Assembly (NCBI RefSeq): GCF_000720455.1
Contig: NZ_JOAK01000029.1
Coordinates: forward strand, 7,680-71,679
Length of the DNA stretch: 64,000 nt
Source: Streptomyces virginiae
GTDB taxonomy: Bacteria > Actinomycetota > Actinomycetes > Streptomycetales > Streptomycetaceae
Direction: 5' to 3'
Shown: one piece after another, positions 1-64,000 of the stretch
Position numbering within the stretch: position 1 is the stretch's first letter
Layout of the letters: each line of letters starts with the position of its first letter
Position numbers and translations under genes: made by a program
The notes under the pieces: model-generated
Databases searched by the model: none
What the model was told of the DNA's origin: nothing
The model's input: the letters and a program-made list of their open reading frames with translations, nothing else

Positions 1-453
1 GACCTGCTTGCCGTACTGCTCCTCGGCCCGCTTGTTGGCGTTGCCGAGCGAGGCGTGCGAGTCGGTACGGAAGAAGGAGAGCGAGAGCCAGCGGTACTGC
101 GAGCCCTTCAGACCGTCCTCGTCCAGACCGTTCCAGGAGCAGCTGGCACGGCTGGCCAGGTCGTTCGACTTGGTCGCCGTACCGTTCTTGTCCTTCGCCT
201 CCGGTACGAGCGTGTCTATCGTCGCCGTCTGGAGCGCCTTGCAGGGATCCGGGAGCGCGGCGAACGCCGCCTTCTCCAGCTCCGGCTTCTTCGACTTCTC
301 GCCGGGCTTGGAAGAAGCGGACGAACCGGACTTCTTGTCGCCCTTCGCGGCCGATTCCTTGCCCGAGTCGGAGGAACACCCGGCCACGGTGAGGATCACC
401 GGGACGGCTGCGCAGGCGAGAACGCGGGTGAGGCGCGAGGCTGATCGGTGCAT
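1..453 (-). CDS. DUF3558-type lipoprotein, 3' end outside window
   Basis: Secreted lipoprotein of unknown function, probably anchored to the outer face of the membrane. The visible 151 residues start with a basic n-region (MHRSASRLTR), a hydrophobic core and a lipobox ending VAGC, which predicts cleavage and lipidation at Cys. A Ser/Lys-rich linker follows, then a region with DPCKALQ and CSWNG that matches the DUF3558 pattern of Cys-containing cores. The reading frame is open to the window edge, so the C-terminus is missing. The next gene upstream is a second DUF3558-like lipoprotein on the same strand about 110 bp away, so the two may be a duplicated pair. No enzymatic residues are recognisable. 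Confidence 0.75.
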   Translation of the reverse strand, partial: MHRSASRLTRVLACAAVPVILTVAGCSSDSGKESAAKGDKKSGSSASSKPGEKSKKPELEKAAFAALPDPCKALQTATIDTLVPEAKDKNGTATKSNDLASRASCSWNGLDEDGLKGSQYRWLSLSFFRTDSHASLGNANKRAEEQYGKQV

Positions 454-566
454 GGTTCCTTCAGTGCTCTGGGGGTCTTCTTCGGACGCGGGACCCGGTC
501 AACGGTAGCCCGATCGGGTGGCGGACTGCTGTGCGCGCCGTCACGCCGGGGCGCGGCGCGCACCGC

Positions 567-1493
567 TCACTCGTTGAAGCGCTCGGCGAGCGCCAGCGCC
601 AACTGCCGTGCCCTGTCCTGTGTTTCGGCACTGGACGGGACCGTGCCGGGCAGGGCCGGCTGCACGCTGTACTCGAGCTTGACGATGACATTCGAGGTGC
701 GGAACACAATCCGCACGGTGCGCGACTGCGCGGCCGTGGCCCCGGCGGGGCTCAGCTTGTCGTCCAGGAAGGCCTCGGTGCCGAGCCCCTCCAGGACGCG
801 CGAGCCGAGCTCGGGCTGCGGGGACGGGCTCGTGCCGGGGGCCGGCGTTCCCGAGGCCGGCGCCCCGGCCGACGGCGCCCCGGCCGACGGCGCGCCGCTC
901 GCGGGCGGTGCGGGGTTCGCGGGCGGGGGAGTGGAGGCGGCGGGCCCGGCCGGGTTGCCGGGTCCGGCCGGGTTGGCCGGGTTCGCGGCGCCCGGGCCGG
1001 GGGTCGTGGCCGGGCCGGGGAAGGGCAGGTGGGCGTCCGTGAGCAGGCGTACGTAGACCTGCTTGGCCTTGTCGTCGTCGCTGGCGGTGGCGCGGTCGTA
1101 GGAGACGACGCGTTCGAAGCCGACCGACAGCAGCCGGGTTTCCTCGGGGGTCTGCGCGCTCCAGCGGCAGCCGACGTGCCGGTCGCCGTCGTAGGAGGAG
1201 TCGGCGGTGCCCGCGTACATCTGGTCGAGCTGTTCGGGGGTGAGGCCGTCCGGCTCGGGGAGCATGGCCTTGAGCTTCTTGCTGTCGGCGGCCGCCCTGC
1301 AGGGCGCGGGCAGGCTCCGGTACTTCCCCGGCTGGGCGGGTGCGGCGGCGCCGCCGCCGGCCTTCGAGTCGCTGGTGCCCGCCCCGTCGCTCCCGCCGGT
1401 GCACCCGGTCAGGCCGGCCGCACCGGCCGCGAGCGCGGTGAGCATCGCGATGCCGGGCAGGACTCGCCGTACCGCCTTGCGCTGCACGTCCAC
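567..1493 (-). CDS. DUF3558-type lipoprotein with Pro/Ala-rich insert
   Basis: Predicted 308-aa membrane-anchored lipoprotein of unknown role. The chosen GTG start (reads VDVQRKAVRR) is preceded by AAGGGAG at a 4-nt distance; a longer frame exists upstream but has no such site. A hydrophobic stretch ends in the lipobox LTGC. The folded part has LPAPCRAA and VGCRWSAQ, resembling the paired Cys segments of DUF3558 proteins. It is interrupted by a low-complexity insert of roughly 60 residues (ANPANPAGPGNPAGPAAS and GAPSAGAPSAGAPASGTP), after which the conserved C-terminal part resumes (VLEGLGTEAFLDD). The insert could be a disordered loop or wall-spanning spacer. It lies just upstream of a similar lipoprotein, suggesting local duplication. 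Confidence 0.75.
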   Translation of the reverse strand: MDVQRKAVRRVLPGIAMLTALAAGAAGLTGCTGGSDGAGTSDSKAGGGAAAPAQPGKYRSLPAPCRAAADSKKLKAMLPEPDGLTPEQLDQMYAGTADSSYDGDRHVGCRWSAQTPEETRLLSVGFERVVSYDRATASDDDKAKQVYVRLLTDAHLPFPGPATTPGPGAANPANPAGPGNPAGPAASTPPPANPAPPASGAPSAGAPSAGAPASGTPAPGTSPSPQPELGSRVLEGLGTEAFLDDKLSPAGATAAQSRTVRIVFRTSNVIVKLEYSVQPALPGTVPSSAETQDRARQLALALAERFNE

Positions 1494-1678
1494 TGGCTCC
1501 CTTCGACCGGCGGGCCCCCCGACGGTCAGGAAAATGCGTTGCCGCGACTTGGGCGCGGCTGGACACAATGTCTATCGCACACGCTGGTGCTGGCGCCGGT
1601 CCCCTGTCGTCTTTGGGATCAAGAGCGAGGCTTTTGCGCATTCTCACCTTTCTGTTGGTTTCGGGGGATTGATTCCTT

Positions 1679-2872
1679 ATGTCGTATGTAGAGGTACCGG
1701 GGGCTCAGGTCCCGATCCGGATGTGGACCGACCCGGCGTCGGTCGAGGCCGGTGCGATGCAGCAGCTCCACAACGTCGCGACGCTTCCGTGGATCAAGGG
1801 CCTGGCCGTCATGCCGGACGTCCACTACGGCAAGGGGGCCACGGTCGGCTCGGTGATCGCCATGAAGGACGCGGTCTGCCCGGCGGCGGTGGGCGTGGAC
1901 ATCGGCTGCGGCATGTCGGCGGTGAAGACGTCCCTGACGGCGAACGACCTCCCGGGGGACCTCTCCAAGCTCCGCTCGAAGATCGAGCAGGCGATCCCGG
2001 TGGGGATGGGCCTCCACAAGGAGGCGGTGGACCCGTCGCGGCTGTACGGCTTCTCGGTGGAGGGGTACGAGGATCTGTGGACGAGGTTCGACTACCTCAC
2101 CGATGCGGTCAAATTCCGTCAGGAACGTGCCACAAAGCAGATCGGAACGCTCGGATCGGGGAACCACTTCATCGAGTTCTGTCTCGATGAGTCAGGTTCG
2201 GTCTGGCTGATGCTGCACTCCGGCTCCCGGAACATCGGCAACGAACTCGCCGCGCACCACATCGGCGTGGCCCGGGGCCTCGCGCACAACCAGAACCTGG
2301 TCGACCGGGACCTTGCGGTCTTCCTTGCGGCCACGCCCGAGATGGAGGCGTACCGCAACGACCTGTTCTGGGCGCAGGAGTACGCGAAGTTCAACCGTGC
2401 GGCGATGATGAGCCTCTTCAAGGAGGTCGTCCGCAAGGAGTTCCGGAAGGCGAAGGTCTCCTTCGACCGCGAGATCAGCTGCCACCACAACTACGTGGCG
2501 GAGGAGCGGTACGACGGCATGGACCTGCTGGTCACACGCAAGGGCGCGATCCGCGCCGGCAGCGGTGACTACGGGATCATCCCCGGCTCGATGGGCACGG
2601 GCTCGTACATCGTGAAGGGACTCGGCAACGAGAAGTCCTTCAACTCGGCCTCGCACGGTGCCGGCCGGAAGATGAGCCGGACTGCGGCGAAGAAGAAGTT
2701 CTCGGCGCGCGACCTGGCGGAGCAGACCAAGGGCGTCGAGTGCCGCAAGGACTCGGGCGTCGTGGACGAGATCCCGGGCGCGTACAAGTCGATCGAGCAG
2801 GTCATCGACCAGCAGACGGACCTCGTCCAGGTCGTGGCCAAGCTCAAGCAGGTCATCTGCGTCAAGGGCTGA
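1679..2872 (+). CDS. rtcB: RNA-splicing ligase RtcB family
   Basis: GTP/Mn-dependent RNA ligase that joins 2',3'-cyclic phosphate or 3'-phosphate ends to 5'-OH ends; in bacteria a repair rather than tRNA-splicing role is usual. The 397-aa length fits the short bacterial RtcB form. Visible family signatures are the metal-binding DIGCGM motif (Cys77), LGSGNHFIE, HSGSRNIG, HHNYV, GSGDYGIIPGSMGTGSY, and SHGAGRKMSR, whose His is the guanylylated nucleophile. The chain ends in VKG, as is typical. ATG follows a GGGGGA box at about 8 nt. No archease gene is adjacent. It converges on a Uma2 gene with a strong hairpin between them. Confidence 0.95.
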   Translation: MSYVEVPGAQVPIRMWTDPASVEAGAMQQLHNVATLPWIKGLAVMPDVHYGKGATVGSVIAMKDAVCPAAVGVDIGCGMSAVKTSLTANDLPGDLSKLRSKIEQAIPVGMGLHKEAVDPSRLYGFSVEGYEDLWTRFDYLTDAVKFRQERATKQIGTLGSGNHFIEFCLDESGSVWLMLHSGSRNIGNELAAHHIGVARGLAHNQNLVDRDLAVFLAATPEMEAYRNDLFWAQEYAKFNRAAMMSLFKEVVRKEFRKAKVSFDREISCHHNYVAEERYDGMDLLVTRKGAIRAGSGDYGIIPGSMGTGSYIVKGLGNEKSFNSASHGAGRKMSRTAAKKKFSARDLAEQTKGVECRKDSGVVDEIPGAYKSIEQVIDQQTDLVQVVAKLKQVICVKG

Positions 2873-2898
2873 GGCCCGGGCGCGGCTTTCGGGGGAGT

Positions 2899-2938
2899 GG
2901 AGGGGCCCGGACCGGTGGAGACCGGTCCGGGCCCCTCC
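2899..2938. terminator. Bidirectional intrinsic terminator hairpin
   Basis: Perfect 18-bp stem (GGAGGGGCCCGGACCGGT pairing with ACCGGTCCGGGCCCCTCC) with a 4-nt GGAG loop, lying between the converging rtcB and Uma2 genes. There is no T-tract, which is normal in Streptomyces. Confidence 0.85.
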
Positions 2939-2945
2939 GCGTGTT

Positions 2946-3530
2946 TCAGTCCTCGTCGCCGTCGAGGAGGAGGTCCACCGACAGCTCCACGGAGACTCCG
3001 AGGGACTCGGGGAGCGGGACCGAGGTGCCCCGCTTGAAGGTCTTGCGGAGGCGGTAGGCGCCGTTGCGGGGGTCTGTGTGGAGGACGACCTCGTCGTGGT
3101 GGCGGTCGGCGATGACGTAGACGGGAACGCCGGCCCTGGCGTAGCTCTCGACCTTGATGCCGATGTCGTCCGACCAGTTCGAGGAGGTGACCTCGACGAT
3201 CAGGCGGAAGGCGTCGGGGGAGTAGCAGTTGTAGGCCGCCCGGTTGCGCTTGTAGTCCGCTTCGACCAGGGCGAAGTCGGGGATGGCGAAATCGTCCGGC
3301 CCGGTCGGCAGCGTGATGCCGATGGTCTGGAGGTACTTCAGTCCGGCCTTTCTGGCTCCGGCTGCCGCGAACTCCTCGATGAGCCACGTGAGTGTCTCCG
3401 AGTGCGCTCCGTCGGCGGGTGGTGTCACGGTGAGCCTCCCCTGGAGAATCTCCACTCGGTGTCCGGGAAGCTCCTTGGAGAGTCGATCGGCGGCCTCGGC
3501 GATCGTGGTCTCGTGCTGCATCACGGCCAT
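2946..3530 (-). CDS. Uma2 family (PD-(D/E)XK-like) putative endonuclease
   Basis: 194-aa member of the Uma2/DUF820 family, widely expanded in Streptomyces and Cyanobacteria, with a restriction-endonuclease-like fold but no firmly known substrate. Family landmarks in order: an N-terminal helix region, VEILQGRLTVTPP, PDFALVEADY (the conserved PD of the catalytic core), LIVEVTSSNWSDDIGIKVESYARAGVPVYVIAD (E and K of the ExK active site, then YARAGVP), and a C-terminal beta region. The ATG chosen follows GGAGG with 5-6 nt spacing; the longer frame has no ribosome site. A degraded relative lies at 48.7 kb. Confidence 0.85.
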   Translation of the reverse strand: MAVMQHETTIAEAADRLSKELPGHRVEILQGRLTVTPPADGAHSETLTWLIEEFAAAGARKAGLKYLQTIGITLPTGPDDFAIPDFALVEADYKRNRAAYNCYSPDAFRLIVEVTSSNWSDDIGIKVESYARAGVPVYVIADRHHDEVVLHTDPRNGAYRLRKTFKRGTSVPLPESLGVSVELSVDLLLDGDED

Positions 3531-3665
3531 AGGTTCCTCCCTTTGAGGGCTCACGCTTTCGGATCGTAGCCGCGCGCGCCGACATACCGCGCGCATTCAC
3601 CCATACGGGCCTCGGGGGCAGCGGGCCTCAACTGTCTTCTCGTGCATGAGGGTTGACCGTCCAAG

Positions 3666-3679
3666 TTGGTCTAGACCAA
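3666..3679. promoter_or_regulatory. DasR-responsive element (dre)-like operator
   Basis: Perfect 14-bp palindrome TTGGTCTAGACCAA containing the core TGGTCTAGACCA, which matches the dre consensus bound by the GntR regulator DasR upstream of chitinase and GlcNAc genes in Streptomyces. It sits 10 bp before the ATG of the polysaccharide deacetylase, where a bound repressor would block transcription. Identification rests on consensus match and location; binding is inferred. Confidence 0.75.
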
Positions 3680-3689
3680 GGTGTGCGGC

Positions 3690-4373
3690 ATGGGGAGATC
3701 TCGCGTGCTTGTCGCCGCGCTCGCGTCGTTGTCGCTGGCTCTCGGGGCCGCCGGGTCCGCGCAGGCCCGGGTGGGGTTGCCGCCCGTCGTTGCGCAGGTG
3801 CCGACCTCGGAGAAGGTCGTCTTCATCACGGTCGACGACGGGTGGCACCACGATCCCGAAGCCGCCCGGATCCTGCTGGAGCGGCGGGTGCCCGTCTCGC
3901 TGTTCCTGCTGCCGGGGGCGGCCTCGTACGACGCCGCGTACTTCACCCGGCTCACGGAGGAGGGGCGGGCGAGCGTGGAGAACCACACCCTCGGCCATCC
4001 GGACCTCACGACGCTCGACGCCGCCGGCAAGGACGCCGAGGTGTGCGGGGCGGGAGAGCGGCTCCGGGCGGTCTTCGGGCGGACGCCGAAGCTGCTGCGG
4101 CCGCCGTACGGGGCGGTGGACGACGAGGTGCGGCTCGCGGCGAAGGCCTGCGGGGTGAAGGCGCTGATCACCTGGACGCACGACTTCACCACCTGGGGCG
4201 ACGCGCCGCCGCCCACTCCGCGGCTGCAGGCGGGCGACATCGTGCTGCTGCACTTCACGCCGACGCTGGCGGCCGACCTGCAGCGGGCCCTGGACGCGGC
4301 GAGGGCCGCCGGGCTGAAGCCGGCGGCCCTGATGCCGCACCTGAAGGGCTCCGGGGTGATCCAGGGGGCCTAG
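3690..4373 (+). CDS. Secreted polysaccharide (chitin-type) deacetylase, CE4
   Basis: Predicted 227-aa exported NodB-homology (carbohydrate esterase 4) enzyme removing N-acetyl groups from GlcNAc polymers. A Sec signal peptide (GRSRVLVAALASLSLALGAAGSAQA) is followed by the CE4 motifs: FITVDDGWHH (motif 1 with catalytic-base and metal Asp), VENHTLGHPDL (motif 2, HxxxH metal site), LLRPPYG (motif 3), ITWTHDF (motif 4) and DIVLLHF (motif 5 His). The ATG was preferred over the in-frame GTG 9 bp upstream because AAGGTG lies 6 nt before it. The dre-like palindrome directly upstream suggests GlcNAc-responsive control, consistent with chitin metabolism. It could instead act on peptidoglycan. The stop overlaps that of the converging SDR gene. 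Confidence 0.9.
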   Translation: MGRSRVLVAALASLSLALGAAGSAQARVGLPPVVAQVPTSEKVVFITVDDGWHHDPEAARILLERRVPVSLFLLPGAASYDAAYFTRLTEEGRASVENHTLGHPDLTTLDAAGKDAEVCGAGERLRAVFGRTPKLLRPPYGAVDDEVRLAAKACGVKALITWTHDFTTWGDAPPPTPRLQAGDIVLLHFTPTLAADLQRALDAARAAGLKPAALMPHLKGSGVIQGA

Positions 4374-5134
4374 AGGTCGCGGTGGACCTTGGTGTTGGAG
4401 GCCTGGGCGCGGGGGCGGACCACCAGGAGGTCGATGTTGACGTGGCTGGGGCGGGTCACCGCCCAGGTGATGGTGTCGGCGACGTCGTCGGCGGTGAGGG
4501 GCTCGGCGACGCCCGCGTAGACCTTCTCCGCCTTCTCGGCGTCGCCGCGGAAGCGGGTCTTGGCGAACTCGTCGGTCTTGACCATCCCGGGGGCGATCTC
4601 GATGACGCGGACGGGCTGGCCGACGATCTCCAGGCGGAGGGTCTCGGCGAGGACGCGGGCGCCGTTCTTGGCGGCGACGTAGCCGGCGCCGCCCTCGTAC
4701 GTGGCGTGGCCGGCGGTGGAGGAGAGGACCACGACCGTGCCGTCGCCGGAGGCGGTGAGGGCGGGGAGCAGTGCCTGGGTGACGTTGAGCGTGCCGATGA
4801 CGTTGACCTCGTACATGGTGCGCCAGTCGGCGGGGTCGCCGGTGGCGACGGGCTCGGCGCCGATGGCGCCGCCGGCGTTGTTGACGAGGACGTCGCAGCG
4901 GTCGAGGGACGCGGCGAGGGCGTCGACGGCGGCGCGGTCGGTGACGTCGAGGGCGTGGGCGGTCGCGGAGTGGCCGGCCTCGGTGAGCTCGGCGGCGAGG
5001 GCCTCGATGCGGTCCTTGCGGCGGGCGGTGAGGACGACGTGGTAGCCGGCCGTGGCGAGCCGGCGGGCGGTGGCCGCGCCGATGCCGCTGCTCGCGCCGG
5101 TGACTACGGCGGTTCGGGTGGCGGCCGTGCTCAT
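4370..5134 (-). CDS. SDR family NAD(P)-dependent oxidoreductase
   Basis: Classical short-chain dehydrogenase/reductase of 254 aa; substrate unknown. Rossmann motif TGASSGIG is near the N-terminus, LVNNAGG is the structural NNAG, and the active site is Ser in VLSSTAG with Tyr and Lys in YVAAK (YxxxK). The Arg-rich segment ARRKD after the second strand suggests NADP preference. The sequence resembles the YdfG/serine-3-dehydrogenase subgroup (IAPGMVKTDEFAKTRF). ATG is preceded by GAGGAG at 7 nt. A near-perfect 16-bp palindrome lies upstream and is a candidate repressor site. Confidence 0.9.
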   Translation of the reverse strand: MSTAATRTAVVTGASSGIGAATARRLATAGYHVVLTARRKDRIEALAAELTEAGHSATAHALDVTDRAAVDALAASLDRCDVLVNNAGGAIGAEPVATGDPADWRTMYEVNVIGTLNVTQALLPALTASGDGTVVVLSSTAGHATYEGGAGYVAAKNGARVLAETLRLEIVGQPVRVIEIAPGMVKTDEFAKTRFRGDAEKAEKVYAGVAEPLTADDVADTITWAVTRPSHVNIDLLVVRPRAQASNTKVHRDL

Positions 5135-5149
5135 GTGCGTGCTCCTCGG

Positions 5150-5165
5150 TCGTTCGTACGGACGA
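5150..5165. promoter_or_regulatory. Candidate operator palindrome upstream of SDR gene
   Basis: TCGTTCGTACGGACGA is a 16-bp inverted repeat with one mismatched pair, centred on GTAC, about 16 bp before the SDR start codon. The style resembles TetR-family operators. No TetR gene is adjacent, so the regulator would be encoded elsewhere. Confidence 0.4.
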
Positions 5166-5196
5166 TTAACCGCCAGCATAGGCGCGGGCGGGTGGG

Positions 5197-5532
5197 TCAG
5201 CGGCCGCGCGGGGCGTACATGATCACGGCCATTCCGGCGAGGCAGACGAGGGCTCCGGCGATGTCCCAGCGGTCGGGGCGGTAGCCGTCGGCGACGGCGC
5301 CCCAGGCGAGGGAGCCGGCGACGAAGACTCCGCCGTAGGCGGCGAGGACGCGGGCGAAGTCGCCTTGGGGCTGCAGGGTGGCGACGAAGCCGTAGAGGCC
5401 GAGGGCGATCACGCCGGCGCCGATCCAGGCCCAGCCCTTGTGTTCGCGTACGCCTTGCCAGACGAGCCAGGCGCCGCCGATCTCCAGGAGGGCGGCGAGG
5501 GTGAAGAGGGCGACGGAGCGGGCGATCGGCAT
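5197..5532 (-). CDS. YnfA/UPF0060 family small membrane protein
   Basis: 111-aa integral membrane protein with four hydrophobic segments ([73 protein letters not shown]). Length, [11 protein letters not shown] near the N-terminus and [21 protein letters not shown] at the C-terminus are diagnostic of YnfA (UPF0060), a drug/metabolite-transporter-superfamily relative sometimes linked to SMR-like efflux; its physiological role is unsettled. It stands alone, with no clear ribosome site before the ATG. Confidence 0.9.
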
Positions 5533-5647
5533 GGCTCAAAGGTACGTAGGGCGGATGGGGGCGGGCGCGCCCTCGTTCGTGTGATGGTCCGACTGGCCGG
5601 GGGTGGTCCGGGCTAGCCTCCGCGCGAGATGCGAGGAGGTGGTGGCG

Positions 5648-6157
5648 GTGCGCCGTGTCGCCGTACGGAGTGTGGTGGTGGCGGGGTTGCTGGCGCTCGG
5701 GGCGGGTGTGCCCGGGCCGGCGCAGGCGTCGGTGTGGGCGCCGGTGTCGCCGGGGGCGCGGGTGGGGGCCGGGCCGGAGGCCGACGTGTCGTACCACGGC
5801 CGGGTGGCCCTGTCCGGGTCGCAGCTGCGGGTGTGGCTGGTTCCGGAGAACGACGGGCCGGCCGCGCTGCCGAACGCGACGTTGCGGGTGCGCCTGTCTG
5901 CCGACCTGGCGGACCGGCAGCAGCTGGCGGAGGGCTGTGCGCGGGCGGGTCTGCGTGAGGTGGTGTGCGAGACGGGGCCGTTGCCGTTGCACGGGCGGGG
6001 CCGGCACGTGGGGCTGGCGCTGGAGCTGCGGGAGCGGGTGCCGGAGGTGGTGGTGCGGGTGGACACGTGGTGGAACGGCGGTGCGACGGACCGGAACCAC
6101 GCGAACAACGATCACGTGGTGCTGGCCCTGGACACGGGTGACGCGTACGCCTTCTAG
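5648..6157 (+). CDS. Secreted protein, function unknown
   Basis: Predicted 169-aa exported protein. It opens with a signal peptide (VRRVAVRSVVVAGLLALGAGVPGPAQA) and has no downstream membrane segment or lipobox. The mature part is beta-rich (VSYHGRVALSGSQLRVWLVPENDGPAALPNATLRVRLSADL; LALELRERVPEVVVRVDTWW), reminiscent of an Ig-like or CARDB-like fold, with two Cys (EGCARAG, EVVCET) that could form a disulfide and a C-terminal DRNHANNDHVVLALDTG, a pattern common at the end of DUF11/CARDB strands. GTG was chosen from several in-frame starts because GGAGG lies 8 nt upstream. No family is recognised with confidence. Confidence 0.7.
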   Translation: MRRVAVRSVVVAGLLALGAGVPGPAQASVWAPVSPGARVGAGPEADVSYHGRVALSGSQLRVWLVPENDGPAALPNATLRVRLSADLADRQQLAEGCARAGLREVVCETGPLPLHGRGRHVGLALELRERVPEVVVRVDTWWNGGATDRNHANNDHVVLALDTGDAYAF

Positions 6158-6197
6158 GCCCGGGCGCAGTGGCCCGGGCTCCCGGGCCCCCGGGCCT
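6156..6197. terminator. Convergent GC-rich hairpin terminator
   Basis: AGGCCCGGG at the stop codon pairs with CCCGGGCCT 24 nt later, and inner copies of the self-complementary GCCCGGGC offer alternative stems. It lies between converging genes and probably ends both transcripts. Confidence 0.65.
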
Positions 6198-6199
6198 CG

Positions 6200-6928
6200 T
6201 CAGGCGGTGCCGAATTCGACGAGTGCCTCGTCGACGATCCGTTCCAGGCGGGCGTGGTGGGCGCCGCGCCAGTAGACGCGCTCGCATGCGGTGCACTGGG
6301 CGAAGACGTCGTAGGAGCGGTGCGTGCCGTGTTCCAGGCGGTCGCCGACGCTCTCCTTGTCGGCCTCGTGGAGCGGCCCGTTGCAGGCGGTGCAGCGGGT
6401 CCACGGGGCGAGGGCGGGTGCGAAGCGGCCGAGGACGTCGCGCAGTTGCTCGTCGGGGTTGTCGCTGTAGACGTACGCGCCGGCGAAGATCTCGCGGCGG
6501 CGGAGCAGGCCGCGGTCGCGGGAGAGCAGGACGCGCTGTTCGGCGGCGGAGCGGGTGGCGAGGGCGGGGTCGCCGATGTCCTCGTTCTCGTAGGCGGCGT
6601 CGACGCCGAGGAGGCGCAGGCGGCGGGCGAGCGTGCCGAGGTGGACGTCGAGGAGGAAGCGGAGGGGGGCGCCGGGGATGTGCTGGGGGCGTTCGACTCC
6701 GAACACCTCGACGTTCTGGCCGTCTCGGGGCACGTAGGAGACCGGGACCTCGTGCCCGTCGACGAGGAGGCGGCCGACCTCGGTGAGGGGGACTCCGGCG
6801 GATTCGACGACGTGGCCGAGGCTGGAGGCGCCGTCGGTCGCGGTCGGTACGCGGTCCGTGCGCCGGCTGGGCGGGGCGAAGAGGCGCAGTTCGGGGGCGA
6901 GGGTGAGCTGAATGCCGGGTCCGTTCAC
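6200..6928 (-). CDS. Ubiquitin-like/Mut7-C RNase domain protein
   Basis: 242-aa predicted RNase. The N-terminal ~85 residues form a ubiquitin-like beta-grasp module (LRLFAPPSRR ... VPLTEVGRLLVDGHEVPVSYVPRDGQNVEVFG), followed by a PIN-like Mut7-C domain with FLLDVHLGTLARRLRLLGVDAAYEN and VLLSRDRGLLRR, whose conserved Asp residues suit metal-dependent RNA cleavage. A zinc ribbon ends the chain: RCTACNGPL and AQCTACERVYW give the two CxxC knuckles. The Ub-like + Mut7-C + zinc ribbon order is a known bacterial architecture. RNase activity is inferred from family. It appears monocistronic. Confidence 0.88.
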   Translation of the reverse strand: MNGPGIQLTLAPELRLFAPPSRRTDRVPTATDGASSLGHVVESAGVPLTEVGRLLVDGHEVPVSYVPRDGQNVEVFGVERPQHIPGAPLRFLLDVHLGTLARRLRLLGVDAAYENEDIGDPALATRSAAEQRVLLSRDRGLLRRREIFAGAYVYSDNPDEQLRDVLGRFAPALAPWTRCTACNGPLHEADKESVGDRLEHGTHRSYDVFAQCTACERVYWRGAHHARLERIVDEALVEFGTA

Positions 6929-6970
6929 GCTGTCAGCATGCCATTTCGGGGTGGGTGGTCGCGCCTGATT

Positions 6971-7387
6971 TCAGGAGGCGGCGTTGGCCCGGTCGTAGGT
7001 GTCGCGGTGGGTGCTGACCTCGTCGAAGTGGTTCTCGGCCCAGGTCTTCACGGAGGACAGGAGGCAGCCGAGGCTGCTGCCGAGGTCGGTGAGCCGGTAG
7101 TCGACGCGGACGGGGACGGTGGGGGTGACGTGGCGGGTGACGAGGCCGTCGCGTTCGAGGGAGCGCAGGGTCTGGGTGAGCATCTTCTGGCTGACGCCGG
7201 GGATCTTGCGGCCGAGGTCGCTGTAGCGCAGGGAGCGGTCGTCGGCCTCGCCGAGGGCGCTGACGATGAGGCCGACCCACTTGTCGCTGATCCGGGCCAG
7301 GAGCTGGCCGGTGGGGCATTCCTTGAGGAAGGCGTCGTAGGCGAATCGGGCTTCCTCGCGGCGGGCCGCGGCGGTGCTGGTGGCCAT
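6971..7387 (-). CDS. HxlR family winged-helix transcriptional regulator
   Basis: 138-aa MarR-like regulator of the HxlR/DUF24 group. CPTGQLLARISDKWVGLIVSALGE carries the N-terminal Cys that in several HxlR proteins senses electrophiles or thiol stress, followed by the winged helix-turn-helix (RYSDLGRKIPGVSQKMLTQTLRSLERDGLVTRHVTPTVPVRVDYRLTDLG). It is divergent from a quinone-oxidoreductase-like gene, the classic pairing for this family (regulator controlling a detoxifying reductase). A GTG two codons upstream is an alternative start. Repeated GAGTAC-type dyads lie in the shared intergenic region. Confidence 0.9.
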   Translation of the reverse strand: MATSTAAARREEARFAYDAFLKECPTGQLLARISDKWVGLIVSALGEADDRSLRYSDLGRKIPGVSQKMLTQTLRSLERDGLVTRHVTPTVPVRVDYRLTDLGSSLGCLLSSVKTWAENHFDEVSTHRDTYDRANAAS

Positions 7388-7421
7388 GGGCACCCACTTC
7401 CAGGTCCGGTACGCACCTTGG

Positions 7422-7453
7422 AGTACGTACTTACGAAAGGAGAGTACCTCTCC
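7422..7453. promoter_or_regulatory. Divergent-promoter dyads, candidate HxlR operator
   Basis: Two inverted repeats sit between the divergent genes: AGTACGTACT (perfect 10-bp palindrome) and GGAGAG-TAC-CTCTCC (6-bp arms, 3-nt spacer). Both contain an AGTAC core. Placement and repetition suggest regulator binding; this is inference. Confidence 0.45.
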
Positions 7454-7504
7454 CTAGGTTAGTGGTCATCGGAACGAGCGAAGACGACGGAAGCGGGGAG
7501 AGAG

Positions 7505-8416
7505 ATGAGCGAGCGGACGATGCTGGCGGCCGTGGTGACCGGGTTCGGCGGTCCGGAGCGGGTCGAGCTGGCCGAGGTGCCGGTGCCGCGTCCGGAGGCG
7601 GGTCAGGTCAGGATCCGGGTGGCGGCCGCCGGGCTCAATCCGGTGGACGCGGGGGTCCGCGCCGGGGTCTTCGGCGGCGCCGGGCAGCGGCTCGGCCTCG
7701 GCTGGGACGTCGCCGGGGAGATCGACGAGGCCGGCCCCGGGGTGACCGGTTGGAGCCGCGGCGACCGGGTGGTGGGCCTGCACTACGGCACGGTGAAGCC
7801 GCTGGGCACGCACGCCGAGTACGTGGTGCTCGACGCCGGCGCCGTGGCCGCCGCGCCGGCCACCGTGGACGTACCGGCCGCGGCGGCGCTGCCGCTGGCC
7901 GGCCTGACCGCCGCCCGCGCCGTGGACCAGCTGGGGCTGGCCCCCGGCTCCTCGGTACTGGTCACCGGTGCCGCGGGCGTGGTCGGCGGTCTGGCGGTGC
8001 AGCTCGCCGCGGGGGCCGGCCTGGTGGTGACGGCCCTGGCGGGTCCGGGGGACGAGGAACTCGTACGGTCGCTGGGCGCGGCCGCCTTCGTGCCGCGCGG
8101 CGGGGCCCCGGCCGGGCCGGTGGACGGGGTCCTGGACGCGGCCGTCCTGGGCGGTGCCGCGCTGGCCCACGTCCGCGACGGCGGGGTCTACGTCGGCCTG
8201 ATCCCGAACCACGCCCCGGCGGCGGAGCGCGGCGTCCGGGTAGAGGAGCAGGAGGTCGCCGCGGACGGGGAGCTGCTGGCCCGCCTGGTGTCCCTGGTCG
8301 AGGCGGGCGCGCTCACCCTGCGGGTCTCGGAGGTCTTCCCCCTCGCGGAGGCGGCGAAGGCGCACGACCGGCTCGCGACGCCGGGTGTGCGCGGCCGGAT
8401 CATCCTGACGCCGTGA
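7505..8416 (+). CDS. NADP-dependent zinc-independent MDR oxidoreductase (quinone reductase-like)
   Basis: 303-aa medium-chain dehydrogenase/reductase of the zeta-crystallin/quinone oxidoreductase type. It has the GroES-like N-terminal domain (VRIRVAAAGLNPVDAGVRAG, LGLGWDVAGEIDEAGPGVTGW), lacks the catalytic and structural zinc ligands of alcohol dehydrogenases, and binds the nucleotide through SVLVTGAAGVVGGLAVQLA. The C-terminus ends VRGRIILTP, typical of the family. Divergence from an HxlR regulator suggests induction by quinones, aldehydes or other electrophiles. The start ATG follows GGGGAGAG. The 3' end overlaps the converging GNAT gene by 17 bp. Confidence 0.9.
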   Translation: MSERTMLAAVVTGFGGPERVELAEVPVPRPEAGQVRIRVAAAGLNPVDAGVRAGVFGGAGQRLGLGWDVAGEIDEAGPGVTGWSRGDRVVGLHYGTVKPLGTHAEYVVLDAGAVAAAPATVDVPAAAALPLAGLTAARAVDQLGLAPGSSVLVTGAAGVVGGLAVQLAAGAGLVVTALAGPGDEELVRSLGAAAFVPRGGAPAGPVDGVLDAAVLGGAALAHVRDGGVYVGLIPNHAPAAERGVRVEEQEVAADGELLARLVSLVEAGALTLRVSEVFPLAEAAKAHDRLATPGVRGRIILTP

Positions 8417-8936
8417 GCGTGCGCGGCGGCCCCACCCGGTAGCGCCAGTCGAGGCTGGGGTGGGGCACGCCGGGCGGGTACTCGAAGTCGACCTCGCCGA
8501 GGCATTCGAACCCGGCGCGCCGGCATACGGCGTTTGAGGCGGGGTGGTCGGTTCCGGGGAAGGCGTGGACGCTGTCGCGGGATCCGTGCTCCCGTACGTA
8601 GGACAGGAGCCGGGTCAGGGCGGCGACAGCCAGTCCGCGGCCCTGGAACTCGGGCAGGATGCCCCAGCCGGCCTCGTAGACCGGCTCGCCCCGCCACTCG
8701 CGTTCCCAGAAGCCGATGGATCCGGCGCTCTCCCCGGAGGCTTCCAGGACCACGCGGAACATCCGCCCGGCGGCGGGCTCCCGGGCGCTCAGGGCCTCGT
8801 AGCGCCGCTGGCGGTCGAGGAGCTTCTCGTCGGACTCGGGGCCGCCGAGGTGTTGCGTCATGGCGGGTTCGTTCGCGCGTCGCAGCAGCCAGAAGTCCGC
8901 GTCGGACCACGGTTCCAGTCGTACGTCCGTCTCCAT
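8400..8936 (-). CDS. GNAT family N-acetyltransferase
   Basis: 178-aa acetyltransferase of the RimJ/RimL-like GNAT_3 group. Landmarks: an N-terminal strand RLEPWSDADFWLLRRANEP, the conserved sequence YEAGWGILPEFQGRGLAVAALTRLL where QGRGLA binds the acetyl-CoA pyrophosphate, and SVHAFPGTDHPASNAVCRRAGFECLGEVDFEYPPG, the usual motif B segment (N-x-AS...C-x-x-GF). The substrate cannot be read from sequence; protein N-terminus, antibiotic or small amine are all possible. Confidence 0.9.
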   Translation of the reverse strand: METDVRLEPWSDADFWLLRRANEPAMTQHLGGPESDEKLLDRQRRYEALSAREPAAGRMFRVVLEASGESAGSIGFWEREWRGEPVYEAGWGILPEFQGRGLAVAALTRLLSYVREHGSRDSVHAFPGTDHPASNAVCRRAGFECLGEVDFEYPPGVPHPSLDWRYRVGPPRTLTASG

Positions 8937-8987
8937 CCGCCCACCCTACGCATCCTGCCCGCCGGGACCCTCCGTGCGGGTGTGTGG

Positions 8988-11063
8988 TCAGCCGCGCTGG
9001 AAGAACTCCACCTCCGCGAGGGCGAGATGCCGGTCCGGAGCCGACCCGGCGGGTTCTTCCAGGGTCAGCCGGATCGTCGTGACGTCGCTGATTCCGAGGG
9101 GGAAGGTCTGCGGTCCGGGCTTGTCGCTGAGGACGAGCTTCTTGTGGACCGTGGCGCCGTCCCGGTCCGTCACCTCCATGTCGATGCGCAGCGCCCGCCC
9201 CTGCTTCGCGTACTCCTCGGGTGCGGGTGAGGCGCCGTTGGTGACGATCACGTCGACGAGGCGGAACGGCTTGCCGAAGGTGTACGTCGCCGACGTGCCG
9301 GGGGCGGGCGCGCCCCAGTAGCGGTTGCTGAGGCCGTCCGTGCTGTGGGCCACGGGGTGTCCGGGGAGTTCGGCGGTCGCCTGGACACGGGTCGGGGTCA
9401 CCGCCTTGGCCTTGCCGAGCTTGTCCCGGGTGTCCTCCATGAGGTGGCGTCCGGCCGGCAGCAGCAGGAAGGCGGCCGCGCACAGGGCCAGTACGACGCC
9501 CAGGACCACCAGGAAGCGGACCAGGCGGCCGGAGCCGGCCCGGGTACGGCGGCGGAACGGCCAGACGGTCCGCCACCACGGCAGGGGGGCCGCGATGGTG
9601 GTGGGCGTCAGCGGTGTCGCGCAGCGGCGGCAGAAGCGGCGGTCGGGCGGGTTGGGGGTGCCGCAGGCCGGGCACGGTGCGCCGGTGACGTCGTCGCTCG
9701 CCGGGAGGGGGCGTACGACGGGGCGCGGCGCGACGGCCCTGGCGGGCAGTACGGGAGCCGGGGACGCCACTGGTGGGGTGGCGGGTGCTCGCGGTGCCGG
9801 TACCGGGCGTGCCGGTGCGGGGCGTGCCGGTGCCACGGGCGCGGGCGAGGATCCCGCCGAGGCGCCGGACGGCGCACCCGGCCGGGGCTCCGCGCCTGCG
9901 GCTGCGGACGCGGCCGGGCCGGACTCGGTGTCGGCGTTGGCGGCCGCGGCCGGGGCGGGCCTCCTGCGCAGCCAGGACAGCCACCGCCCCACGCGGGACG
10001 CGGGCGACTCTGATCCCGCCTCCGCCGCCGCGGCGTCCGACGAGCCGGCCCCTCCGGACTCCGTGCCGCCCTGCGGGGTGGCTTCCCGGGCCGTGCCGTC
10101 CTGGCTCGTGCCGCGTGGGGTGGGGGCTTCTTGGGCTGCGCCCTGCCTGGGTGTGTCGGCCTGAGGGGTGGCCGCCTGCCGGGCGTCTTCCTGAGCCGTG
10201 CCGCTCTGGGGTGTGCCGGTCTGCGGGGTCGGCCCCTGGGCCGTACCGCCAGGGGCGTTGGTCTCTTGGGCTGCGCCCTGCCTGGGTGTGACGGCCTGAG
10301 GAGTGGCCGCCCGCCGGGCGTCCTCCTGAGCCGTGCCGCCCTGAGCCGTGCCGCCCTGAGCCGTGCCGCCCTGAGCCGTGCCGCCCTGGGGCGGCACGCT
10401 CCGGGACGTGCCGCCTTGCGGCGTCGGGCTCTGGAGGGTGCCGGTCTGCGGGGTGGGCCCCTGGGTCGTACCGCCAGGGGCGGCGGTGTCTTGGGCTGCC
10501 CCCTGCCGGGGTGCGTCGGCCTGAGGGGTGGCAGCCTGCAACGTGCCGCCCTGGGGGGTGGCTTGCCGGGTCCGGCCACGGTGGGCCGCGTCAACGCCGG
10601 GCGCGCCGCTCCCGGCCGTGTCCTCCCGGGGCGTGTCGGCCTGGGGCGTGCCCGCCCGGGCGAAGGGCTCCGAGGCCGTGCCCTGTCGCGGCGTGCCGGT
10701 GCCAGGGGTGGCGCCCTGAAGGGTGCCCTCCTGGGTCCGCCCACCGTGGGCGGCCCCCGCCGGGGCCTGGCCGCTCTGGGCAGTGTCGGCCTGGGGTGTG
10801 GCTTCTCGGGCCGTGCCGCTGCGGGGCGTCCCGCCCGCGGCGGTGGGACCCTGGGGCATGTCGGCCTGAGGCGTGCCCCTTTGGGCGACGGTGTCCGGGG
10901 CCGTGCCCTCCCGCGGCGTGCCCGTGTCAGGGGTGTCCTCCTGGGGCCCGGTGTCCCGGGGGGTGGGGCGGCTGGGGGAGGACCAGTTGAGGTAGGCGCC
11001 GCAGTTGGTGCAGAAGTCGTCCGTCGGGGCGGTGGACGCCCCGCACGCGGGACACGTACGCAA
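8988..11063 (-). CDS. eCIS-associated zinc-ribbon / repeat-linker / discoidin-like membrane protein
   Basis: 691-aa protein closing the eCIS operon. A TTG start (reads MRTCPACG) is inferred because GAAGGGAG lies 9 nt upstream and no later start precedes the first zinc ribbon (CPACG...CTNCG). A roughly 330-residue low-complexity linker follows, made of five-residue units such as GTPQ/A-x and GTAQG. Then come a second zinc ribbon (CPACGTPNPPDRRFCRRC), one transmembrane helix (LVRFLVVLGVVLALCAAAFLLLP) and a C-terminal beta domain resembling F5/8C (discoidin) carbohydrate-binding modules (DGLSNRYWGAPAPGTSATYTF ... LALAEVEFF). The topology puts the zinc ribbons in the cytoplasm and the discoidin-like domain outside. 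Such proteins recur in Streptomyces eCIS loci; a membrane-docking role is inference. Confidence 0.8.
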   Translation of the reverse strand: MRTCPACGASTAPTDDFCTNCGAYLNWSSPSRPTPRDTGPQEDTPDTGTPREGTAPDTVAQRGTPQADMPQGPTAAGGTPRSGTAREATPQADTAQSGQAPAGAAHGGRTQEGTLQGATPGTGTPRQGTASEPFARAGTPQADTPREDTAGSGAPGVDAAHRGRTRQATPQGGTLQAATPQADAPRQGAAQDTAAPGGTTQGPTPQTGTLQSPTPQGGTSRSVPPQGGTAQGGTAQGGTAQGGTAQEDARRAATPQAVTPRQGAAQETNAPGGTAQGPTPQTGTPQSGTAQEDARQAATPQADTPRQGAAQEAPTPRGTSQDGTAREATPQGGTESGGAGSSDAAAAEAGSESPASRVGRWLSWLRRRPAPAAAANADTESGPAASAAAGAEPRPGAPSGASAGSSPAPVAPARPAPARPVPAPRAPATPPVASPAPVLPARAVAPRPVVRPLPASDDVTGAPCPACGTPNPPDRRFCRRCATPLTPTTIAAPLPWWRTVWPFRRRTRAGSGRLVRFLVVLGVVLALCAAAFLLLPAGRHLMEDTRDKLGKAKAVTPTRVQATAELPGHPVAHSTDGLSNRYWGAPAPGTSATYTFGKPFRLVDVIVTNGASPAPEEYAKQGRALRIDMEVTDRDGATVHKKLVLSDKPGPQTFPLGISDVTTIRLTLEEPAGSAPDRHLALAEVEFFQRG
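10330..10389. repeat. 15-bp in-frame tandem repeat
   Basis: Four tandem copies of GCCGTGCCGCCCTGA (last base varied in the final copy) inside the linker of the zinc-ribbon/discoidin gene, encoding GTAQG units. Longer-period imperfect repeats of the same type extend on both sides, so the linker length is likely to vary between strains by slippage. Confidence 0.85.
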
Positions 11064-11068
11064 TGCCG

Positions 11069-11641
11069 TCAGCTCCCTTCGGCCGTGGGCGGCCCGGGCA
11101 GGATCTCCACCCGGCAGGCCGTGTGGACGGGACACAGGGTGTGGACGAGGGCACGGACCCGGTCCGCGTCCACCTCGTACGCGGCGCCCGGGCCGCGCGG
11201 CCACACCCGTACGAGGACCTCGCCGGACGGAGCCGGCGCCGGTTCGGTGCCGGCCGTGCGGGACCAGACGGCGGTGCCGTCCCCGCTGACGTCGGCGGAC
11301 ACGCCCAGTACCAGGCGCAGGGCTTCGACCAGGCCGCGCCGGGTGCCGCGCCACCGGTGGAGTTCCACCGCGCGGGCCACCGCCTCGCGCCGCAGTGCGG
11401 TCGGCCAGTCGGGGTCGTCGGCGCCGCCGACCCAGGAGGCCAGCCAGGCCAGGAAGTCGGCCGGGGCCAGCCGGGGGTCGAAGTACGAGGGCAGGTTGTC
11501 GAGGGTCGTGAACACCGGGGCCAGGACGGTGTCCAGGCCGGCCGTGAACCGCTGGGCGAAGTCGTCGTCGGAGTACAGCGCGGGCAGTTGCCCGCCGATC
11601 GGGTGCCGGCTGGGGAGGCCGGGTACGGCGGCGCGGCTCAT
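11069..11641 (-). CDS. eCIS phage tail protein I-like baseplate protein
   Basis: 190-aa structural protein of the baseplate, resembling phage P2 gpI/tail protein I. Conserved features: LPALYSDDDFAQRFTAGLDTVLAPVFTTLDNLPSYFDPRLAPADFLAWLASWVG near the N-terminus, then ARAVELHRWRGTRRGLVEALRLVLGV, the Trp-Arg-Gly-Thr signature of the family. In contractile systems this protein pairs with baseplate J to complete the wedge. Its ATG overlaps the baseplate J stop by 4 bp, indicating coupled translation and 1:1 assembly. Confidence 0.88.
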   Translation of the reverse strand: MSRAAVPGLPSRHPIGGQLPALYSDDDFAQRFTAGLDTVLAPVFTTLDNLPSYFDPRLAPADFLAWLASWVGGADDPDWPTALRREAVARAVELHRWRGTRRGLVEALRLVLGVSADVSGDGTAVWSRTAGTEPAPAPSGEVLVRVWPRGPGAAYEVDADRVRALVHTLCPVHTACRVEILPGPPTAEGS

Positions 11642-13623
11642 CCGTGCACCCCCGTCCCCGGCTCGGGCTCGGTGACGACCACCTGGTGCTGGTAGGAGAA
11701 GACGAGCGTGCCCGTCCCGATGTCGATGCGGTCGACGGGGGCGCCGCGCCGTCCCGTGATCGGGTCGGCGGCGAACATCCGGATCTCCTCCACCAGGACG
11801 TCCCCGATGGCGCGTTGCAGTACGCCGAACACCTCGCCGTACTGCACGGGCCGGCCGAACGGCCAGCCGGTGCCGTCGGGTCCGCCGTGCAGCGGGTTGA
11901 GGTGCCGGTACAGGGCGGCGAGCGCCGCGTCGCGCACCCGGTCGGCGTCCGCGGCGGGTGCAGACAGCCGGGCGACGACGGTGACGCCCTGGTAGACGGG
12001 CGGTTCCACGACGAGGCTGGTGCCGATCAGGCGCCGCTCGTCGAGGGTGTCGGTGATCGCGGTGAGGACCTGGTCGGAGGGGATCAGCTGCTCGAAGCGG
12101 AGCCGGTCGCCCTCGTCGGCGACGGCGTCCGGCACCACCAGGACCCGTACCGGGCCGGCGCCGCGTCCGCCGTCCGTGGCGGGCAGGCAGCGGACCCGGC
12201 GTACCGAGGGCGCCGCCCGGCGGGCGATGATCTCGTAGTCCTCCGCGGTCACGGCGCGTTCCTGCATGCGCAGGGCCTCCGGGGCGCGCAGCTTGGCGTT
12301 GTCGATGGTCTCCCCGGCGACACCGCCGCGTGCCGCCTCCCGGTTGGTGACGCGGGCGACGTACGGGACGGAGCTGCGCAGTACGGAGATCGCGCCGCGC
12401 GAGACGTTGCCGGCCGGGCCGCCGCCGGTGCGGTAGCGGGTCACGCGGATCTGGGAGCCCTTGGGCGGTACGGCGCCGCAGGCGCGCAGCGTGCCGTCGG
12501 CCTCGCGGAGCACCGGCGGGAAGGAGAACTCGCCGGTGGTGGCGTCGACGCGGACGTGCCGGTCGTCGGGTCCGGAGCGGCCGAAGTGCTCGACGACGTC
12601 CCAGCGCTGCCAGCCCTCGGGGGAGGACACCTCCACCACCGGGGGTTCCCTGTCGAGGAGTACGGGCGGGCGGCCGAGGCGGAAGCTCTGTCCGGCCACG
12701 CCTTCCGAGGCGCCGAGCGGTACGTCGTTCACGCGCTCGGCGTGTTCCACGGTCATGGTGCCGCCGACGGTGAAGACGGCGGCCTCGCGGACGGTGGGGG
12801 ACTCGGAGTAGAAGGGCTGGCCGGGTTCGGGCTCGGTGACCCGGCAGCGCAGCCAGCCGGCGCGGGTTCCGCTGATCACGGAGGCGGTGTGCCCGGCGGG
12901 GACGTACACGATGATCTCGCCGGGCCGGTTCAGGCCGCCGGTGCTGTCGGAGTCGGTGGCGCAGCGCTGCCAGCGGCCGCCGTCCCAGGCCTCCCACACC
13001 AGCGGGGGCTGGCGCGGGTCGACGCCGACGCCTTCGACGCGGCTGTCCAGGCGCACCGCGACGACGCAGCGCGGCACGGCCGTCGGGAGGCCGAAGAGCA
13101 GGGCGTCGCCGGGTTCGGGCGTCGCCTGGAAGCAGGGTATGTCGCGGCCTTCGGTGAGCGCGCCGGTCCGGTCGGCGGGTTCGCCGGCGCGGGGCGCGCT
13201 GACCAGCCTCGTCAGTTCGCTGGGCAGGATCCGCAGGTCGTCGGTGGTGGCGAAGACGACGGCTTCCTCGGTGTCGCCGGACGCGGTCGTGACTTCGGTC
13301 GTCACCTCGGTGCCCGCGGGCAGGGTGACGGTGTCGGGCTGGGGGGCCGACAGCCAGAAGTCGACCTCGGCGGAGGCGGCCGACGGCGGGTACAGCTGGA
13401 TGCCCAGCAGGTCGAGGAAGGCCAGGTAGTTCTTGTCCGGGACCCGGTTGAGCCGGTACAGGAGCTGGTCGACGAGGTAGGCGAACGTCTCGATGAGGGT
13501 GACGCCCGGGTCGGAGACGTTGTGGTCGGTCCACTCCGGCGCGCGCTGCTGCACGTACCGCTTCGCCTCGTCGACGAGTTGCTGGAACCGTCGGTCGTCC
13601 AGGTTGGGGGAGGGCAGGGCCAT
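11638..13623 (-). CDS. eCIS baseplate J-like wedge protein (putative baseplate assembly protein)
   Basis: 661-aa homologue of phage gpJ/T4 gp6, the large baseplate wedge that triggers sheath contraction. The N-terminal DDRRFQQLVDEAKRYVQQRAPEWTDHNVSDPGVTLIETFAYLVDQLLYRLNRVPDKNYLAFLDLLGI is the standard start of this family (DPGVTLIE motif). The centre carries the GGGPAGNV / NREAARGGVAGETIDNAKLRAPEALR segment and the C-terminus the VLVVP ... GWPFGRPVQYGEVF region. It overlaps gp25 upstream and tail protein I downstream by 3-4 bp each. Length fits the putative baseplate assembly subgroup seen in eCIS and some prophages. Confidence 0.92.
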   Translation of the reverse strand: MALPSPNLDDRRFQQLVDEAKRYVQQRAPEWTDHNVSDPGVTLIETFAYLVDQLLYRLNRVPDKNYLAFLDLLGIQLYPPSAASAEVDFWLSAPQPDTVTLPAGTEVTTEVTTASGDTEEAVVFATTDDLRILPSELTRLVSAPRAGEPADRTGALTEGRDIPCFQATPEPGDALLFGLPTAVPRCVVAVRLDSRVEGVGVDPRQPPLVWEAWDGGRWQRCATDSDSTGGLNRPGEIIVYVPAGHTASVISGTRAGWLRCRVTEPEPGQPFYSESPTVREAAVFTVGGTMTVEHAERVNDVPLGASEGVAGQSFRLGRPPVLLDREPPVVEVSSPEGWQRWDVVEHFGRSGPDDRHVRVDATTGEFSFPPVLREADGTLRACGAVPPKGSQIRVTRYRTGGGPAGNVSRGAISVLRSSVPYVARVTNREAARGGVAGETIDNAKLRAPEALRMQERAVTAEDYEIIARRAAPSVRRVRCLPATDGGRGAGPVRVLVVPDAVADEGDRLRFEQLIPSDQVLTAITDTLDERRLIGTSLVVEPPVYQGVTVVARLSAPAADADRVRDAALAALYRHLNPLHGGPDGTGWPFGRPVQYGEVFGVLQRAIGDVLVEEIRMFAADPITGRRGAPVDRIDIGTGTLVFSYQHQVVVTEPEPGTGVHG

Positions 13624-14045
13624 CAGTCCGCGACCATTTCCTCGGCCCCCTCCTCGGAGGGGATCGTGTAGAAGGGGAAGACCAGGTTGCGCCGGTCGTT
13701 GGTGGTGCGCACCGTGTAGTGCACATCGATGTAGAGGGTGCCCGCCTCGACGGCGTCGAAGGCCACGACGACGTCGTCGACGGTGATGCGGGGCTCCCAG
13801 CGTTCCAGTGCCTCGCGGACCTGCTGGGCGACGCGGCCGGCGGTGTCGCCGTCGCCGGGGGCGAAGACGTACTCGTGGATGCCGCAGCCGAACTCGGGCC
13901 GCATGGGGCGTTCGCCGGGCGCGGTGCCCAGGACGAGGCGGATGGCCTCTTCCAGCTCGCGTTCGCGTTCGACCATGGCGATCCCGCCGGTCGGTCCGAC
14001 GCGCAGCGGGAACGCCCAGCCGCGGCCGATGAACCGTTCGCTCAT
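13623..14045 (-). CDS. eCIS gp25-like baseplate wedge protein (GPW/gp25)
   Basis: 140-aa gpW/gp25 family protein that links the inner baseplate to the first sheath ring. It shows the conserved RGWAFPLRVGPTGGIAMVERERELEEAIRLVLGTAPGERPMRPEFGCGIHEYVF: the EREL..I..IL.T..GER..RP.FG core containing the EPR-type motif that mediates sheath initiation in T4 and T6SS relatives, here as ERPMRPEFG. The C-terminal RRNLVFPFYTIPSEE is typical of the eCIS branch. The ATG overlaps the PAAR stop (ATGA) and the stop overlaps baseplate J. Confidence 0.92.
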   Translation of the reverse strand: MSERFIGRGWAFPLRVGPTGGIAMVERERELEEAIRLVLGTAPGERPMRPEFGCGIHEYVFAPGDGDTAGRVAQQVREALERWEPRITVDDVVVAFDAVEAGTLYIDVHYTVRTTNDRRNLVFPFYTIPSEEGAEEMVAD

Positions 14046-14362
14046 CACACGCCTCCGATCAGGACGTCGAGGGCGCCGGTGAGGACCTGTGCGCCGCACG
14101 CGGTCTGGTCGCGGGCCCGGGCGGCGGGCAGTCCGCCGATGAGGACCGTTCCCGCGGTGAGGGCGGCCGGATTGGGGACGATCACGTTGGCCGGGCCGAG
14201 GGCGGCGTGCGGCGGGACCACGCAGACGTGCAGGCTGCCCACGACGGCGGCGGGCCGGCCGCCGATCAGCACCGTGGCCACCGCGGCGGCGGCGCCGGGC
14301 GGTGGCGTGGCGAGCCGGCCACCGTGGTTGGTGGGGTCGCCGGTACGGGCTGCGGCTGGCAT
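14045..14362 (-). CDS. eCIS PAAR-domain spike tip protein
   Basis: 105-aa PAAR-repeat protein that forms the sharp cone on top of the VgrG spike. It begins MPAAARTGDPTNHGG, where the early DPTNH region commonly supplies a metal-binding His, and contains ATVLIGGRPAAVVGSLHVCVVPPHA and GTVLIGGLPAARARDQTACG, two copies of the VLIGG-P-AA unit, plus scattered His and Cys able to coordinate the tip metal ion. No toxin extension is present, so effector loading on this tip is not suggested. ATG follows GAGGAG. Confidence 0.92.
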   Translation of the reverse strand: MPAAARTGDPTNHGGRLATPPPGAAAAVATVLIGGRPAAVVGSLHVCVVPPHAALGPANVIVPNPAALTAGTVLIGGLPAARARDQTACGAQVLTGALDVLIGGV

Positions 14363-14428
14363 CGGGGCTCCTCGGGGACGGCGGTCGTGGTGCGGGGGCG
14401 GGCGGCAGGGGGTACGGGGGTACGGGGG

Positions 14429-16246
14429 TCAGTTGATGCGGATGAGGCGGGCCTTGAGGACGGCGAGCAGGCCGCCGTTGACCGTGACGTCCGCGGTTCC
14501 GGACACCTTCACCGACCGGCCGCCGATGCTGACCCCGGCGGTGCCGTCGATGTCGACCTGGCGGCCGGACACCTTCACGGTGCCCTTGCGGGCGTCGAGC
14601 GTGATGCCGTTCTTGTCCAGGAGGACGGAGGTCAGCGGTCGGCCCCGGCCCGCGTACACGGTGAGTTCGATGCGGTCCCGGCGGTCGTCCATGCGTACTT
14701 CGAGCCGCTCGTCCCCGGTCACCAGCCGCAGCCCGGAGGGCCCGGGCGCCGCCGCGTCGAGCAGCTCCACGCGGTGGCCCGAACGCGACACGATCGAGCG
14801 GCGGTTGACCTTGCCGCTGGTCTTGTCGATCAGCGGCACGTCGTGCGGTGAGGGCTGGTCCACGCCGTTGTAGAGGCCGCCGATGACGTACGGGCTGTCG
14901 AGCAGGCCCTGCTCGAAGCCCACCAGCACCTCGTCGTTGACCTCGGGGCTGACCACGCCGCCGCCGCCCTTGCCGCCCCACTGGACCGTGCGCACCCAGT
15001 CGCTGACGTAGGTGTCGTCCAGCCACGGGAACTTCAGCCGTACCGCGCCCCGTTGGGAGCCGTTCGGCTCGCGTACGTCCGTCACCACGCCGATCGCCAG
15101 GCCGGGGATGCGCGGCCCGCGCCCGGGGGCGTTGGCGCCGGTGACCAGGCCGGTCAGGGAGCGGTCGGGGCTGGCGCTGACCCACACGGTGGTGCGGAAG
15201 CCGCCGTGCGGTTCCAGGACGTGCTGGACGGCGGTGGCGGTGTACCGGCCGGAGAACGCCTGTCCGACGTTGCCGAGCGCGACCGGTTTGCCGGCCCGCA
15301 GCAGCGGGTTGCCCTCGGCGACCGCCTCCAGCTCGCCGAAGCCGGAGCTGATCTGGGCCGCGGCCGCCTTCGCGACCGCCGTCGTCTCGGCCTGCGTGCG
15401 GTAGGGGGTGTCGGTGACGGGCACGGCCGCCGCACCGAAGCGTGCGGCGGTCTGGGGGCCGAGGCCCGGCACCACCGTGTCGCTGACCACGGACGGCTGC
15501 TCGGCGACCAGCGGCCGCTTCGTGGTCACGTCCCAGCCGCGCACCTGCACCTTCGACGCGCCGTCGGCGGCCGTCAGCGCGGCCCGCAGGGCGATGAGGT
15601 TGCGCCCGTACTCCAGCACCATCGGGTCGCGGACCGCCGACGTCGACGGGGCGGGCGCCCCCGAAGCCTTCACGGGCCGGGTGAACTGCAGGAGCCCCTT
15701 GTCGTCGACGCGGACCTGTGCGCCGCTCTCCCCGGCGAGGAACTGCAGGAAGTCCCAGTCGGAGACGTTCGCCTGGGACAGCTGCTTGTACGTGACCGGA
15801 GCGGCCTCCACCTTCCCGACGGCGAGTCCGGCGCCGGCGGCCACCTTGCGGACGATGGCGGCGGCCGTCATGTTCCGGTAGGCCACGACCTTGCGGCCGC
15901 GCTGGAGGCGGTGCGCCTTGGAGTAGGCGCGTACGACGGTGAACGAGCCGGTGCGGTCCCGGTCGATCTCCAGGGCCGTGACCTCGCCGTTGAACAGCCG
16001 TTCCCGTGACTGCCCCTTCACGGTCGCCACCGACACCCGCAGCAGGGTGCCGATGGTGATGCCGGTGGCGCGCAGGAACTCGTGGTCGGGGTCGCGGTAG
16101 GTGAGCACCGCGGTGTCGGGCAGGCCCACGTTCTCGTCGACGACGCAGCTGACCAGCTGCGCCGCCCAGATCTGCGGCAGTTCGCCGGGGGCTTCCACGA
16201 TGGGGTCTGCCGCGAACGACCGGCCCCCGGTCTCGGACCCGCTCAC
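14429..16246 (-). CDS. vgrG: eCIS VgrG/gp5-gp27-like spike protein
   Basis: 605-aa trimeric spike and hub protein. The N-terminal half is gp27-like (QIWAAQLVSCVVDENVGLPDTAVLTYRDPDHEFLRATGITIGTLLRV ... GEVTALE), the centre carries the OB-fold of gp5 (LAIGVVTDVREPNGSQRGAVRLKFPWLDDTYVSDWVRTVQWGGKGGGGVVSPEVNDEVLVGFEQGLLDSPYVIGGLYNG), and the end is a beta-helix with GITLDARKGTVKVSGRQVDIDGTAGVSIGGRSVKVSG repeats that receive the PAAR tip. There is no extra C-terminal effector domain. The GTG start overlaps the LysM gene stop (GTGA). The family corresponds to Afp8/Pvc8. Confidence 0.93.
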   Translation of the reverse strand: MSGSETGGRSFAADPIVEAPGELPQIWAAQLVSCVVDENVGLPDTAVLTYRDPDHEFLRATGITIGTLLRVSVATVKGQSRERLFNGEVTALEIDRDRTGSFTVVRAYSKAHRLQRGRKVVAYRNMTAAAIVRKVAAGAGLAVGKVEAAPVTYKQLSQANVSDWDFLQFLAGESGAQVRVDDKGLLQFTRPVKASGAPAPSTSAVRDPMVLEYGRNLIALRAALTAADGASKVQVRGWDVTTKRPLVAEQPSVVSDTVVPGLGPQTAARFGAAAVPVTDTPYRTQAETTAVAKAAAAQISSGFGELEAVAEGNPLLRAGKPVALGNVGQAFSGRYTATAVQHVLEPHGGFRTTVWVSASPDRSLTGLVTGANAPGRGPRIPGLAIGVVTDVREPNGSQRGAVRLKFPWLDDTYVSDWVRTVQWGGKGGGGVVSPEVNDEVLVGFEQGLLDSPYVIGGLYNGVDQPSPHDVPLIDKTSGKVNRRSIVSRSGHRVELLDAAAPGPSGLRLVTGDERLEVRMDDRRDRIELTVYAGRGRPLTSVLLDKNGITLDARKGTVKVSGRQVDIDGTAGVSIGGRSVKVSGTADVTVNGGLLAVLKARLIRIN

Positions 16247-16968
16247 CGCTGCTCCTCCTCGCCGTGCTGGTCCCGTGTGCCCGGCACCACGATCTCGCTG
16301 CCGGGTACGAGGGCCATGGGGTCGTCTATGCCGTTGGCCTCGGCGATGACCCGCCAGGCCGTCGCGTCGCCGTATTCGCGCCAGGCCAGCATGGCCAGGC
16401 TGTCGCCCGCCACCACGGTGTGCGTGCTGCGGGCGGTGCGTGATCCGGAGGTCGGGTTCTGACCGGGCGGGTCGACGCTCGCCTCTTCGATGGACAGCGA
16501 GCAGGTGGCCCGCAGCGGCTTTCCGTCGACGTCGAAGAGCGTGTACGACACCGACAGGTTCGACAGGACCCCGTCGAAGGAGGTGGTCCGCGCGCTGCCC
16601 CACTCGAAGCGCACCCACGGGCTCGCCGGCTTCTTGCGGCCGAGGCTGGCCGGGGTCGGCACGCACGCCTTCATCAGCTTCTCCACCGCCTGCTCGACCG
16701 AGTTGTCGTGGGTGGCGGTGGCGTCGAGGAACACTTCCAGGCTCAGGGTGCGCGGGCCACTGCCCACGAACTCGGGCAGCGCCGACTGGCCCGCCATGCG
16801 GGACGGGGAGCGCCGCCATTCGGTGGTCTTGCCCAGTTGCAGGGTCGACGGGTTGAACTGCAGGTCGAGCCGGGCGATCGTCCCGCCGGGCTTGGCGCCG
16901 ACCGAGGCCGGGGGCTCCTTGAGGGTGAGCTGGGCCCGGGCGCGGCTGGCGCGTGCCGAGGATGCCAT
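16243..16968 (-). CDS. eCIS LysM-containing baseplate/tube-hub protein
   Basis: 241-aa protein combining an N-terminal CIS tube/hub domain (LDLQFNPSTLQLGKTTEWRRSPSRM ... PRTLSLEVFLDATATHDNSVEQAVEKLM) with a C-terminal LysM motif (HTVVAGDSLAMLAWREYGDATAWRVIAEANGIDDPMALVPGSEIVVPG). It corresponds to Afp7/Pvc7, a T4 gp53-like adaptor between tube end and spike. In this context LysM is thought structural rather than peptidoglycan-binding, since the baseplate is assembled in the cytoplasm. GGAAG precedes the ATG. It overlaps vgrG by 4 bp. Confidence 0.92.
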   Translation of the reverse strand: MASSARASRARAQLTLKEPPASVGAKPGGTIARLDLQFNPSTLQLGKTTEWRRSPSRMAGQSALPEFVGSGPRTLSLEVFLDATATHDNSVEQAVEKLMKACVPTPASLGRKKPASPWVRFEWGSARTTSFDGVLSNLSVSYTLFDVDGKPLRATCSLSIEEASVDPPGQNPTSGSRTARSTHTVVAGDSLAMLAWREYGDATAWRVIAEANGIDDPMALVPGSEIVVPGTRDQHGEEEQR

Positions 16969-17043
16969 GCCGTGGACTTCCTTCCGGGGCGGCGACGAAC
17001 GGGACGGGGGCGAACGGTGCAGGGGCGAGGTGGAGTTGCGGGG

Positions 17044-17469
17044 TCAGGAGGGCAGCAGGCCCGCGTGGGCGATCTCCAGGGTCTCCACCGCCGCCGCGGA
17101 GTTGGCGGGGTCGAAGGACGGCCCCTGCCAGCGCACCGGGACGATCCCGAAGACCTGCCAGCTGATGATCCGGCTCAGGTCGGGCCGCAGCGCCACGATC
17201 TCGCCGTCCTTCGGTTCGACCCGCCGCAGCGTCTCGTCCAGCCAGCGGGCGATCTTCGCCGTGTCGGCGGTGACGGGCCGGGTGAGGGTGATGTTCGACC
17301 AGGTCACGCGGCCGGGCAGCTGCCAGGTGAAGCCGTTGTTGCCGCCCTCGGCGTAGCTCTCCATCTCGACCTCGGCGCCCATGCCCGAGCAGGTGTGGAA
17401 GGCGCCCAGGTCGTTGCCGCCGATCGCCAGCCGGAAGAACACGCTGGTCGCGAAGATGTTGTCCGTCAT
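17044..17469 (-). CDS. eCIS second tail tube protein
   Basis: 141-aa tube protein of the T4 gp19-like family (DNIFATSVFFRLAIGGNDLGAFHTCSGMGAEVEMESYAEGGNNGFTWQLPGRVTWSNITLTRPVTAD). GMGAEVEMESYAEGG and LPGRVTWSNITLTR are family hallmarks. It is distinct from the main tube protein at 21.2-21.6 kb and lies next to the LysM hub, matching the Afp5-type tube-initiator position that adapts the sixfold tube to the threefold spike. Stands about 75 bp from the LysM gene with its own ribosome site region. Confidence 0.9.
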   Translation of the reverse strand: MTDNIFATSVFFRLAIGGNDLGAFHTCSGMGAEVEMESYAEGGNNGFTWQLPGRVTWSNITLTRPVTADTAKIARWLDETLRRVEPKDGEIVALRPDLSRIISWQVFGIVPVRWQGPSFDPANSAAAVETLEIAHAGLLPS

Positions 17470-17503
17470 CGGTCCGTCGTCCGTTTCTCGTTCGTACGTG
17501 TTC

Positions 17504-20500
17504 TCAGCGGCGCCCGTCGAAGGGCCTGCCCGCGCGTTCCCGGCCGCGCCGCAACTCGGTGCGCAGGAGGCGGGCGACCGGGTCGAGCAGACGCCGTGCC
17601 AGGTCGTCCAGGTCGAGGTCGCCGCCGCCGTGGGGCGCGTTCTCGCGCGCGCCCTCGGGCCGGCGAGCCGCTGCGGCGGGGGCGGTCGTCCCGGTACCGG
17701 TCCGGCCGGCCCGGCCCGTGTCCCGCTGTACGGGGGGCGGCGGGCCGCTCGGCGGCGGCGCGGGAACGGCCGGGCCCGGCCCCGGGCCCGGGACTGCGGC
17801 GGGGGTCGACGCCCTGGGCCGTACGACGGGCACGGGCCCGGCGCCCGCGGCGGCGGGTGCCGGCTGGACCACGAGCGGCGGTGTGTACGGGCCGGTCACG
17901 GGCAGGGGGGCCGCCGCGGCACGGGCCGCAGGTGACGCGGGCGCCGGGCGCACGGGGCGTGCGGGGCGCGGCGGTACGGCGGCCGGGCTGCGCCTGCCGT
18001 CGGCGGCACGCTGGACCGGCTGCGTCTGCTGCGTCTGCTGCGTCTGCTGGGGGGCGCCGGTGGACGGGGCGGACCAGCGTGCGGGGACCACCGGCCGGCC
18101 GGCCGGGCGGGGGCCGGGGGCGGCGGCCGGCGCGGCCCCCATGCCCGCCACGTCGAGGGTGCCGAGGGACAGGGGCCGGGCCGCCAGGAGCTGGAGGGCC
18201 CGGGGCGCGGTCGCCTCCGGCGCGGGCGTCCCCCCGACGGCACGGACGGCGACGAGCGGGACCGGGCCGGAGGGCCGCGGGGTGGCGGTGGCCCGCTGGA
18301 CGGGCGGACGCACCCCGGCCGGCCCACCCGTACGGGGCTGCGTGGCGGACGGGCCCGCACCCAGCAGGGGCGCCTGCCCCCGGGACCCGGAGGAGGCGCC
18401 GGACGCGGGTACGGCGGCACTCGCCGGCATCGACGGCAGGGGCGCCCCGAGACCGCTGCGCACGCGCGGGCCGACGGATGCCGGTCCGCTCGCGGCGGGC
18501 TCCGCCTGGCGCTGCACGGTCGGCATGGCCGGAGTCACCGCCGGGCCTGCGGCCGGCTTCGACGGTGTCGCGGTGGGCGGGAGTTCACCGAGCGGCGCGC
18601 CGAGGGGCGCCCGGGTCCGCATCCGCCGGCCGGGTATCTCCGGCGCCGGTCCGCTCGTGGCGGGCTCCGCCTGCCGCTGCACGGTGGGCATGGCGGGGCC
18701 CGGCGCAGTCGGTGCGGGGCTCGACGGCGTTGCCGTGGGCGGGAGTTCGGTGAGGGGCGCGCCGAGCGGTGCGCGGGTGCGCACCGGCTTCTCCGGAGTC
18801 GGCGCCGGGCTGTTCTTCGTGGGCTCTGCCTGTCGCTGAACGGCAGGCAGGGCTGTCGGGGCAGCCGGTGCCGGGCCGCTCGCGGCGGTGGGTTCCGTCT
18901 GTCGCTGCACGGTGGGCATCGCGGGGCCCGGCGCAGTCGGTGCGGGGTTCGACGGCGTTGCCGTGGGCGGGAGTTCGGTGAGGGGCGCGCCGAGCGGCGC
19001 CCGGGTCCGTACCGGCTTCTCGGCCGCCGGTCCGTTCGCCGTGGGCTCTGCCTGTCGCTGAACGGGAGGCAGAGCGGTCGGGGCAGCCGGTGCCGGGCCG
19101 CTCGCGGCGGGCTCCGCCTGTCGCTGCACGGTCGGCATGGCCGGGCCCGCGGCAGCCGTTGCAGGGTTCGACGGCGTTGCCGTGGGCGGGAGTTCGGTCA
19201 GCGGCGCGCCGAGCGGAGCGCGGGTGCGCACCGGCTCCGCCGGAACCGGCGCCGGTCCGCTCGCGGCGGGTTCCGCCTGGCGCTGCACCGTCGGCATGGC
19301 CGGTGCGGCAGGGGGGACGGGGGGCGTCGAGGGTGTGACTGCGGGCGGCACCTCGGTGAGCGGGGTGCCGAGCGGGGCGCGGGTCTGCCCACGCTGCACC
19401 GGGGTGCCCGGGCCGGCCGCGGGCAGGGCGGGGGGACGGACAGCGGCCACGCGGCGCCGGGGCATGGCAGGGACCCGCGCGGCGGTGAGCGCACGGCCGA
19501 CGGGGCGCGGCCGGACCGCAGTGGTCGACCCCCGGCCCGTACGGTCGGGCCGCGCGTCCCCAGGTGCGTCGGACCCGGATGCACGGGCAGCGGCGCGCTG
19601 GACGGGTGCGCCGGCCTGCCCCTCGGCGGACGCCCCGGGTGCCCCGGATGCCCCCGGGACCACCGCGATACGGCGGACCACCGGGAACTGCGCGGGCGAG
19701 GCCGCCGTACGGCCGGGCTCGGCAGGGGAGACGGCGGCGGCCCGCTGCACGCCGGGGGCGGACGCCCCGAGCACGGCTGCGGAGCGGGTGGAGGTGAGGC
19801 CCCGCGCACCGGATCCGGATCCGTCCTGGGGCCGTTCGCGGGACGGTGTCACGGAACTCGCCGCAGCAAGCCGCGTGTCCGGCTTCGCGGCGTCGGCGCC
19901 GGCCCGGGCAGGGGCGCGCGAGACGACCGGGCCCGGCGTACCGGTCTTCGCGCCTCGGTCCGAGGCCGGTGCCGGCCGTACGGCGTCCGGAGCGGAACTG
20001 GCCCCGGACCCCGCCCCGGATCCGGACCCCGCCCCGGATCCGGACCCCGCCCCGGATCCGGACCCCGCCCCGGATCCGGATCGGCTCGGCGAGGCGGCGC
20101 CGGGCCGCGTACGGCGCGAGCTCTGCGGGGTGTCGCGTACGGGTCCCGCCCCGGGCTCCGGCTCCGCGCCGGGCTCGGTGGGAAGCGCCCGCAGCAGCAG
20201 CGGGCCGCCGCCGCTGTGGGTGGGCCGGGCGGTGGCGGGGCGGGCGACCCCGCGGACGAGTCCGGCCGGGGCGGACGGCAGCAGGCCGTGGCCGAGCCCC
20301 GTGTCGAAGGACGGGTCGCGCCACGCGGCCAGGCCGGAGCGGAAGGCGAGCCCGTCGCTGACGCCCAGGGCCGCGCGCGACACGGTCAGCGCGGGCGGCG
20401 CGGTCGTGCGCCAGCCGCCGTCCCAGTCGGCGGGCACCTCAACCGGCGCCGACGCAGGCGCGGGCGCCGGCCCCGAGGAGGCCGGCGCCGTCGCCGCGGT

Positions 20501-20545
20501 GTCCGGCACGGCGGTGCGCCGACGCAGCCTGTCCCGCCATGCCAT
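17504..20545 (-). CDS. Giant Pro/Ala-rich repeat protein of eCIS locus, function unknown
   Basis: 1013-aa low-complexity protein. Residues ~1-70 include a conserved-looking segment (DWDGGWRTTAPPALTVSRAALGVSDGLAFRSGLAAWRDPSF). A long disordered body follows with a GSGSGA run, then units pairing RTRAPLGAPLTELPPTATP with MPTVQRQAEP (about six RAPLG units and more than a dozen VQR motifs). The C-terminus is a charged helix (DLDDLARRLLDPVARLLRTELRRGRERAGRPFD). VQR(Q/A) motifs are frequent in eCIS-linked proteins. Position between the tube assembly genes and the second tube protein, plus extreme length variability potential, makes a tape-measure/ruler role possible, but it could equally be a cargo-loading or scaffold protein. 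No enzyme domain is visible. ATG lies 5 bp after the DUF6760 stop. Confidence 0.7.
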   Translation of the reverse strand: MAWRDRLRRRTAVPDTAATAPASSGPAPAPASAPVEVPADWDGGWRTTAPPALTVSRAALGVSDGLAFRSGLAAWRDPSFDTGLGHGLLPSAPAGLVRGVARPATARPTHSGGGPLLLRALPTEPGAEPEPGAGPVRDTPQSSRRTRPGAASPSRSGSGAGSGSGAGSGSGAGSGSGAGSGASSAPDAVRPAPASDRGAKTGTPGPVVSRAPARAGADAAKPDTRLAAASSVTPSRERPQDGSGSGARGLTSTRSAAVLGASAPGVQRAAAVSPAEPGRTAASPAQFPVVRRIAVVPGASGAPGASAEGQAGAPVQRAAARASGSDAPGDARPDRTGRGSTTAVRPRPVGRALTAARVPAMPRRRVAAVRPPALPAAGPGTPVQRGQTRAPLGTPLTEVPPAVTPSTPPVPPAAPAMPTVQRQAEPAASGPAPVPAEPVRTRAPLGAPLTELPPTATPSNPATAAAGPAMPTVQRQAEPAASGPAPAAPTALPPVQRQAEPTANGPAAEKPVRTRAPLGAPLTELPPTATPSNPAPTAPGPAMPTVQRQTEPTAASGPAPAAPTALPAVQRQAEPTKNSPAPTPEKPVRTRAPLGAPLTELPPTATPSSPAPTAPGPAMPTVQRQAEPATSGPAPEIPGRRMRTRAPLGAPLGELPPTATPSKPAAGPAVTPAMPTVQRQAEPAASGPASVGPRVRSGLGAPLPSMPASAAVPASGASSGSRGQAPLLGAGPSATQPRTGGPAGVRPPVQRATATPRPSGPVPLVAVRAVGGTPAPEATAPRALQLLAARPLSLGTLDVAGMGAAPAAAPGPRPAGRPVVPARWSAPSTGAPQQTQQTQQTQPVQRAADGRRSPAAVPPRPARPVRPAPASPAARAAAAPLPVTGPYTPPLVVQPAPAAAGAGPVPVVRPRASTPAAVPGPGPGPAVPAPPPSGPPPPVQRDTGRAGRTGTGTTAPAAAARRPEGARENAPHGGGDLDLDDLARRLLDPVARLLRTELRRGRERAGRPFDGRR
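18440..19400. repeat. Imperfect long-period coding repeats (RAPLG/VQRQ units)
   Basis: About six imperfect DNA repeats of roughly 150-240 bp within the giant repeat gene. Each carries a block encoding RTRAPLGAPLTELPPTATPS followed by a spacer and PTVQRQAEP. Near-identical stretches between copies (for example around 18735-18785 and 18965-19015) point to recent duplication. Confidence 0.8.
20004..20075. repeat. 18-bp in-frame tandem repeat
   Basis: Four exact tandem copies of CCGGACCCCGCCCCGGAT in the giant repeat gene, encoding GSGAGS units on the minus strand. Exact identity suggests recent slippage expansion. Confidence 0.9.
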
Positions 20546-20549
20546 CTGC

Positions 20550-20708
20550 TCAACCGCCTTCGTTCACACGGGTGTTGATACGAGCTATCTCGGTGACCCA
20601 GTCCTGGCGCTCGCCGTGGGTCAGGTCGAGGATCTCGTCGCGCCGCCAGTGGAAGTGGTAGGCGATGTACGCGATCTCCTCCCGGAGCCGGGGGAGCGCG
20701 TACGTCAC
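20550..20708 (-). CDS. DUF6760-type small eCIS protein
   Basis: 52-aa protein reading VTYALPRLREEIAYIAYHFH then WRRDEILDLTHGERQDWVTEIARINTRVNEGG. The EEIAYIAYHFHW and ILDLTHGERQDWV blocks match the small conserved protein (DUF6760) found next to the tube and tail assembly genes of eCIS and related prophage tails. A homologous role to a small tail assembly chaperone subunit is plausible. The GTG start overlaps the stop of the upstream tail assembly gene, so the two are translated together, resembling the paired G/GT chaperone products of phage tails. Confidence 0.8.
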   Translation of the reverse strand: MTYALPRLREEIAYIAYHFHWRRDEILDLTHGERQDWVTEIARINTRVNEGG

Positions 20709-21202
20709 GATTCCCCCAGGCGCCCACCGGAGAGGTCGACCTCGAAGCCGCCGTCGCAGTGCGGGCAGGTGACCGCCGCGCGGGTGTGGCCCTCGCTGTT
20801 GACGCGCCGGTAGAAGTCCTGGAGGAACGCGACGTCGGTCGCGTACATCCGCTCCACGACCCCGGCGTGCACGTCGGTGATGGTGCCGAGCCGGGTGATC
20901 ACCTGGCTCAGCAGCACCACGCTCAGGTACGCCGGGTTCTCCTTGACCCGCAGGTCGATCTGCGGGCGGAGCTCGTCGCGCGCGGTGGCCAGGCGCATCG
21001 CGCCGTGCCGGTGCACCGTGCCCGCCTCGTCCACGTAACCGCGCGGCAGCTCGAACTCGAACTCCGTGCGCAGCCCGTGGTCCTCGCGCGGGGCCGGAGC
21101 GGCGGCGGCCGGGGGTGCCGCCGCCTGCTCCGGGGCCTGGGCGGGCGCCGTGACCTGGAGGATCTCCTCCAGGCTGCCCGCGGTCACGGTACGGCGCCTC
21201 AT
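20705..21202 (-). CDS. eCIS tail assembly/chaperone-like protein
   Basis: 165-aa protein between the tube and DUF6760 genes. An Ala/Pro-rich lead (APAQAPEQAAAPPAAAAPAP) precedes the conserved part TEFEFELPRGYVDEAGTVHRHGAMRLATARDELRPQIDLRVKENPAYLSVVLLSQVITRLGTI ... LQDFYRRVNSEG, ending in a CPHC motif (VTCPHCDGGFEVDL) that may bind zinc with partners. The layout matches phage tail assembly proteins needed for tube formation around a ruler. ATG overlaps the tube gene stop (ATGA). Confidence 0.78.
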   Translation of the reverse strand: MRRRTVTAGSLEEILQVTAPAQAPEQAAAPPAAAAPAPREDHGLRTEFEFELPRGYVDEAGTVHRHGAMRLATARDELRPQIDLRVKENPAYLSVVLLSQVITRLGTITDVHAGVVERMYATDVAFLQDFYRRVNSEGHTRAAVTCPHCDGGFEVDLSGGRLGES

Positions 21203-21639
21203 TCGACGATGATCTCCTCGAACACGATGGTCACGGACTCGGTGGCCGCGGCGGACTCGCCGGCCTTGAGGGAGGGGCCCTCCCACTTGGAGGCCCAGCC
21301 CTGCATCAGCTGGATGCGGCGGATGGTCGCGCCCGTGGAGTCCTTGATCTCGATCGTGAGGTTCTGTCGCGCGGTGTCGACGGCGCCGTTGTTGAGGGTC
21401 TCCTTGATCCACTTGGTGAACTCGCTGCTCTTGTCGAGTCCCCGGGTGATCGTGACCTCGCCCGCCTGGCGCGCGCCGGGCTGCTTGCGGATGATCTGCT
21501 TGCCCTCCGCGCTGACCTGGCGGACCTCGACGACCTCTTCCTCGACGGTCAGGCCGCTGATCTCCTGGATCGATTCGACCAGGTAGCCGCCGAGCTGCAC
21601 GCCGAAGATATGGGTGGAAAGAGCATCGCCCTCTGCCAT
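21199..21639 (-). CDS. eCIS inner tube protein (gp19/Hcp-like)
   Basis: 146-aa major tube subunit that stacks as hexameric rings inside the sheath. Features: ALSTHIFGVQLGGYLVESIQEISGLTVEEEVVEVRQVSAEGKQIIRKQPGARQAGEVTITRGLDKSSEFTKWIKETLNNGA, the ISGL ... GEVTITRGLD...F..W core of the gp19-type tube family. It lies directly downstream of the sheath (about 60 bp), the standard sheath-tube order, and upstream of tail assembly genes with 4-bp overlaps. The different length and sequence from the second tube protein indicate separate roles. Confidence 0.93.
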   Translation of the reverse strand: MAEGDALSTHIFGVQLGGYLVESIQEISGLTVEEEVVEVRQVSAEGKQIIRKQPGARQAGEVTITRGLDKSSEFTKWIKETLNNGAVDTARQNLTIEIKDSTGATIRRIQLMQGWASKWEGPSLKAGESAAATESVTIVFEEIIVE

Positions 21640-21698
21640 GACTGTCCTTCACCTTTCCTTGCTGCTGCTGGTCCCGCCGGTGCCGCCGGCCCGGAGGG

Positions 21699-23264
<1,566 letters not shown>

Positions 23265-23433
23265 GCTCGCTCCTTCGTCACGGCTTGCAATCAGGTCTGG
23301 TCACAGCCTCGTGCGCGTGCGTCGCAGTCGGCAGGGGCGTGCGGACCTGGTCAGGGGCAAGTGCGCTGCCCTCACGGTCGTTTCCGCCGGGCCGTCCAGG
23401 CAGCGCGCCCGCCCCGAATGCCCCGTCCGCGGC

Positions 23434-25623
23434 TCACACGTCCGTGACCTGGCCCAGGTACGGTCCGAACTCGCCCTCCAGGACCAGGCGTCCGAGCTTG
23501 CGGTACTCCTGGGCGACGGCGGTCATCACCTGGCGCATCGTCAGCGGTCCGCCCGCCGCGGCCGCGAAGTAGGCGGCCGTCACCGCGCAGGACCGGATCG
23601 AGCCGCCGGCCAGTTCGAACCGCTCCGCGCAGAAGCCGAGATCGACGTCGTCGGCCCGGGGCAGCCGGTCGCCCAGGCAGCGTTCCCACAGGGCCCGGCG
23701 CTGGGCGGCGTCGGGCACCGGGAAGTCCGCGATCACGTCGAGGCGGCGGGTGAACGCCTCGTCGAGGTTGGCCCGCAGGTTGGTCGTCAGGATGGCGATG
23801 CCGTCGAAGGACTCCATCCGCTGGAGCAGGTAGGCCGACTCCATGTTGGCGTGCTTGTCGTGGGAGTCCTTCACGTCCGAGCGCTTGCCGAAGATCGCGT
23901 CGGCCTCGTCGAAGAGCAGCACCGCGTTGACGGCGGACGCCTCCGTGAAGATCCGCTCCAGGTTCTTCTCGGTCTCGCCGACGTACTTGTCGACGACCGT
24001 GGACAGGTCCACCACGTACAGGTCCATGCCCAGGTCGGCGGCCACCACCTCGGCGGACATGGTCTTGCCGGTGCCGGAGGAGCCCGCGAACAGGGCGATC
24101 ACCCCGCGTCCGCGGCCGCCGCCGGGGCGCATGCCCCACTGGCCGAGGACCTGGTCGCGGTGGTGTGCGCGCACCGCGAGTTCGCGCAGCCGGCGGTGGG
24201 TGGGGGCGGGCAGCACCAGATCGTCCCAGCCCACGGCGGGCTCCACCCGGCGGGCGAGGCGGGCCAGGCCCGCGCCGTTCTGGGCCCGTACGGCGGCGCG
24301 CAGGTCGGCGGGGGAGACGGGACGGCCGTCGAGCGCGGCGGTGCGCGAGGCGGTGTCGGCGGCGCGCCGCAGCTGCCCGGCGTCGAGGCGGTGCGCGGAC
24401 ACGGACCGGGCGAGCGCTTCGACCTCGCCGGACCCGGCCGCCCCACCCGGCTCGCCGTGCTGCTCCCGGTGTTCACCGTGCTCTGCGGCGGCGCGTTCCA
24501 GCGCGTGCCGCCAGCGCGCGGCCTGCCGGTCGGGGGAGGGGGCCGTCACCGTCAGGGAGACGGGGGTGGCGGCCGCCCAGGCGGGCTCCCAGCCGCTCGT
24601 GCCGTGTGTGAACAGGGGGATGCCGCGCAGCACCGTGCACAGCGTGCGCAGTACGTGGGCGCGTTCGTCGGGCTTGTCGGGCAGGGCCTCCAGCGGCCCG
24701 AGCAGCACGCCGGCGCCCAGCAGCCGGGCTTCGCGGGCTGCGGCGCGGGCGAGTGCGGGCAGGGCGCGGGCGTGGTGGGTCAGCGCCGACGGGTCCAGGA
24801 CCAGGGGACGCAGCCCGCGGGCCCGCAGGGCGGCGGCGGCCAGGCCCTCGGGGTCGCCGCCGCGGGTGCGCAGGTGGACGTGGCCGGTGCCGCTCAGGGC
24901 CGCGGCGGCGGCCCGGTGCAGCTCGTCGGGGTCGACGGCCGGGTCGTCGGCGGCCTCCCCGAGCACCTCGGCCAGCTGCGGATCGGGCGCGCAGTCGCCG
25001 AGGAGGTGGGCGGTGACCCGGTCCGGTACGGCCAGTACCCGTGACAGGGGCGGTCGTTCGGGTTCGTTGACCTCCAGCAGGCCGCCCGCGACGAGCGGTG
25101 CGCCGGGGGCGAGCCGGAAGCGTGCGGCGGCGGCCCGGTCGCGGCCGCACAGTTCGAGGGCGAGTCCGACGGTGGGCCGGCGGCGCGTCAGGTCGTCGTT
25201 GAGGTAGCCGTAGAGCCGTTCGAAGCGGGCGTCCAGGTCCGGGGCGAGCGCGACCAGGAGCAGGTCCACGTCCAGCGGCTGCAGGCCGAAGCGCGTGACG
25301 AGGACGTCGAGCGGTGAGCCGGGCGGCGGCGGGCCGGCCGGGGCGAGCGCGGGCAGGTCCGGGGCGGGTTCCCCGTCCAGGATCCGGGCGACCGCCTCGG
25401 GCGTGAGGTACTGGCCCCGGTAGGGGTCGTCGGGGTCGGGGTCGACGGCGCGCCGCAGGTCCACGGCCATCCGGACCCGTTCCTCGACGAGCCGGAGCCG
25501 TGCCCACAGGTGGGGGACCTCGCCGTCGAGGGCCCGGTCCGGGTCCCGGTCCCGGTCCGGGTCCCGGTCCGGGTCCGGGTCCGGGTCCGGCGCGGTGGCC
25601 TGGGGCTGGAGGGTGTGCGTCAC
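23434..25623 (-). CDS. eCIS AAA+ ATPase (Afp15-like)
   Basis: 729-aa AAA+ ATPase typical of eCIS, required for assembly or recycling in characterised systems. An N-terminal acidic/basic repeat (DPDPDPDRDPDRDRDPDR), encoded by a 6-bp tandem repeat, is followed by an ATPase-associated helical domain (LDVDLLLVALAPDLDARFERLYGYLNDDLTRRRPTVGLALEL). The C-terminal AAA module has Walker A GSSGTGKT at about residue 513, the pore-like YVGETEKNLERIF, Walker B LLFDEADAIF, and TTNLRANLDEAFTRRLD as sensor/arginine-finger region. GTG overlaps the DUF4255 stop by 4 bp. Confidence 0.93.
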   Translation of the reverse strand: MTHTLQPQATAPDPDPDPDRDPDRDRDPDRALDGEVPHLWARLRLVEERVRMAVDLRRAVDPDPDDPYRGQYLTPEAVARILDGEPAPDLPALAPAGPPPPGSPLDVLVTRFGLQPLDVDLLLVALAPDLDARFERLYGYLNDDLTRRRPTVGLALELCGRDRAAAARFRLAPGAPLVAGGLLEVNEPERPPLSRVLAVPDRVTAHLLGDCAPDPQLAEVLGEAADDPAVDPDELHRAAAAALSGTGHVHLRTRGGDPEGLAAAALRARGLRPLVLDPSALTHHARALPALARAAAREARLLGAGVLLGPLEALPDKPDERAHVLRTLCTVLRGIPLFTHGTSGWEPAWAAATPVSLTVTAPSPDRQAARWRHALERAAAEHGEHREQHGEPGGAAGSGEVEALARSVSAHRLDAGQLRRAADTASRTAALDGRPVSPADLRAAVRAQNGAGLARLARRVEPAVGWDDLVLPAPTHRRLRELAVRAHHRDQVLGQWGMRPGGGRGRGVIALFAGSSGTGKTMSAEVVAADLGMDLYVVDLSTVVDKYVGETEKNLERIFTEASAVNAVLLFDEADAIFGKRSDVKDSHDKHANMESAYLLQRMESFDGIAILTTNLRANLDEAFTRRLDVIADFPVPDAAQRRALWERCLGDRLPRADDVDLGFCAERFELAGGSIRSCAVTAAYFAAAAGGPLTMRQVMTAVAQEYRKLGRLVLEGEFGPYLGQVTDV

Positions 25624-26324
25624 GGCTGGCGTTCTCCTCGTCGCCGGCGGGCGGGGGCCTTGGGCCGTTCCCGGGATCCGCCGAAGCCTTCCGGCCCCGG
25701 CGCGCTCAGCTCGACGTAGCGCAGCCGGCGCGGGCTCCCGTCGCCGTCCGGTTCGGTCCGGGGTACGGAGTCCACCACGAGGCCCTGGGTGACCGGCGGG
25801 GCGGCGACCTTGCTGATGCCGGCCAGCGGGGCCTTCACGCGCAGCCCGAGGGACGGCTTGAGTTCGCCGCCCAGCGCCGACCACACGTCGGAGGCGGCCG
25901 GCGCGTCCATTCCGGTGCCGCCCGCGTCCACGTCCACGAGCAGGCCGAGGTCGGCGAGGGTGCCGGTGAGCAGGCGCGGTGGCAGCGTGTCGGTGTTCAC
26001 CAGGCAGGACAGCACCTGCGACAGCAGCCGGTGCTCGTCCTGCGGCCTGCCCGCCCAGGCGGTGACCAGGTACGTCAGCTCGAACCAGCGGGGCGGGGTG
26101 CGGCGCGCGACGACGAAGCCGTCCGCGTCGTACACCTCGCCGGCGCCGCTGCCGCGCCGGGTCGGGTCCTCCCGGATGTCGTACAGGAACACGCAGACCG
26201 TGGGCGCGCTGCGGCGGGCCGCCCAGTCCCGGGTCGGCGCGTCGAAGACGACCTCGACGCCCGACGCCTCCAGGCCGGACTCCGCCAGCAGCCGCCGCAG
26301 CCCTTCGTCGACCTCGTGGATCAC
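25620..26324 (-). CDS. eCIS DUF4255 tail terminator/cap protein (Afp16-like)
   Basis: 234-aa DUF4255 (Pvc16_N) protein. In Afp/PVC and related particles this protein caps the distal tube end and sets the point where tube growth stops. Matching features: IHEVDEGLRRLLAESGLEASGVEVVFDAPTRDWAARRSAPTVCVFLYDIREDPTRRG ... RWFELTYLVTAWAGRPQDEHRLLSQVLSCLVN, the characteristic sequence including LTYLVTAW....DEHRLL. The C-terminus is basic (RRRRGERQP). The GTG start overlaps the upstream TolB-like gene and its own stop overlaps the AAA+ gene, so all three are translationally coupled. Confidence 0.92.
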   Translation of the reverse strand: MIHEVDEGLRRLLAESGLEASGVEVVFDAPTRDWAARRSAPTVCVFLYDIREDPTRRGSGAGEVYDADGFVVARRTPPRWFELTYLVTAWAGRPQDEHRLLSQVLSCLVNTDTLPPRLLTGTLADLGLLVDVDAGGTGMDAPAASDVWSALGGELKPSLGLRVKAPLAGISKVAAPPVTQGLVVDSVPRTEPDGDGSPRRLRYVELSAPGPEGFGGSRERPKAPARRRRGERQP

Positions 26325-29300
26325 CGGCGGGCCACCTCGTCGGGCGGCTGCACCGTGCCGTTGACCACGAGGAAGTCGGTCTGCACCGGGGAGAAGCCGG
26401 GGCCGCTCGCGATGATGACGCGGGGGCCGGTCTGGTCCTTGGCGAGGATCAGCAGCTGGCCGATGAAGGTGCCGTCGGCCTGCGGGTAGGTCGGCGCCGC
26501 CGCGGCCGTGATGCCCGGCTTCCACGTGAACCGCACCGGCGCGCCGGGCGGGAAGTCCTCGCCGCGTACCGAGGTGACGAAGCCGGGCCTGCCGATCGGC
26601 GGGACGGCGACGATGCGCGGCTGCAGGACGCGCAGCTGCTGCTGCGCGGTGTTGTCGCCGGGGTCGGCGTCCGTGCCGGTGGTGGTGAGGGTCGCGGTGA
26701 CCTGGGCGGTCAGTGCCTTGTCGGGGCTCAGGACGACCCGCAGGACGCTGCGGGCGCCCGGTGCCAGGTCCGGCAGCACGCACGTCCAGTTCTGGTCGCA
26801 GCCCGGCGGCGGCCCGTCGTGGGGGACGCCCTGGGGCAGGCCGATGCGCAGCCGCAGGCCGGTGGCCAGGGCGCTCCGGCCGTTGGCGACGGTGTAGGTG
26901 ACGACGACGCGGCCGCCGACGTAGCCGGGGTTCGGCTGCGCGGTGATGCTCACGCCGGGGCCGGCCTTGGGTGCCGGCGGCTGCGGTGCGGGCGTGGGCG
27001 TCGTGGGCGGGGTCGTGGGCGGGGCCGGCGTCGGGGTGGGCGGGGTCGGCGTCGGCTTCGGGGGTACGGGGGCCTCGCGCACCGGCACCACGGTCCGGCC
27101 GGCGTTGTCGCTGGGGCGGGGGTCGAGGACCGTTCCGGTGACCGACCACTCCACGGGCTGGTCGCCGGGGGTGACGCCGGTGAGGGTGACCGTCACCGGC
27201 ACGGTGGTGCCGGGGCGCACCACGCCCAGGGTGCAGGTCAGGGCGGCGGCGTCGCAGGTGGCGCCGGGTGCGGTGAGCGCGGTGACGCTCACGCCGAGCG
27301 GGGGTGCGACGGTCAGCCGGGTGCCGGGGGAGGCCGCCGGGCCGTGGTTGACGACGTCCACCCGGACGGTGGCCGAGCCGCCGACGGTGAGCGGCGGCGT
27401 CTTCTCGGGTGCCCGCACCGCGAGGTCCACCGACTGCTGCACGGCGGGCTCCTTCTGACGGCCCGGCAGGCCGGTGACGAGCAGGTTGTGGGCGCCGGTC
27501 GCCACGTCCACCAGCTTCAGCTTCTCGGGACTGTTGACGGCCCGGGCGCCGCGGCCGGTGAGCACCAGGCTCTTGCCGTCGGCGGTCCAGGCGGCGTCGC
27601 GGGGCTGGAAGGGCCCGGAGCCGGTGGTCTCGGGCAGTTCGCGGCCGCAGGCCCCCGGCTTGTCGCGGGCGGCGTCGGGCAGCAGGACCCGGCAGGTGCC
27701 GCCGGTCGCGGAGGCCAGCAGGATGCCGCTGCGCTCGTCGATGCGGCCGCCGCCGTTCTTGCGGTTGAAGGCGATGGTGGTGCCGTCCGGGGAGAACGCC
27801 GGGCTGTCGTCGATGACGTCGCAGGCACCGGGGCACATGGTGGCGCTCAGGTCGCGCTGCCGGTCCAGGTGGTCCACCGGCACGGTCCAGACGTGCTTGT
27901 TCCCGCCGTGGCCGTTGATCACCAGGTTGCGGGTGAAGGCGAGCGTCGTGCCGTCGGAGGACCACGTGGGCTGGGCGTCGCCGCCGCGGGGCTGGCCCGC
28001 GGGCGGGGTGATCTCGCTGCGGATCGCGCCGGTGGCGGCGTCCGCGATCAGGATGCGTCCGGGGCCGGCGGCCTGGCCGACGCCGCCGGGCGAGGTGCGC
28101 GTGAAGGCGAGGTACCTGCCGTCGGGGGAGAAGGTGGGGTCGGTGTCCCAGTCCTTGGGGCCGCGGCCGGCGAGGGGCAGGACCGATGCGTTGGTCCCGT
28201 CGGCGTCCGCCGTCCAGATCCGCTGGATGCGGGCTTCGGGCTCGCCCTCGAAGCGGGTCACCACGATCCTGCGCCCGTCGGGCGTGTAGCTCTGCCGCTC
28301 CGTCCACGGGTCGTGCTTGGGTCCCGGCTGGAACAGCGGGTCCTTGGCCGGGTCGGTGTTGGTGTCGGCCGCCGGGTCCTCGTCGAGGATGGTCAGGTTC
28401 AGGTCGCGGGGGTCGGAGCCGTCCGTCCGGGCGTCCTGCAGGGTCACGGTGTGCGGCCCGGCCGCCGAGATCCGTTCGACGACGGCGCCGCCGCCCTTGA
28501 GGGGGCCGAGCCAGGTGGGCGAGCCGATCTCGCGGTTCTCGCTGTAGACGAGCTGCGGGGTGTCCGCCGAGTGCGCGGGCACCTGGAAGACGTGGTCCCA
28601 GTCGCCCTTGCAGTCACAGGTGCGGTCGGGGCTGAGGAAGAGCAGGCCGTTCCCGTCGGGCAGCCAGGCTGCCCCCCGGGTGCGCCAGCCGGCCTGGGCG
28701 CCGGCCAGCAGCTGCCCGTCGGCGCGGCCGTTCGTCCACCGCAGGCGGGGCCCGGAGGCCCCGGTGGCGGTGTAGGCGATCACGTCGCGGTTCGTGGCGT
28801 CGTCCACGGGGTTCCACACCGGTTCGGTGGCCGGGCCGTTGGCCGGGTCGGTGAGCCGGGTGGCGGCGCCGCCGCGCAGGGGGCGTACGTAGACCTGCCG
28901 GCCGGCGGCCCGGTCGCCGTCGGAGGAGTACGCCAGGCGTCCGCCCTCCGGGGATACGGTGGGGTGCTCCTCGTTCGCGGGAGTGTCGGTCAGCCGGGTC
29001 AGGCCGGTGCCGTCGGTGCGCACGAGCCACAGGTCGCGCTGGACGCCGCCGGCCGTGGCGCGCTGGGCCGAGTCGAAGACGACCGACCGCCCGTCGGGGG
29101 TCAGCCGCGGGTTGCCCGCGTCCATGCCGCTGGTCAGCCGGCGTACCGAGCCGTCGGCGGACCGCAGGTAGACCTGCGGGGTCTTCTCGTCGCGCCGGCT
29201 GGCGAAGACGAGCTGGTCGCCCAGCGCGGCGGGCTGGACGTCGAGGTGGACCGGTCCGTCGCCGAAGAGCGGGGTGCTGGTGTCGGACTTGCCGATCGCC

Positions 29301-29494
29301 ACCCGCCCCAGACTGCGGTGGCGCGTACCGGCGTACGCGACCCGGCTGTCGCCCGCGTCGGCCGCGAGGGGCTGCGCCCCGGCGTCGCCCGGTCCGGCGG
29401 CCGCCGTCACCGCGAGCAAGGGCGCCAGCAGCAGCATCGACGCGCCGGCCCTCCCCCAGCGGTGTCGCCGACTGCCGGACCCATCCGTGCCCAT
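26321..29494 (-). CDS. Exported TolB-like propeller / CARDB-repeat protein coupled to eCIS genes
   Basis: 1057-aa protein beginning with a signal peptide (RWGRAGASMLLLAPLLAVTAAAGPGDAGAQP). Residues ~60-700 form TolB/PD40-type propeller repeats: RLTSGMDAGNPRLTPDGRSVVFDSA, RLTDTPANEEHPTVSPEGGRLAYSSDGD and similar LT-x-P-x-FSPDG-x-x-AF units. Two DUF11/CARDB-like Ig modules follow, separated by a Pro/Thr linker (PPKPTPTPPTPTPAP), and an IPT/TIG-like end (PPIGRPGFVTSVRGEDFPPGAPVRFTW). ATG chosen with GAGGTGGG 5 nt upstream; an ATG 30 bp earlier is possible. Export of a protein encoded in the same coupled operon as cytosolic particle parts is unusual. A surface docking or envelope-sensing role is inference. 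Confidence 0.78.
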   Translation of the reverse strand: MGTDGSGSRRHRWGRAGASMLLLAPLLAVTAAAGPGDAGAQPLAADAGDSRVAYAGTRHRSLGRVAIGKSDTSTPLFGDGPVHLDVQPAALGDQLVFASRRDEKTPQVYLRSADGSVRRLTSGMDAGNPRLTPDGRSVVFDSAQRATAGGVQRDLWLVRTDGTGLTRLTDTPANEEHPTVSPEGGRLAYSSDGDRAAGRQVYVRPLRGGAATRLTDPANGPATEPVWNPVDDATNRDVIAYTATGASGPRLRWTNGRADGQLLAGAQAGWRTRGAAWLPDGNGLLFLSPDRTCDCKGDWDHVFQVPAHSADTPQLVYSENREIGSPTWLGPLKGGGAVVERISAAGPHTVTLQDARTDGSDPRDLNLTILDEDPAADTNTDPAKDPLFQPGPKHDPWTERQSYTPDGRRIVVTRFEGEPEARIQRIWTADADGTNASVLPLAGRGPKDWDTDPTFSPDGRYLAFTRTSPGGVGQAAGPGRILIADAATGAIRSEITPPAGQPRGGDAQPTWSSDGTTLAFTRNLVINGHGGNKHVWTVPVDHLDRQRDLSATMCPGACDVIDDSPAFSPDGTTIAFNRKNGGGRIDERSGILLASATGGTCRVLLPDAARDKPGACGRELPETTGSGPFQPRDAAWTADGKSLVLTGRGARAVNSPEKLKLVDVATGAHNLLVTGLPGRQKEPAVQQSVDLAVRAPEKTPPLTVGGSATVRVDVVNHGPAASPGTRLTVAPPLGVSVTALTAPGATCDAAALTCTLGVVRPGTTVPVTVTLTGVTPGDQPVEWSVTGTVLDPRPSDNAGRTVVPVREAPVPPKPTPTPPTPTPAPPTTPPTTPTPAPQPPAPKAGPGVSITAQPNPGYVGGRVVVTYTVANGRSALATGLRLRIGLPQGVPHDGPPPGCDQNWTCVLPDLAPGARSVLRVVLSPDKALTAQVTATLTTTGTDADPGDNTAQQQLRVLQPRIVAVPPIGRPGFVTSVRGEDFPPGAPVRFTWKPGITAAAAPTYPQADGTFIGQLLILAKDQTGPRVIIASGPGFSPVQTDFLVVNGTVQPPDEVARR

Positions 29495-29679
29495 CACGGC
29501 CCACCTCACAGTCCGGTCCAGCATGCTGCCTGTCACCCCGCCACCCTGCGGCCGGGACCCGCGGGTGCGGCAGGGCCGCGGGGCCGGATGCGGGGGAAGC
29601 GTGCGTTGCGCTTTCGGGCAGTGGCGGGCGGCCGTCCCCGCCCACCACCGTCCCCGCGCGCCACCGTCCGGCAGCGCGG

Positions 29680-30393
29680 TCAGATCAGCCCGTTGCGCAG
29701 GGCGTAGCCGACCGCGTGCGTCCGGTTGCGCAGCTGCAGGCGCGTGATGACCTCGTGCAGAACGTTCTTGACGGTCCGTTCGGAGTAGGAGGTCTTGCGC
29801 GCTATCTCCGCGGTGTCCAGGCCCTCCGACACCAGGCGCAGCATGTCCGCCTCGCGGGAGGTCAGGGTGGACAGGGACACGGAGCGTGGGTCGAGCGCGG
29901 AGCGCTGCAGGCTGCCCATGTGGTCGAGGAGTTTCGCGAGGAGGTCGCCGGGCAGCACGCCCTCGCCGTTGGCTATGGCCAGGACCAGCCGCAGCAGCCG
30001 GTCCTGGTCGGCCTCGGCGCGCCGCAGCACGGCGCTGACCCCGCATTCGATGGCGCGTTGCAGGGCGTCCCCGGACTCGAAGGTGCCGACCACGAGCCCG
30101 GTGCGCGTGTCGGGGTTGTGCCGCAGCCGGTACAGCAGTGCGGCGGTCTCGTCGTCGACGCTGTCCACGGTCACCAGCGACACCTGCGCGGTGTCGGCGT
30201 CCGTGTCCGGGACGAGTTCGATCTCGGGGCGTTGGCGCAGCTGGTGGACGACCCCGACGCGCAGGATCGGGTCCGACGCGTACACGGCCACGGTCACCCG
30301 CCGGCCGGTTCTGCGGGGAGGGGCCGGAGTGGGGGGCTGGGACGTGCCGGTGTGGGACGTGAGGACGGGGCTGTTGGTGTCAGCGCAGCGCAT
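29680..30393 (-). CDS. LuxR-type orphan response regulator of eCIS locus
   Basis: 237-aa regulator with a C-terminal LuxR/GerE helix-turn-helix (LSTLTSREADMLRLVSEGLDTAEIARKTSYSERTVKNVLHEVITRLQLRNRTHAVGYALRNGLI). The N-terminal part follows the receiver fold (VTVAVYASDPILRVGVVHQL) but the expected phosphorylation pocket is degenerate and no kinase gene is adjacent, so it is an atypical, probably phosphorylation-independent receiver. It is the first gene on the eCIS side of a divergent promoter, making it the likely cluster-specific activator. ATG selected because GGAGCAGG precedes it; the longer frame adds 69 unlikely residues. Confidence 0.85.
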   Translation of the reverse strand: MRCADTNSPVLTSHTGTSQPPTPAPPRRTGRRVTVAVYASDPILRVGVVHQLRQRPEIELVPDTDADTAQVSLVTVDSVDDETAALLYRLRHNPDTRTGLVVGTFESGDALQRAIECGVSAVLRRAEADQDRLLRLVLAIANGEGVLPGDLLAKLLDHMGSLQRSALDPRSVSLSTLTSREADMLRLVSEGLDTAEIARKTSYSERTVKNVLHEVITRLQLRNRTHAVGYALRNGLI

Positions 30394-30581
30394 GTGTCGT
30401 ACCTGCTCCGTGATGCGTATGTGGGGTAACGGAATTGGCCGGCCTGCTCGGATCTCGACGCTGAGACCCAACCGATGGCCGTACATGAGGAGTTGGAAAG
30501 TCTGTGGGGGCATCGGGACTGCCCGGGGCCTTGCCCCCGCGTCCGTGGAGCCGGCGGGCGGCGTCGGCGTAGCGTCGGGGC

Positions 30582-31934
30582 GTGACATCCCCAGCTGCAT
30601 CTCCCAGCCCTGGCGCGCCCTTCCTCGACATCGAGCCGGTGTCGGTGATGCCGGGCGGTACCGCCACCACGAGCCTGACCGTCCGCAACGACAGCGACAT
30701 CGTCGAGGCGTACCGCCTGGAAGTCGTCGGCGACTGCGCTGCCTGGACCACGGTGGAACCCGAGCGCGTCTCGCTGTATCCGGGCACCTCGGAAACGGTG
30801 ACGATCCGTCTGGCGCCGCCCCGTTCGCCCCAGGTGCGGGCCGGGGACGTACCGCTCGCGGTGCGCGTGCTGCCCACCGAGCAGCCCGAGGCGGTCCGGG
30901 TCCCCGAGACCACCGTGCACGTCGAGGAATTCCGGGAGCTGCGGGCAGAGAGCGCTCCCAAACGCCGCCGCGGCTGGCTCCGCGGGCGCTACCGCATCGC
31001 CGTGCGCAACGAGGGGAACTCCCCGGTGCGGGTGGGCTTCACGCCCGCGCAGCCCGGTGAGGACCTGAAGTTCGACTTCGCCCCGGCCACGCTGAAGCTG
31101 GAGCCGGGCGAGTCCGCCGAGGTGGTGCTGAAGGTCCGCGCCGGCGGTCCGGTGTGGTTCGGAACCCCCGTGACCTGGCCGTTCACCGTGGAGGTGACCG
31201 AGACCAAGGACGGCGAGGACGCCGACGCCGCCACGGCGCGGCCCGACCCGGAGACCGTACGGGCGCCGCTGGACGTGGAGTTCGTCCAGATCCCGATCTT
31301 CCCGACGTGGCTGCTCGCGGTACTGGCCGCGCTGCTCGCGCTGCTGCTCGCCTGGTTCATGCTGGTGCGCCCGGCCGTGCGCAGCACCGCCAAGGAGGCC
31401 GCCGCCGAGGCGGCCAGGAACCCGGCGCCCGCCGCGGACGGGGCGGGGCAGACCCCGGTGGCCGGTGGCGGCAAGCAGCCGGGCGGCGCGGGCACGGCCC
31501 CGGGCGCGGCGAAGGGCAACCAGCCCGGAGCGGGCGGCGGCGGTACGGGTGGTGGCGGAACCGGCGGCGGTGGGGGCGGGCTGCAGAGCTCGGCCACCAT
31601 CGACCTGCAGACAGGCGGCGGCCAGTCCAAGACCGGCTCCTACACGGTGCCCGCGGGCAAGGTGTTCGGGATCACGGACCTCGTCGTCGCCAACTTCCAG
31701 GGCGACGAGGGCGTGGTGACGATCAACTTCGGTGACCGCAAGATCACGACGATCGCGCTGGAGACGTTCCGAAACCAGGACTACCACTGGGTCACCCCCA
31801 TCAGCATCACCGAGAGCCAGACTGTGACCGTCCAGGTGACCTGTGCAAAGCCGGGCACGCCGGCCACCGGCCGTCAGGCGCAGGAGTGCCACGAAGTCCT
31901 CAACGTGAGCGGTGTGCTGAGCGACCTCAGGTGA
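30582..31934 (+). CDS. eCIS-linked single-pass membrane protein with CARDB-like modules
   Basis: 450-aa protein divergent from the eCIS operon. The N-terminal ~215 residues contain two Ig-like, CARDB/COG1470-type modules (FLDIEPVSVMPGGTATTSLTVRNDSDIVEAYRLEVVGDC; RYRIAVRNEGNSPVRVGFTPAQPGEDLKFDFAP). One transmembrane helix (WLLAVLAALLALLLAWFML) comes next, then a Gly/Ala linker and a C-terminal beta domain (YTVPAGKVFGITDLVVANFQGDEGVVTINFGDRKITTIALE). No signal peptide is evident, so the N-terminal modules are likely cytosolic and the C-terminus outside. Similar proteins accompany Streptomyces eCIS loci. The GTG lies 7 nt after TAGCGT, suggesting a leaderless mRNA. A membrane-recruitment role is inference. 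Confidence 0.75.
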   Translation: MTSPAASPSPGAPFLDIEPVSVMPGGTATTSLTVRNDSDIVEAYRLEVVGDCAAWTTVEPERVSLYPGTSETVTIRLAPPRSPQVRAGDVPLAVRVLPTEQPEAVRVPETTVHVEEFRELRAESAPKRRRGWLRGRYRIAVRNEGNSPVRVGFTPAQPGEDLKFDFAPATLKLEPGESAEVVLKVRAGGPVWFGTPVTWPFTVEVTETKDGEDADAATARPDPETVRAPLDVEFVQIPIFPTWLLAVLAALLALLLAWFMLVRPAVRSTAKEAAAEAARNPAPAADGAGQTPVAGGGKQPGGAGTAPGAAKGNQPGAGGGGTGGGGTGGGGGGLQSSATIDLQTGGGQSKTGSYTVPAGKVFGITDLVVANFQGDEGVVTINFGDRKITTIALETFRNQDYHWVTPISITESQTVTVQVTCAKPGTPATGRQAQECHEVLNVSGVLSDLR

Positions 31935-32285
31935 CCCGAGCGGCACGGACATCGTCCGTCAGGCTCGCCCAGGAACAAAGCGGACCCGCTCCGGTCCGTC
32001 CGGAAAGTGTCGACCGGGCGGACTGGTGACGGGTCGTCGGCATTCCCGCCTTCCTGTGGGGTTACGCCGTTCCACGGCTATTGCGTGGCTACTGGACGGT
32101 AGTAAGGCAGCCGAAAAAATATGGCTGTATTTCGACTCCAGCCTCTCTTCCGCACACCTCGGCGGGAGCCTGCCCGCCCCGCGTGAATCACGGTCCACGA
32201 CACGGGACCAAGCCGGATGCGATGGGGGCCGACCGTGGCAACCTGCTGACCAGCGCAAGGTTCTTGGAGCGGAGGTGCACGCGCC
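31935..32285. other. Intergenic region without a gene
   Basis: 350 bp between the eCIS flank and the Scr1-type regulator. It begins with a hairpin and contains a comparatively A/T-rich patch (around 32110-32130) that may hold the promoter of the downstream gene. No coding sequence with a ribosome site was found. Confidence 0.6.
31981..31998 (+). terminator. Short hairpin after eCIS-linked membrane protein
   Basis: CGGACC and GGTCCG form a 6-bp stem with a 6-nt loop, about 47 bp past the stop codon. Weak stem, no T-tract. Confidence 0.4.
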
Positions 32286-33191
32286 GTGGATGTCACCGGC
32301 AACCCCACCATCGCCAGACGCCGGTTGGGGGCGGAGCTGCGCCGGCTCCGCGAGACCAGCGGTATGACGACGCAGCAGGTGGCGGCCCGACTGCTGATCT
32401 CCCAGCCCAAAATCAGTCTGTTGGAGAATGGCCGGCGGCTCATCAAACCGCGCGATGTGCGCGATCTTTGTGAGCTGTACGGAGTCCGTGATCGGCGGCG
32501 CATCGAGCGTCTGATGGCGATGGCCGCGGAATCGGGGCGGCAGGGCTGGTGGAAGGTCTACGGGGACATCCCGTACGGCGCCTACATCGACCTCGAAGCC
32601 GAGGCGGCCGCGATCCGGTGTTTTGAGCCCCTGGTGGTTCCGGGCCTTCTGCAGACTCCCTCCTATGCGCGGGAGGTCATCGCAGGAACGATCCCGCATG
32701 GCACCGCCGAACACGCCGCCGCCTGCCTCCAGGTGCGGCTGCGGCGCCAGGCCCGGCTGTACGCCCCGGGTGACAAGCGGCTCCGCCTGTGGGTGGTGCT
32801 GGACGAAGCGGTGCTGTGGCGAGTCGTGGGCGGGCCCGAGGTCATGCGCGAGCAACTGGACCATGTGGTCCACCTCGGCGCCCAGCCGTACGTCACCGTC
32901 CAGGTCCTGCCTCACGACGCCGGTGCGCACCCGGGTGTCTCGGGACAGTTCTCACTGCTTGAGTTCGCCGACACCTCCGATGCGAGCGTGGTGTATCTGG
33001 AGAGGTTCACCAGCGACCTCTATGTGGAGAATCGTTCCGACGTGCGGCGCTACAGCGACTTGTACGCGCACTTACAGGCCCGCGCGCTGAGCCCGGACAG
33101 TACGCGGCGTCTCATCGCGGAAGTCGCCGGGGCGTACGCCGTCGCCGAGAGCCGGTCGGACGCCCGCCCGCCGACCCCGTCGAACGCCTGA
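32286..33191 (+). CDS. Scr1-type helix-turn-helix regulator (XRE + DUF5753)
   Basis: 301-aa regulator of a family heavily expanded in Streptomyces. The N-terminal XRE helix-turn-helix (RRRLGAELRRLRETSGMTTQQVAARLLISQPKISLLENGRRLIKPRDVRDLCELYGV) precedes the DUF5753 domain (WWKVYGDIPYGAYIDLEAEAAAIRCFEPLVVPGLLQTPSYAREVI ... VTVQVLPHDAGAHPGVSGQFSLLEFADTSDASVVYLE). Members usually pair with a small DUF397 protein, together likened to toxin-antitoxin or sporulation/antibiotic control modules (BldB-associated). No DUF397 gene is seen on either side here. GTG follows GGAGGTG at 8 nt. Confidence 0.9.
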   Translation: MDVTGNPTIARRRLGAELRRLRETSGMTTQQVAARLLISQPKISLLENGRRLIKPRDVRDLCELYGVRDRRRIERLMAMAAESGRQGWWKVYGDIPYGAYIDLEAEAAAIRCFEPLVVPGLLQTPSYAREVIAGTIPHGTAEHAAACLQVRLRRQARLYAPGDKRLRLWVVLDEAVLWRVVGGPEVMREQLDHVVHLGAQPYVTVQVLPHDAGAHPGVSGQFSLLEFADTSDASVVYLERFTSDLYVENRSDVRRYSDLYAHLQARALSPDSTRRLIAEVAGAYAVAESRSDARPPTPSNA

Positions 33192-33208
33192 CCCTGCCGT
33201 CGAGGCCG

Positions 33209-33270
33209 CACAGCACCGCCGAGCCCCACAGCACCGCCGAGCCCCCGGACGGACGTCCAGGAGCTCGGCG
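33209..33270. terminator. 18-bp direct repeat plus convergent terminator hairpin
   Basis: Two exact tandem copies of CACAGCACCGCCGAGCCC (33209-33226 and 33227-33244). The second copy supplies CGCCGAGC, which pairs with GCTCGGCG at 33263-33270 around a 20-nt loop. The hairpin lies between converging genes; the duplicated arm gives two possible foldings. Confidence 0.6.
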
Positions 33271-33311
33271 GCGATCGGTGCGACGAGCGGGACAGTCAGG
33301 CCACCGACGCG

Positions 33312-34868
33312 TCAGTCCTGTCGGGTCGCCGTGCCTCGCCGGGTCCTCTTCATGGCGAAGAAGGCCGAGCCTGCGATGAATGCCAGCGCGGCCGCAGAGG
33401 CGGCAATGACGCCGGTCCCGCTGCCCTGGCCGGTCGTGGCGAGGTCTGCCGGCGCCTCCTTCGGCGCTCGGCCGGTGGCCGCGCTCACATGGGCGAAGTT
33501 GACGCTCTTGGCGGTGTGGCCGGGACCGAACTGGCCCAGGGCGTCGTCGAGGCCGCCCGGCAGGAAGTCGGCCCATGGGGGCTTGCCCTGGTCGTCGTGG
33601 CCTTGACCGGGTGGCCTTCCGTGGTCGTGGCCGTCGTGACCGTGCTCACCGTCGTCGTCGTGACCGTGGTGGTGATCACCCGAGTCGCCTTCTTCGCCCT
33701 TGTCGCCGCGCGGCCCCTTGGGTCCGGCAGGTCCGGCGGGGCCGGCGGGTCCGGCAGGTCCGGCAGGTCCGGCGGGTCCGGCGGGGCCGGCAGGTCCTAC
33801 AGGTCCGGCAGGTCCGGCAGGTCCGGCAGGTCCGGCAGGTCCTACGGGGCCGGGGCTGCCGGACGGGCCGGGGGCACCCGTCGGTCCGGGGGCGCCGGTC
33901 GGTCCGGGCGCGCCTGTCGGGCCGGGGGCACCGGGGCTGCCGGACGGGCCGGGGGCACCCGTCGGTCCGGGGGCGCCGGTCGGTCCGGGCGCACCCGTCG
34001 GGCCGGGCTCACCGGTCGGTCCGGGGGCGCCTGTCGGGCCGGGCTCACCGGTCGGTCCGGGGGCGCCGGTCGGGCCGGGTGAGCCGGTCGGTCCGGGAGG
34101 CCCGGGCGGGCCGACGGCACAGGCCGCCCTGGTGATGGTGTTGGTGTCCAGCGTGACCGCGCCATTGCGCGCCAGGGCGCGGCCTTCGAGTACGGCGCCG
34201 CTGTTCAGCGTGATGGACGTCAGGGCAAGGATGTTGCCCTTGAACTGGGTGTTCGTGTCGAGCGTGGCGGAGCTCCCCACCTGCCAGAACACGTTGCAGG
34301 CGTTTGCTCCGTTGATCAGGGCCACGACGCTCGCCGGAGCCGTGATCAGGGTCGAGGGGATCTGGAAGATGAAGACGGCCTCGGGGTTGTTCTGGCCGTC
34401 GAGAGTGACCGTTCCGGTGAGGTTCAGTGTCGACGAGGCCGTGTAGACGCCGGGCGCCAGCGTTTGTCCGCCGATGTCGGCCGGAGTGGCGGTGCCGGGT
34501 CCCCGGCTCGCCGCGTCGTTGTAGGCGATGACGAGGTCGGACTTCGCCTGAGCGGCGGCGGCGTCGGTGATGTGCTGCGTTCCGTTGACGACGCCGGGCG
34601 GGAAGCCGGTCACCGATGTGCCCGGGTGGAGCCCCAGGTCGCCGTTGATGACGGTGGGGCCAGTGTTGGTGACCGTCGAACCGGCCAGGACCGCGTAATT
34701 GGTGGCGGTCCCCAGGTTCACGGGGGCTTCCAGAGCGTGAGCGAGGTTAGGGACCAGGGTTGCCGCCGCCAGGAGCGCTGCGGGGAGCAGGACGAGGACT
34801 CCCCGTTTGAACAGATTGCGTCTAGGCCTCTTGTCGGGTGGACCCGATCGGATGACATCCAATGCCAC
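33312..34868 (-). CDS. Sortase-anchored ice-binding-like (DUF3494) protein with collagen-like stalk
   Basis: 518-aa predicted surface protein. Order: signal sequence ([26 protein letters not shown]); DUF3494 ice-binding-like beta-solenoid ([36 protein letters not shown] ... [27 protein letters not shown] ... [50 protein letters not shown]), all family hallmarks; about 140 residues of Gly-X-Y collagen-like repeats ([20 protein letters not shown]); a His/Asp/Gly segment ([19 protein letters not shown]) likely to bind divalent metals; and a C-terminal LATTG motif, hydrophobic span and RTRR tail. LAxTG is the preferred signal of actinobacterial class E sortases. GTG start preceded by AAAGG at 7 nt. 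Adhesion may be the real role rather than ice binding. Confidence 0.88.
33715..34110. repeat. 9-bp-based collagen-like coding repeats
   Basis: Dense GGTCCGGCA/GGTCCGGGG type repeats in steps of nine bases, encoding Gly-Pro-Ala and Gly-Pro-Thr-Gly-Ala-Pro triplets of the stalk. Two subregions differ: GPAGPAG near the C-terminal side and GPTGAPG/GPSGSPG near the N-terminal side, implying separate expansions. Confidence 0.85.
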
Positions 34869-35368
34869 AGCAGGACCTTTCTTGTTGCTTCGGGCCTCAG
34901 TCCTCCCCGAGGAGGTGCCCAAGCGCCCGCGACGATGACCGCTCAGGGCCGCAGGCCGCCATTCCGCCCCGACGCGCAGGCCGATCCTGAACGGGACGAC
35001 GGAATGGCTACCAGGCAGAGGTGTGATGAGCCGTCATGCGGGAGTATTCACGCATATTTCCCTGCAATAGCAGCAAAACGGAAAAAGCGGCTGCATGAGT
35101 GACGCAGTGTCAGGTTTCAGGGGCGCATGCGTGTGCGAACCCGTCGGATCCCCGGCCGCCGGGCGCGGGAGTCGGCCCCGCCCGGAGGGGCGGGGCGCAG
35201 GTAAGGGGCGCGCGTGGGCTCGTGGTCAGGCAGTCGCGGCGGTGCATGCGCAGTTGGCAACCGGGCGCGTTCCTCGGTTGCGCGTCCTCGACGTGTCCCG
35301 ACCGCCGGCCTCCAACGGGGCCGCGGCGCCCTTGCGGAGGGCTGCGGATCGGCGTCGGGGGGCAGTGA
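34869..35368. other. Intergenic region with 5' UTR hairpin and terminator, no gene
   Basis: 500 bp between two minus-strand genes. Near the ice-binding-like gene there is a CCTCC-ccga-GGAGG hairpin (34902-34915) in its upstream region and an A/T-richer patch around 35040-35095 suited to a promoter. A strong hairpin lies at 35175-35196. Short frames here have no ribosome site and poor codon bias. Confidence 0.6.
35175..35196 (-). terminator. Intrinsic terminator hairpin
   Basis: GCCCCGCCC pairs perfectly with GGGCGGGGC around a 4-nt GGAG loop, about 170 bp downstream of the stop of the minus-strand hypothetical gene. Confidence 0.6.
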
Positions 35369-35977
35369 TCAGGGCCAGACCAGGCAGTACGGCTGGTGCC
35401 CGGCCTCGTGCAGGCGGTGGCTGAAATCCTGCCACTCGTGCAGCAGCTGGTAGACGTTGAAGGCGTCGCTCGGGCCGCCGCGGTCGGGGACCGTGGACCA
35501 GATGAAGGCGGCCGCGCCCACGGACTCCTCGCCGATCCCGCGCAGCGGGTCGACCACCGTCATGGGGAGCTTGACCACCGCGTAGTCGGGGTGCAGGACG
35601 ACCAGCTCCAGCGGGGGCACCTTGTGCAGGGGTATGCCCTCGATGCCGGTCAGGACCATCGCGGCCACCGTCTCCGGCTTGATCTTGGTGAAGAGTCCGC
35701 CCATGCCGAGCTCGTCGCCGCCGAGCTCCTCCGGCCGCATCGTCACCGGGACCCGCGCCGCAGTGGCGCCGTCCGGGGCGCCGAAGTACTTGTACGTCAC
35801 GCCCATGCCGCGGCCCCTGGGCACGTCCTCCGACGGCGTCGCGGGCTCCGGCACGGCATCGGCCGCCTCGGTGGCGCGCCGGCGGTGCTTGCCCCGGCGG
35901 CGGGCCTCGCGGGCTTCGCGGGCGCGCTGCGGATCGAGGCCGTCCGTACCCTCGCCCGGTCCACCACCGCGTTGCAT
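35369..35977 (-). CDS. Conserved-looking hypothetical protein next to hemL
   Basis: 202-aa soluble protein of unknown function. The first ~65 residues are charged and low complexity (DPQRAREAREARRRGKHRRRATEAAD). The folded part starts at GVTYKYFGAPDGATAARVPVTMRPEELGGDELGMGGLFTKIKPETVAAMVLTGIEGIPLHKVPPLELVVLHPDYAVVKLPMTVVDPLRGIGEESVGAAAFIWSTVPDRGG and ends HEAGHQPYCLVWP. No catalytic motif or membrane span is recognised. It is divergent from hemL with about 130 bp between them. The ATG is only 2 nt from GGTGGAG, so a start further upstream within the frame cannot be excluded. Confidence 0.7.
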   Translation of the reverse strand: MQRGGGPGEGTDGLDPQRAREAREARRRGKHRRRATEAADAVPEPATPSEDVPRGRGMGVTYKYFGAPDGATAARVPVTMRPEELGGDELGMGGLFTKIKPETVAAMVLTGIEGIPLHKVPPLELVVLHPDYAVVKLPMTVVDPLRGIGEESVGAAAFIWSTVPDRGGPSDAFNVYQLLHEWQDFSHRLHEAGHQPYCLVWP

Positions 35978-36110
35978 ATCTCCACCCGACTGGTCTTGCT
36001 CGCCACGGCCCCGCGGCGCCCGCCACGCAGCCTGATCATCATGGCAGTGACCTCCCCCGCGGCGACGCGGTGAAACGCCCGCCCGCAAGTCTGTCGCAGC
36101 CTCTGAGACC

Positions 36111-37433
36111 ATGGCTGGTGTGAGCTACCCGTACCCGTATGAAGCCCCAGTTTCGCAGACGCTCTTCGAGCGCGCCTCCCTCGTGACCCCCGGCGGCGTG
36201 AACTCTCCCGTGCGCGCCTTCCGCGCCGTGGGCGGTACGCCCCGGTTCATGGTGTCCGGCACCGGTCCGTACCTCACCGATGCCGACGGTCGCGAGTACG
36301 TGGACCTCGTCTGCTCGTGGGGGCCGATGATCCTCGGCCATTCCCACCCCGAGGTGATCGAGGCCGTCCAGGCCGCCGTCGCCCGCGGTACCTCCTTCGG
36401 CACGCCCGGTGAGGGCGAGGTGGCGCTCGCCGAGGAGATCGTCGCGCGCGTCACACCCGTGGAGCAGGTGCGGCTCGTCTCCTCCGGGACGGAGGCGACC
36501 ATGTCGGCGATCCGGCTGGCACGCGGCTTCACCGGTCGCGCCAAGGTCGTGAAGTTCGCCGGCTGCTACCACGGTCACGTGGACGCGCTGCTCGCCGCCG
36601 CCGGTTCCGGGCTCGCCACCTTCGCGCTGCCGGACACCCCCGGCGTCACGGGTGCGCAGGCCGGAGACACCATCGTGCTCCCCTACAACGACCTCGAAGC
36701 GGTCCGGGCGGCCTTCGCCGCGCACCCCGGCGAGATCGCCTGCGTGATCACCGAGGCCGCGCCCGGCAACATGGGCGTGGTCACCCCCGCCGAGGGCTTC
36801 AACCAGGGACTCGCGGACCTCTGCCGCGAGAACGGCGCGCTCTACATCTCCGACGAGGTCATGACCGGCTTCCGGACCTCCCGCGCCGGCTGGTACGGCA
36901 TCGACGGGGTCAAGCCCGACCTGCTGACCTTCGGCAAGGTCATGGGCGGCGGCTTCCCCGCCGCGGCGTTCGGCGGCCGCGCCGACGTCATGGGCCACCT
37001 CGCCCCCGCCGGGCCCGTCTACCAGGCCGGCACGCTCTCCGGTAACCCCATCGCCACCGCCGCCGGCCTCGCGCAGCTGCGCCTGCTCGACGCGGCCGCG
37101 TACGAGAAGGTCGACGCCGTCTCGGCGCAGATCCAGTCCCTGGTCACCGGGGCGCTCGCGAAGGAGGGCGTGGCGCACCGCCTGCAGACCGCGTCCAACA
37201 TGTTCTCCGTCTTCTTCACCGAGGGCGCGGTGCGCGACTACGACGACGCGAAGAAGCAGGAGAGCTTCCGCTTCAACGCGTTCTTCCACTCGATGCTGGC
37301 GCAGGGCGTCTACCTGCCGCCGTCCGCCTTCGAGTCCTGGTTCGTCTCCACCGCCCACGACGACAAGGCGATCGAGCGCGTCGCGGCGGCACTGCCGGCC
37401 GCCGCCCGTGCCGCCGCGGAGGCCACCGCATGA
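36111..37433 (+). CDS. hemL: Glutamate-1-semialdehyde 2,1-aminomutase
   Basis: 440-aa PLP enzyme converting glutamate-1-semialdehyde to 5-aminolevulinate in the C5 haem/tetrapyrrole pathway. Sequence evidence: [22 protein letters not shown] at the N-terminus (GSAM hallmark), [44 protein letters not shown] for cofactor phosphate binding, [12 protein letters not shown] with the pyridine-binding Asp, and [19 protein letters not shown] with the Schiff-base Lys. Length is as expected. A GTG nine bases downstream (reads [10 protein letters not shown]) is an alternative start. It overlaps the following phosphatase gene by 4 bp. The haem link suits the cytochrome c operon downstream. Confidence 0.95.
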
Positions 37434-38128
37434 GCAACGACGGACGCGACGCGAAGTCCGACCTCACCGTCGTGCACCTGGTGCGCCACGGCGAGGTGCA
37501 CAACCCGGACGGGGTCCTGTACGGACGCCGCGAGGGCTACCACCTCTCCGAGCTGGGCCGCCAGATGGCGGACCGGGTCGCCGAGCACCTGAAGAGCCGG
37601 GACATCGCCTACGTGGTGTCCTCCCCGCTGGAGCGGGCGCAGGAGACGGCCGAGCCGATCGCCAAGGCCCACGGCCTGGACCTGGCGACGGACCGGCGGC
37701 TGCTGGAGGCGGAGAACGTCTTCGAGGGCAAGACCTTCGGCGTCGGCGACGGCGCGCTGCGCAAGCCCGGCAACTGGAAGCACCTGACGAACCCGTTCAA
37801 GCCCTCCTGGGGCGAGCCGTACGTCGAGCAGGTGGTCCGGATGATGAGCGCGCTGGAGGCGGCGCGCGACGCGGCCCGCGGCCGGGAGGCGGTGGCGGTC
37901 AGCCACCAGCTGCCGATCTGGATCGTGCGCAGCTTCGCGGAGAAGCGCCGGCTGTGGCACGACCCGCGCCGCCGGCAGTGCACCCTCGCGTCCCTGACGT
38001 CCTTCACCTTCCAGGGCGACAGGCTCGTGTCGGTGGGCTACAGCGAGCCTGCCCGGGACCTGGTCCCGGCCCACCTGCTGGCCGGCGCCAAGCCGGTCAA
38101 GGGCGCCTCCAAGGCGTTCGGCGCCTGA
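37430..38128 (+). CDS. Histidine phosphatase (phosphoglycerate mutase-like) family protein
   Basis: 232-aa branch-1 histidine phosphatase. The phosphorylated His is in [15 protein letters not shown] (RHG motif), other catalytic residues are in [15 protein letters not shown] and AVSHQLPIW (second His). The substrate cannot be assigned; housekeeping phosphatase of a small metabolite is likely. ATG overlaps the hemL stop, a pairing that is usual in Streptomyces, but no functional link to tetrapyrrole synthesis is evident from sequence. Confidence 0.9.
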
Positions 38129-38317
38129 TCCGCGCCCGGTCCGCGCCCGGTCCGGGTCTGATCCGACGGTTCCGACGGTCTGTTACGGACCGTTACAGGT
38201 CTGTCTAATTAAATACAAGATGCGCGGGAATCACCGTGTCAGCACACATGTCCGGTCAACTTGTCCGTTTATATGGACTTTGGGTCGGGGCGTGTTGACG
38301 ACGAGGGGGACGGTGAC

Positions 38318-39553
38318 ATGCGCGACAACAGGGGAGTCAGTCGGAGGGGGCTGCTGGGACTGGGGCTTGGCGCCGCGGCCGCGATGGGAGTCGCCGGCTG
38401 CGGTCTGCCCGACGTCTCCGGTCCCGGCGCTCCCGGACCCGTGAAGAACCCGGAGCCCGGCGAGAAGCCGCCGGCCAGGCCCATCGGTGACGGCTCCACC
38501 GCCGACACCGGCCCGCAGCCCCACCAGCCCGACCGGCCCGTGCCGCTCCAGCCGGGCGAGACGCCGCCGCAGTTCGTCGTCTTCAGCTGGGACGGCGCGG
38601 GGGAGATCGGCAACGGCCTCTTCCCGCGCTTCCTCAAGCTCGCCAAGGACCACGGCGCGGCCATGACCTTCTTCCTCTCCGGGCTCTATCTCCTGCCCGA
38701 GTCGAAGCGGCACCTCTATCGGCCGCCCAACAACCCCGTCGGCGCATCCGACATCGGCTACCTCAAGGACGAGAACGTCCGGGCCACCCTGAAGTACGTC
38801 CGTGAGGCGTGGCTCGACGGGCACGAGGTGGGCACGCACTTCAACGGCCACTTCTGCGGGGGCCCCGGCTCCGTCGCCCGGTGGACCCCGGACGACTGGC
38901 GGAGCGAGATCGACCAGGCCGTGTCCTTCGTCACAAACTGGCGCACCAACACCGGCTTCACCGACGTGGAACCGCTGCCCTTCGACTACCGCAAGGAGCT
39001 GGCCGGCTCCCGCACCCCCTGCCTCCTCGGCCGGGACAACCTCCTGCCGACCGCCCAGGAGCTGGGCTGGCGCTACGACTCCGGCTCGCCCGGCGGCCTC
39101 CAGGTGTGGCCCGTACGCAGGTCGGGCGTCTGGGACCTGCCGCTGCAGTCCCTGCCCTTCCCCGGGCACTCCTTCGAGGTGCTGTCGATGGACTACAACA
39201 TCCTCGCCAACCAGTCGAAGAACACCACGCAGGGCGTGCCCGCCAACTACCCGGCCTGGCGCGCCCAGGCCACCGCCACCTACCTCGGCGGCTTCCGCCG
39301 GGCCTACGAGACCAACCGCGCACCCCTTTTCATCGGCAACCACTTCGAGGAGTGGAACGGCGGCATCTACATGGACGCGGTCGAGGAAGCGCTCAAGGGC
39401 ATGGCGGACAAAAGGGATGTACGGCTCGTATCCTTCCGCCAGTTCACCGACTGGCTGGACGCCCAGGACCCCAAGGTGCTCGCCAAACTGCGCACCCTCG
39501 GCCCCGGCCAGTCACCGACCGGTGGCTGGAACACGTACCTCACGGCCGCCTGA
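38318..39553 (+). CDS. Secreted polysaccharide deacetylase-like lipoprotein
   Basis: 411-aa predicted Tat-exported lipoprotein: twin arginine in VSRRGLLGLGLGAAAAMGVAGC, with the lipobox Cys at its end. A Pro-rich spacer leads to a NodB-like barrel: FVVFSWDGAGEIGNGLFPRFLKLAKDHGAAMTFFLSGLYLLP corresponds to motif 1 but with SWDGAG replacing TFDDG, and VGTHFNGHFCGG replaces the HxxxH motif. The metal triad is therefore altered and classical CE4 activity is doubtful. It resembles the secreted proteins that lie between the phosphatase and TlpA genes in Streptomyces. GAGGGGG precedes the ATG at 8 nt. Confidence 0.82.
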   Translation: MRDNRGVSRRGLLGLGLGAAAAMGVAGCGLPDVSGPGAPGPVKNPEPGEKPPARPIGDGSTADTGPQPHQPDRPVPLQPGETPPQFVVFSWDGAGEIGNGLFPRFLKLAKDHGAAMTFFLSGLYLLPESKRHLYRPPNNPVGASDIGYLKDENVRATLKYVREAWLDGHEVGTHFNGHFCGGPGSVARWTPDDWRSEIDQAVSFVTNWRTNTGFTDVEPLPFDYRKELAGSRTPCLLGRDNLLPTAQELGWRYDSGSPGGLQVWPVRRSGVWDLPLQSLPFPGHSFEVLSMDYNILANQSKNTTQGVPANYPAWRAQATATYLGGFRRAYETNRAPLFIGNHFEEWNGGIYMDAVEEALKGMADKRDVRLVSFRQFTDWLDAQDPKVLAKLRTLGPGQSPTGGWNTYLTAA

Positions 39554-39641
39554 CCGGGTACTGCCCATCCTCTGACCAGGGCATTGACATCGGCGCGGGG
39601 GGCGCGGTAGATCGCGGAACCACTCATGCGAAACTTTTCAC

Positions 39642-40268
39642 ATGAGCCTTAGCCGCGCCCCCCGACGCCGCTCGACCGGCGGCCGCGCCCTCCTGCTGAC
39701 CGCGGTGACCCTCACCGGCGCCCTCGCCCTCACGGCGTGCACCGGTGCGGACAGCGGCAAGCCGACCGGCAGCGGCGGGAACTACGTCACGGGCGCGAAG
39801 GGTGTCTCCACCGCCGCCAAGGGCGAGCGCACCGAGGCCCCCAAGCTCGACGGCGAGACCGTCGAAGGCAAGACGCTCGACACCACCGCCCTCAAGGGCA
39901 AGGTCGTCGTCCTCAACGTGTGGGGCTCGTGGTGCCCGCCGTGCCGCGCCGAGGCCCCGTCGTTCGCGAAGGTCTCCAAGGAACTCGCCGACGCCGGCAA
40001 GGACGTCGTCTTCGTCGGCGTCAACGTCCGCGACAACAGCAAGCAGAACGCCGCCTCCTTCGAGGAGACCTTCGGGATCACCTACCCGAGCCTCTACGAC
40101 CCCGACGGCAAGCTGCTGCTGCGCTTCCCCAAGGGCAGCCTCAACCCGAACGCCATCCCGTCCACGCTCGTCCTGGACCGGGAGGGCAAGATCGCGGCGC
40201 GCACCCTCGCCCCCCTCGGCGAGGAGCAGCTGCGCTCGATGATCGACCCCGTCCTCGCGGAGCAGTGA
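39642..40268 (+). CDS. TlpA-like thiol-disulfide oxidoreductase lipoprotein (CcsX/ResA type)
   Basis: 208-aa thioredoxin-fold protein that reduces apocytochrome haem-binding cysteines outside the membrane. The signal peptide ends in a lipobox LTAC; the active site is [11 protein letters not shown] (CPPC), and the fold continues with [39 protein letters not shown] and the cis-Pro region [15 protein letters not shown]. It starts a tight operon with ccdA, resB and ccsB (gaps of a few bp), which defines it as the ResA/CcsX component of System II cytochrome c biogenesis. Confidence 0.92.
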
Positions 40269-40272
40269 CCTC

Positions 40273-41046
40273 GTGGTCCCGTACGTCCTCGCCGCCGAGG
40301 CCACCGGTGTGAACGAGACGGTGCTGAACGGCGCGCTGCTCCTCGCACTGCCGATCGCGCTCCTCGCCGGTCTGGTCTCCTTCTTCTCTCCCTGCGTGCT
40401 GCCGCTCGTCCCCGGCTACCTCTCCTACGTGACCGGCGTCAGCGGCGCCGACCTCGCCGAGGCCCGCCGCGGGCGGATGCTGGCGGGCGCGCTCCTGTTC
40501 ATCGCCGGCTTCACCGCCGTCTTCGTCTCCACCGGCGCGCTCTTCGGGTACTTCGGCGAGACCCTCCGGGAGAACAACGAGATCATCTCCCGCGTCCTGG
40601 GCGGCGTGGTGATCGTCATGGGCCTCTTCTTCATGGGGGCCATCCCGGGTCTGACGATGCGGGAGTTCCGCTTCCACCGGAAGCCGACCGCGGGCCTGCT
40701 CGGCGCGCCCCTGCTCGGCGTGCTCTTCGGCGTCGGATGGACCCCCTGCATGGGCCCGACCCTCGCCGCCGTCACCACCCTCTCCCTCGACCAGGCGAGC
40801 GCCGGCCGCGGCGCCCTGCTGACCGTGGTCTACTGCCTGGGCCTCGGTGTGCCCTTCATCCTCGCCGCCCTCGCCTTCCGCAAGGCGCTCGGCGCGTTCG
40901 GCTGGGTGAAGAAGCACTACGCGTGGGTGATGCGCATCGGCGGCGGCATGCTGATCCTGACCGGACTGCTGCTCGTCACAGGAATGTGGGACAGCATCGT
41001 CAGCGACATGCAGAGCTGGACCCAAACCTTCACGGTGGGGATCTGA
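40273..41046 (+). CDS. ccdA: CcdA cytochrome c biogenesis transmembrane protein
   Basis: 257-aa DsbD/CcdA-type membrane protein carrying electrons from cytosolic thioredoxin across the membrane to the TlpA-like partner. The paired redox Cys are in [16 protein letters not shown] and [13 protein letters not shown], the two conserved P-C motifs of the family. Six hydrophobic segments are visible. It begins 4 bp after the TlpA gene stop and precedes resB by 13 bp. The GTG start ([12 protein letters not shown]) has little upstream space, typical of coupled translation. Confidence 0.93.
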
Positions 41047-41059
41047 GGACTTAACGGAC

Positions 41060-42787
41060 ATGAGTACGACAGACAAAGCGTCCACCGAGGCGTCGCACGA
41101 GCCCGCCGAGTCCGCCGATCCCGGCGACTCCGCCGCCCTCGGCGACGCGGGCGCCCAGCTCTCCACCGCACCCGTCGAGGACCGCGGTCCCGTCGGCATC
41201 GGCGTGATCGGCTGGGCCCGCTGGTTCTGGCGGCAGCTCACCTCCATGCGGGTGGCGCTGATCCTGCTCTTCCTGCTGTCGCTGGGCGCCATCCCCGGCT
41301 CCCTCGTGCCGCAGACCAACGTCGACGCGCTGAAGGTCGCGGAGTGGAAGGACGAGCACTCCTCCTACGTCGCCGTCGCCGACGCGCTCCAGCTCTTCGA
41401 CGTCTACAGCTCGGTGTGGTTCTCCGCGATCTACCTGCTGCTGTTCATCTCGCTGATCGGCTGCATCATCCCGCGCGCCTGGCAGTTCGTCGGCCAGCTG
41501 CGCGGCCGCCCGCCGGGCGCCCCCAAGCGGCTCGACCGGCTGCCCGCCCACACCACCTGGAGCACCGGGAAGACCCCGGAGGAGGTCCTCGCGCTCGCCA
41601 AGTCGCTCCTCGGCGAGCGGCGCTTCCGTACCGAGGCGGGCACCGACCACGTCGCGGCCGAGAAGGGCTACCTCCGCGAGGCCGGGAACCTGATCTTCCA
41701 CGTCTCGCTGATCGTGATGCTGGTGGCCTTCGCCTGGGGCCAGTACTTCAAGTCCGAGGGCGGCAAGCTGGTCCTGCGCGGCAGCGGCTTCTCGAACACC
41801 CTCACCCAGTACGACGACTTCAAGCCCGGCACGCTCTTCCACCCGGACGACCTGCCGCCGTTCAGCTTCACGCTGGACCGGTTCGACGCCACCTACGAGA
41901 TGTCCGGCCCGCAGCGCGGCACCCCGCGCGACTTCAAGGCGTACGTCACCTTCCGCGACGGCGCGCACGGCGCACCGCAGAAGCGCGAGATCCAGGTCAA
42001 CAAGCCCCTTGAGGTCGACGGGTCCAAGATCTACCTGCTCGGCCACGGCTACGCGCCGATCATCTCGGTGACCGATCCCACCGGGAAGGTGATCTACAAG
42101 GACGCCGTCCCGGTCCTCCCGCAGGACGGCAACCTCACCTCCACCGGAGCCATCAAGGTCACCGACGGCTACAAGGACAAGGACGGCAAGAGCGAGCAGC
42201 TCGGCTTCAACGCCGTCTTCGTGCCGACCTTCGCCGGCGAGGGCATGGGCACGATGTTCTCGCAGTTCCCCGCCCCCCTGAACCCGAAGCTCATGCTCAA
42301 CGCCTTCCACGGCAGCCTCGGCGTCGACTCGGGTCTGCCGCAGAACGTCTACCGGCTCGACACCACCAAGCTGGTGCCGTTCAAGGACGAGTCGGGCCAG
42401 CAGTTCAAGCAGAAGCTGGCGCCCGGCGACACGATGACCCTGCCGAACGGCGCGGGCACCGTGAAGTTCGAGGGCATCGAGCGGTGGGCCACCTTCTCCG
42501 TCACCCACCAGCCCGGCAGCGGCCTCGCTCTCGGGGGCGCGATCGCCGCCATCGCGGGCCTCGCCGGATCGCTGTTCATCCAGCGCCGCCGGATCTGGGT
42601 CCGCGCGGTGACCGGCAAGGACGGCGTCACCGTCGTCGAGATGGCGGGCCTGGGCCGCAGCGAGTCCGCCCGGCTCCCGGAGGAACTGGCGGACCTCGCC
42701 GCCACGCTGCACCAGCAGGCGCCGAGCGCGCCGACCGCACCTGCCGAACCACGTGTCGAAGAAACCCCTGAAGGAGAGCGCGGATGA
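41060..42787 (+). CDS. resB: Cytochrome c biogenesis protein ResB
   Basis: 575-aa membrane protein that with CcsB/ResC forms the System II haem lyase, attaching haem to apocytochrome c outside the membrane. An acidic/Ala N-terminal lead precedes WARWFWRQLTSMRVALILLFLLSLGAIPGSLVPQ (TM1 and the conserved LR..L.LL..L...G...PQ segment), SVWFSAIYLLLFISLIGCIIPR (TM2), NLIFHVSLIVMLVAFAWG (TM3), a large extracytoplasmic domain and LALGGAIAAIAGLAGSLFIQRRRIWVR (TM4). The stop overlaps the ccsB start by 4 bp. Confidence 0.93.
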   Translation: MSTTDKASTEASHEPAESADPGDSAALGDAGAQLSTAPVEDRGPVGIGVIGWARWFWRQLTSMRVALILLFLLSLGAIPGSLVPQTNVDALKVAEWKDEHSSYVAVADALQLFDVYSSVWFSAIYLLLFISLIGCIIPRAWQFVGQLRGRPPGAPKRLDRLPAHTTWSTGKTPEEVLALAKSLLGERRFRTEAGTDHVAAEKGYLREAGNLIFHVSLIVMLVAFAWGQYFKSEGGKLVLRGSGFSNTLTQYDDFKPGTLFHPDDLPPFSFTLDRFDATYEMSGPQRGTPRDFKAYVTFRDGAHGAPQKREIQVNKPLEVDGSKIYLLGHGYAPIISVTDPTGKVIYKDAVPVLPQDGNLTSTGAIKVTDGYKDKDGKSEQLGFNAVFVPTFAGEGMGTMFSQFPAPLNPKLMLNAFHGSLGVDSGLPQNVYRLDTTKLVPFKDESGQQFKQKLAPGDTMTLPNGAGTVKFEGIERWATFSVTHQPGSGLALGGAIAAIAGLAGSLFIQRRRIWVRAVTGKDGVTVVEMAGLGRSESARLPEELADLAATLHQQAPSAPTAPAEPRVEETPEGERG

Positions 42788-43866
42788 CGCCGCTCGCAGC
42801 CGCAGCCAACGAGAACCTGGCTCAGATCAGCAACTACCTGGTCTATTCGTCGATGGCGGTCTACACGCTCGCCTTCTTCGCGCACATCGCCGAGTGGACC
42901 TTCGGCAGCCGCAGCAAGGTGGCCCGTACGGCCGCCGCGCTCACCGGCGCCGAGGCGGCCTCGGCGCCGGCCGTGCAGGTGCGGGGCAAGGGCGGGGCCA
43001 CCGCGGTCCTCGACCGGCCGAAGGTCACCACCCGCTCCGGCGCCGGCACCCGTGACGTACCCGACGGCCCCGGCGCCGCCGGCGGCACCGTGCAGGGCGA
43101 CCTGTACGGCCGGATCGCGGTCTCGCTGACCGCGCTCGCCTTCCTCGTCGAGGCGGCCGGAGTCGTCGCCCGCGCGATGTCGGTCGAGCGTGCCCCCTGG
43201 GGCAACATGTACGAGTTCTCGATCACCTTCTCCACGGTGGCCGTCGGCACGTACCTGGCGCTCCTCGCCCTGAAGAAGAACGTCCGCTGGATGGGCCTGA
43301 TCCTGGTCACCACCGTCCTGCTGGACCTCGGCATCGCCGTCACCTGGCTCTACACCGACAGCGACCAGCTGGTCCCGGCCCTGCACTCGTACTGGCTGTG
43401 GATCCACGTCTCCACCGCCATCTTCTGCGGCGCCGTCTTCTACCTCGGCGCGGCCGGCGCGGTCCTGTACCTCTTCCGCGACTCCTACGAGGCCAAGCTC
43501 GCCGGCGGCGGCAAGCCCGGCAGGATCGCCTCCTCCGTCCTGGAGCGGCTGCCCTCGGCGGCCTCCCTGGACAAGTTCTCCTACCGCATCAACGCGGCCG
43601 TCTTCCCGCTGTGGACCTTCACGATCATCGCGGGCGCGATCTGGGCCGGCGACGCCTGGGGCCGCTACTGGGGCTGGGACCCCAAGGAGGTCTGGTCCTT
43701 CGTGACCTGGGTGGCGTACGCCTGCTACCTGCACGCCCGCGCGACCGCCGGCTGGAAGGGCCGCAAGGCCGCCTACCTGGCGCTCTTCGCCTTCGCCTGC
43801 TGGATCTGGAACTACTACGGCGTGAACATCCTGCTCAGCGGCAAGCACTCGTACGCGGGCGTCTGA
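42784..43866 (+). CDS. ccsB: Cytochrome c biogenesis protein CcsB/ResC (haem handling)
   Basis: 360-aa polytopic protein of the haem-handling protein family. It has the tryptophan-rich WWD-type motif WAGDAWGRYWGWDPKEVWSFVTWVAYACYLH that holds haem at the outer face, with flanking conserved His residues (LHSYWLWIHVSTAIFCGAVF; CYLHARATAG). An N-terminal TM is followed by a variable cytosolic loop (VQVRGKGGATAVLDRPKVTTRSGAG). Last gene of the TlpA-ccdA-resB-ccsB operon, giving a full System II pathway within 4.2 kb. Confidence 0.94.
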   Translation: MTPLAAAANENLAQISNYLVYSSMAVYTLAFFAHIAEWTFGSRSKVARTAAALTGAEAASAPAVQVRGKGGATAVLDRPKVTTRSGAGTRDVPDGPGAAGGTVQGDLYGRIAVSLTALAFLVEAAGVVARAMSVERAPWGNMYEFSITFSTVAVGTYLALLALKKNVRWMGLILVTTVLLDLGIAVTWLYTDSDQLVPALHSYWLWIHVSTAIFCGAVFYLGAAGAVLYLFRDSYEAKLAGGGKPGRIASSVLERLPSAASLDKFSYRINAAVFPLWTFTIIAGAIWAGDAWGRYWGWDPKEVWSFVTWVAYACYLHARATAGWKGRKAAYLALFAFACWIWNYYGVNILLSGKHSYAGV

Positions 43867-43891
43867 CCGGCGGGAGTGGGACGCTGGTGGC

Positions 43892-44407
43892 ATGTCCCTC
43901 GTGAGCCATGCCACCAGCGAACGGCGCGGCGAGAACCACTGGCTGCTCCGCTTCGAGCTGCACCTGCCGTACGCCTACGAGGCCCTCTGGCACGCCCTGA
44001 CCACGCCCGACGGGCTGCGCGGCTGGCTGGCCGCGGCCGACGTCCTGGAGCGGCACCTCGGCGGGGCCGTCACGCTGCGCTGGCTGAACACCGGGACCGT
44101 GGTGAGCGGCCACGTCTCGGCCTGGGACGTGGAGCGCGTCGCCGAGTACACGGTGAGCGGGCACGGCCGGATCCGCTTCCACCTGGAGGCCGTCGGCACC
44201 GACTCGACGGTCATCCGGTTCGTGAACGAACGCGGCGGGTCCGACGAGGAGCGCCTCGACTGCCTGGCCGGCTGGCACGAGCACTTCGAGCTGCTGGACG
44301 CCGCCCTGGCCGGACGCCCGACGGACTGGTCCGCCTGGACGGACACCCGCTGGGCACAGCTGCGCGACTCGTACGCGTCCTTCACCCGGGCCCGCAAGGC
44401 CTCCTGA
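43892..44407 (+). CDS. SRPBCC (START-like) family protein
   Basis: 171-aa polyketide-cyclase/AHSA1-like protein. The N-terminus RFELHLPYAYEALWHALTTPDGLRGWLAAADVLERHLGGAVTLRWL shows the SRPBCC ligand-cavity pattern (P...VW.ALT.PE.L..W), and GWHEHFELLDAALAGRP near the end is the C-terminal helix. Function could be binding of a hydrophobic ligand or general folding; no enzymatic assignment is possible. The stop codon lies inside a 10-bp tandem repeat. Confidence 0.85.
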   Translation: MSLVSHATSERRGENHWLLRFELHLPYAYEALWHALTTPDGLRGWLAAADVLERHLGGAVTLRWLNTGTVVSGHVSAWDVERVAEYTVSGHGRIRFHLEAVGTDSTVIRFVNERGGSDEERLDCLAGWHEHFELLDAALAGRPTDWSAWTDTRWAQLRDSYASFTRARKAS

Positions 44408-44440
44408 GGCCTCCTGAGGCCTCCAGAGGCCTCCTGAGGT
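44401..44440. repeat. 10-bp tandem repeat spanning a stop codon
   Basis: Four tandem copies of CTCCTGAGGC (third copy CTCCAGAGGC, last ends T). The first copy contains the TGA stop of the SRPBCC gene. Further copies past the stop suggest slippage; the unit is GAGGCCT-like and partly self-complementary. Confidence 0.75.
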
Positions 44441-44471
44441 CCGGGCCCGGGTTCGAGCCCCGGGGCCGCGT

Positions 44472-44954
44472 TCACCACACCGGGCGCAGCGGAGGCAGCC
44501 CGTCCGCTCCGTGGAGCGCGCGCACGACGCGGGACAGTTCCCGGCGCAGGGCGCCGACGTCGGCGCTGCCCGCGAGCTCCGCCTCCAGTTCGTGCAGGAC
44601 GCGGCCCGCCACGAAGAGGTGCTGCCGGGCCGCCGGGGTCAGGACGACCAGCTTGCGGCGGCCGCCCTCCGGGTGCGGCTCGCGGCGTACGTAGCCGCGC
44701 CTCTCCAGGTCGTCCACGATCTGCCCGGCCGCCTGTTTCGTCACCCCGAGCCGCTCGGCGAGCTCGGTGGCGGTGGCGCCGTCGCCCTTCAGGGCCTGGA
44801 AGGCCATGCCGTGCACGGGGCGCAGGTCCGCGTATCCCACCTCGGCCAGGCGCCGGGTGAACTCGCCCAGCACCAGCTGGAAGCCCAGGCCGAGCAGGAA
44901 GGTCAGCTCGACGCCCTCGTCCGGGCCGTTCCACGTCACGTCGTCTCTCGTCAC
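44472..44954 (-). CDS. MarR family transcriptional regulator
   Basis: 160-aa winged-helix regulator. The DNA-binding region is ALKGDGATATELAERLGVTKQAAGQIVDDLERRGYVRREPHPEGGRRKLVVLTPAARQHL (helix-turn-helix plus wing). GTG was chosen; a TTG 27 bp upstream would fall inside the operator repeat. It is divergent from a small cupin gene, and two copies of a 17-bp palindrome occupy the space between, indicating autoregulation and control of the cupin. The inducing ligand is unknown. Confidence 0.9.
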   Translation of the reverse strand: MTRDDVTWNGPDEGVELTFLLGLGFQLVLGEFTRRLAEVGYADLRPVHGMAFQALKGDGATATELAERLGVTKQAAGQIVDDLERRGYVRREPHPEGGRRKLVVLTPAARQHLFVAGRVLHELEAELAGSADVGALRRELSRVVRALHGADGLPPLRPVW

Positions 44955-44975
44955 GCAAATATGGTGACACGGCCG

Positions 44976-45016
44976 AGTCAAGCTGCTTTACTTCATGTGA
45001 GTAAAGCAGCTTTACT
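44976..45016. promoter_or_regulatory. Twin MarR operator palindromes
   Basis: Two 17-bp palindromes of form AGTMAAGC-W-GCTTTACT (44976-44992 with one mismatch, 45000-45016 perfect) separated by 7 bp, centre-to-centre 24 bp. Together they also make a larger inverted repeat with perfect 13-bp arms (AAGCTGCTTTACT / AGTAAAGCAGCTT). They lie between the divergent MarR and cupin genes. Confidence 0.8.
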
Positions 45017-45048
45017 CATTCGACCGCTCTCAGAGACGAGGACTCGCC

Positions 45049-45420
45049 TTGCGCGTGATCGCCGCTTCCCCCGACCACGTCACCACCACCCCGAACGCCA
45101 CCATGACCGCGTTCGCCGCCCCCAGCCGCGGCAGCTCCGAGCTGTCCACCTGGCTCGTCGACATGCCCGCCGGCGCCACCGGCCCCGAGCACTCCGTCAG
45201 CCGCGAGCAGGTCTGGACCCTGACCGCCGGCACCCTGGAGATCACCTGCGAGGGCCGCACCGAGAAGGTCACCGCCGGCCAGACCCTGGTCCTGCCCGCG
45301 GACGTACCGCGCAGGATCCACTGCGCCGAGACCTTCCGGGCCTACGTCGCGATGCGCGCGGACGGCGTGGTGTCGGTGGCGGGCGAGGAGGGCACCCGCG
45401 TCCTCCCCTGGGCCCGTTAG
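45049..45420 (+). CDS. Cupin domain protein
   Basis: 123-aa single-domain cupin. Motif 1 is partly kept: MPAGATGPEHSVSREQVWTLTAGTLEITCEG has the G-x-His and a Glu/Gln-like position, and motif 2 is TLVLPADVPRRIHCAETF, with His. The metal site is therefore likely incomplete or variant, and a binding role is as likely as catalysis. TTG start with GAGGA upstream; a GTG two codons in is possible. Probably the target of the divergent MarR regulator, which hints at detoxification or small-molecule binding. Confidence 0.82.
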   Translation: MRVIAASPDHVTTTPNATMTAFAAPSRGSSELSTWLVDMPAGATGPEHSVSREQVWTLTAGTLEITCEGRTEKVTAGQTLVLPADVPRRIHCAETFRAYVAMRADGVVSVAGEEGTRVLPWAR

Positions 45421-45735
45421 TCAGTCGGAGTCCTGGTCCTTGTCGCGGTCCTTGTTCTCCTGCTCCTCGCGCAGGGACTTGAGGAACTCCGGGTTGTCGT
45501 CGGGAGCCACCCACTGGCTCCGGCCCCGGGTGCCGCCGCGCCCCCCGCCGGAGGTCACCCGCTTCTTGCCCGCGAACAGCCACACCACCGGTCCCACGAT
45601 GGAGAAGAGCAGGATGATGAGCACCCACATCGCCTTGGGCAGGTGCTTGACCTCTTCCTCCGGCGTGTTCAGGCAGTCGATGAAGGCGTAGATGGTCAGC
45701 GCGATGATCAGCAGGAACGGCAGATAGCGCAGCAC
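45421..45735 (-). CDS. PLDc N-terminal-type small membrane protein
   Basis: 104-aa protein with two transmembrane helices (YLPFLLIIALTIYAFIDCL and AMWVLIILLFSIVGPVVWLFAGKKR), the pattern of the PLDc_N domain (phospholipase D-nuclease N-terminal), followed by a charged tail (SLREEQENKDRDKDQDSD). TIYAFIDCLNTPEEEVKHLPKAMWVLIILLFSIVGPVVW is the diagnostic segment. No catalytic HKD motif is present, so it is not a phospholipase; function is unknown. It converges with the cupin gene, its stop codon immediately following. Confidence 0.85.
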   Translation of the reverse strand: MLRYLPFLLIIALTIYAFIDCLNTPEEEVKHLPKAMWVLIILLFSIVGPVVWLFAGKKRVTSGGGRGGTRGRSQWVAPDDNPEFLKSLREEQENKDRDKDQDSD

Positions 45736-45825
45736 GGTGTGGGACCGACTCCCGGGCAGTGACGGCGGGCCCGCAAGGGGCCCCGGTGACGCTCCCAGCG
45801 TAGTTGGTGACGGATACTGGCCCCT

Positions 45826-47283
45826 ATGGCTTACGACGATCTCCGCTCGCTGCTCCGGGCTCTGGAGCGAGAGGGCGACCTCAAGCGCATCAAGGCCGAA
45901 GTCGACCCGTACCTGGAGGTCGGGGAGATCGTCGACAGAGTGAACAAAGCGGGCGGCCCCGCGCTCCTCTTCGAGAACGTCAAGGGCTCGGCGATGCCGC
46001 TGGCCATGAACGTCTTCGGCACCGACCGCCGCCTCCTGAAGGCCCTCGGGCTGAAGTCCTACGCCGAGATCAGCGAGAAGATCGGCGGCCTGCTCAAGCC
46101 GGAACTGCCGCAGGGCTTCATCGGGGTCCGCGAGGCCTTCGGCAAGCTCGGCTCGATGGTCCACGTGCCGCCGAAGAAGGTGAAGGGCGACTCCGCGCCC
46201 GTCCAGGAGGTCGTCCTCACCGGCGACGACGTCGACCTGGACCTGCTGCCGGCCCTCTTCACCTGGCCCAAGGACGGCGGTTCCTTCTTCAACCTCGGCC
46301 TGACCCACACCAAGCACCCCGAGACGGGCGTGCGCAACCTCGGCCTCTACCGGCTGCAGCGCCACGACAAGCGCACCATCGGCATGCACTGGCAGATCCA
46401 CAAGGACAGCCGCAACCACTACGCCGTCGCCGCCGCCAAGGGCGAGCGGCTGCCCGTCGCGATCGCCTTCGGCTGCCCGCCCGCCGTCACGTACGCGTCC
46501 ACCGCGCCGCTGCCGGGCGACATCGACGAGTACCTCTTCGCCGGCTTCGTCGCGGGCAAGCGGATCGAGATGGTCGACTGCAAGACCGTCCCGCTCCAGG
46601 TCCCGGCCAACGCGGAGGTCGTCGTCGAGGGCTGGCTGGAGCCCGGCGAGATGCTCCCGGAAGGCCCCTTCGGCGACCACACCGGCTTCTACACCCCGCA
46701 GGAGCCCTTCCCGGCCCTGAAGATCGACTGCATCACGATGCGCAAGCGGCCGCTGCTCCAGTCGATCGTGGTGGGCCGCCCGCCGACCGAGGACGGGCCG
46801 CTGGGCCGCGCGACGGAGCGGTTCTTCCTGCCCCTGCTGAAGATCATCGTCCCGGACATCGTGGACTACCACCTGCCCGAGTCGGGCGGCTTCCACAACT
46901 GCGCGATCGTCTCGATCGACAAGAAGTACCCCAAGCACGCGCAGAAGGTCATGCACGCCATCTGGGGCGCCCACATGATGTCGCTGACCAAGCTGATCAT
47001 CGTGGTGGACAAGGACTGCGACGTCCACGACCTGCACGAGGTGTCCTGGCGGGCCCTCGGCAACACGGACTACTCCCGCGACCTCACCGTCGTCGAGGGC
47101 CCGGTGGACCACCTCGACCACGCCTCCTACCAGCAGTTCTGGGGCGGCAAGGCGGGCATCGACGCGACGAAGAAGCTGCCCGAGGAGGGCTACACCCGCG
47201 ACGGCGGCTGGCCGGACATGGTGGAGTCGGACCCGGCGACCGCCGCCCTGGTGGACCGCCGCTGGAAGGAGTACGGCCTGTGA
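45826..47283 (+). CDS. mqnL: UbiD-family menaquinone biosynthesis decarboxylase (MqnL)
   Basis: 485-aa prenylated-FMN-dependent decarboxylase of the UbiD family, expected to decarboxylate the prenylated naphthoate intermediate in the futalosine menaquinone route. Conserved pieces: YDDLRSLLRALEREGDLKRIKAEVDPYLEVGEI, PPKKV, THTKHPETGVRNLGLYRLQRHDKRTIGMHWQIHKDSRNHY (cofactor and metal region), EGPFGDHTGFYTPQEPFP, and the acidic Glu-Arg-Glu-type area around PEGPFGDHTG. Its cofactor would be made by the UbiX homologue 2.4 kb downstream. The next gene overlaps by 4 bp. Confidence 0.9.
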   Translation: MAYDDLRSLLRALEREGDLKRIKAEVDPYLEVGEIVDRVNKAGGPALLFENVKGSAMPLAMNVFGTDRRLLKALGLKSYAEISEKIGGLLKPELPQGFIGVREAFGKLGSMVHVPPKKVKGDSAPVQEVVLTGDDVDLDLLPALFTWPKDGGSFFNLGLTHTKHPETGVRNLGLYRLQRHDKRTIGMHWQIHKDSRNHYAVAAAKGERLPVAIAFGCPPAVTYASTAPLPGDIDEYLFAGFVAGKRIEMVDCKTVPLQVPANAEVVVEGWLEPGEMLPEGPFGDHTGFYTPQEPFPALKIDCITMRKRPLLQSIVVGRPPTEDGPLGRATERFFLPLLKIIVPDIVDYHLPESGGFHNCAIVSIDKKYPKHAQKVMHAIWGAHMMSLTKLIIVVDKDCDVHDLHEVSWRALGNTDYSRDLTVVEGPVDHLDHASYQQFWGGKAGIDATKKLPEEGYTRDGGWPDMVESDPATAALVDRRWKEYGL

Positions 47284-47753
47284 GCCCCATCGCCGTGGAC
47301 GGCCCGGAACTGAACATCGGCACCTCCGGGACGTATGTGGTCCTGGCCCGCCCGAAGATCGACCCGACCCAGCCCGGCGTGATCGTCGCGGCCCGGGACG
47401 CGGGCGTGAGCCCGGAGGAGTTCGCCGGCCCCGGCGACGTCTGGGCGCTGATGTACGACGAGGAGGGCGACGGCGACGGCTTCGAACTGCCCGGCGCCCG
47501 GGACACGGAGGCGGACGCCTTCGCGGAGCAGTTGCAGCAGGCCCTGGCCGCTGCCGAGCCGTTCACCGTGGAGGCCGGCAACTTCCTGCGCCTGGACGCC
47601 CGGCCCGCCGGCGCCGCCTGGGAGGTCACCGCGCACGTCACCCCGCCCGAGGGCGAGGACGACGGCGCCGCGGCCCGGACGCTGGAACTGGGCGCACTCC
47701 CGGCGGCGGACCTGCTGGCCGAACTCGAACAGTTCCGGAGGGAACTCGCATGA
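47280..47753 (+). CDS. Hypothetical protein between mqnL and mqnP
   Basis: 157-aa acidic soluble protein without a recognised domain. It reads VSPIAVDGPELNIGTSGTYVVLARPKIDPTQPGVIVAARDAG and later WALMYDEEGDGDGFELPGARDTEADAFAEQLQQALAAAEPFTVEAGNFLRLDARPAGAAWEVTAHVTPPEGE. GTG overlaps the mqnL stop and its own stop overlaps the mqnP start (ATGA), so it is embedded in the menaquinone operon and translationally coupled on both sides. An accessory role in quinone synthesis is inference from position only. Confidence 0.8.
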   Translation: MSPIAVDGPELNIGTSGTYVVLARPKIDPTQPGVIVAARDAGVSPEEFAGPGDVWALMYDEEGDGDGFELPGARDTEADAFAEQLQQALAAAEPFTVEAGNFLRLDARPAGAAWEVTAHVTPPEGEDDGAAARTLELGALPAADLLAELEQFRRELA

Positions 47754-48673
47754 TGACCACCGCCGATGGAGTGGTCGGACAGGGGCCCGCGCCGGAGGCG
47801 GCCAACAAGGTCAAGGCCTTCCTGCGGCTGGTGATGATCGAGCACTCGGTCTTCGCGCTGCCGTTCGCCTACATCGCGGCGCTGACCGCCATGTTCCAGC
47901 TCGACCGGACCGTGCACTGGGGCAAGCTGCTCCTCGTCACTGTCTGCATGGTGGGGCTGCGCACCTTCGCCATGGCCGCGAACCGGATCATCGACCGCGA
48001 GATCGACGCCCGCAATCCGCGGACCGCGGGGCGCGAGCTGGTCACCGGGGCGGTGTCGGTCCGCTCGGCCTGGACCGGCGCGGCGATCGCGCTCGTGGTC
48101 TTCCTCGGTTCGGCGGCCCTGCTGAACCCGCTGTGCCTGGCGCTGGCCCCGGTCGCCGTCGTCCCGATGGTGGTCTACCCGTACGGCAAGCGGTTCACGA
48201 ACTTCCCGCACGCCATCCTGGGGCTGGCCCAGGCGATGGGCCCGGTCGGGGCCTGGCTGGCGATCACCGGCGAGTGGTCCTGGGACGCGGTGGTCCTCGG
48301 CCTGGCGGTCGGCGTGTGGATCGGCGGCTTCGACCTGATCTTCGCCTGCCAGGACGTGGCCGCCGACCGTGCGGAGGGCGTCAAGTCCGTCCCGGCCCGC
48401 TTCGGCGTCCCGGCCGCCCTCTGGGGGGCGCGCGGCGCGCACGTCGTCACCACGGCCCTGCTGGCCTGGTACGCGCTCGCCACGGACGCCGGCCCGCTGT
48501 TCTGGGCCGGCCTGGCGGTCGTCGTCGCCGCCTTCGTCTACGAGCACACCATCGTGACGCCGCACGACCTGTCCCGCCTGAACCGGGCCTTCTTCACGGT
48601 CAACGGCTTCATCGGCATCGCCCTCTTCGTGTGCGCCCTGGCCGACCTCGTGGTCCGCGGCCTGGTCCTGTAG
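47750..48673 (+). CDS. mqnP: Menaquinone prenyltransferase MqnP (UbiA family)
   Basis: 307-aa polytopic UbiA-type prenyltransferase that attaches the polyprenyl chain to the naphthoate ring. First Asp-rich motif: MAANRIIDREIDARNPRTAGRE (NRxxDxxxD); second: FACQDVAADRAEGVKSVPARFG (DxxxD). Eight to nine hydrophobic helices are visible. Placement after the UbiD homologue matches the known Streptomyces order for the futalosine pathway. Followed directly by a decayed Uma2 fragment. Confidence 0.93.
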   Translation: MMTTADGVVGQGPAPEAANKVKAFLRLVMIEHSVFALPFAYIAALTAMFQLDRTVHWGKLLLVTVCMVGLRTFAMAANRIIDREIDARNPRTAGRELVTGAVSVRSAWTGAAIALVVFLGSAALLNPLCLALAPVAVVPMVVYPYGKRFTNFPHAILGLAQAMGPVGAWLAITGEWSWDAVVLGLAVGVWIGGFDLIFACQDVAADRAEGVKSVPARFGVPAALWGARGAHVVTTALLAWYALATDAGPLFWAGLAVVVAAFVYEHTIVTPHDLSRLNRAFFTVNGFIGIALFVCALADLVVRGLVL

Positions 48674-48704
48674 CCCGCAGGAGGGAGCCGGGCAGCACCG
48701 CGGG

Positions 48705-48953
48705 GTGCGCGGTCTGCGTGGCAACGACTACGAGGTCAAGGACCGGGCCCGCGCGCGGCGCGGGATCCCGCACTACCTGATCTTCGCCCCGTACAGGGCG
48801 CACTGCGTGACCCTGTGGAACCCCGGCCCGGACGGTTACCGGGGCCGGGGCACCATCCCGTAGGGCGGCGAGTTCACCGTCGAGACCGGCACCGGCAAGC
48901 TCGTGATCGACACCTCGGGCCCGCCCGTGGACCCTTCCGTCGTCAGACCGTGA
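48705..48953 (+). pseudogene. Truncated Uma2 endonuclease gene with in-frame TAG
   Basis: In-frame translation gives NDYEVKDRARARRGIPHYLIFAPYRAHCVTLWNPGPDGYRGRGTIP, stop, GGEFTVETGTGKLVIDTSGPPVDPSVVRP. This matches the C-terminal third of Uma2 proteins (K-D-R-ARAGIP-Y-L and a terminal beta region). The catalytic PD...ExK part is missing and TAG at 48861-48863 interrupts the rest, probably from a TAC Tyr codon. Its 3' end overlaps the rhomboid gene end by 11 bp. A remnant, not a functional gene. Confidence 0.7.
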
Positions 48954-49548
48954 CGGCCGGGCGGGGGGCCGGGCGGCGGAAGCAGAGGGCCGTCACGATG
49001 CCCGCCACCAGACCGCACAGGTGGCCCTGCCAGCTGACGCCCGAGTCCGTCGGGAGGATGCCGGAGACGATCGTGGTGCCCCAGACGGCGGCGACGCCCA
49101 CGGCCACCGCGATGCCCAGCGCCCTGCGCTCGACGAAGCCCCGTACGAGCAGGTAGCCGAAGAGCCCGAAGACGACGCCGGATGCGCCCAGCGTCATCGT
49201 GCCGGAGGGGGATATCAGCCAGGTGCCGAGGCCGTCGGCCAGCAGGATCAGGCCGCACACCGCGAGGAACCGGCGGATCCCGGACAGGGCGGCTATGAAG
49301 CCGAGGACCAGCAGCGGGACGCTGTTGGAGGCGACGTGGTCGAAGCCGAAGTGGAGGAAGGCCGCGGATACGACGCCGGTGAGGCTGTCGGGGTCGCGGG
49401 CGACGATCCCGTACTGGTCGAGGGCGTGACCGGTGACGTGGTCGACGGCTTCCAGGACCCACAGCAGGGCCACCCAGCCCAGCATCAGCTTGGCCGCGGC
49501 CTTGGCCCGGTCGGTCTGCGTCCGGCCGGTATCCACCGTCGTGCTCAT
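48943..49548 (-). CDS. Rhomboid family intramembrane serine protease
   Basis: 201-aa six-helix rhomboid. The catalytic Ser is in TLGASGVVFGLFGYLL (GASG) and the His in VSWQGHLCGLVAGI; the FGFDHVASNSVPLLVLG segment supplies the upstream HxxxN-type helix (HVASN). These give the Ser-His dyad needed for intramembrane proteolysis. ATG follows AAGGGGGCG. Inserted on the opposite strand between mqnP and mqnM. Substrate unknown. Confidence 0.92.
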   Translation of the reverse strand: MSTTVDTGRTQTDRAKAAAKLMLGWVALLWVLEAVDHVTGHALDQYGIVARDPDSLTGVVSAAFLHFGFDHVASNSVPLLVLGFIAALSGIRRFLAVCGLILLADGLGTWLISPSGTMTLGASGVVFGLFGYLLVRGFVERRALGIAVAVGVAAVWGTTIVSGILPTDSGVSWQGHLCGLVAGIVTALCFRRPAPRPAVTV

Positions 49549-49634
49549 CTTCGCCCCCTTCGCGGCTCCCCCCACGGGAACGTGCGGTCACCTTACTGAG
49601 TGCCCGCCGGGCGTGGCCGGATAGTCTCGGAGGT

Positions 49635-50327
49635 ATGACAGAGCGCAATCGCACCCCGTGGGTGGTCGGGGTTTCCGGAGCGTCCGGGACGCCGTACGCG
49701 GCGGCGGTGCTCCGCGGGCTGCTCGCCGCGGGGGAGAGCGTCGACCTGGTCGTGAGCCGGGCCTCGCGCCTCACCCTGCTGGACGAGACCGGGATCGCCT
49801 TCCGCGACGCGCACTGGCGCGAGGACCTCGCGCAGTGGCTGGCACGCGGAGCCGACGGGAAGCCGGGGACCTTCGAGGACCTGGCGCAGGACGCGGACGT
49901 CCGGTACTGGGGTGCCGGGGACCTGGCCGCGGGCCCGAGTTCGGGCTCGTACCCGGTCAAGGGGATGCTCATCGTCCCCGCTTCCACGGCGTGCGTGGCG
50001 GGGGTGGCGCTCGGGCTGTCGAAGGACCTGCTCCAGCGCGTGGCGAGCGTGACGCTCAAGGAGCGGCGCCGGCTGGTGGTCGCGGTGCGGGAGACCCCGC
50101 TGAACGGGCAGACGCTGAAGCATCTGGTGGCGCTGGACGAGGCGGGCGCGGTCGTGCTGCCCGCCTCTCCGGCGTTCTACGCGGGGGCGACGCACATCCA
50201 GGATCTGGTGGACTTCGTCGCCGGGCGGGTGCTGGACGCGGCAGGGGTGCCGCACCGGCTGTACCGCCGCTGGGAGGGGGAGCTGGGAGGCTCCCGCTCC
50301 CCCCGGGGGGCAAACGGTGGTGACTAG
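49635..50327 (+). CDS. mqnM: UbiX-family flavin prenyltransferase (MqnM)
   Basis: 230-aa enzyme predicted to prenylate FMN to make the cofactor for the UbiD homologue. Characteristic segments: WVVGVSGASGTPYAAAVLRGLLAAGESVDLVVSRASRLTLLDETG (FMN-binding GASG), LAAGPSSGSYPVKGMLIVPASTACVAGVALGLSKDLLQRVASVTLKERRRLVVAVRETPLN, and a C-terminal FVAGRVLDAAGVPHRLYRRWEG. Completes the mqnL/mqnP/mqnM set. Its TAG stop shares CTAG with the stop of a small antisense-strand gene. Confidence 0.92.
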   Translation: MTERNRTPWVVGVSGASGTPYAAAVLRGLLAAGESVDLVVSRASRLTLLDETGIAFRDAHWREDLAQWLARGADGKPGTFEDLAQDADVRYWGAGDLAAGPSSGSYPVKGMLIVPASTACVAGVALGLSKDLLQRVASVTLKERRRLVVAVRETPLNGQTLKHLVALDEAGAVVLPASPAFYAGATHIQDLVDFVAGRVLDAAGVPHRLYRRWEGELGGSRSPRGANGGD

Positions 50328-50458
50328 GCCTTCTTGCGGCCCAGCGGCTTGCTGGCCTTGTCGACGCGGACGGCCGCGGCGGGCTGGTGGGCTCGGGATC
50401 GGTTGGCCAGCTCCTGGAGCTGTCGCATGTGTGCGTGGGCCATCTCGATCGTGAACAC
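50324..50458 (-). CDS. Putative 44-aa basic protein
   Basis: Small frame reading VFTIEMAHAHMRQLQELANR then SRAHQPAAAVRVDKASKPLGRKKA. AGGAG lies 9 nt before the GTG. The amphipathic helix and lysine-rich tail look protein-like, and codon third positions are G/C-rich. It converges on mqnM. The frame stays open for about 20 further codons upstream, so the true start is uncertain. No family recognised. Confidence 0.45.
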   Translation of the reverse strand: MFTIEMAHAHMRQLQELANRSRAHQPAAAVRVDKASKPLGRKKA

Positions 50459-50526
50459 GGTGTACCACTCCTGAAGATCGTCGCTGATCTGCTGAATGAA
50501 ATCGCAGGGTGTTGACCCCGCATGCC

Positions 50527-50543
50527 TTAGATTCTATACCTAA
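50527..50543. promoter_or_regulatory. Candidate Lrp/AsnC site upstream of Lrp gene
   Basis: TTAGATTCTATACCTAA, an imperfect 17-bp dyad with TTAG/CTAA ends and an A/T-rich centre, 38 bp before the Lrp start codon. A/T-rich dyads are typical for this regulator family; assignment is by position. Confidence 0.4.
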
Positions 50544-50580
50544 ACTTGCAGGATCGCCGAATAATGGAAGGCTCCACGTA

Positions 50581-51036
50581 ATGGACACGGTGGACAGGCA
50601 GCTCATCCAGGCACTCCGGGAGAACGGTCGCGCCTCGTACGCGGAGCTGGGCCGTCTCGTGGGCCTCTCCGGCCCCAGCGTCACCGACCGCATCAACCGT
50701 CTGGAGACGGCCGGCGTCATCACCGGCTACCGCGCGACGGTCGACTCGGCCTCGCTCGGCCTCGGCGTCACCGCGCTGATCGGCATCTCCCTCTCCGACG
50801 CCGCCGACCACGAGGACGTGGCCCGGCGGCTGCGCGACCTCGCGGAGATCGAGGACTGCTGGTTCATCGCCGGCGACGACTCCTACATGCTCAAGGTGCG
50901 CGCCAGCGACGTGGACGGCCTGGAGAAGATCATCCGCAAGCTCTCCGGAACCAAGGGCGTCTCGCGCACCCGCACCACCATCGTGCTCTCCACGAAGTGG
51001 GAGAACCGGGTCGGGGAGCTGCCCGAGGAAGCCTGA
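50581..51036 (+). CDS. Lrp/AsnC family transcriptional regulator
   Basis: 151-aa feast/famine regulator. N-terminal helix-turn-helix: DTVDRQLIQALRENGRASYAELGRLVGLSGPSVTDRINRLETAGVITGYRATVD. C-terminal RAM ligand domain: LGVTALIGISLSDAADHEDVARRLRDLAEIEDCWFIAGDDSYMLKVRASDVDGLEKIIRKL. ATG chosen with GGAAGG 8-9 nt upstream. It lies between mqnM and mqnE on the same strand, a conserved arrangement in Streptomyces that suggests control of quinone genes, though the ligand is unknown. Confidence 0.92.
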   Translation: MDTVDRQLIQALRENGRASYAELGRLVGLSGPSVTDRINRLETAGVITGYRATVDSASLGLGVTALIGISLSDAADHEDVARRLRDLAEIEDCWFIAGDDSYMLKVRASDVDGLEKIIRKLSGTKGVSRTRTTIVLSTKWENRVGELPEEA

Positions 51037-51097
51037 GAGTACGGTTGGTCAGGGTTTGCAGGACAGGCAAGAGGCATCTAGAGGAGGCGACCGGTAC

Positions 51098-52261
51098 ATG
51101 GACGCTGGGCTCAAGCGTGAGCTGGAGGAGAAGGTCCGCTCCGGCGAGCGGCTGACCCGTGAGGACGGCATCGCCCTCTACGAGTCGGACGACCTGGCCT
51201 GGCTCGGCGGCCTCGCCCACGAGGTGCGCACGCGCAAGAACGGTGACGTGGTCCACTTCAACGTCAACCGCCACCTCAACATGACCAACGTGTGCACCGC
51301 GTCGTGCGCCTACTGCTCGTTCCAGCGCAAGCCGGGCGAGAAGGACGCGTACACGATGCGCATCGAGGAGGCCGTGCGCCTGGCCAAGGCCATGGAGACG
51401 GAGAACCTCACCGAGCTGCACATCGTCAACGGCCTGCACCCGAACCTGCCGTGGCGCTACTACCCGCGCTCGCTCTCCGAGCTGAAGAAGGCGCTGCCGC
51501 ACGTCTCGCTCAAGGCGTTCACGGCGACGGAGATCCACCACTTCGAGACGATCTCCGGCATGTCCGCCTCGGACATCCTGGACGAGCTGATCGAAGCCGG
51601 CCTGGAGTCCCTCACCGGCGGCGGCGCGGAGATCTTCGACTGGGAGGTCCGCCAGCACATCGTCGACCACCGCACCCACTGGGAGGACTGGTCGCGCATC
51701 CACCGTCTGGCGCACTCGAAGGGCCTCAAGACCCCTTCGACGATGCTGTACGGGCACATCGAGGAGCCGCGCCACCGCGTGGACCACGTGCTGCGCCTGC
51801 GCGAGCTCCAGGACGAGACCGGCGGCTTCCAGGTCTTCATCCCGCTGCGCTACCAGCACGACTTCGTGGACATGCAGGACGGCAAGGTGCGCAACAAGCT
51901 CCAGGCGCGCACGACGATGGCCACCGGCGCCGAGGCCCTGAAGACCTTCGCCGTATCGCGGCTGCTCTTCGACAACGTTCCGCACGTCAAGGTCTTCTGG
52001 GTGATGCACGGCGTGCAGACCGCCCAGCTCGCGCTCCAGCACGGCGCGGACGACATGGACGGCTCGGTCGTCGAGTACAAGATCACCCACGACGCGGACA
52101 ACTACGGCACCCCGAACAAGCTGGGCCGTGAGGACCTGCTGGAGCTGATCCGGGAGGCCGGCTTCCGGCCGGTCGAGCGCAACACGCGCTACGAGATCAT
52201 CCGCGAGTACCCCGGACCGGACGCGGACCTGCGCGAGACCCCGCAGGCGATGCGCGTCTGA
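51098..52261 (+). CDS. mqnE: Aminofutalosine synthase MqnE (radical SAM)
   Basis: 387-aa radical SAM enzyme joining SAM-derived adenosyl radical to 3-(1-carboxyvinyloxy)benzoate to form aminofutalosine, an early step of the futalosine pathway. The 4Fe-4S ligands are Cys66, Cys70 and Cys73 in VCTASCAYCSFQRKPGEKDAYTM; LHIVNGLHPNLPWRYYP, KAFTATEIHHFE and LTGGGAEIFDWEVR are family signatures that separate it from MqnC. Start ATG after GAGGAGG at 10 nt; the 42-bp longer frame lacks a site. A strong terminator follows. Confidence 0.94.
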   Translation: MDAGLKRELEEKVRSGERLTREDGIALYESDDLAWLGGLAHEVRTRKNGDVVHFNVNRHLNMTNVCTASCAYCSFQRKPGEKDAYTMRIEEAVRLAKAMETENLTELHIVNGLHPNLPWRYYPRSLSELKKALPHVSLKAFTATEIHHFETISGMSASDILDELIEAGLESLTGGGAEIFDWEVRQHIVDHRTHWEDWSRIHRLAHSKGLKTPSTMLYGHIEEPRHRVDHVLRLRELQDETGGFQVFIPLRYQHDFVDMQDGKVRNKLQARTTMATGAEALKTFAVSRLLFDNVPHVKVFWVMHGVQTAQLALQHGADDMDGSVVEYKITHDADNYGTPNKLGREDLLELIREAGFRPVERNTRYEIIREYPGPDADLRETPQAMRV

Positions 52262-52301
52262 CCCGCGCGCGCCACGGCGCCAGAGCCGTTCCCGGCGAGT
52301 T

Positions 52302-52325
52302 AACCCCGGCCCATGGGCCGGGGTT
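52302..52325. terminator. Perfect 24-bp palindromic terminator
   Basis: AACCCCGGCCCA followed immediately by its complement TGGGCCGGGGTT, then TTAG. Located 40 bp after mqnE; effective loop CATG. Confidence 0.85.
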
Positions 52326-52371
52326 TAGCTTTTCCTGGACGGGCCGATGAGGTAATGGTTAAACTCGTGCA

Positions 52372-52896
52372 ATGACCCTTACTTTCACCCTGGATCCGGT
52401 CGTCGGACCCTCCCTGCGTGATGGAATCCTCAAGCTCTGGACGGACGTCTCCAACGCGGGCGGCGCCGTGGGCTTCGTGCCGCCGGTCACCCACGACGAC
52501 GTCCGCCCCTCGCTCGCCAAGCACCTCGCCGCCGTCGCCGACGGGAGCTGCCGGCTGCTCGTCGGGCGCGACGAGGACGGCGCGGTCGCCGCGACCGCCT
52601 TCCTCACCCACAACGCGCACCGGCTTCAGCGCCACTGGCTGTGGGCCTACACGGTGATGGTCCATCCGCGCCACCAGGGCAAGGGCCTCGGGCGCGACCT
52701 CATGGCGGCGACCGAGGCCGCCGCCCGCTCGGTCGAGGGCATCGACGCCATCCGCCTGACCTGCCGCGGCGGCCTCGGACTGGAGCACTTCTACTCCTCC
52801 TGCGGCTACAAAGAGGTCGGCCGCGTGCCCGGCGCCGTCCGCGTGGCCCCGGGCGACGACCGCGACGACATCACGATGCTGCTGCCGCTGTACTGA
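52372..52896 (+). CDS. GNAT family N-acetyltransferase
   Basis: 174-aa acetyltransferase. VMVHPRHQGKGLGRDLMAATEAAARSVEGIDAIRLTCRGGLGLEHFYSSCGYKEVGRVPGAVRV holds the acetyl-CoA pyrophosphate loop (RHQGKGLG) and the Tyr of motif B (FYSSCGYKEVGR). The N-terminal half (DGSCRLLVGRDEDGAVAATAFL) forms the first strands. ATG leaves a leader of under 50 bp after the mqnE terminator. Substrate unknown. Confidence 0.9.
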   Translation: MTLTFTLDPVVGPSLRDGILKLWTDVSNAGGAVGFVPPVTHDDVRPSLAKHLAAVADGSCRLLVGRDEDGAVAATAFLTHNAHRLQRHWLWAYTVMVHPRHQGKGLGRDLMAATEAAARSVEGIDAIRLTCRGGLGLEHFYSSCGYKEVGRVPGAVRVAPGDDRDDITMLLPLY

Positions 52897-53015
52897 CGGC
52901 GTCCGTCCGCACCCCGGCGGGCCGCGGCCGGGCCCCGGCGTGCTTCACTGGACGGGCGCCGTGCGACGCCCGGCGTACCGACCGCGAACGCCACGACGAG
53001 AGAGAAGGGGTCACC

Positions 53016-53327
53016 GTGTCCCTCAAGCCGAGCGCAACGATCCGATACACCGCGATGCGCCTGGGCGTCTTCGTCGGCTGCCTCGCCGTCGTCGCCGTCC
53101 TCGTCCGGCTCGGCTGGGTGCCCGCCGGTCTCGGCGACGCCAACGGCGCCTGGGTCGTGCTGCTCGCCCTCGTCCTCTCCGCCCCGCTCTCCTTCATCCT
53201 CCTGCGCAAGCAGCGCGACGAGATGTCCGCGCAGATCTCCGGGCGCGTCGCGGGTGCGAAGGAGAAGCTCGCCGCCAACCGCAGCCAGGAGGACCAGGCG
53301 GACGACGCGGCGCGCGTCGGGTCGTAA
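53016..53327 (+). CDS. DUF4229 small membrane protein
   Basis: 103-aa protein with two transmembrane helices (LGVFVGCLAVVAVLVRLGWVP; GAWVVLLALVLSAPLSFILL) and a charged C-terminal tail (RKQRDEMSAQISGRVAGAKEKLAANRSQEDQADD). SATIRYTAMRLGVF and LSFILLRKQRDEMS are typical of DUF4229, a conserved actinobacterial family located near menaquinone genes. GTG with GAGAAGGGG upstream. Function unknown; possibly a membrane scaffold. Confidence 0.88.
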   Translation: MSLKPSATIRYTAMRLGVFVGCLAVVAVLVRLGWVPAGLGDANGAWVVLLALVLSAPLSFILLRKQRDEMSAQISGRVAGAKEKLAANRSQEDQADDAARVGS

Positions 53328-53357
53328 GGCCCCAGTTGGCTTCATCACACATCGAAC

Positions 53358-53396
53358 CGCCCCAGCACCGGGAATACCGCCCGTAACGCTGGGGCG
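53358..53396 (+). terminator. Hairpin terminator after DUF4229
   Basis: CGCCCCAGC and GCTGGGGCG form a 9-bp stem around a 21-nt loop, followed by TTGGTGTTTT, the closest thing to a T-tract in this window. Confidence 0.75.
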
Positions 53397-53440
53397 TTGG
53401 TGTTTTCCGGGTCCGCGCAAGAGGGCCCCGCGCGCCGCTG

Positions 53441-53472
53441 TCTCAAAGGGCCCCTTTGAGATTCTCAAAGGA
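53441..53472. promoter_or_regulatory. Three alternating TCTCAAAGG half-sites upstream of leader peptide
   Basis: TCTCAAAGGG at 53441, its reverse complement CCCTTTGAGA at 53452, and TCTCAAAGGA at 53463: three 10-bp elements at an exact 11-bp step. As DNA they form overlapping dyads on one helix face. As RNA the middle element could pair with either neighbour; the third contains the ribosome site of the leader peptide (AAAGGAG). Confidence 0.65.
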
Positions 53473-53483
53473 GAAGTGTTAGC

Positions 53484-53594
53484 GTGTTCAACATGTTGAC
53501 CACAGCTGCGCACCCGATGATCACGAGCGTTCCGCTCGTGACGCGCCTGCACGTCGACCTCTGCCGCCGCGCGTCCGCGGCCTGTTGCTGTTGA
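53484..53594 (+). CDS. Polycysteine leader peptide (putative cysteine-responsive attenuator uORF)
   Basis: 36-aa frame reading VFNMLTTAAHPMITSVPLVT then RLHVDLCRRASAACCC-stop. The block SVPLVTRLHVDLCRRASA is the conserved core of actinobacterial leader peptides and the three terminal Cys codons fit the polycysteine uORFs shown in mycobacteria to couple ribosome stalling at low Cys-tRNA to expression of downstream sulfur genes. GTG is 7 nt from AAAGGAGAAG; the in-frame ATG three codons later is too far from it. It ends 110 bp before the symporter start. Regulation here is inferred by analogy. Confidence 0.82.
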   Translation: MFNMLTTAAHPMITSVPLVTRLHVDLCRRASAACCC

Positions 53595-53704
53595 GCTGAA
53601 TCGATACAGCAGCGGTCCGGGCCGGCCCTTCCTGGCTGCTGCCGCACCGCAACACCACGCAGAACCACCCCCCTCACTTCGTGCGCCACCTCCGGAGAGT
53701 GTCC

Positions 53705-55036
53705 GTGTCCGCGACCCCACAGGCCCCTGCCAAGGCCTCGTTCAAGTTCCCCTTCTGGGCCCAGATCGTCGCCGGTCTGGCCCTCGGCGTCCTCTTCGGC
53801 TGGATAGCCCGCAGCCAGGACGTCAGCTGGCTCGCCACCACCCTGGAGAAGACCGGCGACATCTTCGTCCAGCTGCTCAAGCTGGCCATCGCCCCGCTCG
53901 TCTTCTTCGCGATCCTGGTGTCGATCACCAATCTGCGGAAGGTGAACAACGCGGCGCGCCTCGCCTCCCGCACCCTCCTCTGGTTCATGATCACCTCGCT
54001 GATCGCGGTCGGCATCGGCATCGGCATCGGCCTGCTGACGGACCCCGGCGCGGGCACCGGCCTCACCGCCGCCGACGGCAAGGACCCGAAGAAGACCGGC
54101 TCCTGGATCGACTTCCTGACCGGCATCGTGCCCACCGACATCGTCACGCCGTTCACCGAGCTGAAGGTCCTTCAGATCGTCTTCCTGGCCGTCGTCGCCG
54201 GCATCGCCGCCCTCCAGCTCGGCGCCAAGGCCAAGCCGGTCCTCGACCTCGCCGAATCCGCCCTGGAACTCCTCCAGAAGGCCCTGTGGTGGGTCATCCG
54301 CCTCGCCCCGATCGGCACCGTCGGCCTCATCGGCACCGCGATCGCCACGTACGGCTGGGACCTGATCGGCAAGTACGCCACCTTCACCGCCGACATCTAC
54401 ATCGGCTGCGCCCTGGTGCTGTTCGGCGTCTACCCGCTGCTGCTCGCGACGGTCGCCAAGGTCAACCCGATCCAGTTCTTCAAGGGCGCCTGGCCCGCCA
54501 TCCAGCTGGCCTTCGTCTCCCGCTCCTCCGTCGGCACCATGCCCGTCACCCAGAAGGTCACCGAACGCCTCGGCGTCCCGAAGGAGTACGCCTCCTTCGC
54601 CGTCCCGTTCGGCGCCACCACCAAGATGGACGGCTGCGCCGCGATCTACCCGGCGCTCGCCGCGATCTTCATCGCGCAGATCTTCGACGTGCAGCTGGGC
54701 ATCAAGGAGTACCTCCTCATCGTCTTCGTCTCGGTCATCGGCTCCGCCGCGACGGCCGGCCTGACGGGCGCGACCGTCATGCTGACGCTGACCCTCTCCA
54801 CCCTGGGCCTCCCCCTCGCGGGCGTCGGCCTGCTGATGGCGATCGACCCGATCCTCGACATGATGCGCACCGCCACGAACGTCGCAGGCCAGGCCCTGGT
54901 GCCGGTCATCGTCTCGGCCCGCGAGGGCATCCTGGACAAGGAGGCCTACGCGACGGCCTCGGGCTCCCCGCTGGACGAGCCCGCCGCCCCGCCCGTCGTC
55001 GACGCCACGCCGCAGCCGGCCGCCGCGACCGCCTGA
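53705..55036 (+). CDS. Dicarboxylate/amino acid:cation symporter (DAACS)
   Basis: 443-aa secondary transporter of the DctA/GltP fold. Features: FPFWAQIVAGLALGVLFGW at TM1, FVQLLKLAIAPLVFFAILVSI, HP1 with SRSSVGTMPVTQKVTERLGVP (the serine-rich re-entrant loop), ASFAVPFGATTKMDGCAAIYPALAAIFIAQ (the NMDGT-type substrate and Na+ region, here KMDGCA), and HP2/TM8 with DPILDMMRTATNVAGQ. GTG chosen since CGGAGA precedes it at 6 nt. The polycysteine leader upstream suggests the substrate is cystine, cysteine or another sulfur compound, although sequence alone fits a dicarboxylate or glutamate carrier. A strong terminator follows. Confidence 0.88.
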   Translation: MSATPQAPAKASFKFPFWAQIVAGLALGVLFGWIARSQDVSWLATTLEKTGDIFVQLLKLAIAPLVFFAILVSITNLRKVNNAARLASRTLLWFMITSLIAVGIGIGIGLLTDPGAGTGLTAADGKDPKKTGSWIDFLTGIVPTDIVTPFTELKVLQIVFLAVVAGIAALQLGAKAKPVLDLAESALELLQKALWWVIRLAPIGTVGLIGTAIATYGWDLIGKYATFTADIYIGCALVLFGVYPLLLATVAKVNPIQFFKGAWPAIQLAFVSRSSVGTMPVTQKVTERLGVPKEYASFAVPFGATTKMDGCAAIYPALAAIFIAQIFDVQLGIKEYLLIVFVSVIGSAATAGLTGATVMLTLTLSTLGLPLAGVGLLMAIDPILDMMRTATNVAGQALVPVIVSAREGILDKEAYATASGSPLDEPAAPPVVDATPQPAAATA

Positions 55037-55054
55037 GCCGCCGGCCTTCCCCCT

Positions 55055-55094
55055 CGCCGCAGCCCCCGCCCCCGTCCGGGCGGGGGCTGCGGCG
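55055..55094. terminator. Strong convergent terminator
   Basis: 17-bp perfect stem (CGCCGCAGCCCCCGCCC with GGGCGGGGGCTGCGGCG) and 6-nt CCGTCC loop between the symporter and the converging minus-strand operon. Confidence 0.88.
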
Positions 55095-55110
55095 TTCCGT
55101 TCCCGCGGTG

Positions 55111-55449
55111 TCAGACCGTTCGGGCGCGGAAGTAGGCGATCGTCGCGATCAGGACGGGGGCGGCGAACCACCAGCGGCCCATCGTGCGGCGGTAGAGCGG
55201 GGTGATGGTGATCAGCAGGCCCAGCAGGCACAGGAAGACCGAGAAGCCGCCCATGAACCGGGCGTCCTCACGCACCTGGTCGTACGGCGAGTCCGGGCGC
55301 ATGACCAGGGCGATGTAGCAGGCGTACACCGCGGGGACGTAGAGCACCACGAGCGGGATGCCGAGCACCCAGCGCAGGCAGCCGCGGTCCTCGGGCAGGT
55401 CGACGTCCTCGCGGGGCAGCCTCAGCCGAGCGTCTCGATACGAACCCAC
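55111..55449 (-). CDS. Small two-to-three-helix membrane protein, paralogue of upstream gene
   Basis: 112-aa protein: LRWVLGIPLVVLYVPAVYACYIALVMRP (TM1), FMGGFSVFLCLLGLLITITPLYRR (TM2), MGRWWFAAPVLIATIAYFRART (TM3). It aligns along its length with the preceding 106-aa protein (R-WV-G-PL-L, FL-L-GLLITI-P--RR--G-WWFA-P-LI--IA--R), so they arose by duplication. GTG start lies inside the 3' end of the upstream gene (28-bp overlap), implying coupling. Last gene of the WXG100-like operon; possibly an immunity or envelope partner of the lysozyme-like protein. Confidence 0.75.
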   Translation of the reverse strand: MGSYRDARLRLPREDVDLPEDRGCLRWVLGIPLVVLYVPAVYACYIALVMRPDSPYDQVREDARFMGGFSVFLCLLGLLITITPLYRRTMGRWWFAAPVLIATIAYFRARTV

Positions 55450-55742
55450 GCGATCACCCCCAGTACGAGCGGCGGCGCGAACCACCACGGGCCCAGCGCC
55501 CTGCGGACGGGCGGGACGAGCGTGAGCAGGATCCCGATCAGGCCCAGGAAGAGGGAGAGGAAGACGGCCGCCGCCGTCCCCTCGTAGCCCTGGTGGTCCC
55601 ACTCGGCCTGCGGGCCGCGGGCCACGGCGGCGTAGACGAGGAGGGCGTTCAGCGCGTGCACGAGGGCGAGGGGGAGCCCGAACACCCAGCGCACCCACCG
55701 TCGGTCCCCGGCCGGGACGGTCGTCCCGCGGCCGTCTGTCAT
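55422..55742 (-). CDS. Small membrane protein (paralogue pair, first copy)
   Basis: 106-aa membrane protein with three hydrophobic segments (WVRWVFGLPLALVHALNALLVYAAV; AAAVFLSLFLGLIGILLTLVPPVRR; LGPWWFAPPLVLGVIAWVRIE). A short polar N-terminus (MTDGRGTTVPAGDRR) faces the cytoplasm by the positive-inside rule. It overlaps the lysozyme-like gene stop by 4 bp (ATGA) and is overlapped by its paralogue. No known family is recognised; position suggests a partner for the upstream secreted protein. Confidence 0.75.
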   Translation of the reverse strand: MTDGRGTTVPAGDRRWVRWVFGLPLALVHALNALLVYAAVARGPQAEWDHQGYEGTAAAVFLSLFLGLIGILLTLVPPVRRALGPWWFAPPLVLGVIAWVRIETLG

Positions 55743-57130
55743 CGCATCGCGTCCTTCACCTTGCCGAGAGCCTCGCCGAAATCGTCGCCGTAGTCCTGGG
55801 CCTTGCCCGACTGCCAGTACGGGCCGCCGTTGTAGCGGGCGGCGATCTCCCGCATCTGGGCGTCGGTCAGCTGCTCGGCGGGCACGTCGGCGTACCCCGC
55901 CTCGGCCTTGATCTGGGCCAGGAAGCCCGCGGCGATGAACGCATTCTGCTGGGGGTCCTGCAGCGACTCCTCCACCAGGTCCCGCTGGGCGTCCGTGAGG
56001 TGCGCCGGATCGTAGCCGAGCACCTCGGCGCCCCGGCGCAGCTGGATCGCGATCGGGCCGAAGGAGGTCTCGTCGGGCGTGCCGCCCAGCCGCCAGGGAA
56101 GGTCCCGCGCCGGCACCGGGCTCAGCGGCGAGTCGGCCGCGCGCCGCACGGTGTCGGTGAGGTCGTCGGTGAACCCGTACTGGCCGCCGATCTCCTTCCA
56201 GGCGATGCCCGCCAGGAGTTCGTCCGGCACCCCGGAGTGCCGGGCGGCGGCCCGGAGGACCTCCTTGTTGTGGGAGATCCAGCGGGCCCGTTCCCCGTCG
56301 TCGCCCGGCGGGTGCCAGTAGCTGTCGTCCGCCTGCGGCAAGGACGAGATCCGCATCCGGATGTTCCGCAGCGCGGGGGACATCGCGGCGTCGCCGGGCG
56401 CCGCCGCCGTCTCCCGCTTCGGGCCGCTGCCGGGCAGGTGCGTCAGCGGGGAGGCGGCGGCCTCCGCGGCCTCCCGGCGGATGTCCGCCATCGCCGCGTA
56501 CAGGTCGGGGCGCGCCCCGCCGACCGGCACCTTGAACTCGGGGAGCAGCTCGTACGCCTGCTTCAGCGCGTGCACGCAGGTGGCGCGGGCCTCCGCCTCG
56601 ACGGTCCTGGCCAGGTGGAAGCTGCCGCCCGCCGCGTCGTGGAGCCGGTCCGCCTCCTCCCGGATGTCGTCGACGTCCATCGTGGCCTCGGCCAGGAAGT
56701 CCAGGAAACCGGTCGTGGCGCGCATGTCCTCCCACCGGCGCATCGGCTCGGCGGCCCGCGCGACCTTGGTGACGGCCACGCCCTTGGTGTCGATGAGCGC
56801 GGCGAGCGCCCGCTCGGTGTGCTTGCCGTTGCGGTAGTGGGACTTGGCGGTGGTGACGGCGGCGGCATAGGCGTTCAGGGCGCTCGCGGCCCTGTCGTAG
56901 CCCTCGGCCATCTGGGCGACGAGCAGGCGCGCCTCGGTGAGGCGCGCGGTGTACGCGTGGCTGCCCTCGCTCTCCCACTCGGTACGGGTCTCCGCGCGCC
57001 GGGCCGGTTCGCCGACCTGTACGAGGAGGTCGCGCAGTCGGCGGAACTCGGCGGCGTTCCGCTCGATGAGGGGCGGATTGCACTCTTCCAGGAACGCGAC
57101 GTCCTCGCGGTGGCTGAGCCCGCTGCTCAC
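55739..57130 (-). CDS. Helical (WXG100-like) protein with C-terminal lysozyme/transglycosylase-like domain
   Basis: 463-aa protein lacking a Sec signal. The N-terminal ~230 residues are all-helical (VAFLEECNPPLIERNAAEFRRLRDLLVQVGEPARRAETRTEWESEGSHAYTARLTEARLLVAQMAEGYDRAASALNAYAAAVTTAKSHYRNGKHTERAL), the pattern of EsxA-like/LXG type VII secretion substrates. The C-terminal ~190 residues look like a soluble lytic transglycosylase fold: LRAAARHSGVPDELLAGIAWKEIGGQYGF with a plausible catalytic Glu, FGPIAIQLRRGAEVLGYDPA, QQNAFIAAGFLAQIKAEAGYAD and IAARYNGGPYW (the Ala-Arg-Tyr-Asn-Gly-Gly of SLT enzymes). It probably cleaves peptidoglycan after export by a type VII-like route. GTG overlaps the WXG100-like gene. 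Confidence 0.75.
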   Translation of the reverse strand: MSSGLSHREDVAFLEECNPPLIERNAAEFRRLRDLLVQVGEPARRAETRTEWESEGSHAYTARLTEARLLVAQMAEGYDRAASALNAYAAAVTTAKSHYRNGKHTERALAALIDTKGVAVTKVARAAEPMRRWEDMRATTGFLDFLAEATMDVDDIREEADRLHDAAGGSFHLARTVEAEARATCVHALKQAYELLPEFKVPVGGARPDLYAAMADIRREAAEAAASPLTHLPGSGPKRETAAAPGDAAMSPALRNIRMRISSLPQADDSYWHPPGDDGERARWISHNKEVLRAAARHSGVPDELLAGIAWKEIGGQYGFTDDLTDTVRRAADSPLSPVPARDLPWRLGGTPDETSFGPIAIQLRRGAEVLGYDPAHLTDAQRDLVEESLQDPQQNAFIAAGFLAQIKAEAGYADVPAEQLTDAQMREIAARYNGGPYWQSGKAQDYGDDFGEALGKVKDAMR

Positions 57131-57579
57131 TTGCACTCCGGTGGTACGTACTGCCCCGAGGAGAGGAGGCCGGCGAGGAAGGCGCGGGCGGTGTCGTCGT
57201 CCACGCGGGCGAAGGCGGTGCCGGTGGTCTTCAGACGGGTGGCGAGGCCGGCGAAGAGGGCGACGGTGTCCTTGAACTGGTCGTCGGCGAAGGCGGCGAA
57301 GCGCAGGGCCTGTGCGGCGACTTCGGTGTGGGCGCGGGGTGCGCGGGCCATGGTGCTCGCGTCGCCGTCGGGGCGGCCCTCGTGGAGGAGGGCGGCGATC
57401 TCGATCAGGAGGTTCGCGTTGCCGTTGATGGAGGAGGAGCCGGCGACCAGGGTCCCGGCGGGACCGCCGCCGCCCGTGCCGGGTGCCACGTGGTCCAGCC
57501 GCACGGCGGGAGTCTCCCCGGCCTGTTCCCCGGCCAGGGCTGCGGCTTTGTGCTCCGCCCATTCCACGTCGAACGTCAT
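57127..57579 (-). CDS. WXG100-like small helical protein
   Basis: 150-aa helical protein (MTFDVEWAEHKAAALAGEQA ... ANLLIEIAALLHEGRPDGDA ... VAAQALRFAAFADDQFKDTVALFAGLATRLKTTGTAFARVDDDTARAFLAGLLSS). The two-helix layout with a Gly/Ser loop (GTGGGGPAGTLVAGSSSINGNAN) resembles secretion-partner proteins of the ESX/WXG100 superfamily, though a strict WXG is absent. First gene of the four-gene operon; ATG follows GGGGGGAACGAG. An inverted repeat lies just upstream. Family membership is tentative. Confidence 0.65.
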   Translation of the reverse strand: MTFDVEWAEHKAAALAGEQAGETPAVRLDHVAPGTGGGGPAGTLVAGSSSINGNANLLIEIAALLHEGRPDGDASTMARAPRAHTEVAAQALRFAAFADDQFKDTVALFAGLATRLKTTGTAFARVDDDTARAFLAGLLSSGQYVPPECK

Positions 57580-57595
57580 CTCGTTCCCCCCGACC

Positions 57596-57616
57596 TGACC
57601 CACATGTGCTGGGTCA
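57596..57616. promoter_or_regulatory. Inverted repeat upstream of WXG100-like operon
   Basis: TGACCCA-catgtgc-TGGGTCA: perfect 7-bp arms, 7-nt spacer, ending 17 bp before the start codon. Downstream of a possible TATTAG -10 box on the minus strand, a position suited to repression. Confidence 0.5.
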
Positions 57617-57701
57617 TGTGCATGCTAATACGAGGAAAACGGGCCCCCCGGTTCCGGATCCCCGATCGGTGCCGCAGGTCCGGGCCGGCCGGCCCCGGGC
57701 G

Positions 57702-58268
57702 TCAGTCCTGGGCGCTCCGCAGGACGACGACGCGGTCGGGCCGGCCGAGCGCTCCGGACCCGCCCCGGTGCTGCGGCGGGGCGAGTCCGTCGACGTACCG
57801 GCCGAAGAGGCCTTCCGCATGGTCCGCGAAGAGGCAGCGGTCGGCGTAGCGCCGGCCCTGGTGGTACCACTCCTGCCGGACCACCCGCATGCGCAGGACG
57901 CGCTCGAACCAGTCGGCCGCGAGCGCGGCGAGTTCGCGGGGGGTGCCGGTGGCGTCCAGTGCCAGCGGGGTGCGCGGCTCCGGCAGCCAGTAGAAGTGCT
58001 CGTCGAGGTGGTCGCCGCGGAGCGTGGAGCCGGTCAGACGCAGACCGGCGAGCGGCGGCCAGCCGTTCGGCCCGTCCCCGAGGCCCACGCAGGCCACCAG
58101 CAGCGAGTCGTCCTCGGGTTTGGCCACCCAGCTGACGGCGCGCGGGACCGTCCGGAGCGGCCACGCCGTGGCGCGTTCGCGCAGCACCGCCGTGAAGGCG
58201 CGTTCTTCGGGGCCCAGTTCGCGCTCCGTCTCGGGGTCGTCGCTCACGAACCACGGGTCTGCCGGCAT
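57702..58268 (-). CDS. Hypothetical soluble protein
   Basis: 188-aa protein with no recognised domain. It reads MPADPWFVSDDPETERELGP, then PLRTVPRAVSWVAKPEDDSLLVACVGLGDGPNGWPPLAGLRLTGSTLRGDHLDEHFYWLPEPRTPLALDATGTPRELAALAADWFERVLRMRVVRQEWYHQGRRYADRCLFAD. The AADWFERVLRRPVVRQEW style is common in Streptomyces hypotheticals that may be associated with conflict or toxin loci. ATG chosen at the first conserved-looking Met; the longer frame adds unlikely residues. No membrane span or signal. Confidence 0.65.
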   Translation of the reverse strand: MPADPWFVSDDPETERELGPEERAFTAVLRERATAWPLRTVPRAVSWVAKPEDDSLLVACVGLGDGPNGWPPLAGLRLTGSTLRGDHLDEHFYWLPEPRTPLALDATGTPRELAALAADWFERVLRMRVVRQEWYHQGRRYADRCLFADHAEGLFGRYVDGLAPPQHRGGSGALGRPDRVVVLRSAQD

Positions 58269-58340
58269 GCGGTCACTGTGGCACGGGGTCGGGGTGTGCG
58301 AGACGAGGGGTCGCCGGGCCGCTGGGGACCGCGATCCGGC

Positions 58341-58740
58341 GTGCTCAGACGCATAGAACACTCAAGGACCGGGGGAAAGGACCAACCGACCAAACCAAAC
58401 CCGGCCCGCGTCGCTCGGACGTCCGGCATTCGGCCCGGGACCGCCCGATCCGGTGTCATCCACGTCAACTCGCCGCACGCGACTCACTTCACCGTGCTCG
58501 GCAACCACCTGCTCCAGCACCCCGGGCTGTCGGCGACCGCGGTCGGGCTCGCCGCCCACATCCAGTCGCTGCCGGAGGGCACCCCGGTCGGCGTGAAGGC
58601 GCTGGCCGCCCGCTTCCGGGAGGGCGAGGTGCGGATCGCCTCCGCGCTGCGGGAGCTGGAGCGGTACGGCTACCTGGAGCGGCGGCGCGAGCGCGGAAAT
58701 CCGCGCGCGGGGAAGGCGGACCGGATGCCAGGGTGCGGCA
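58341..58740 (+). pseudogene. 3'-truncated winged-helix/HTH protein gene
   Basis: The frame encodes [87 protein letters not shown], which closely resembles the N-terminal helix-turn-helix of a common Streptomyces replication-initiator-like HTH family (GNHLAQH..LS..AIGLA.HIQSLP.G). Intact members continue for 150-250 residues. Here the similarity stops at about 58715 and the frame runs antiphase through the DUF4291 gene, so the 3' part was lost or replaced. GTG at 58341 is a possible start without a strong ribosome site. Confidence 0.6.
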
Positions 58741-59376
58741 ATGGCATCCCAGCATCAGGTCCGCGCCGACCACGACGCCCGCACGATCGTCGTCTACCAG
58801 GCGTACGCGCCCGCCATCGCCGACCCGGCGCTGCGGGCGGGCCGCTTCGTCGAGCCGTTCTCGTTCCACCGGATGACGTGGATCAAGCCGTCGTTCATGT
58901 GGCTGATGCACCGCAGCAACTGGGCCCGAAAGCCCGGTCAGGAGCGCGTGCTCGCGGTGCGGATGACGCGCCAGGGCTTCGAGGAGGCCCTGTCCCGGGC
59001 CGTACTCACCACCGCGGACCCGGCGGCGGTGGCCCGGGCTGCCGTGCACGTCCAGTGGGACCCGGAGCGCTCGCCGCGCGGGACGGCGCTGAACCACTAC
59101 AGCATCCAGGTCGGCATCGGCCGCCATCTGATCCGTACGTTCAACGACGACTGGATCGTCAGCCTCACCGACCTCACCCCGCAGGTCCGCAAGGCCGCGT
59201 CGCTGCTGCAGGCCGGGCAGGCCGCCAAGGCCCGGAGGCTGTTTCCCGCGGAGCGCGTCTACCCGCTTCCGCCGGCGCTGGAAGACCGCCTGTGCCGAGG
59301 CGGGCCGCCTGCGCCGAGGCGGGCCGCCTGCGCCGCGCCGTACAGCACCGTGAGCCGTCGGCTGAAGGACTGTTGA
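58741..59376 (+). CDS. DUF4291 domain protein
   Basis: 211-aa protein. Family landmarks: [80 protein letters not shown], then [49 protein letters not shown]4291 is widespread in actinobacteria and fungi; its reaction is unknown. The last ~35 residues ([28 protein letters not shown]) come from a 19-bp tandem repeat and look like an aberrant tail, since family members usually end in a PxxxP-like segment near [13 protein letters not shown]. It begins at the breakpoint of the HTH pseudogene. Confidence 0.82.
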
Positions 59377-59390
59377 ACAAAGGAAGTTGA

Positions 59391-59413
59391 TGGTGCTAGC
59401 TTCAATAGCACCA
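59391..59413. promoter_or_regulatory. GntR/YtrA-type operator overlapping start codon
   Basis: TGGTGCTA-gcttcaa-TAGCACCA: perfect 8-bp arms with a 7-nt spacer. The right arm ends on the A of the GntR start codon. TTGAAC at 59373 and TAGCTT at 59397 (18-bp apart) look like -35/-10 boxes, making the mRNA leaderless and the operator an autorepression site. Confidence 0.65.
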
Positions 59414-59760
59414 TGCTGCTGAGGCTGAACACCGCTGACCACCGCCCCCTGCACGAGCAGGTCGCCGGAGCCGTGCGGCGCGCCATCGCCGAGGGCGAGT
59501 GCGCGCCCGGCGACCGGCTGCCGCCCGCCCGCGACCTGTCGCAGGCGCTGGGCGTCAACACCAACACCGTGCTGCGGGGCCTGCGCGCCCTGCGCGACGA
59601 GGGGTTGCTGGAGTTCCGGCGCGGCCGCGGGGTGACCGTGGCCGGTGGTGCGGACCGGCGCTCCGAGCTGTTGGAGCGCGTACGCGCACTGGTGGCGGAC
59701 GGCGCGCGCCTGGGCTACGGCAAGGCCGATCTCATCGAAATGATCAAGGAGGTGCCATGA
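59413..59760 (+). CDS. GntR family regulator, YtrA subfamily
   Basis: 115-aa short GntR protein. RPLHEQVAGAVRRAIAEGECAPGDRLPPARDLSQALGVNTNTVLRGLRALRDEGLLEFRRGRGVTVAGGA is the winged helix-turn-helix; the remaining ~40 residues form the short helical dimerisation tail of the YtrA type (LLERVRALVADGARLGYGKADLIEMIKEV), with no ligand domain. YtrA members typically repress membrane or ABC-transport operons encoded next to them. The stop overlaps the DUF1648 start by 4 bp, and the operator at the start codon indicates self-control. Confidence 0.92.
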   Translation: MLLRLNTADHRPLHEQVAGAVRRAIAEGECAPGDRLPPARDLSQALGVNTNTVLRGLRALRDEGLLEFRRGRGVTVAGGADRRSELLERVRALVADGARLGYGKADLIEMIKEVP

Positions 59761-60737
59761 AGGGTGGCCGGGGCCGGGGATTAGCGGGCTGGGCGGCCGG
59801 GATACCGGTGGTGCTGGTCGCGCTGCCGATGGCGGCGCGCGGGCGGCTGCCCGACCCGCTGGCCACGCACTGGGGCGGCCCCGACGGCGCGCCTGACGGC
59901 GCCATGTCGTTCGGCGGGTCCATGGCCTTCCCGGCGGCGATCTGGGCCGTGCTGGTCCTGGGCGTCGCGGTGTTCGCCGCGGCGCGGGCCTGGGCCGCGA
60001 CCGCGCTGCTGCCCGCCGGTGTGGCCCTCGCCGGTGCGCAGGCGGTGATCGTACGGGCCAACCTGGACCGGGAGGACTGGCGGCAGGCCGAACTGCCGAC
60101 CGCCTGGGTGGCGGTGGCCGTGTGCGCCGCGGCCGTCCTGGCCGCCCTGGCCGGAATGCTGATCGACCGGCGGGCGCCGGGGCGGGCGCGCGGTGGCGGC
60201 GGCCCGGCGGACCGCGGCCCCGTCATGGACGTTCCCGCAGGTGAGCGGCTCGTGTGGCTCGCGCGGACGTCGAACCCGTGGCTCGGCCTGACCGCCGGTG
60301 CGCTGGGAGCCGCCGCGGCCGCCGGCGCGGTCCTCGGGGTGGGCGGGCTGGTGGCCGGGCCGGCCTGGCTCGTGGCGGCGCTCGCCCTCGGCCTCGCCGC
60401 CCTCGCGGTCCTCGCGTGTTCCTCCGTACGGGCGCGCGTCACGGGGGAGGGCCTGGAGGTGGCCTTCGGTCCGCTCGGATGGCCGGTACGGCGCTGGCCG
60501 GCGGCCGCGGTCGAGTCGGCCCGGGTCGAGGACCGCAGGCCGGTGCAGGTCGGCGGCTGGGGCTACCGGCTCAGCGGACTCGGTACGACGGTGATGCTGC
60601 GGGCCGGCGAGTGCCTGGTGGTCCGGGCCGGGGGCAGGGACTTCGCGGTGAGCGTCGACGACGCGGCACGCGGAGCGGCCCTCCTCAATTCCCTCGCGCG
60701 GTGCGGTGGCGGCGGTGGCGGAGTGGAGCGTCCGTGA
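59757..60737 (+). CDS. DUF1648-type membrane protein
   Basis: 326-aa membrane protein with about six hydrophobic helices. The N-terminal PLATHWGGPDGAPDGAMS is the DUF1648 signature (P-x-H-x-G-x-x-G-x-P-D), found in SdpI-like and related proteins. The C-terminal part has VRARVTGEGLEVAFGPLGWPVRRWPAAAVESARVEDRRPVQVGGWGYRLSG, a PH-like beta region often fused to these proteins. Co-transcribed with the YtrA-type GntR, a recurrent Streptomyces pairing. Envelope-stress or antimicrobial-peptide response is possible; unproven. Confidence 0.85.
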   Translation: MKGGRGRGLAGWAAGIPVVLVALPMAARGRLPDPLATHWGGPDGAPDGAMSFGGSMAFPAAIWAVLVLGVAVFAAARAWAATALLPAGVALAGAQAVIVRANLDREDWRQAELPTAWVAVAVCAAAVLAALAGMLIDRRAPGRARGGGGPADRGPVMDVPAGERLVWLARTSNPWLGLTAGALGAAAAAGAVLGVGGLVAGPAWLVAALALGLAALAVLACSSVRARVTGEGLEVAFGPLGWPVRRWPAAAVESARVEDRRPVQVGGWGYRLSGLGTTVMLRAGECLVVRAGGRDFAVSVDDAARGAALLNSLARCGGGGGGVERP

Positions 60738-60782
60738 AGAAGGGCTCCGGGGGCTGGTCGGACGCGGTGACCTCTCCGTAAA

Positions 60783-60795
60783 TTACCGGCGGTAA
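60783..60795. promoter_or_regulatory. Candidate operator upstream of acyl-CoA ligase
   Basis: TTACC-GGC-GGTAA, 13-bp inverted repeat with perfect 5-bp arms, 28 bp before the GTG start. Similar TTAC-x-GTAA dyads are bound by several TetR regulators of lipid genes; the regulator here is unknown. Confidence 0.5.
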
Positions 60796-60823
60796 CACTT
60801 GTGTGAGCCGAGGAGTGTGCGCC

Positions 60824-62689
60824 GTGGAAGCGGAGCCGAAGCTGGTGGAGCCCGTCCGGACGGTCGTCGACGGAGTGGTGCGCGAGGTGCGGGTACCCGC
60901 ACTCGCCGCGGCCCCCGCGCAGGGCTCCCTCGGGGACATCCCCTTCGAGAACGCCGCGCAGGCCCCGAACGAGGCCGTACTCGCCCGCAAGGAGGCCGAC
61001 GGGACGTGGCGCGACGTCACGGCCGCCGAGTTCGCAGCCGAGGTCCTCGCCGTCGCCAGGGGCCTGATCGCCGAGGGGCTGCGCGAGGGCGACCGGCTCG
61101 CCATCATGGCCCGCACGACCTACGAGTGGACCCTGCTCGACTTCGCCGGATGGGCCGCGGGCCTGGTCACCGTACCGATCTACCCCACCTCCTCCGCCCT
61201 CCAGGCCCGCTGGATCATCCAGGACTCCGGCGCCGTGGCCTGCGCCGTCGAGGACACCGCACAGGCCCGCATCATCAGCGCCGAGCGGGCCAACCTGCCC
61301 TGGCTGGCCCACCTCTGGGAGTTCGACACCGGCGCGATCGGCCGACTGGTGAAGGCGGGGGAGCGCATCCCCGAAGCCCTCGTGCACGCACGGCGGGCCA
61401 ACCGGACCCCGGACTCCGTCGCGACCCTCATCTACACCTCCGGCACCACCGGGCAGCCCAAGGGCTGCGTCATCACCCACGCCAACTTCTTCGCCGAGGT
61501 GGACAACTCCATCGAGCTGCTGCACCCCGTCTTCAAATCCGCCAGCAAGGACCCCGCCTCGACCCTGCTGTTCCTGCCGCTCAGCCACGTCTTCGGCCGG
61601 ATGGTCGCGGTCGGCTGCCTGCGGGCCCGCGTCAAACTCGGACACGCGCCCAGCATCCGTACCGAGGACCTCCTCGCCGACCTCGCCGGCTTCCGCCCGA
61701 CCTTCCTGCTCGCCATCCCCTACGTCCTGGAGAAGGTCTACAACACCGCCCGCGCCACCGCCGAGAAGATGGGCCGCGCCTCCTCCTTCGACCGGGCCGC
61801 GCGCATCGCCCGCCGCATCGGCGAGAGCGTCGAGGGCAAGGCCCCCGGGCCGGTCCTGCGCGCCGCCCGCGCCCTGTACGACCCGCTCGTCTACCGGCGG
61901 ATCCGGACCGCGCTCGGCGGCCGCGTCCGCTACATCCTGAGCGGCGGATCACCGCTGGGGCGCAGACTCGCCGCCTTCTACACCGGCGCGGGCATCGAGG
62001 TCTTCGAGGGCTACGGACTCACGGAGACGACCGGGGCCAGCACCGTGACCCCGCCGCTGCGCCCCAGGCTCGGCACCGTGGGCTGGCCGCTGCCCGGCAC
62101 GGCGGTACGGATCGCGCCCGACGGGGAAGTGCTGCTGGGCGGGCGGCACGTCTTCGCGGGCTACTGGAACAGCGGGCAGGCGCTCCCGTACGGCAGCTGG
62201 CTGGCCACCGGGGACATCGGGGAGCTCGACGCCGACGGCTACCTCACCATCACGGGCCGCAAGAAGGACCTGATCATCACCTCCGGCGGGAAGAACGTGG
62301 CCCCCGCGCCGCTGGAGGACTGGCTGCGGGCCCACCCGCTGGTCGGGCAGTGCATGGTGGTCGGCGACAACAGGCCCTACATCGCCGCACTGATCACCCT
62401 GGAGCCGGACGGGCTGTGGCACTGGCGCCAGATGCGGAAGAAGCAGAACGTGCCGATGCGGGAGCTCGTCCGGGACGAGGAGCTGCTCGCCGACCTCCAG
62501 CGGGCCGTCGACGAGGCGAACCAGCTGGTGTCGCGCGCCGAGTCGATCCGCCGGTTCGCCGTCCTGCCGGGCGACTTCACCGAGGCGCGCGGCCATCTGA
62601 CCCCGTCGCTGAAGCTCAGGCGGGGCGCGATCGCGCGCGACTACGCCGACCGCATCGACGAGCTGTACCGGGGGCCGCGCGAGGCGTGA
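60824..62689 (+). CDS. Long-chain fatty acid--CoA ligase (AMP-forming)
   Basis: 621-aa acyl-adenylate enzyme of the FACS/FAA1-like group. Motifs: P-loop LIYTSGTTGQPKGCVITH, LFLPLSHVFGRM, VFEGYGLTETTGAS (A5), WLATGDIGELDADGYLTITGRKKDLIITSGGKNVAP (A7-A8 hinge and FACS motif), and DFTEARGHLTPSLKLRRGAI near the end, with the catalytic Lys in LTPSLKLRR. Activates long-chain fatty acids for beta-oxidation or lipid synthesis at the membrane. GTG start selected because GAGGAG lies 8 nt upstream; the frame 7 codons longer has no site. Ends in a hairpin. Confidence 0.93.
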   Translation: MEAEPKLVEPVRTVVDGVVREVRVPALAAAPAQGSLGDIPFENAAQAPNEAVLARKEADGTWRDVTAAEFAAEVLAVARGLIAEGLREGDRLAIMARTTYEWTLLDFAGWAAGLVTVPIYPTSSALQARWIIQDSGAVACAVEDTAQARIISAERANLPWLAHLWEFDTGAIGRLVKAGERIPEALVHARRANRTPDSVATLIYTSGTTGQPKGCVITHANFFAEVDNSIELLHPVFKSASKDPASTLLFLPLSHVFGRMVAVGCLRARVKLGHAPSIRTEDLLADLAGFRPTFLLAIPYVLEKVYNTARATAEKMGRASSFDRAARIARRIGESVEGKAPGPVLRAARALYDPLVYRRIRTALGGRVRYILSGGSPLGRRLAAFYTGAGIEVFEGYGLTETTGASTVTPPLRPRLGTVGWPLPGTAVRIAPDGEVLLGGRHVFAGYWNSGQALPYGSWLATGDIGELDADGYLTITGRKKDLIITSGGKNVAPAPLEDWLRAHPLVGQCMVVGDNRPYIAALITLEPDGLWHWRQMRKKQNVPMRELVRDEELLADLQRAVDEANQLVSRAESIRRFAVLPGDFTEARGHLTPSLKLRRGAIARDYADRIDELYRGPREA

Positions 62690-62703
62690 GCCCCCGGCGC
62701 AGG

Positions 62704-62727
62704 CCCGGGCGGCTACGCCCGCCCGGG
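62704..62727. terminator. Bidirectional hairpin terminator
   Basis: CCCGGGCGG and CCGCCCGGG form a 9-bp stem with a 6-nt loop between the ligase gene and the converging small ORF; the stop codon of the latter lies in the loop. Confidence 0.75.
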
Positions 62728-62880
62728 GCGCTCGGGCGCGCCCCGGGAGGCGGCCCGCATGGGAACGAGCGTGCCGGTGGCGGCGCGCTCCTTGGAGTCT
62801 CCGATCACGCCGGGCGCCACGCGCAGGGCTCCCACGGCGATGGCGGCTTTGAGCAGGGCGAGACGGTGGATGCTGGTCAT
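62713..62880 (-). CDS. Putative 55-aa small protein
   Basis: Reads MTSIHRLALLKAAIAVGALR then VAPGVIGDSKERAATGTLVPMRAASRGAPERPGRA. AAGGAG lies 7 nt before the ATG, the best ribosome site in this part of the window. The hydrophobic N-terminal stretch with a single basic cluster could be a signal-anchor or weak signal peptide. No domain is recognised. Its stop lies within a terminator hairpin. Confidence 0.6.
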   Translation of the reverse strand: MTSIHRLALLKAAIAVGALRVAPGVIGDSKERAATGTLVPMRAASRGAPERPGRA

Positions 62881-63242
62881 GACGTTCTCCTTGGCGCAGC
62901 GGGGGAGCGGTGGCGGCCGGCCGGTCTGCGGGGGCCGAACCTCGTACGACCATTGCGCCCCGCCGCCCCCACCCCGTCACGCCACTGCATCTCGTGTCTT
63001 GACAGCCCGGGCGGGGGGTGCGGGGTGTGGGGCGGGTACGGGTGCCCGCGCACTCGGCGCCTTCACCCCCGCGGCTCCACCGCTCTCGGTCGGTGGCTGC
63101 CCACCCGCCCCCATCGGTGCCGGGGTAGAGGCCGGTCGTCTGTTGGGCGGGGGCTTCGGTGGGGTCGATCTGCCGGGGCGGGATCAGAGAGGTGATGGGG
63201 GTTTCCCGTCAGTCCCATCGTCTCTCCGTGTCGGGCCGGCCC

Positions 63243-63299
63243 GTCAAGGGCGCTCCCTGCGGTCGCGTCACTTCGTGACGGCCTTCGGCCACCCTTGAC
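63243..63299. repeat. 57-bp nested palindromic element
   Basis: Outer arms GTCAAGGG and CCCTTGAC enclose an inner hairpin CGTCAC-ttc-GTGACG, with further local pairing (GGCCTTCGGCC-like) between. Its structure resembles a dispersed palindromic or small structured-RNA element. Confidence 0.65.
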
Positions 63300-63413
63300 C
63301 GCCCGTCCCGCCACGGACATACGAGGACAGCCGGGAAGCCCCCAAAGGAACGGGCCGGGTGTCCAAGACAGAGACGGGGCGTCGGAGATGCCCGGGCGGA
63401 GCCCAGGGCGCGT

Positions 63414-63605
63414 CCAATCGCTACGCGCTCCTGACGCATGGCGTCTGCGAGCCCCTGGGGCTGGACATAAGCCGCCACCAATCGCTGCGCGCTCCTGCGA
63501 GAGGGCGTCTGCGAGTCCCTGTGGCTGGGCATAGGCCGCCATCGATCGCTACGCGCTTCTCGCTGACGGCGTCCGGCCCTTGTCCGGGGCTGATGCGGGC
63601 GATAT
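63414..63605 (+). repeat. 64-bp tandem repeat array, forward orientation
   Basis: Three units starting at 63414, 63478 and 63542, an exact 64-bp period. Each carries ATCGCTACGCGCTCCTG, GGCGTCTGCGAG and GGGCTGGACATAAGCCGCCA-like blocks; the third unit diverges toward its end. Confidence 0.85.
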
Positions 63606-63832
63606 CGGGGGGCGGGAGGGCGATCCATCGGCTCAGCCGATGCCAACCCCCACCAAGAACACGGCGAGATCCCACCCGCCGGTACAGACATGGGTAATTG
63701 GGGCATATTGAGGGCTCTTTGGGGAGCGGATTCGCCCAGACATGGATGGGCATCGCTCCAGCCGTCATCTGACGCTTTTCCTCCCCTACGACAGGGGTGG
63801 ACGCCGTCCGTGGGGTGTGGCGGAAGGTTTCT

Positions 63833-64000
63833 GCGGCTTGTGGCCAGCCCCAGACGGACCGCAGGCGCGTGAGGGAGAAGCGTGCAGCGATCCGGGGCGG
63901 CTTATGTCCAGCCCACGGGGCTGGCAGGCGCCGTCCGGCAGGAGCGCGTAGCGATTGGTGGCGGCTTATGCCCAGCCCCAGCGGACCGCGGACGCGTGAT
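63833..64000 (-). repeat. 64-bp tandem repeat array, reverse orientation
   Basis: GCGGCTT anchors at 63833, 63897 and 63961 mark three units of the same 64-bp repeat in reverse complement (CAGGAGCGCGTAGCGATTGG, GCGGCTTATGCCCAGCCCC). The array continues past the window edge. Confidence 0.85.

Follow-up and report, generated by a model that had tools for sequence, protein, structure and literature searches.

The locus and its leader

What controls a transporter gene that follows a short open reading frame ending in cysteine codons, and what might such a transporter carry? These questions are raised by a locus of Streptomyces virginiae, whose genome (8.3 Mb in 132 contigs) contains a second SDF gene. 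The window, as we call the whole stretch of DNA analysed, is 64,000 nucleotides long. The initial annotation of this DNA placed an upstream open reading frame with a polycysteine end, and a DAACS symporter gene under its control, at 53484-55036. The open reading frame is present at 53484-53594 of the forward strand, ending LHVDLCRRASAACCC-stop, and the DAACS gene follows it and ends at 55036. The nearest named protein relative of the transporter is from Streptomyces sp. NRRL F-2664 (98%). Published work is cited by PMC number, for the extracts of each source available to us. The main elements are as follows.

53493-53594, forward strand: leader peptide open reading frame, MLTTAAHPMITSVPLVTRLHVDLCRRASAACCC, 33 codons, predicted to be leaderless; 26.4 bits against NF042934 (cut-off 27).
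53694-53699, forward strand: Shine-Dalgarno sequence GGAGAG of the transporter gene, read from the sequence.
53705-55036, forward strand: DAACS/SLC1 transporter gene, 443 amino acids, GTG start, KMDGC clade; 356.1 bits against PF00375 (SDF; cut-off 27.9).

Upstream of the leader are genes for an Lrp/AsnC regulator and the aminofutalosine synthase MqnE of the menaquinone route (50509-52261). A terminator-like hairpin with a T-rich tail (53384-53399), just 5′ of the leader promoter, probably ends the DUF4229 gene.

The leader is conserved with the transporter gene

A survey of homologues had been proposed as a check on the leader. Among 121 genomes of the genus, 83 encode an orthologue of the transporter (at least 73% identity; one is in pieces). 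The next matches, one fragment apart, fall to about 30-33% identity. Of 138 genus-level orthologue loci, 133 have the leader. One set contributed 56 of 58 and a set of named records 77 of 80; the two may share strains, and the second includes a single record with the title Streptosporangium. Removing 18 loci (6 that a stricter pattern did not parse and 12 duplicates) gave the sets of 120 used below. Of the conserved block noted initially, positions 0-6 are fixed.

53547-53567, forward strand: invariant block L-H-V-D-L-C-R, block positions 0-6; each position is kept in 119 or 120 of 120 leaders, with synonymous codon changes.

The codons of the block vary, for example between CAC (78) and CAT (41), and between GAT (74) and GAC (46), in the 120 genus-level leaders. 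Since the residues are fixed while synonymous codons vary, selection acts on the peptide.

Outside the genus, 77 loci of other families were scored with a leader HMM; 53 exceeded 12 bits (range 12.5-51.1), and 46 exceeded 28 bits. These 77 include two more distant proteins, L252 (50% identity, leaderless) and L255 (44% identity, with leader). By comparison, the leader was absent from all 20 loci of other DAACS genes (paralogues), for which the best score was 4.8 bits. The HMM was trained partly on loci that it later scored; a separate pattern search was independent. In 11 of 16 family groups at least one locus has the leader. In the remaining five (f5, f35, f38, f46 and f49; sixteen loci) the transporter is present and no leader was detected. 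The 24 leaderless loci include L195 and L204, where long open frames put the right stretch outside the scan, and L241, which has little upstream sequence. None of the f5, f35 or f38 genomes was among the 110 of 148 with a match to NF042934, and four are named among the matchless genomes. Thus, the leader system itself seems to be missing from these three groups; f46 and f49 did not figure in that list. Taken together, these results show the cysteine leader before this DAACS gene to be real and conserved.

Transcription of the leader

53456-53485, forward strand: predicted promoter; −35 TTGAGA (53456-53461), 18 nt, extended −10 TGT-TAGCGT (TAGCGT at 53480-53485); conserved as TGTTAACGT/TGTTAGCGT in the alignment.
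53442-53470, forward strand: operator-like element; half-site CTCAAAG (53442-53448), 5-nt gap, then the palindrome CTTTGAG-ATT-CTCAAAG (53454-53470), which overlaps the −35 element.

A sigma-70 promoter scan called no promoter at the leader. The pattern TG[TC]TANNNT followed, after 5-7 nt (7 nt in 102), by ATG (107) or GTG (13) is present in all 120 distinct orthologue promoters. The initial annotation started the leader at GTG 53484, which falls inside the −10 element. Because of this overlap, and of the spacing pattern, ATG 53493 is the likely and best start. It lies seven bases past the conserved −10. Hence, the mRNA should be leaderless, a prediction that rests on promoter spacing in 120 of 120 orthologues. 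In S. lividans the −10 consensus is TAnnnT and 17% of transcripts are leaderless (PMC8079986); none of the eight leader peptides given in the extract of that study is a cysteine leader.

The palindrome CTTTGAG-N3-CTCAAAG has 0, 1, 2, 3 or 7 mismatches in 69, 29, 20, 1 and 1 of the 120 orthologue promoters; 118 have at most 2 mismatches in 14 positions. The third half-site is present in 107. In the S. virginiae genome the palindrome is a single site at up to one mismatch, and a control pattern written backwards also has one match there. Across the 121 genus genomes, exact sites occur in 44, one in each, with zero control matches; by their coordinates, 33 stand before the transporter gene and 11 elsewhere. 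Two candidates for the protein that binds this operator were rejected. The nearby Lrp/AsnC gene (about 50584-51036) has a close orthologue in 121 of 121 genomes (lowest listed identity 80%), including 38 that lack the transporter orthologue; its co-occurrence thus gives no support to a dedicated role. For NdgR, the published motif is unlike the operator (PMC4340878).

Leaders of other families have different upstream sequences. The pattern GGAAT-N16-19-GTT precedes 23 of 53 and is absent from 30; 200 shuffles gave a mean of 0.41 and a maximum of 3. It was found at 0 of the 60 genus promoters examined (half of the 120). The published SigH/SigR consensus is GGAAT-N18-19-GTT, and SigR of S. coelicolor serves thiol homeostasis (PMC10012870). 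The promoters of this type point to thiol stress control of the leaders that have them. Given an operator-like palindrome in Streptomyces and SigH/SigR-type promoters elsewhere, the leader is combined with different transcriptional controls in different lineages. By eye, GGAAT-N18-GTT can also be read upstream of a second leader of the S. virginiae genome, the one before CysO-like and cysteine synthase genes (L004). A leader of this type, behind a GGAAT-N18-GTT promoter, also precedes the gene of the more distant L255 (genome G576; motif KFDGCG).

Related leaders, most of them before probable sulfur genes

The NCBIfam model NF042934 (cis_reg_atten, 'putative leader peptide') describes a class that shares with the window leader the block [HA][VI]DLxR and a Cys at position 12. 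The window leader falls just short of the curated cut-off of this model. So do four of seven other DAACS-gene leaders, which scored 35.1, 30.9, 30.4, 25.8, 24.3, 21.3 and 15.6 bits (3 of 7 pass); the lowest score belongs to a leader ending CCCCR. A search of the S. virginiae genome found nine credible leaders. Seven exceeded the cut-off; the window leader scored 25.1 bits and the ninth 19.2. Five of the eight companions precede, respectively, a sulfatase gene; genes for a CysO-like carrier and cysteine synthase; a sulfonate-type ABC binding protein gene; genes for a cysteine dioxygenase-like protein and rhodanese; and a sulfite-reductase-like gene. The other three stand before rhodanese, flavin reductase and 2-oxoglutarate oxygenase genes. 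These names were read from translations; by our reading, six of the eight companions appear to precede sulfur genes. The leader before the transporter is of this kind. For that reason cysteine control, and a cystine- or cysteine-type substrate, are likely, as the initial annotation had supposed.

Canestrari and co-workers reportedly described, in 2020, cysteine-responsive polycysteine attenuators of mycobacteria, relatives of the NF042934 leaders, that are leaderless. An earlier finding of such leaders is in PMC4633059. They share with the window leader a short open reading frame, predicted to be leaderless in the window, C-terminal Cys codons and the association with downstream sulfur genes. 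However, the window leader matches the mycobacterial models Ms5788A and Ms4527A weakly (15.5 and 11.6 bits; cut-offs 45), and the target here is a DAACS transporter. Candidate cys leaders proposed in 2005 (PMC1262725) also have Cys runs near the stop codon and no conserved terminator, and Rho was suggested to act on them. Those leaders were reported upstream of cys and cbs operons; the text of that paper examined never uses the word transporter. In our searches of the literature on such transporters, no DAACS gene was described as having a cysteine leader.

One cysteine codon is fixed

The window leader ends in three Cys codons.

53583-53585, forward strand: invariant Cys codon TGT, block position 12.
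53586-53591, forward strand: two more Cys codons, TGC TGT, present in only some of the leaders.

The initial annotation described a polycysteine leader; its proposal is not supported in that form, as the run of cysteines is not the conserved sensor. At genus level, Cys occupies block position 13 in 75 and position 14 in 23 of 120 leaders. Among 48 anchored leaders of other families, one has Cys at position 13 and one at position 14. What stays constant is the block [HA]-[VI]-D-L-x-R, together with a single Cys at position 12. On these alignments the Cys-Cys-Cys tail is a secondary, side-branch trait, and a single cysteine codon is what is conserved.

That codon is TGT in 245 of 246 leaders: 119 of 120 at genus level before the transporter, 8 of 8 other leaders of the S. 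virginiae genome, 53 of 53 other-family transporter leaders and 65 of 65 places in a class-wide NF042934 draw. The draw comprised 69 loci, of which 6 were not parsed, and yielded 68 rows. The 65 places correspond to 67 rows, as two places were read twice on one stretch (shared by L330 and L357); the remaining row, a second frame at L320, was left out of the count. In that frame the block is present and a stop codon occupies position 12. At L310, L330 and L362, two different leader frames lie on opposite strands of a single short stretch, which suggests divergent sulfur genes, each with a leader.

The choice of TGT is not general to these loci. In the DAACS transporter genes of 74 loci, TGT accounts for 1 of 144 Cys codons. 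The remaining Cys codons of the leaders are divided between TGT and TGC as 110/213 in the genus, 5/42 in other families and 16/85 in the class-wide rows. Because the leaders were found with models of amino-acid sequence alone, the search cannot have favoured one codon over the other. In 243 tabulated rows, the TGT is preceded by C or G and never followed by G. The literature searched contained no earlier report of the fixed TGT; most subscription papers were beyond reach, and it may be known. In the cysS upstream open reading frame of Rhodobacterales, UGC dominates (PMC8632094).

How could one codon serve as a sensor? UGU, decoded by wobble pairing, may be read slowly. Our suggestion, which we hold tentatively and at somewhat less than even probability, is that all actinobacterial sulfur leaders are one-codon cysteine sensors. 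The block [HA][VI]DLxR, lodged in the exit tunnel, and a slowly read UGU would together stall the ribosome at a mild shortage of Cys-tRNA, and extra Cys codons would only tune the response. The geometry, offered jointly with this suggestion and just as tentatively, would bring the UGU to the decoding centre twelve codons after the first residue of the block and nine after its invariant Asp. We liken the arrangement to the E. coli arrest peptide TnaC (PMC10941005), where a peptide block and a codon at fixed distance are combined with Rho-linked control. TnaC answers an excess of Trp, whereas the leader here would answer a shortage of Cys.

The gap between leader and gene

53595-53692, forward strand: untranslated gap, C-rich, G-poor and terminator-free, a candidate Rho-utilisation region.

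In the gaps of 120 orthologues, the mean C content is 0.479 and the mean G content 0.225. C exceeds G in all 120, compared with 44 of 157 control upstream stretches, which lie before long open reading frames rather than curated genes. The same bias is seen in 53 of 53 other-family gaps and 66 of 68 class-wide rows; for stretches upstream of paralogues the figure is 10 of 20. The distance from leader to gene is 47-210 nt, with a median of 99.

Several modes of control were considered. Attenuation by an intrinsic terminator was rejected, as no terminator lies between leader and gene. A structured RNA was also rejected: the single Rfam match, at 19.8 of 78 bits, is far below its cut-off. Folding of the gap is no better than that of shuffled sequences (mean z +0.71 for 60 orthologues), and the stretch from leader to early gene gave z −0.86 in the window. 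A switch that occludes the Shine-Dalgarno sequence has a small and inconsistent modelled effect in 120 orthologues. Mean accessibility of this sequence was 0.337 with no ribosome, 0.371 with a ribosome at the first Cys codon, 0.360 at the last Cys codon and 0.348 at the stop codon.

These values bear on the proposal that cysteine acts on translation, with the gap folding over the ribosome binding site of the transporter gene except when a stalled ribosome occupies the leader. Translation attenuation of this sort, a mode other than Rho termination, has been described in PMC13236596 (2026), which assigns it to mycobacterial cysteine genes. Consistent with it, a stall at the first Cys codon raised modelled accessibility by more than 0.1 in 28 of 120 orthologues and lowered it in 10; for the last Cys codon the numbers were 19 and 6. 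However, the mean shifts are small, and in the window itself accessibility falls on stalling, from 0.39 to 0.31. The poor folding and variable length of the gap also argue against this mode of control, which we consider rather unlikely.

Leader genes have further been proposed to raise translation through reinitiation (PMC4833913), and the leader could be no more than a translated spacer that supplies the next gene with ribosomes and senses nothing. The gap, however, exceeds the 10-11 bp at which that effect peaks in PMC4833913, and reinitiation would explain neither the invariant peptide block nor the TGT codon. We regard it as highly improbable. A gap that is C-rich, G-poor, weakly structured and free of terminators fits Rho loading, our preferred reading. 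For the mycobacterial cys operons, Rho had been suggested in 2005 on weak evidence (PMC1262725).

The transporter and its substrate

The transporter belongs to a distinct clade. In a 44-row tree, L252 and L255 join 27 KMDGC rows in a group that stands apart from the relatives of GltP and DctA at 100/99, and the 27 alone form a group at 88/66. The motif KMDGCA, which had been taken as support for an altered specificity, occupies residues 307-312 of the protein when it is read from GTG 53705. In GltPh numbering, all 79 clade members examined retain R276, D394, R397, T398 and N401, along with T92, M311 and D312. All 79 also carry K310 and Q405 (transporter residues 307 and 396) at sodium-site positions. 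The motif is thus present but, by itself, is no sign of a new substrate: the changes fall at a sodium-site position, where Lys replaces Asn 310, and at position 314, and D394, R397, T398 and N401 are retained.

Sodium-coupled DAACS proteins have the signature [S/T]92-93, N310, [M/S]311, [D/E]312 and [D/E]405; for proton-coupled members it is [A/L/I/V/M/F]92, L311 and N405 (PMC12668577). The clade departs from the first at K310 and Q405, and from the second at T92, M311 and Q405. The lysine may stand in for the cation, as a built-in charge that removes sodium coupling. Nor are these proteins of the DctA type: S394 and A398 are absent, D394 and T398 are present in 79 of 79 members, and the tree sets DctA apart.

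Is the substrate aspartate, glutamate or a C4-dicarboxylate, with the tie to cysteine having another reason, such as carbon-skeleton supply or export? The four invariant residues D394, R397, T398 and N401 bind Asp, and an HMM of the clade scores GltPh (240.0 bits) as high as the E. coli protein TcyP (238.5 bits). Yet TcyP, or YdjN, keeps the same four residues and imports cystine; it is a proposed member of the Cys regulon (PMC4383340), annotated in E. coli as a cystine/sulfocysteine:cation symporter. Dicarboxylates are further opposed by the absence of DctA-type residues, and the whole proposal by the many other-family promoters that look thiol-stress controlled. We judge it unlikely.

TcyP and the clade have in common the DAACS fold and a one-residue insertion (DGC in the clade, NGC in TcyP). 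TcyP differs in carrying G and S where the clade has K310 and Q405, and the tree leaves it unplaced, as a single sequence on a long branch. The 120 matches to TcyP are close enterobacterial relatives, so the motif that they share is weak evidence. The common insertion is a modest hint towards cystine. A sulfur amino acid is a plausible substrate.

Operon partners offered no further guide. Downstream of 20 orthologues, where translations were read by eye, no recurring sulfur genes were seen; the only repeats were a Maf-like protein (4) and one other secreted-looking protein (2).

Discussion

Our best explanation, which we think probable, is that the locus encodes a cysteine-responsive leader-peptide attenuator governing a transporter of the SLC1/DAACS fold that imports a sulfur amino acid. 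Control of the transporter by cysteine is likely; the leader probably restricts synthesis of the transporter to times of cysteine shortage.

From the arrangement of the locus we infer the following course of events. Transcription would start at ATG 53493 or at the base just before it, and a ribosome would begin the leader at once. With plentiful cysteinyl-tRNA, the ribosome would pass the UGU codon, end at the stop codon and leave, so that the C-rich gap is bare. Rho could then load and halt transcription before the transporter gene. Conversely, with scarce cysteinyl-tRNA, the ribosome would stall at the position 12 UGU, aided by the nascent HVDLxR block in the exit tunnel. The stalled ribosome would cover the start of the gap and keep Rho off, and the transporter would be made. 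For the transporter itself, we infer that the substrate taken up is most likely cystine, or an acidic sulfur amino acid related to it, and that uptake is probably not coupled to sodium.

Control of this type is known, but we found no report of it for such a target, and a codon constraint comes in addition. A clade annotated as dicarboxylate/amino acid:cation symporters would become tied to cysteine supply across many families of the Actinomycetia, and proteins with unusual sodium-site residues would gain a testable function. The choice of TGT over TGC is a sharp clue to how cysteine may be sensed, and one that the poly-Cys picture missed.
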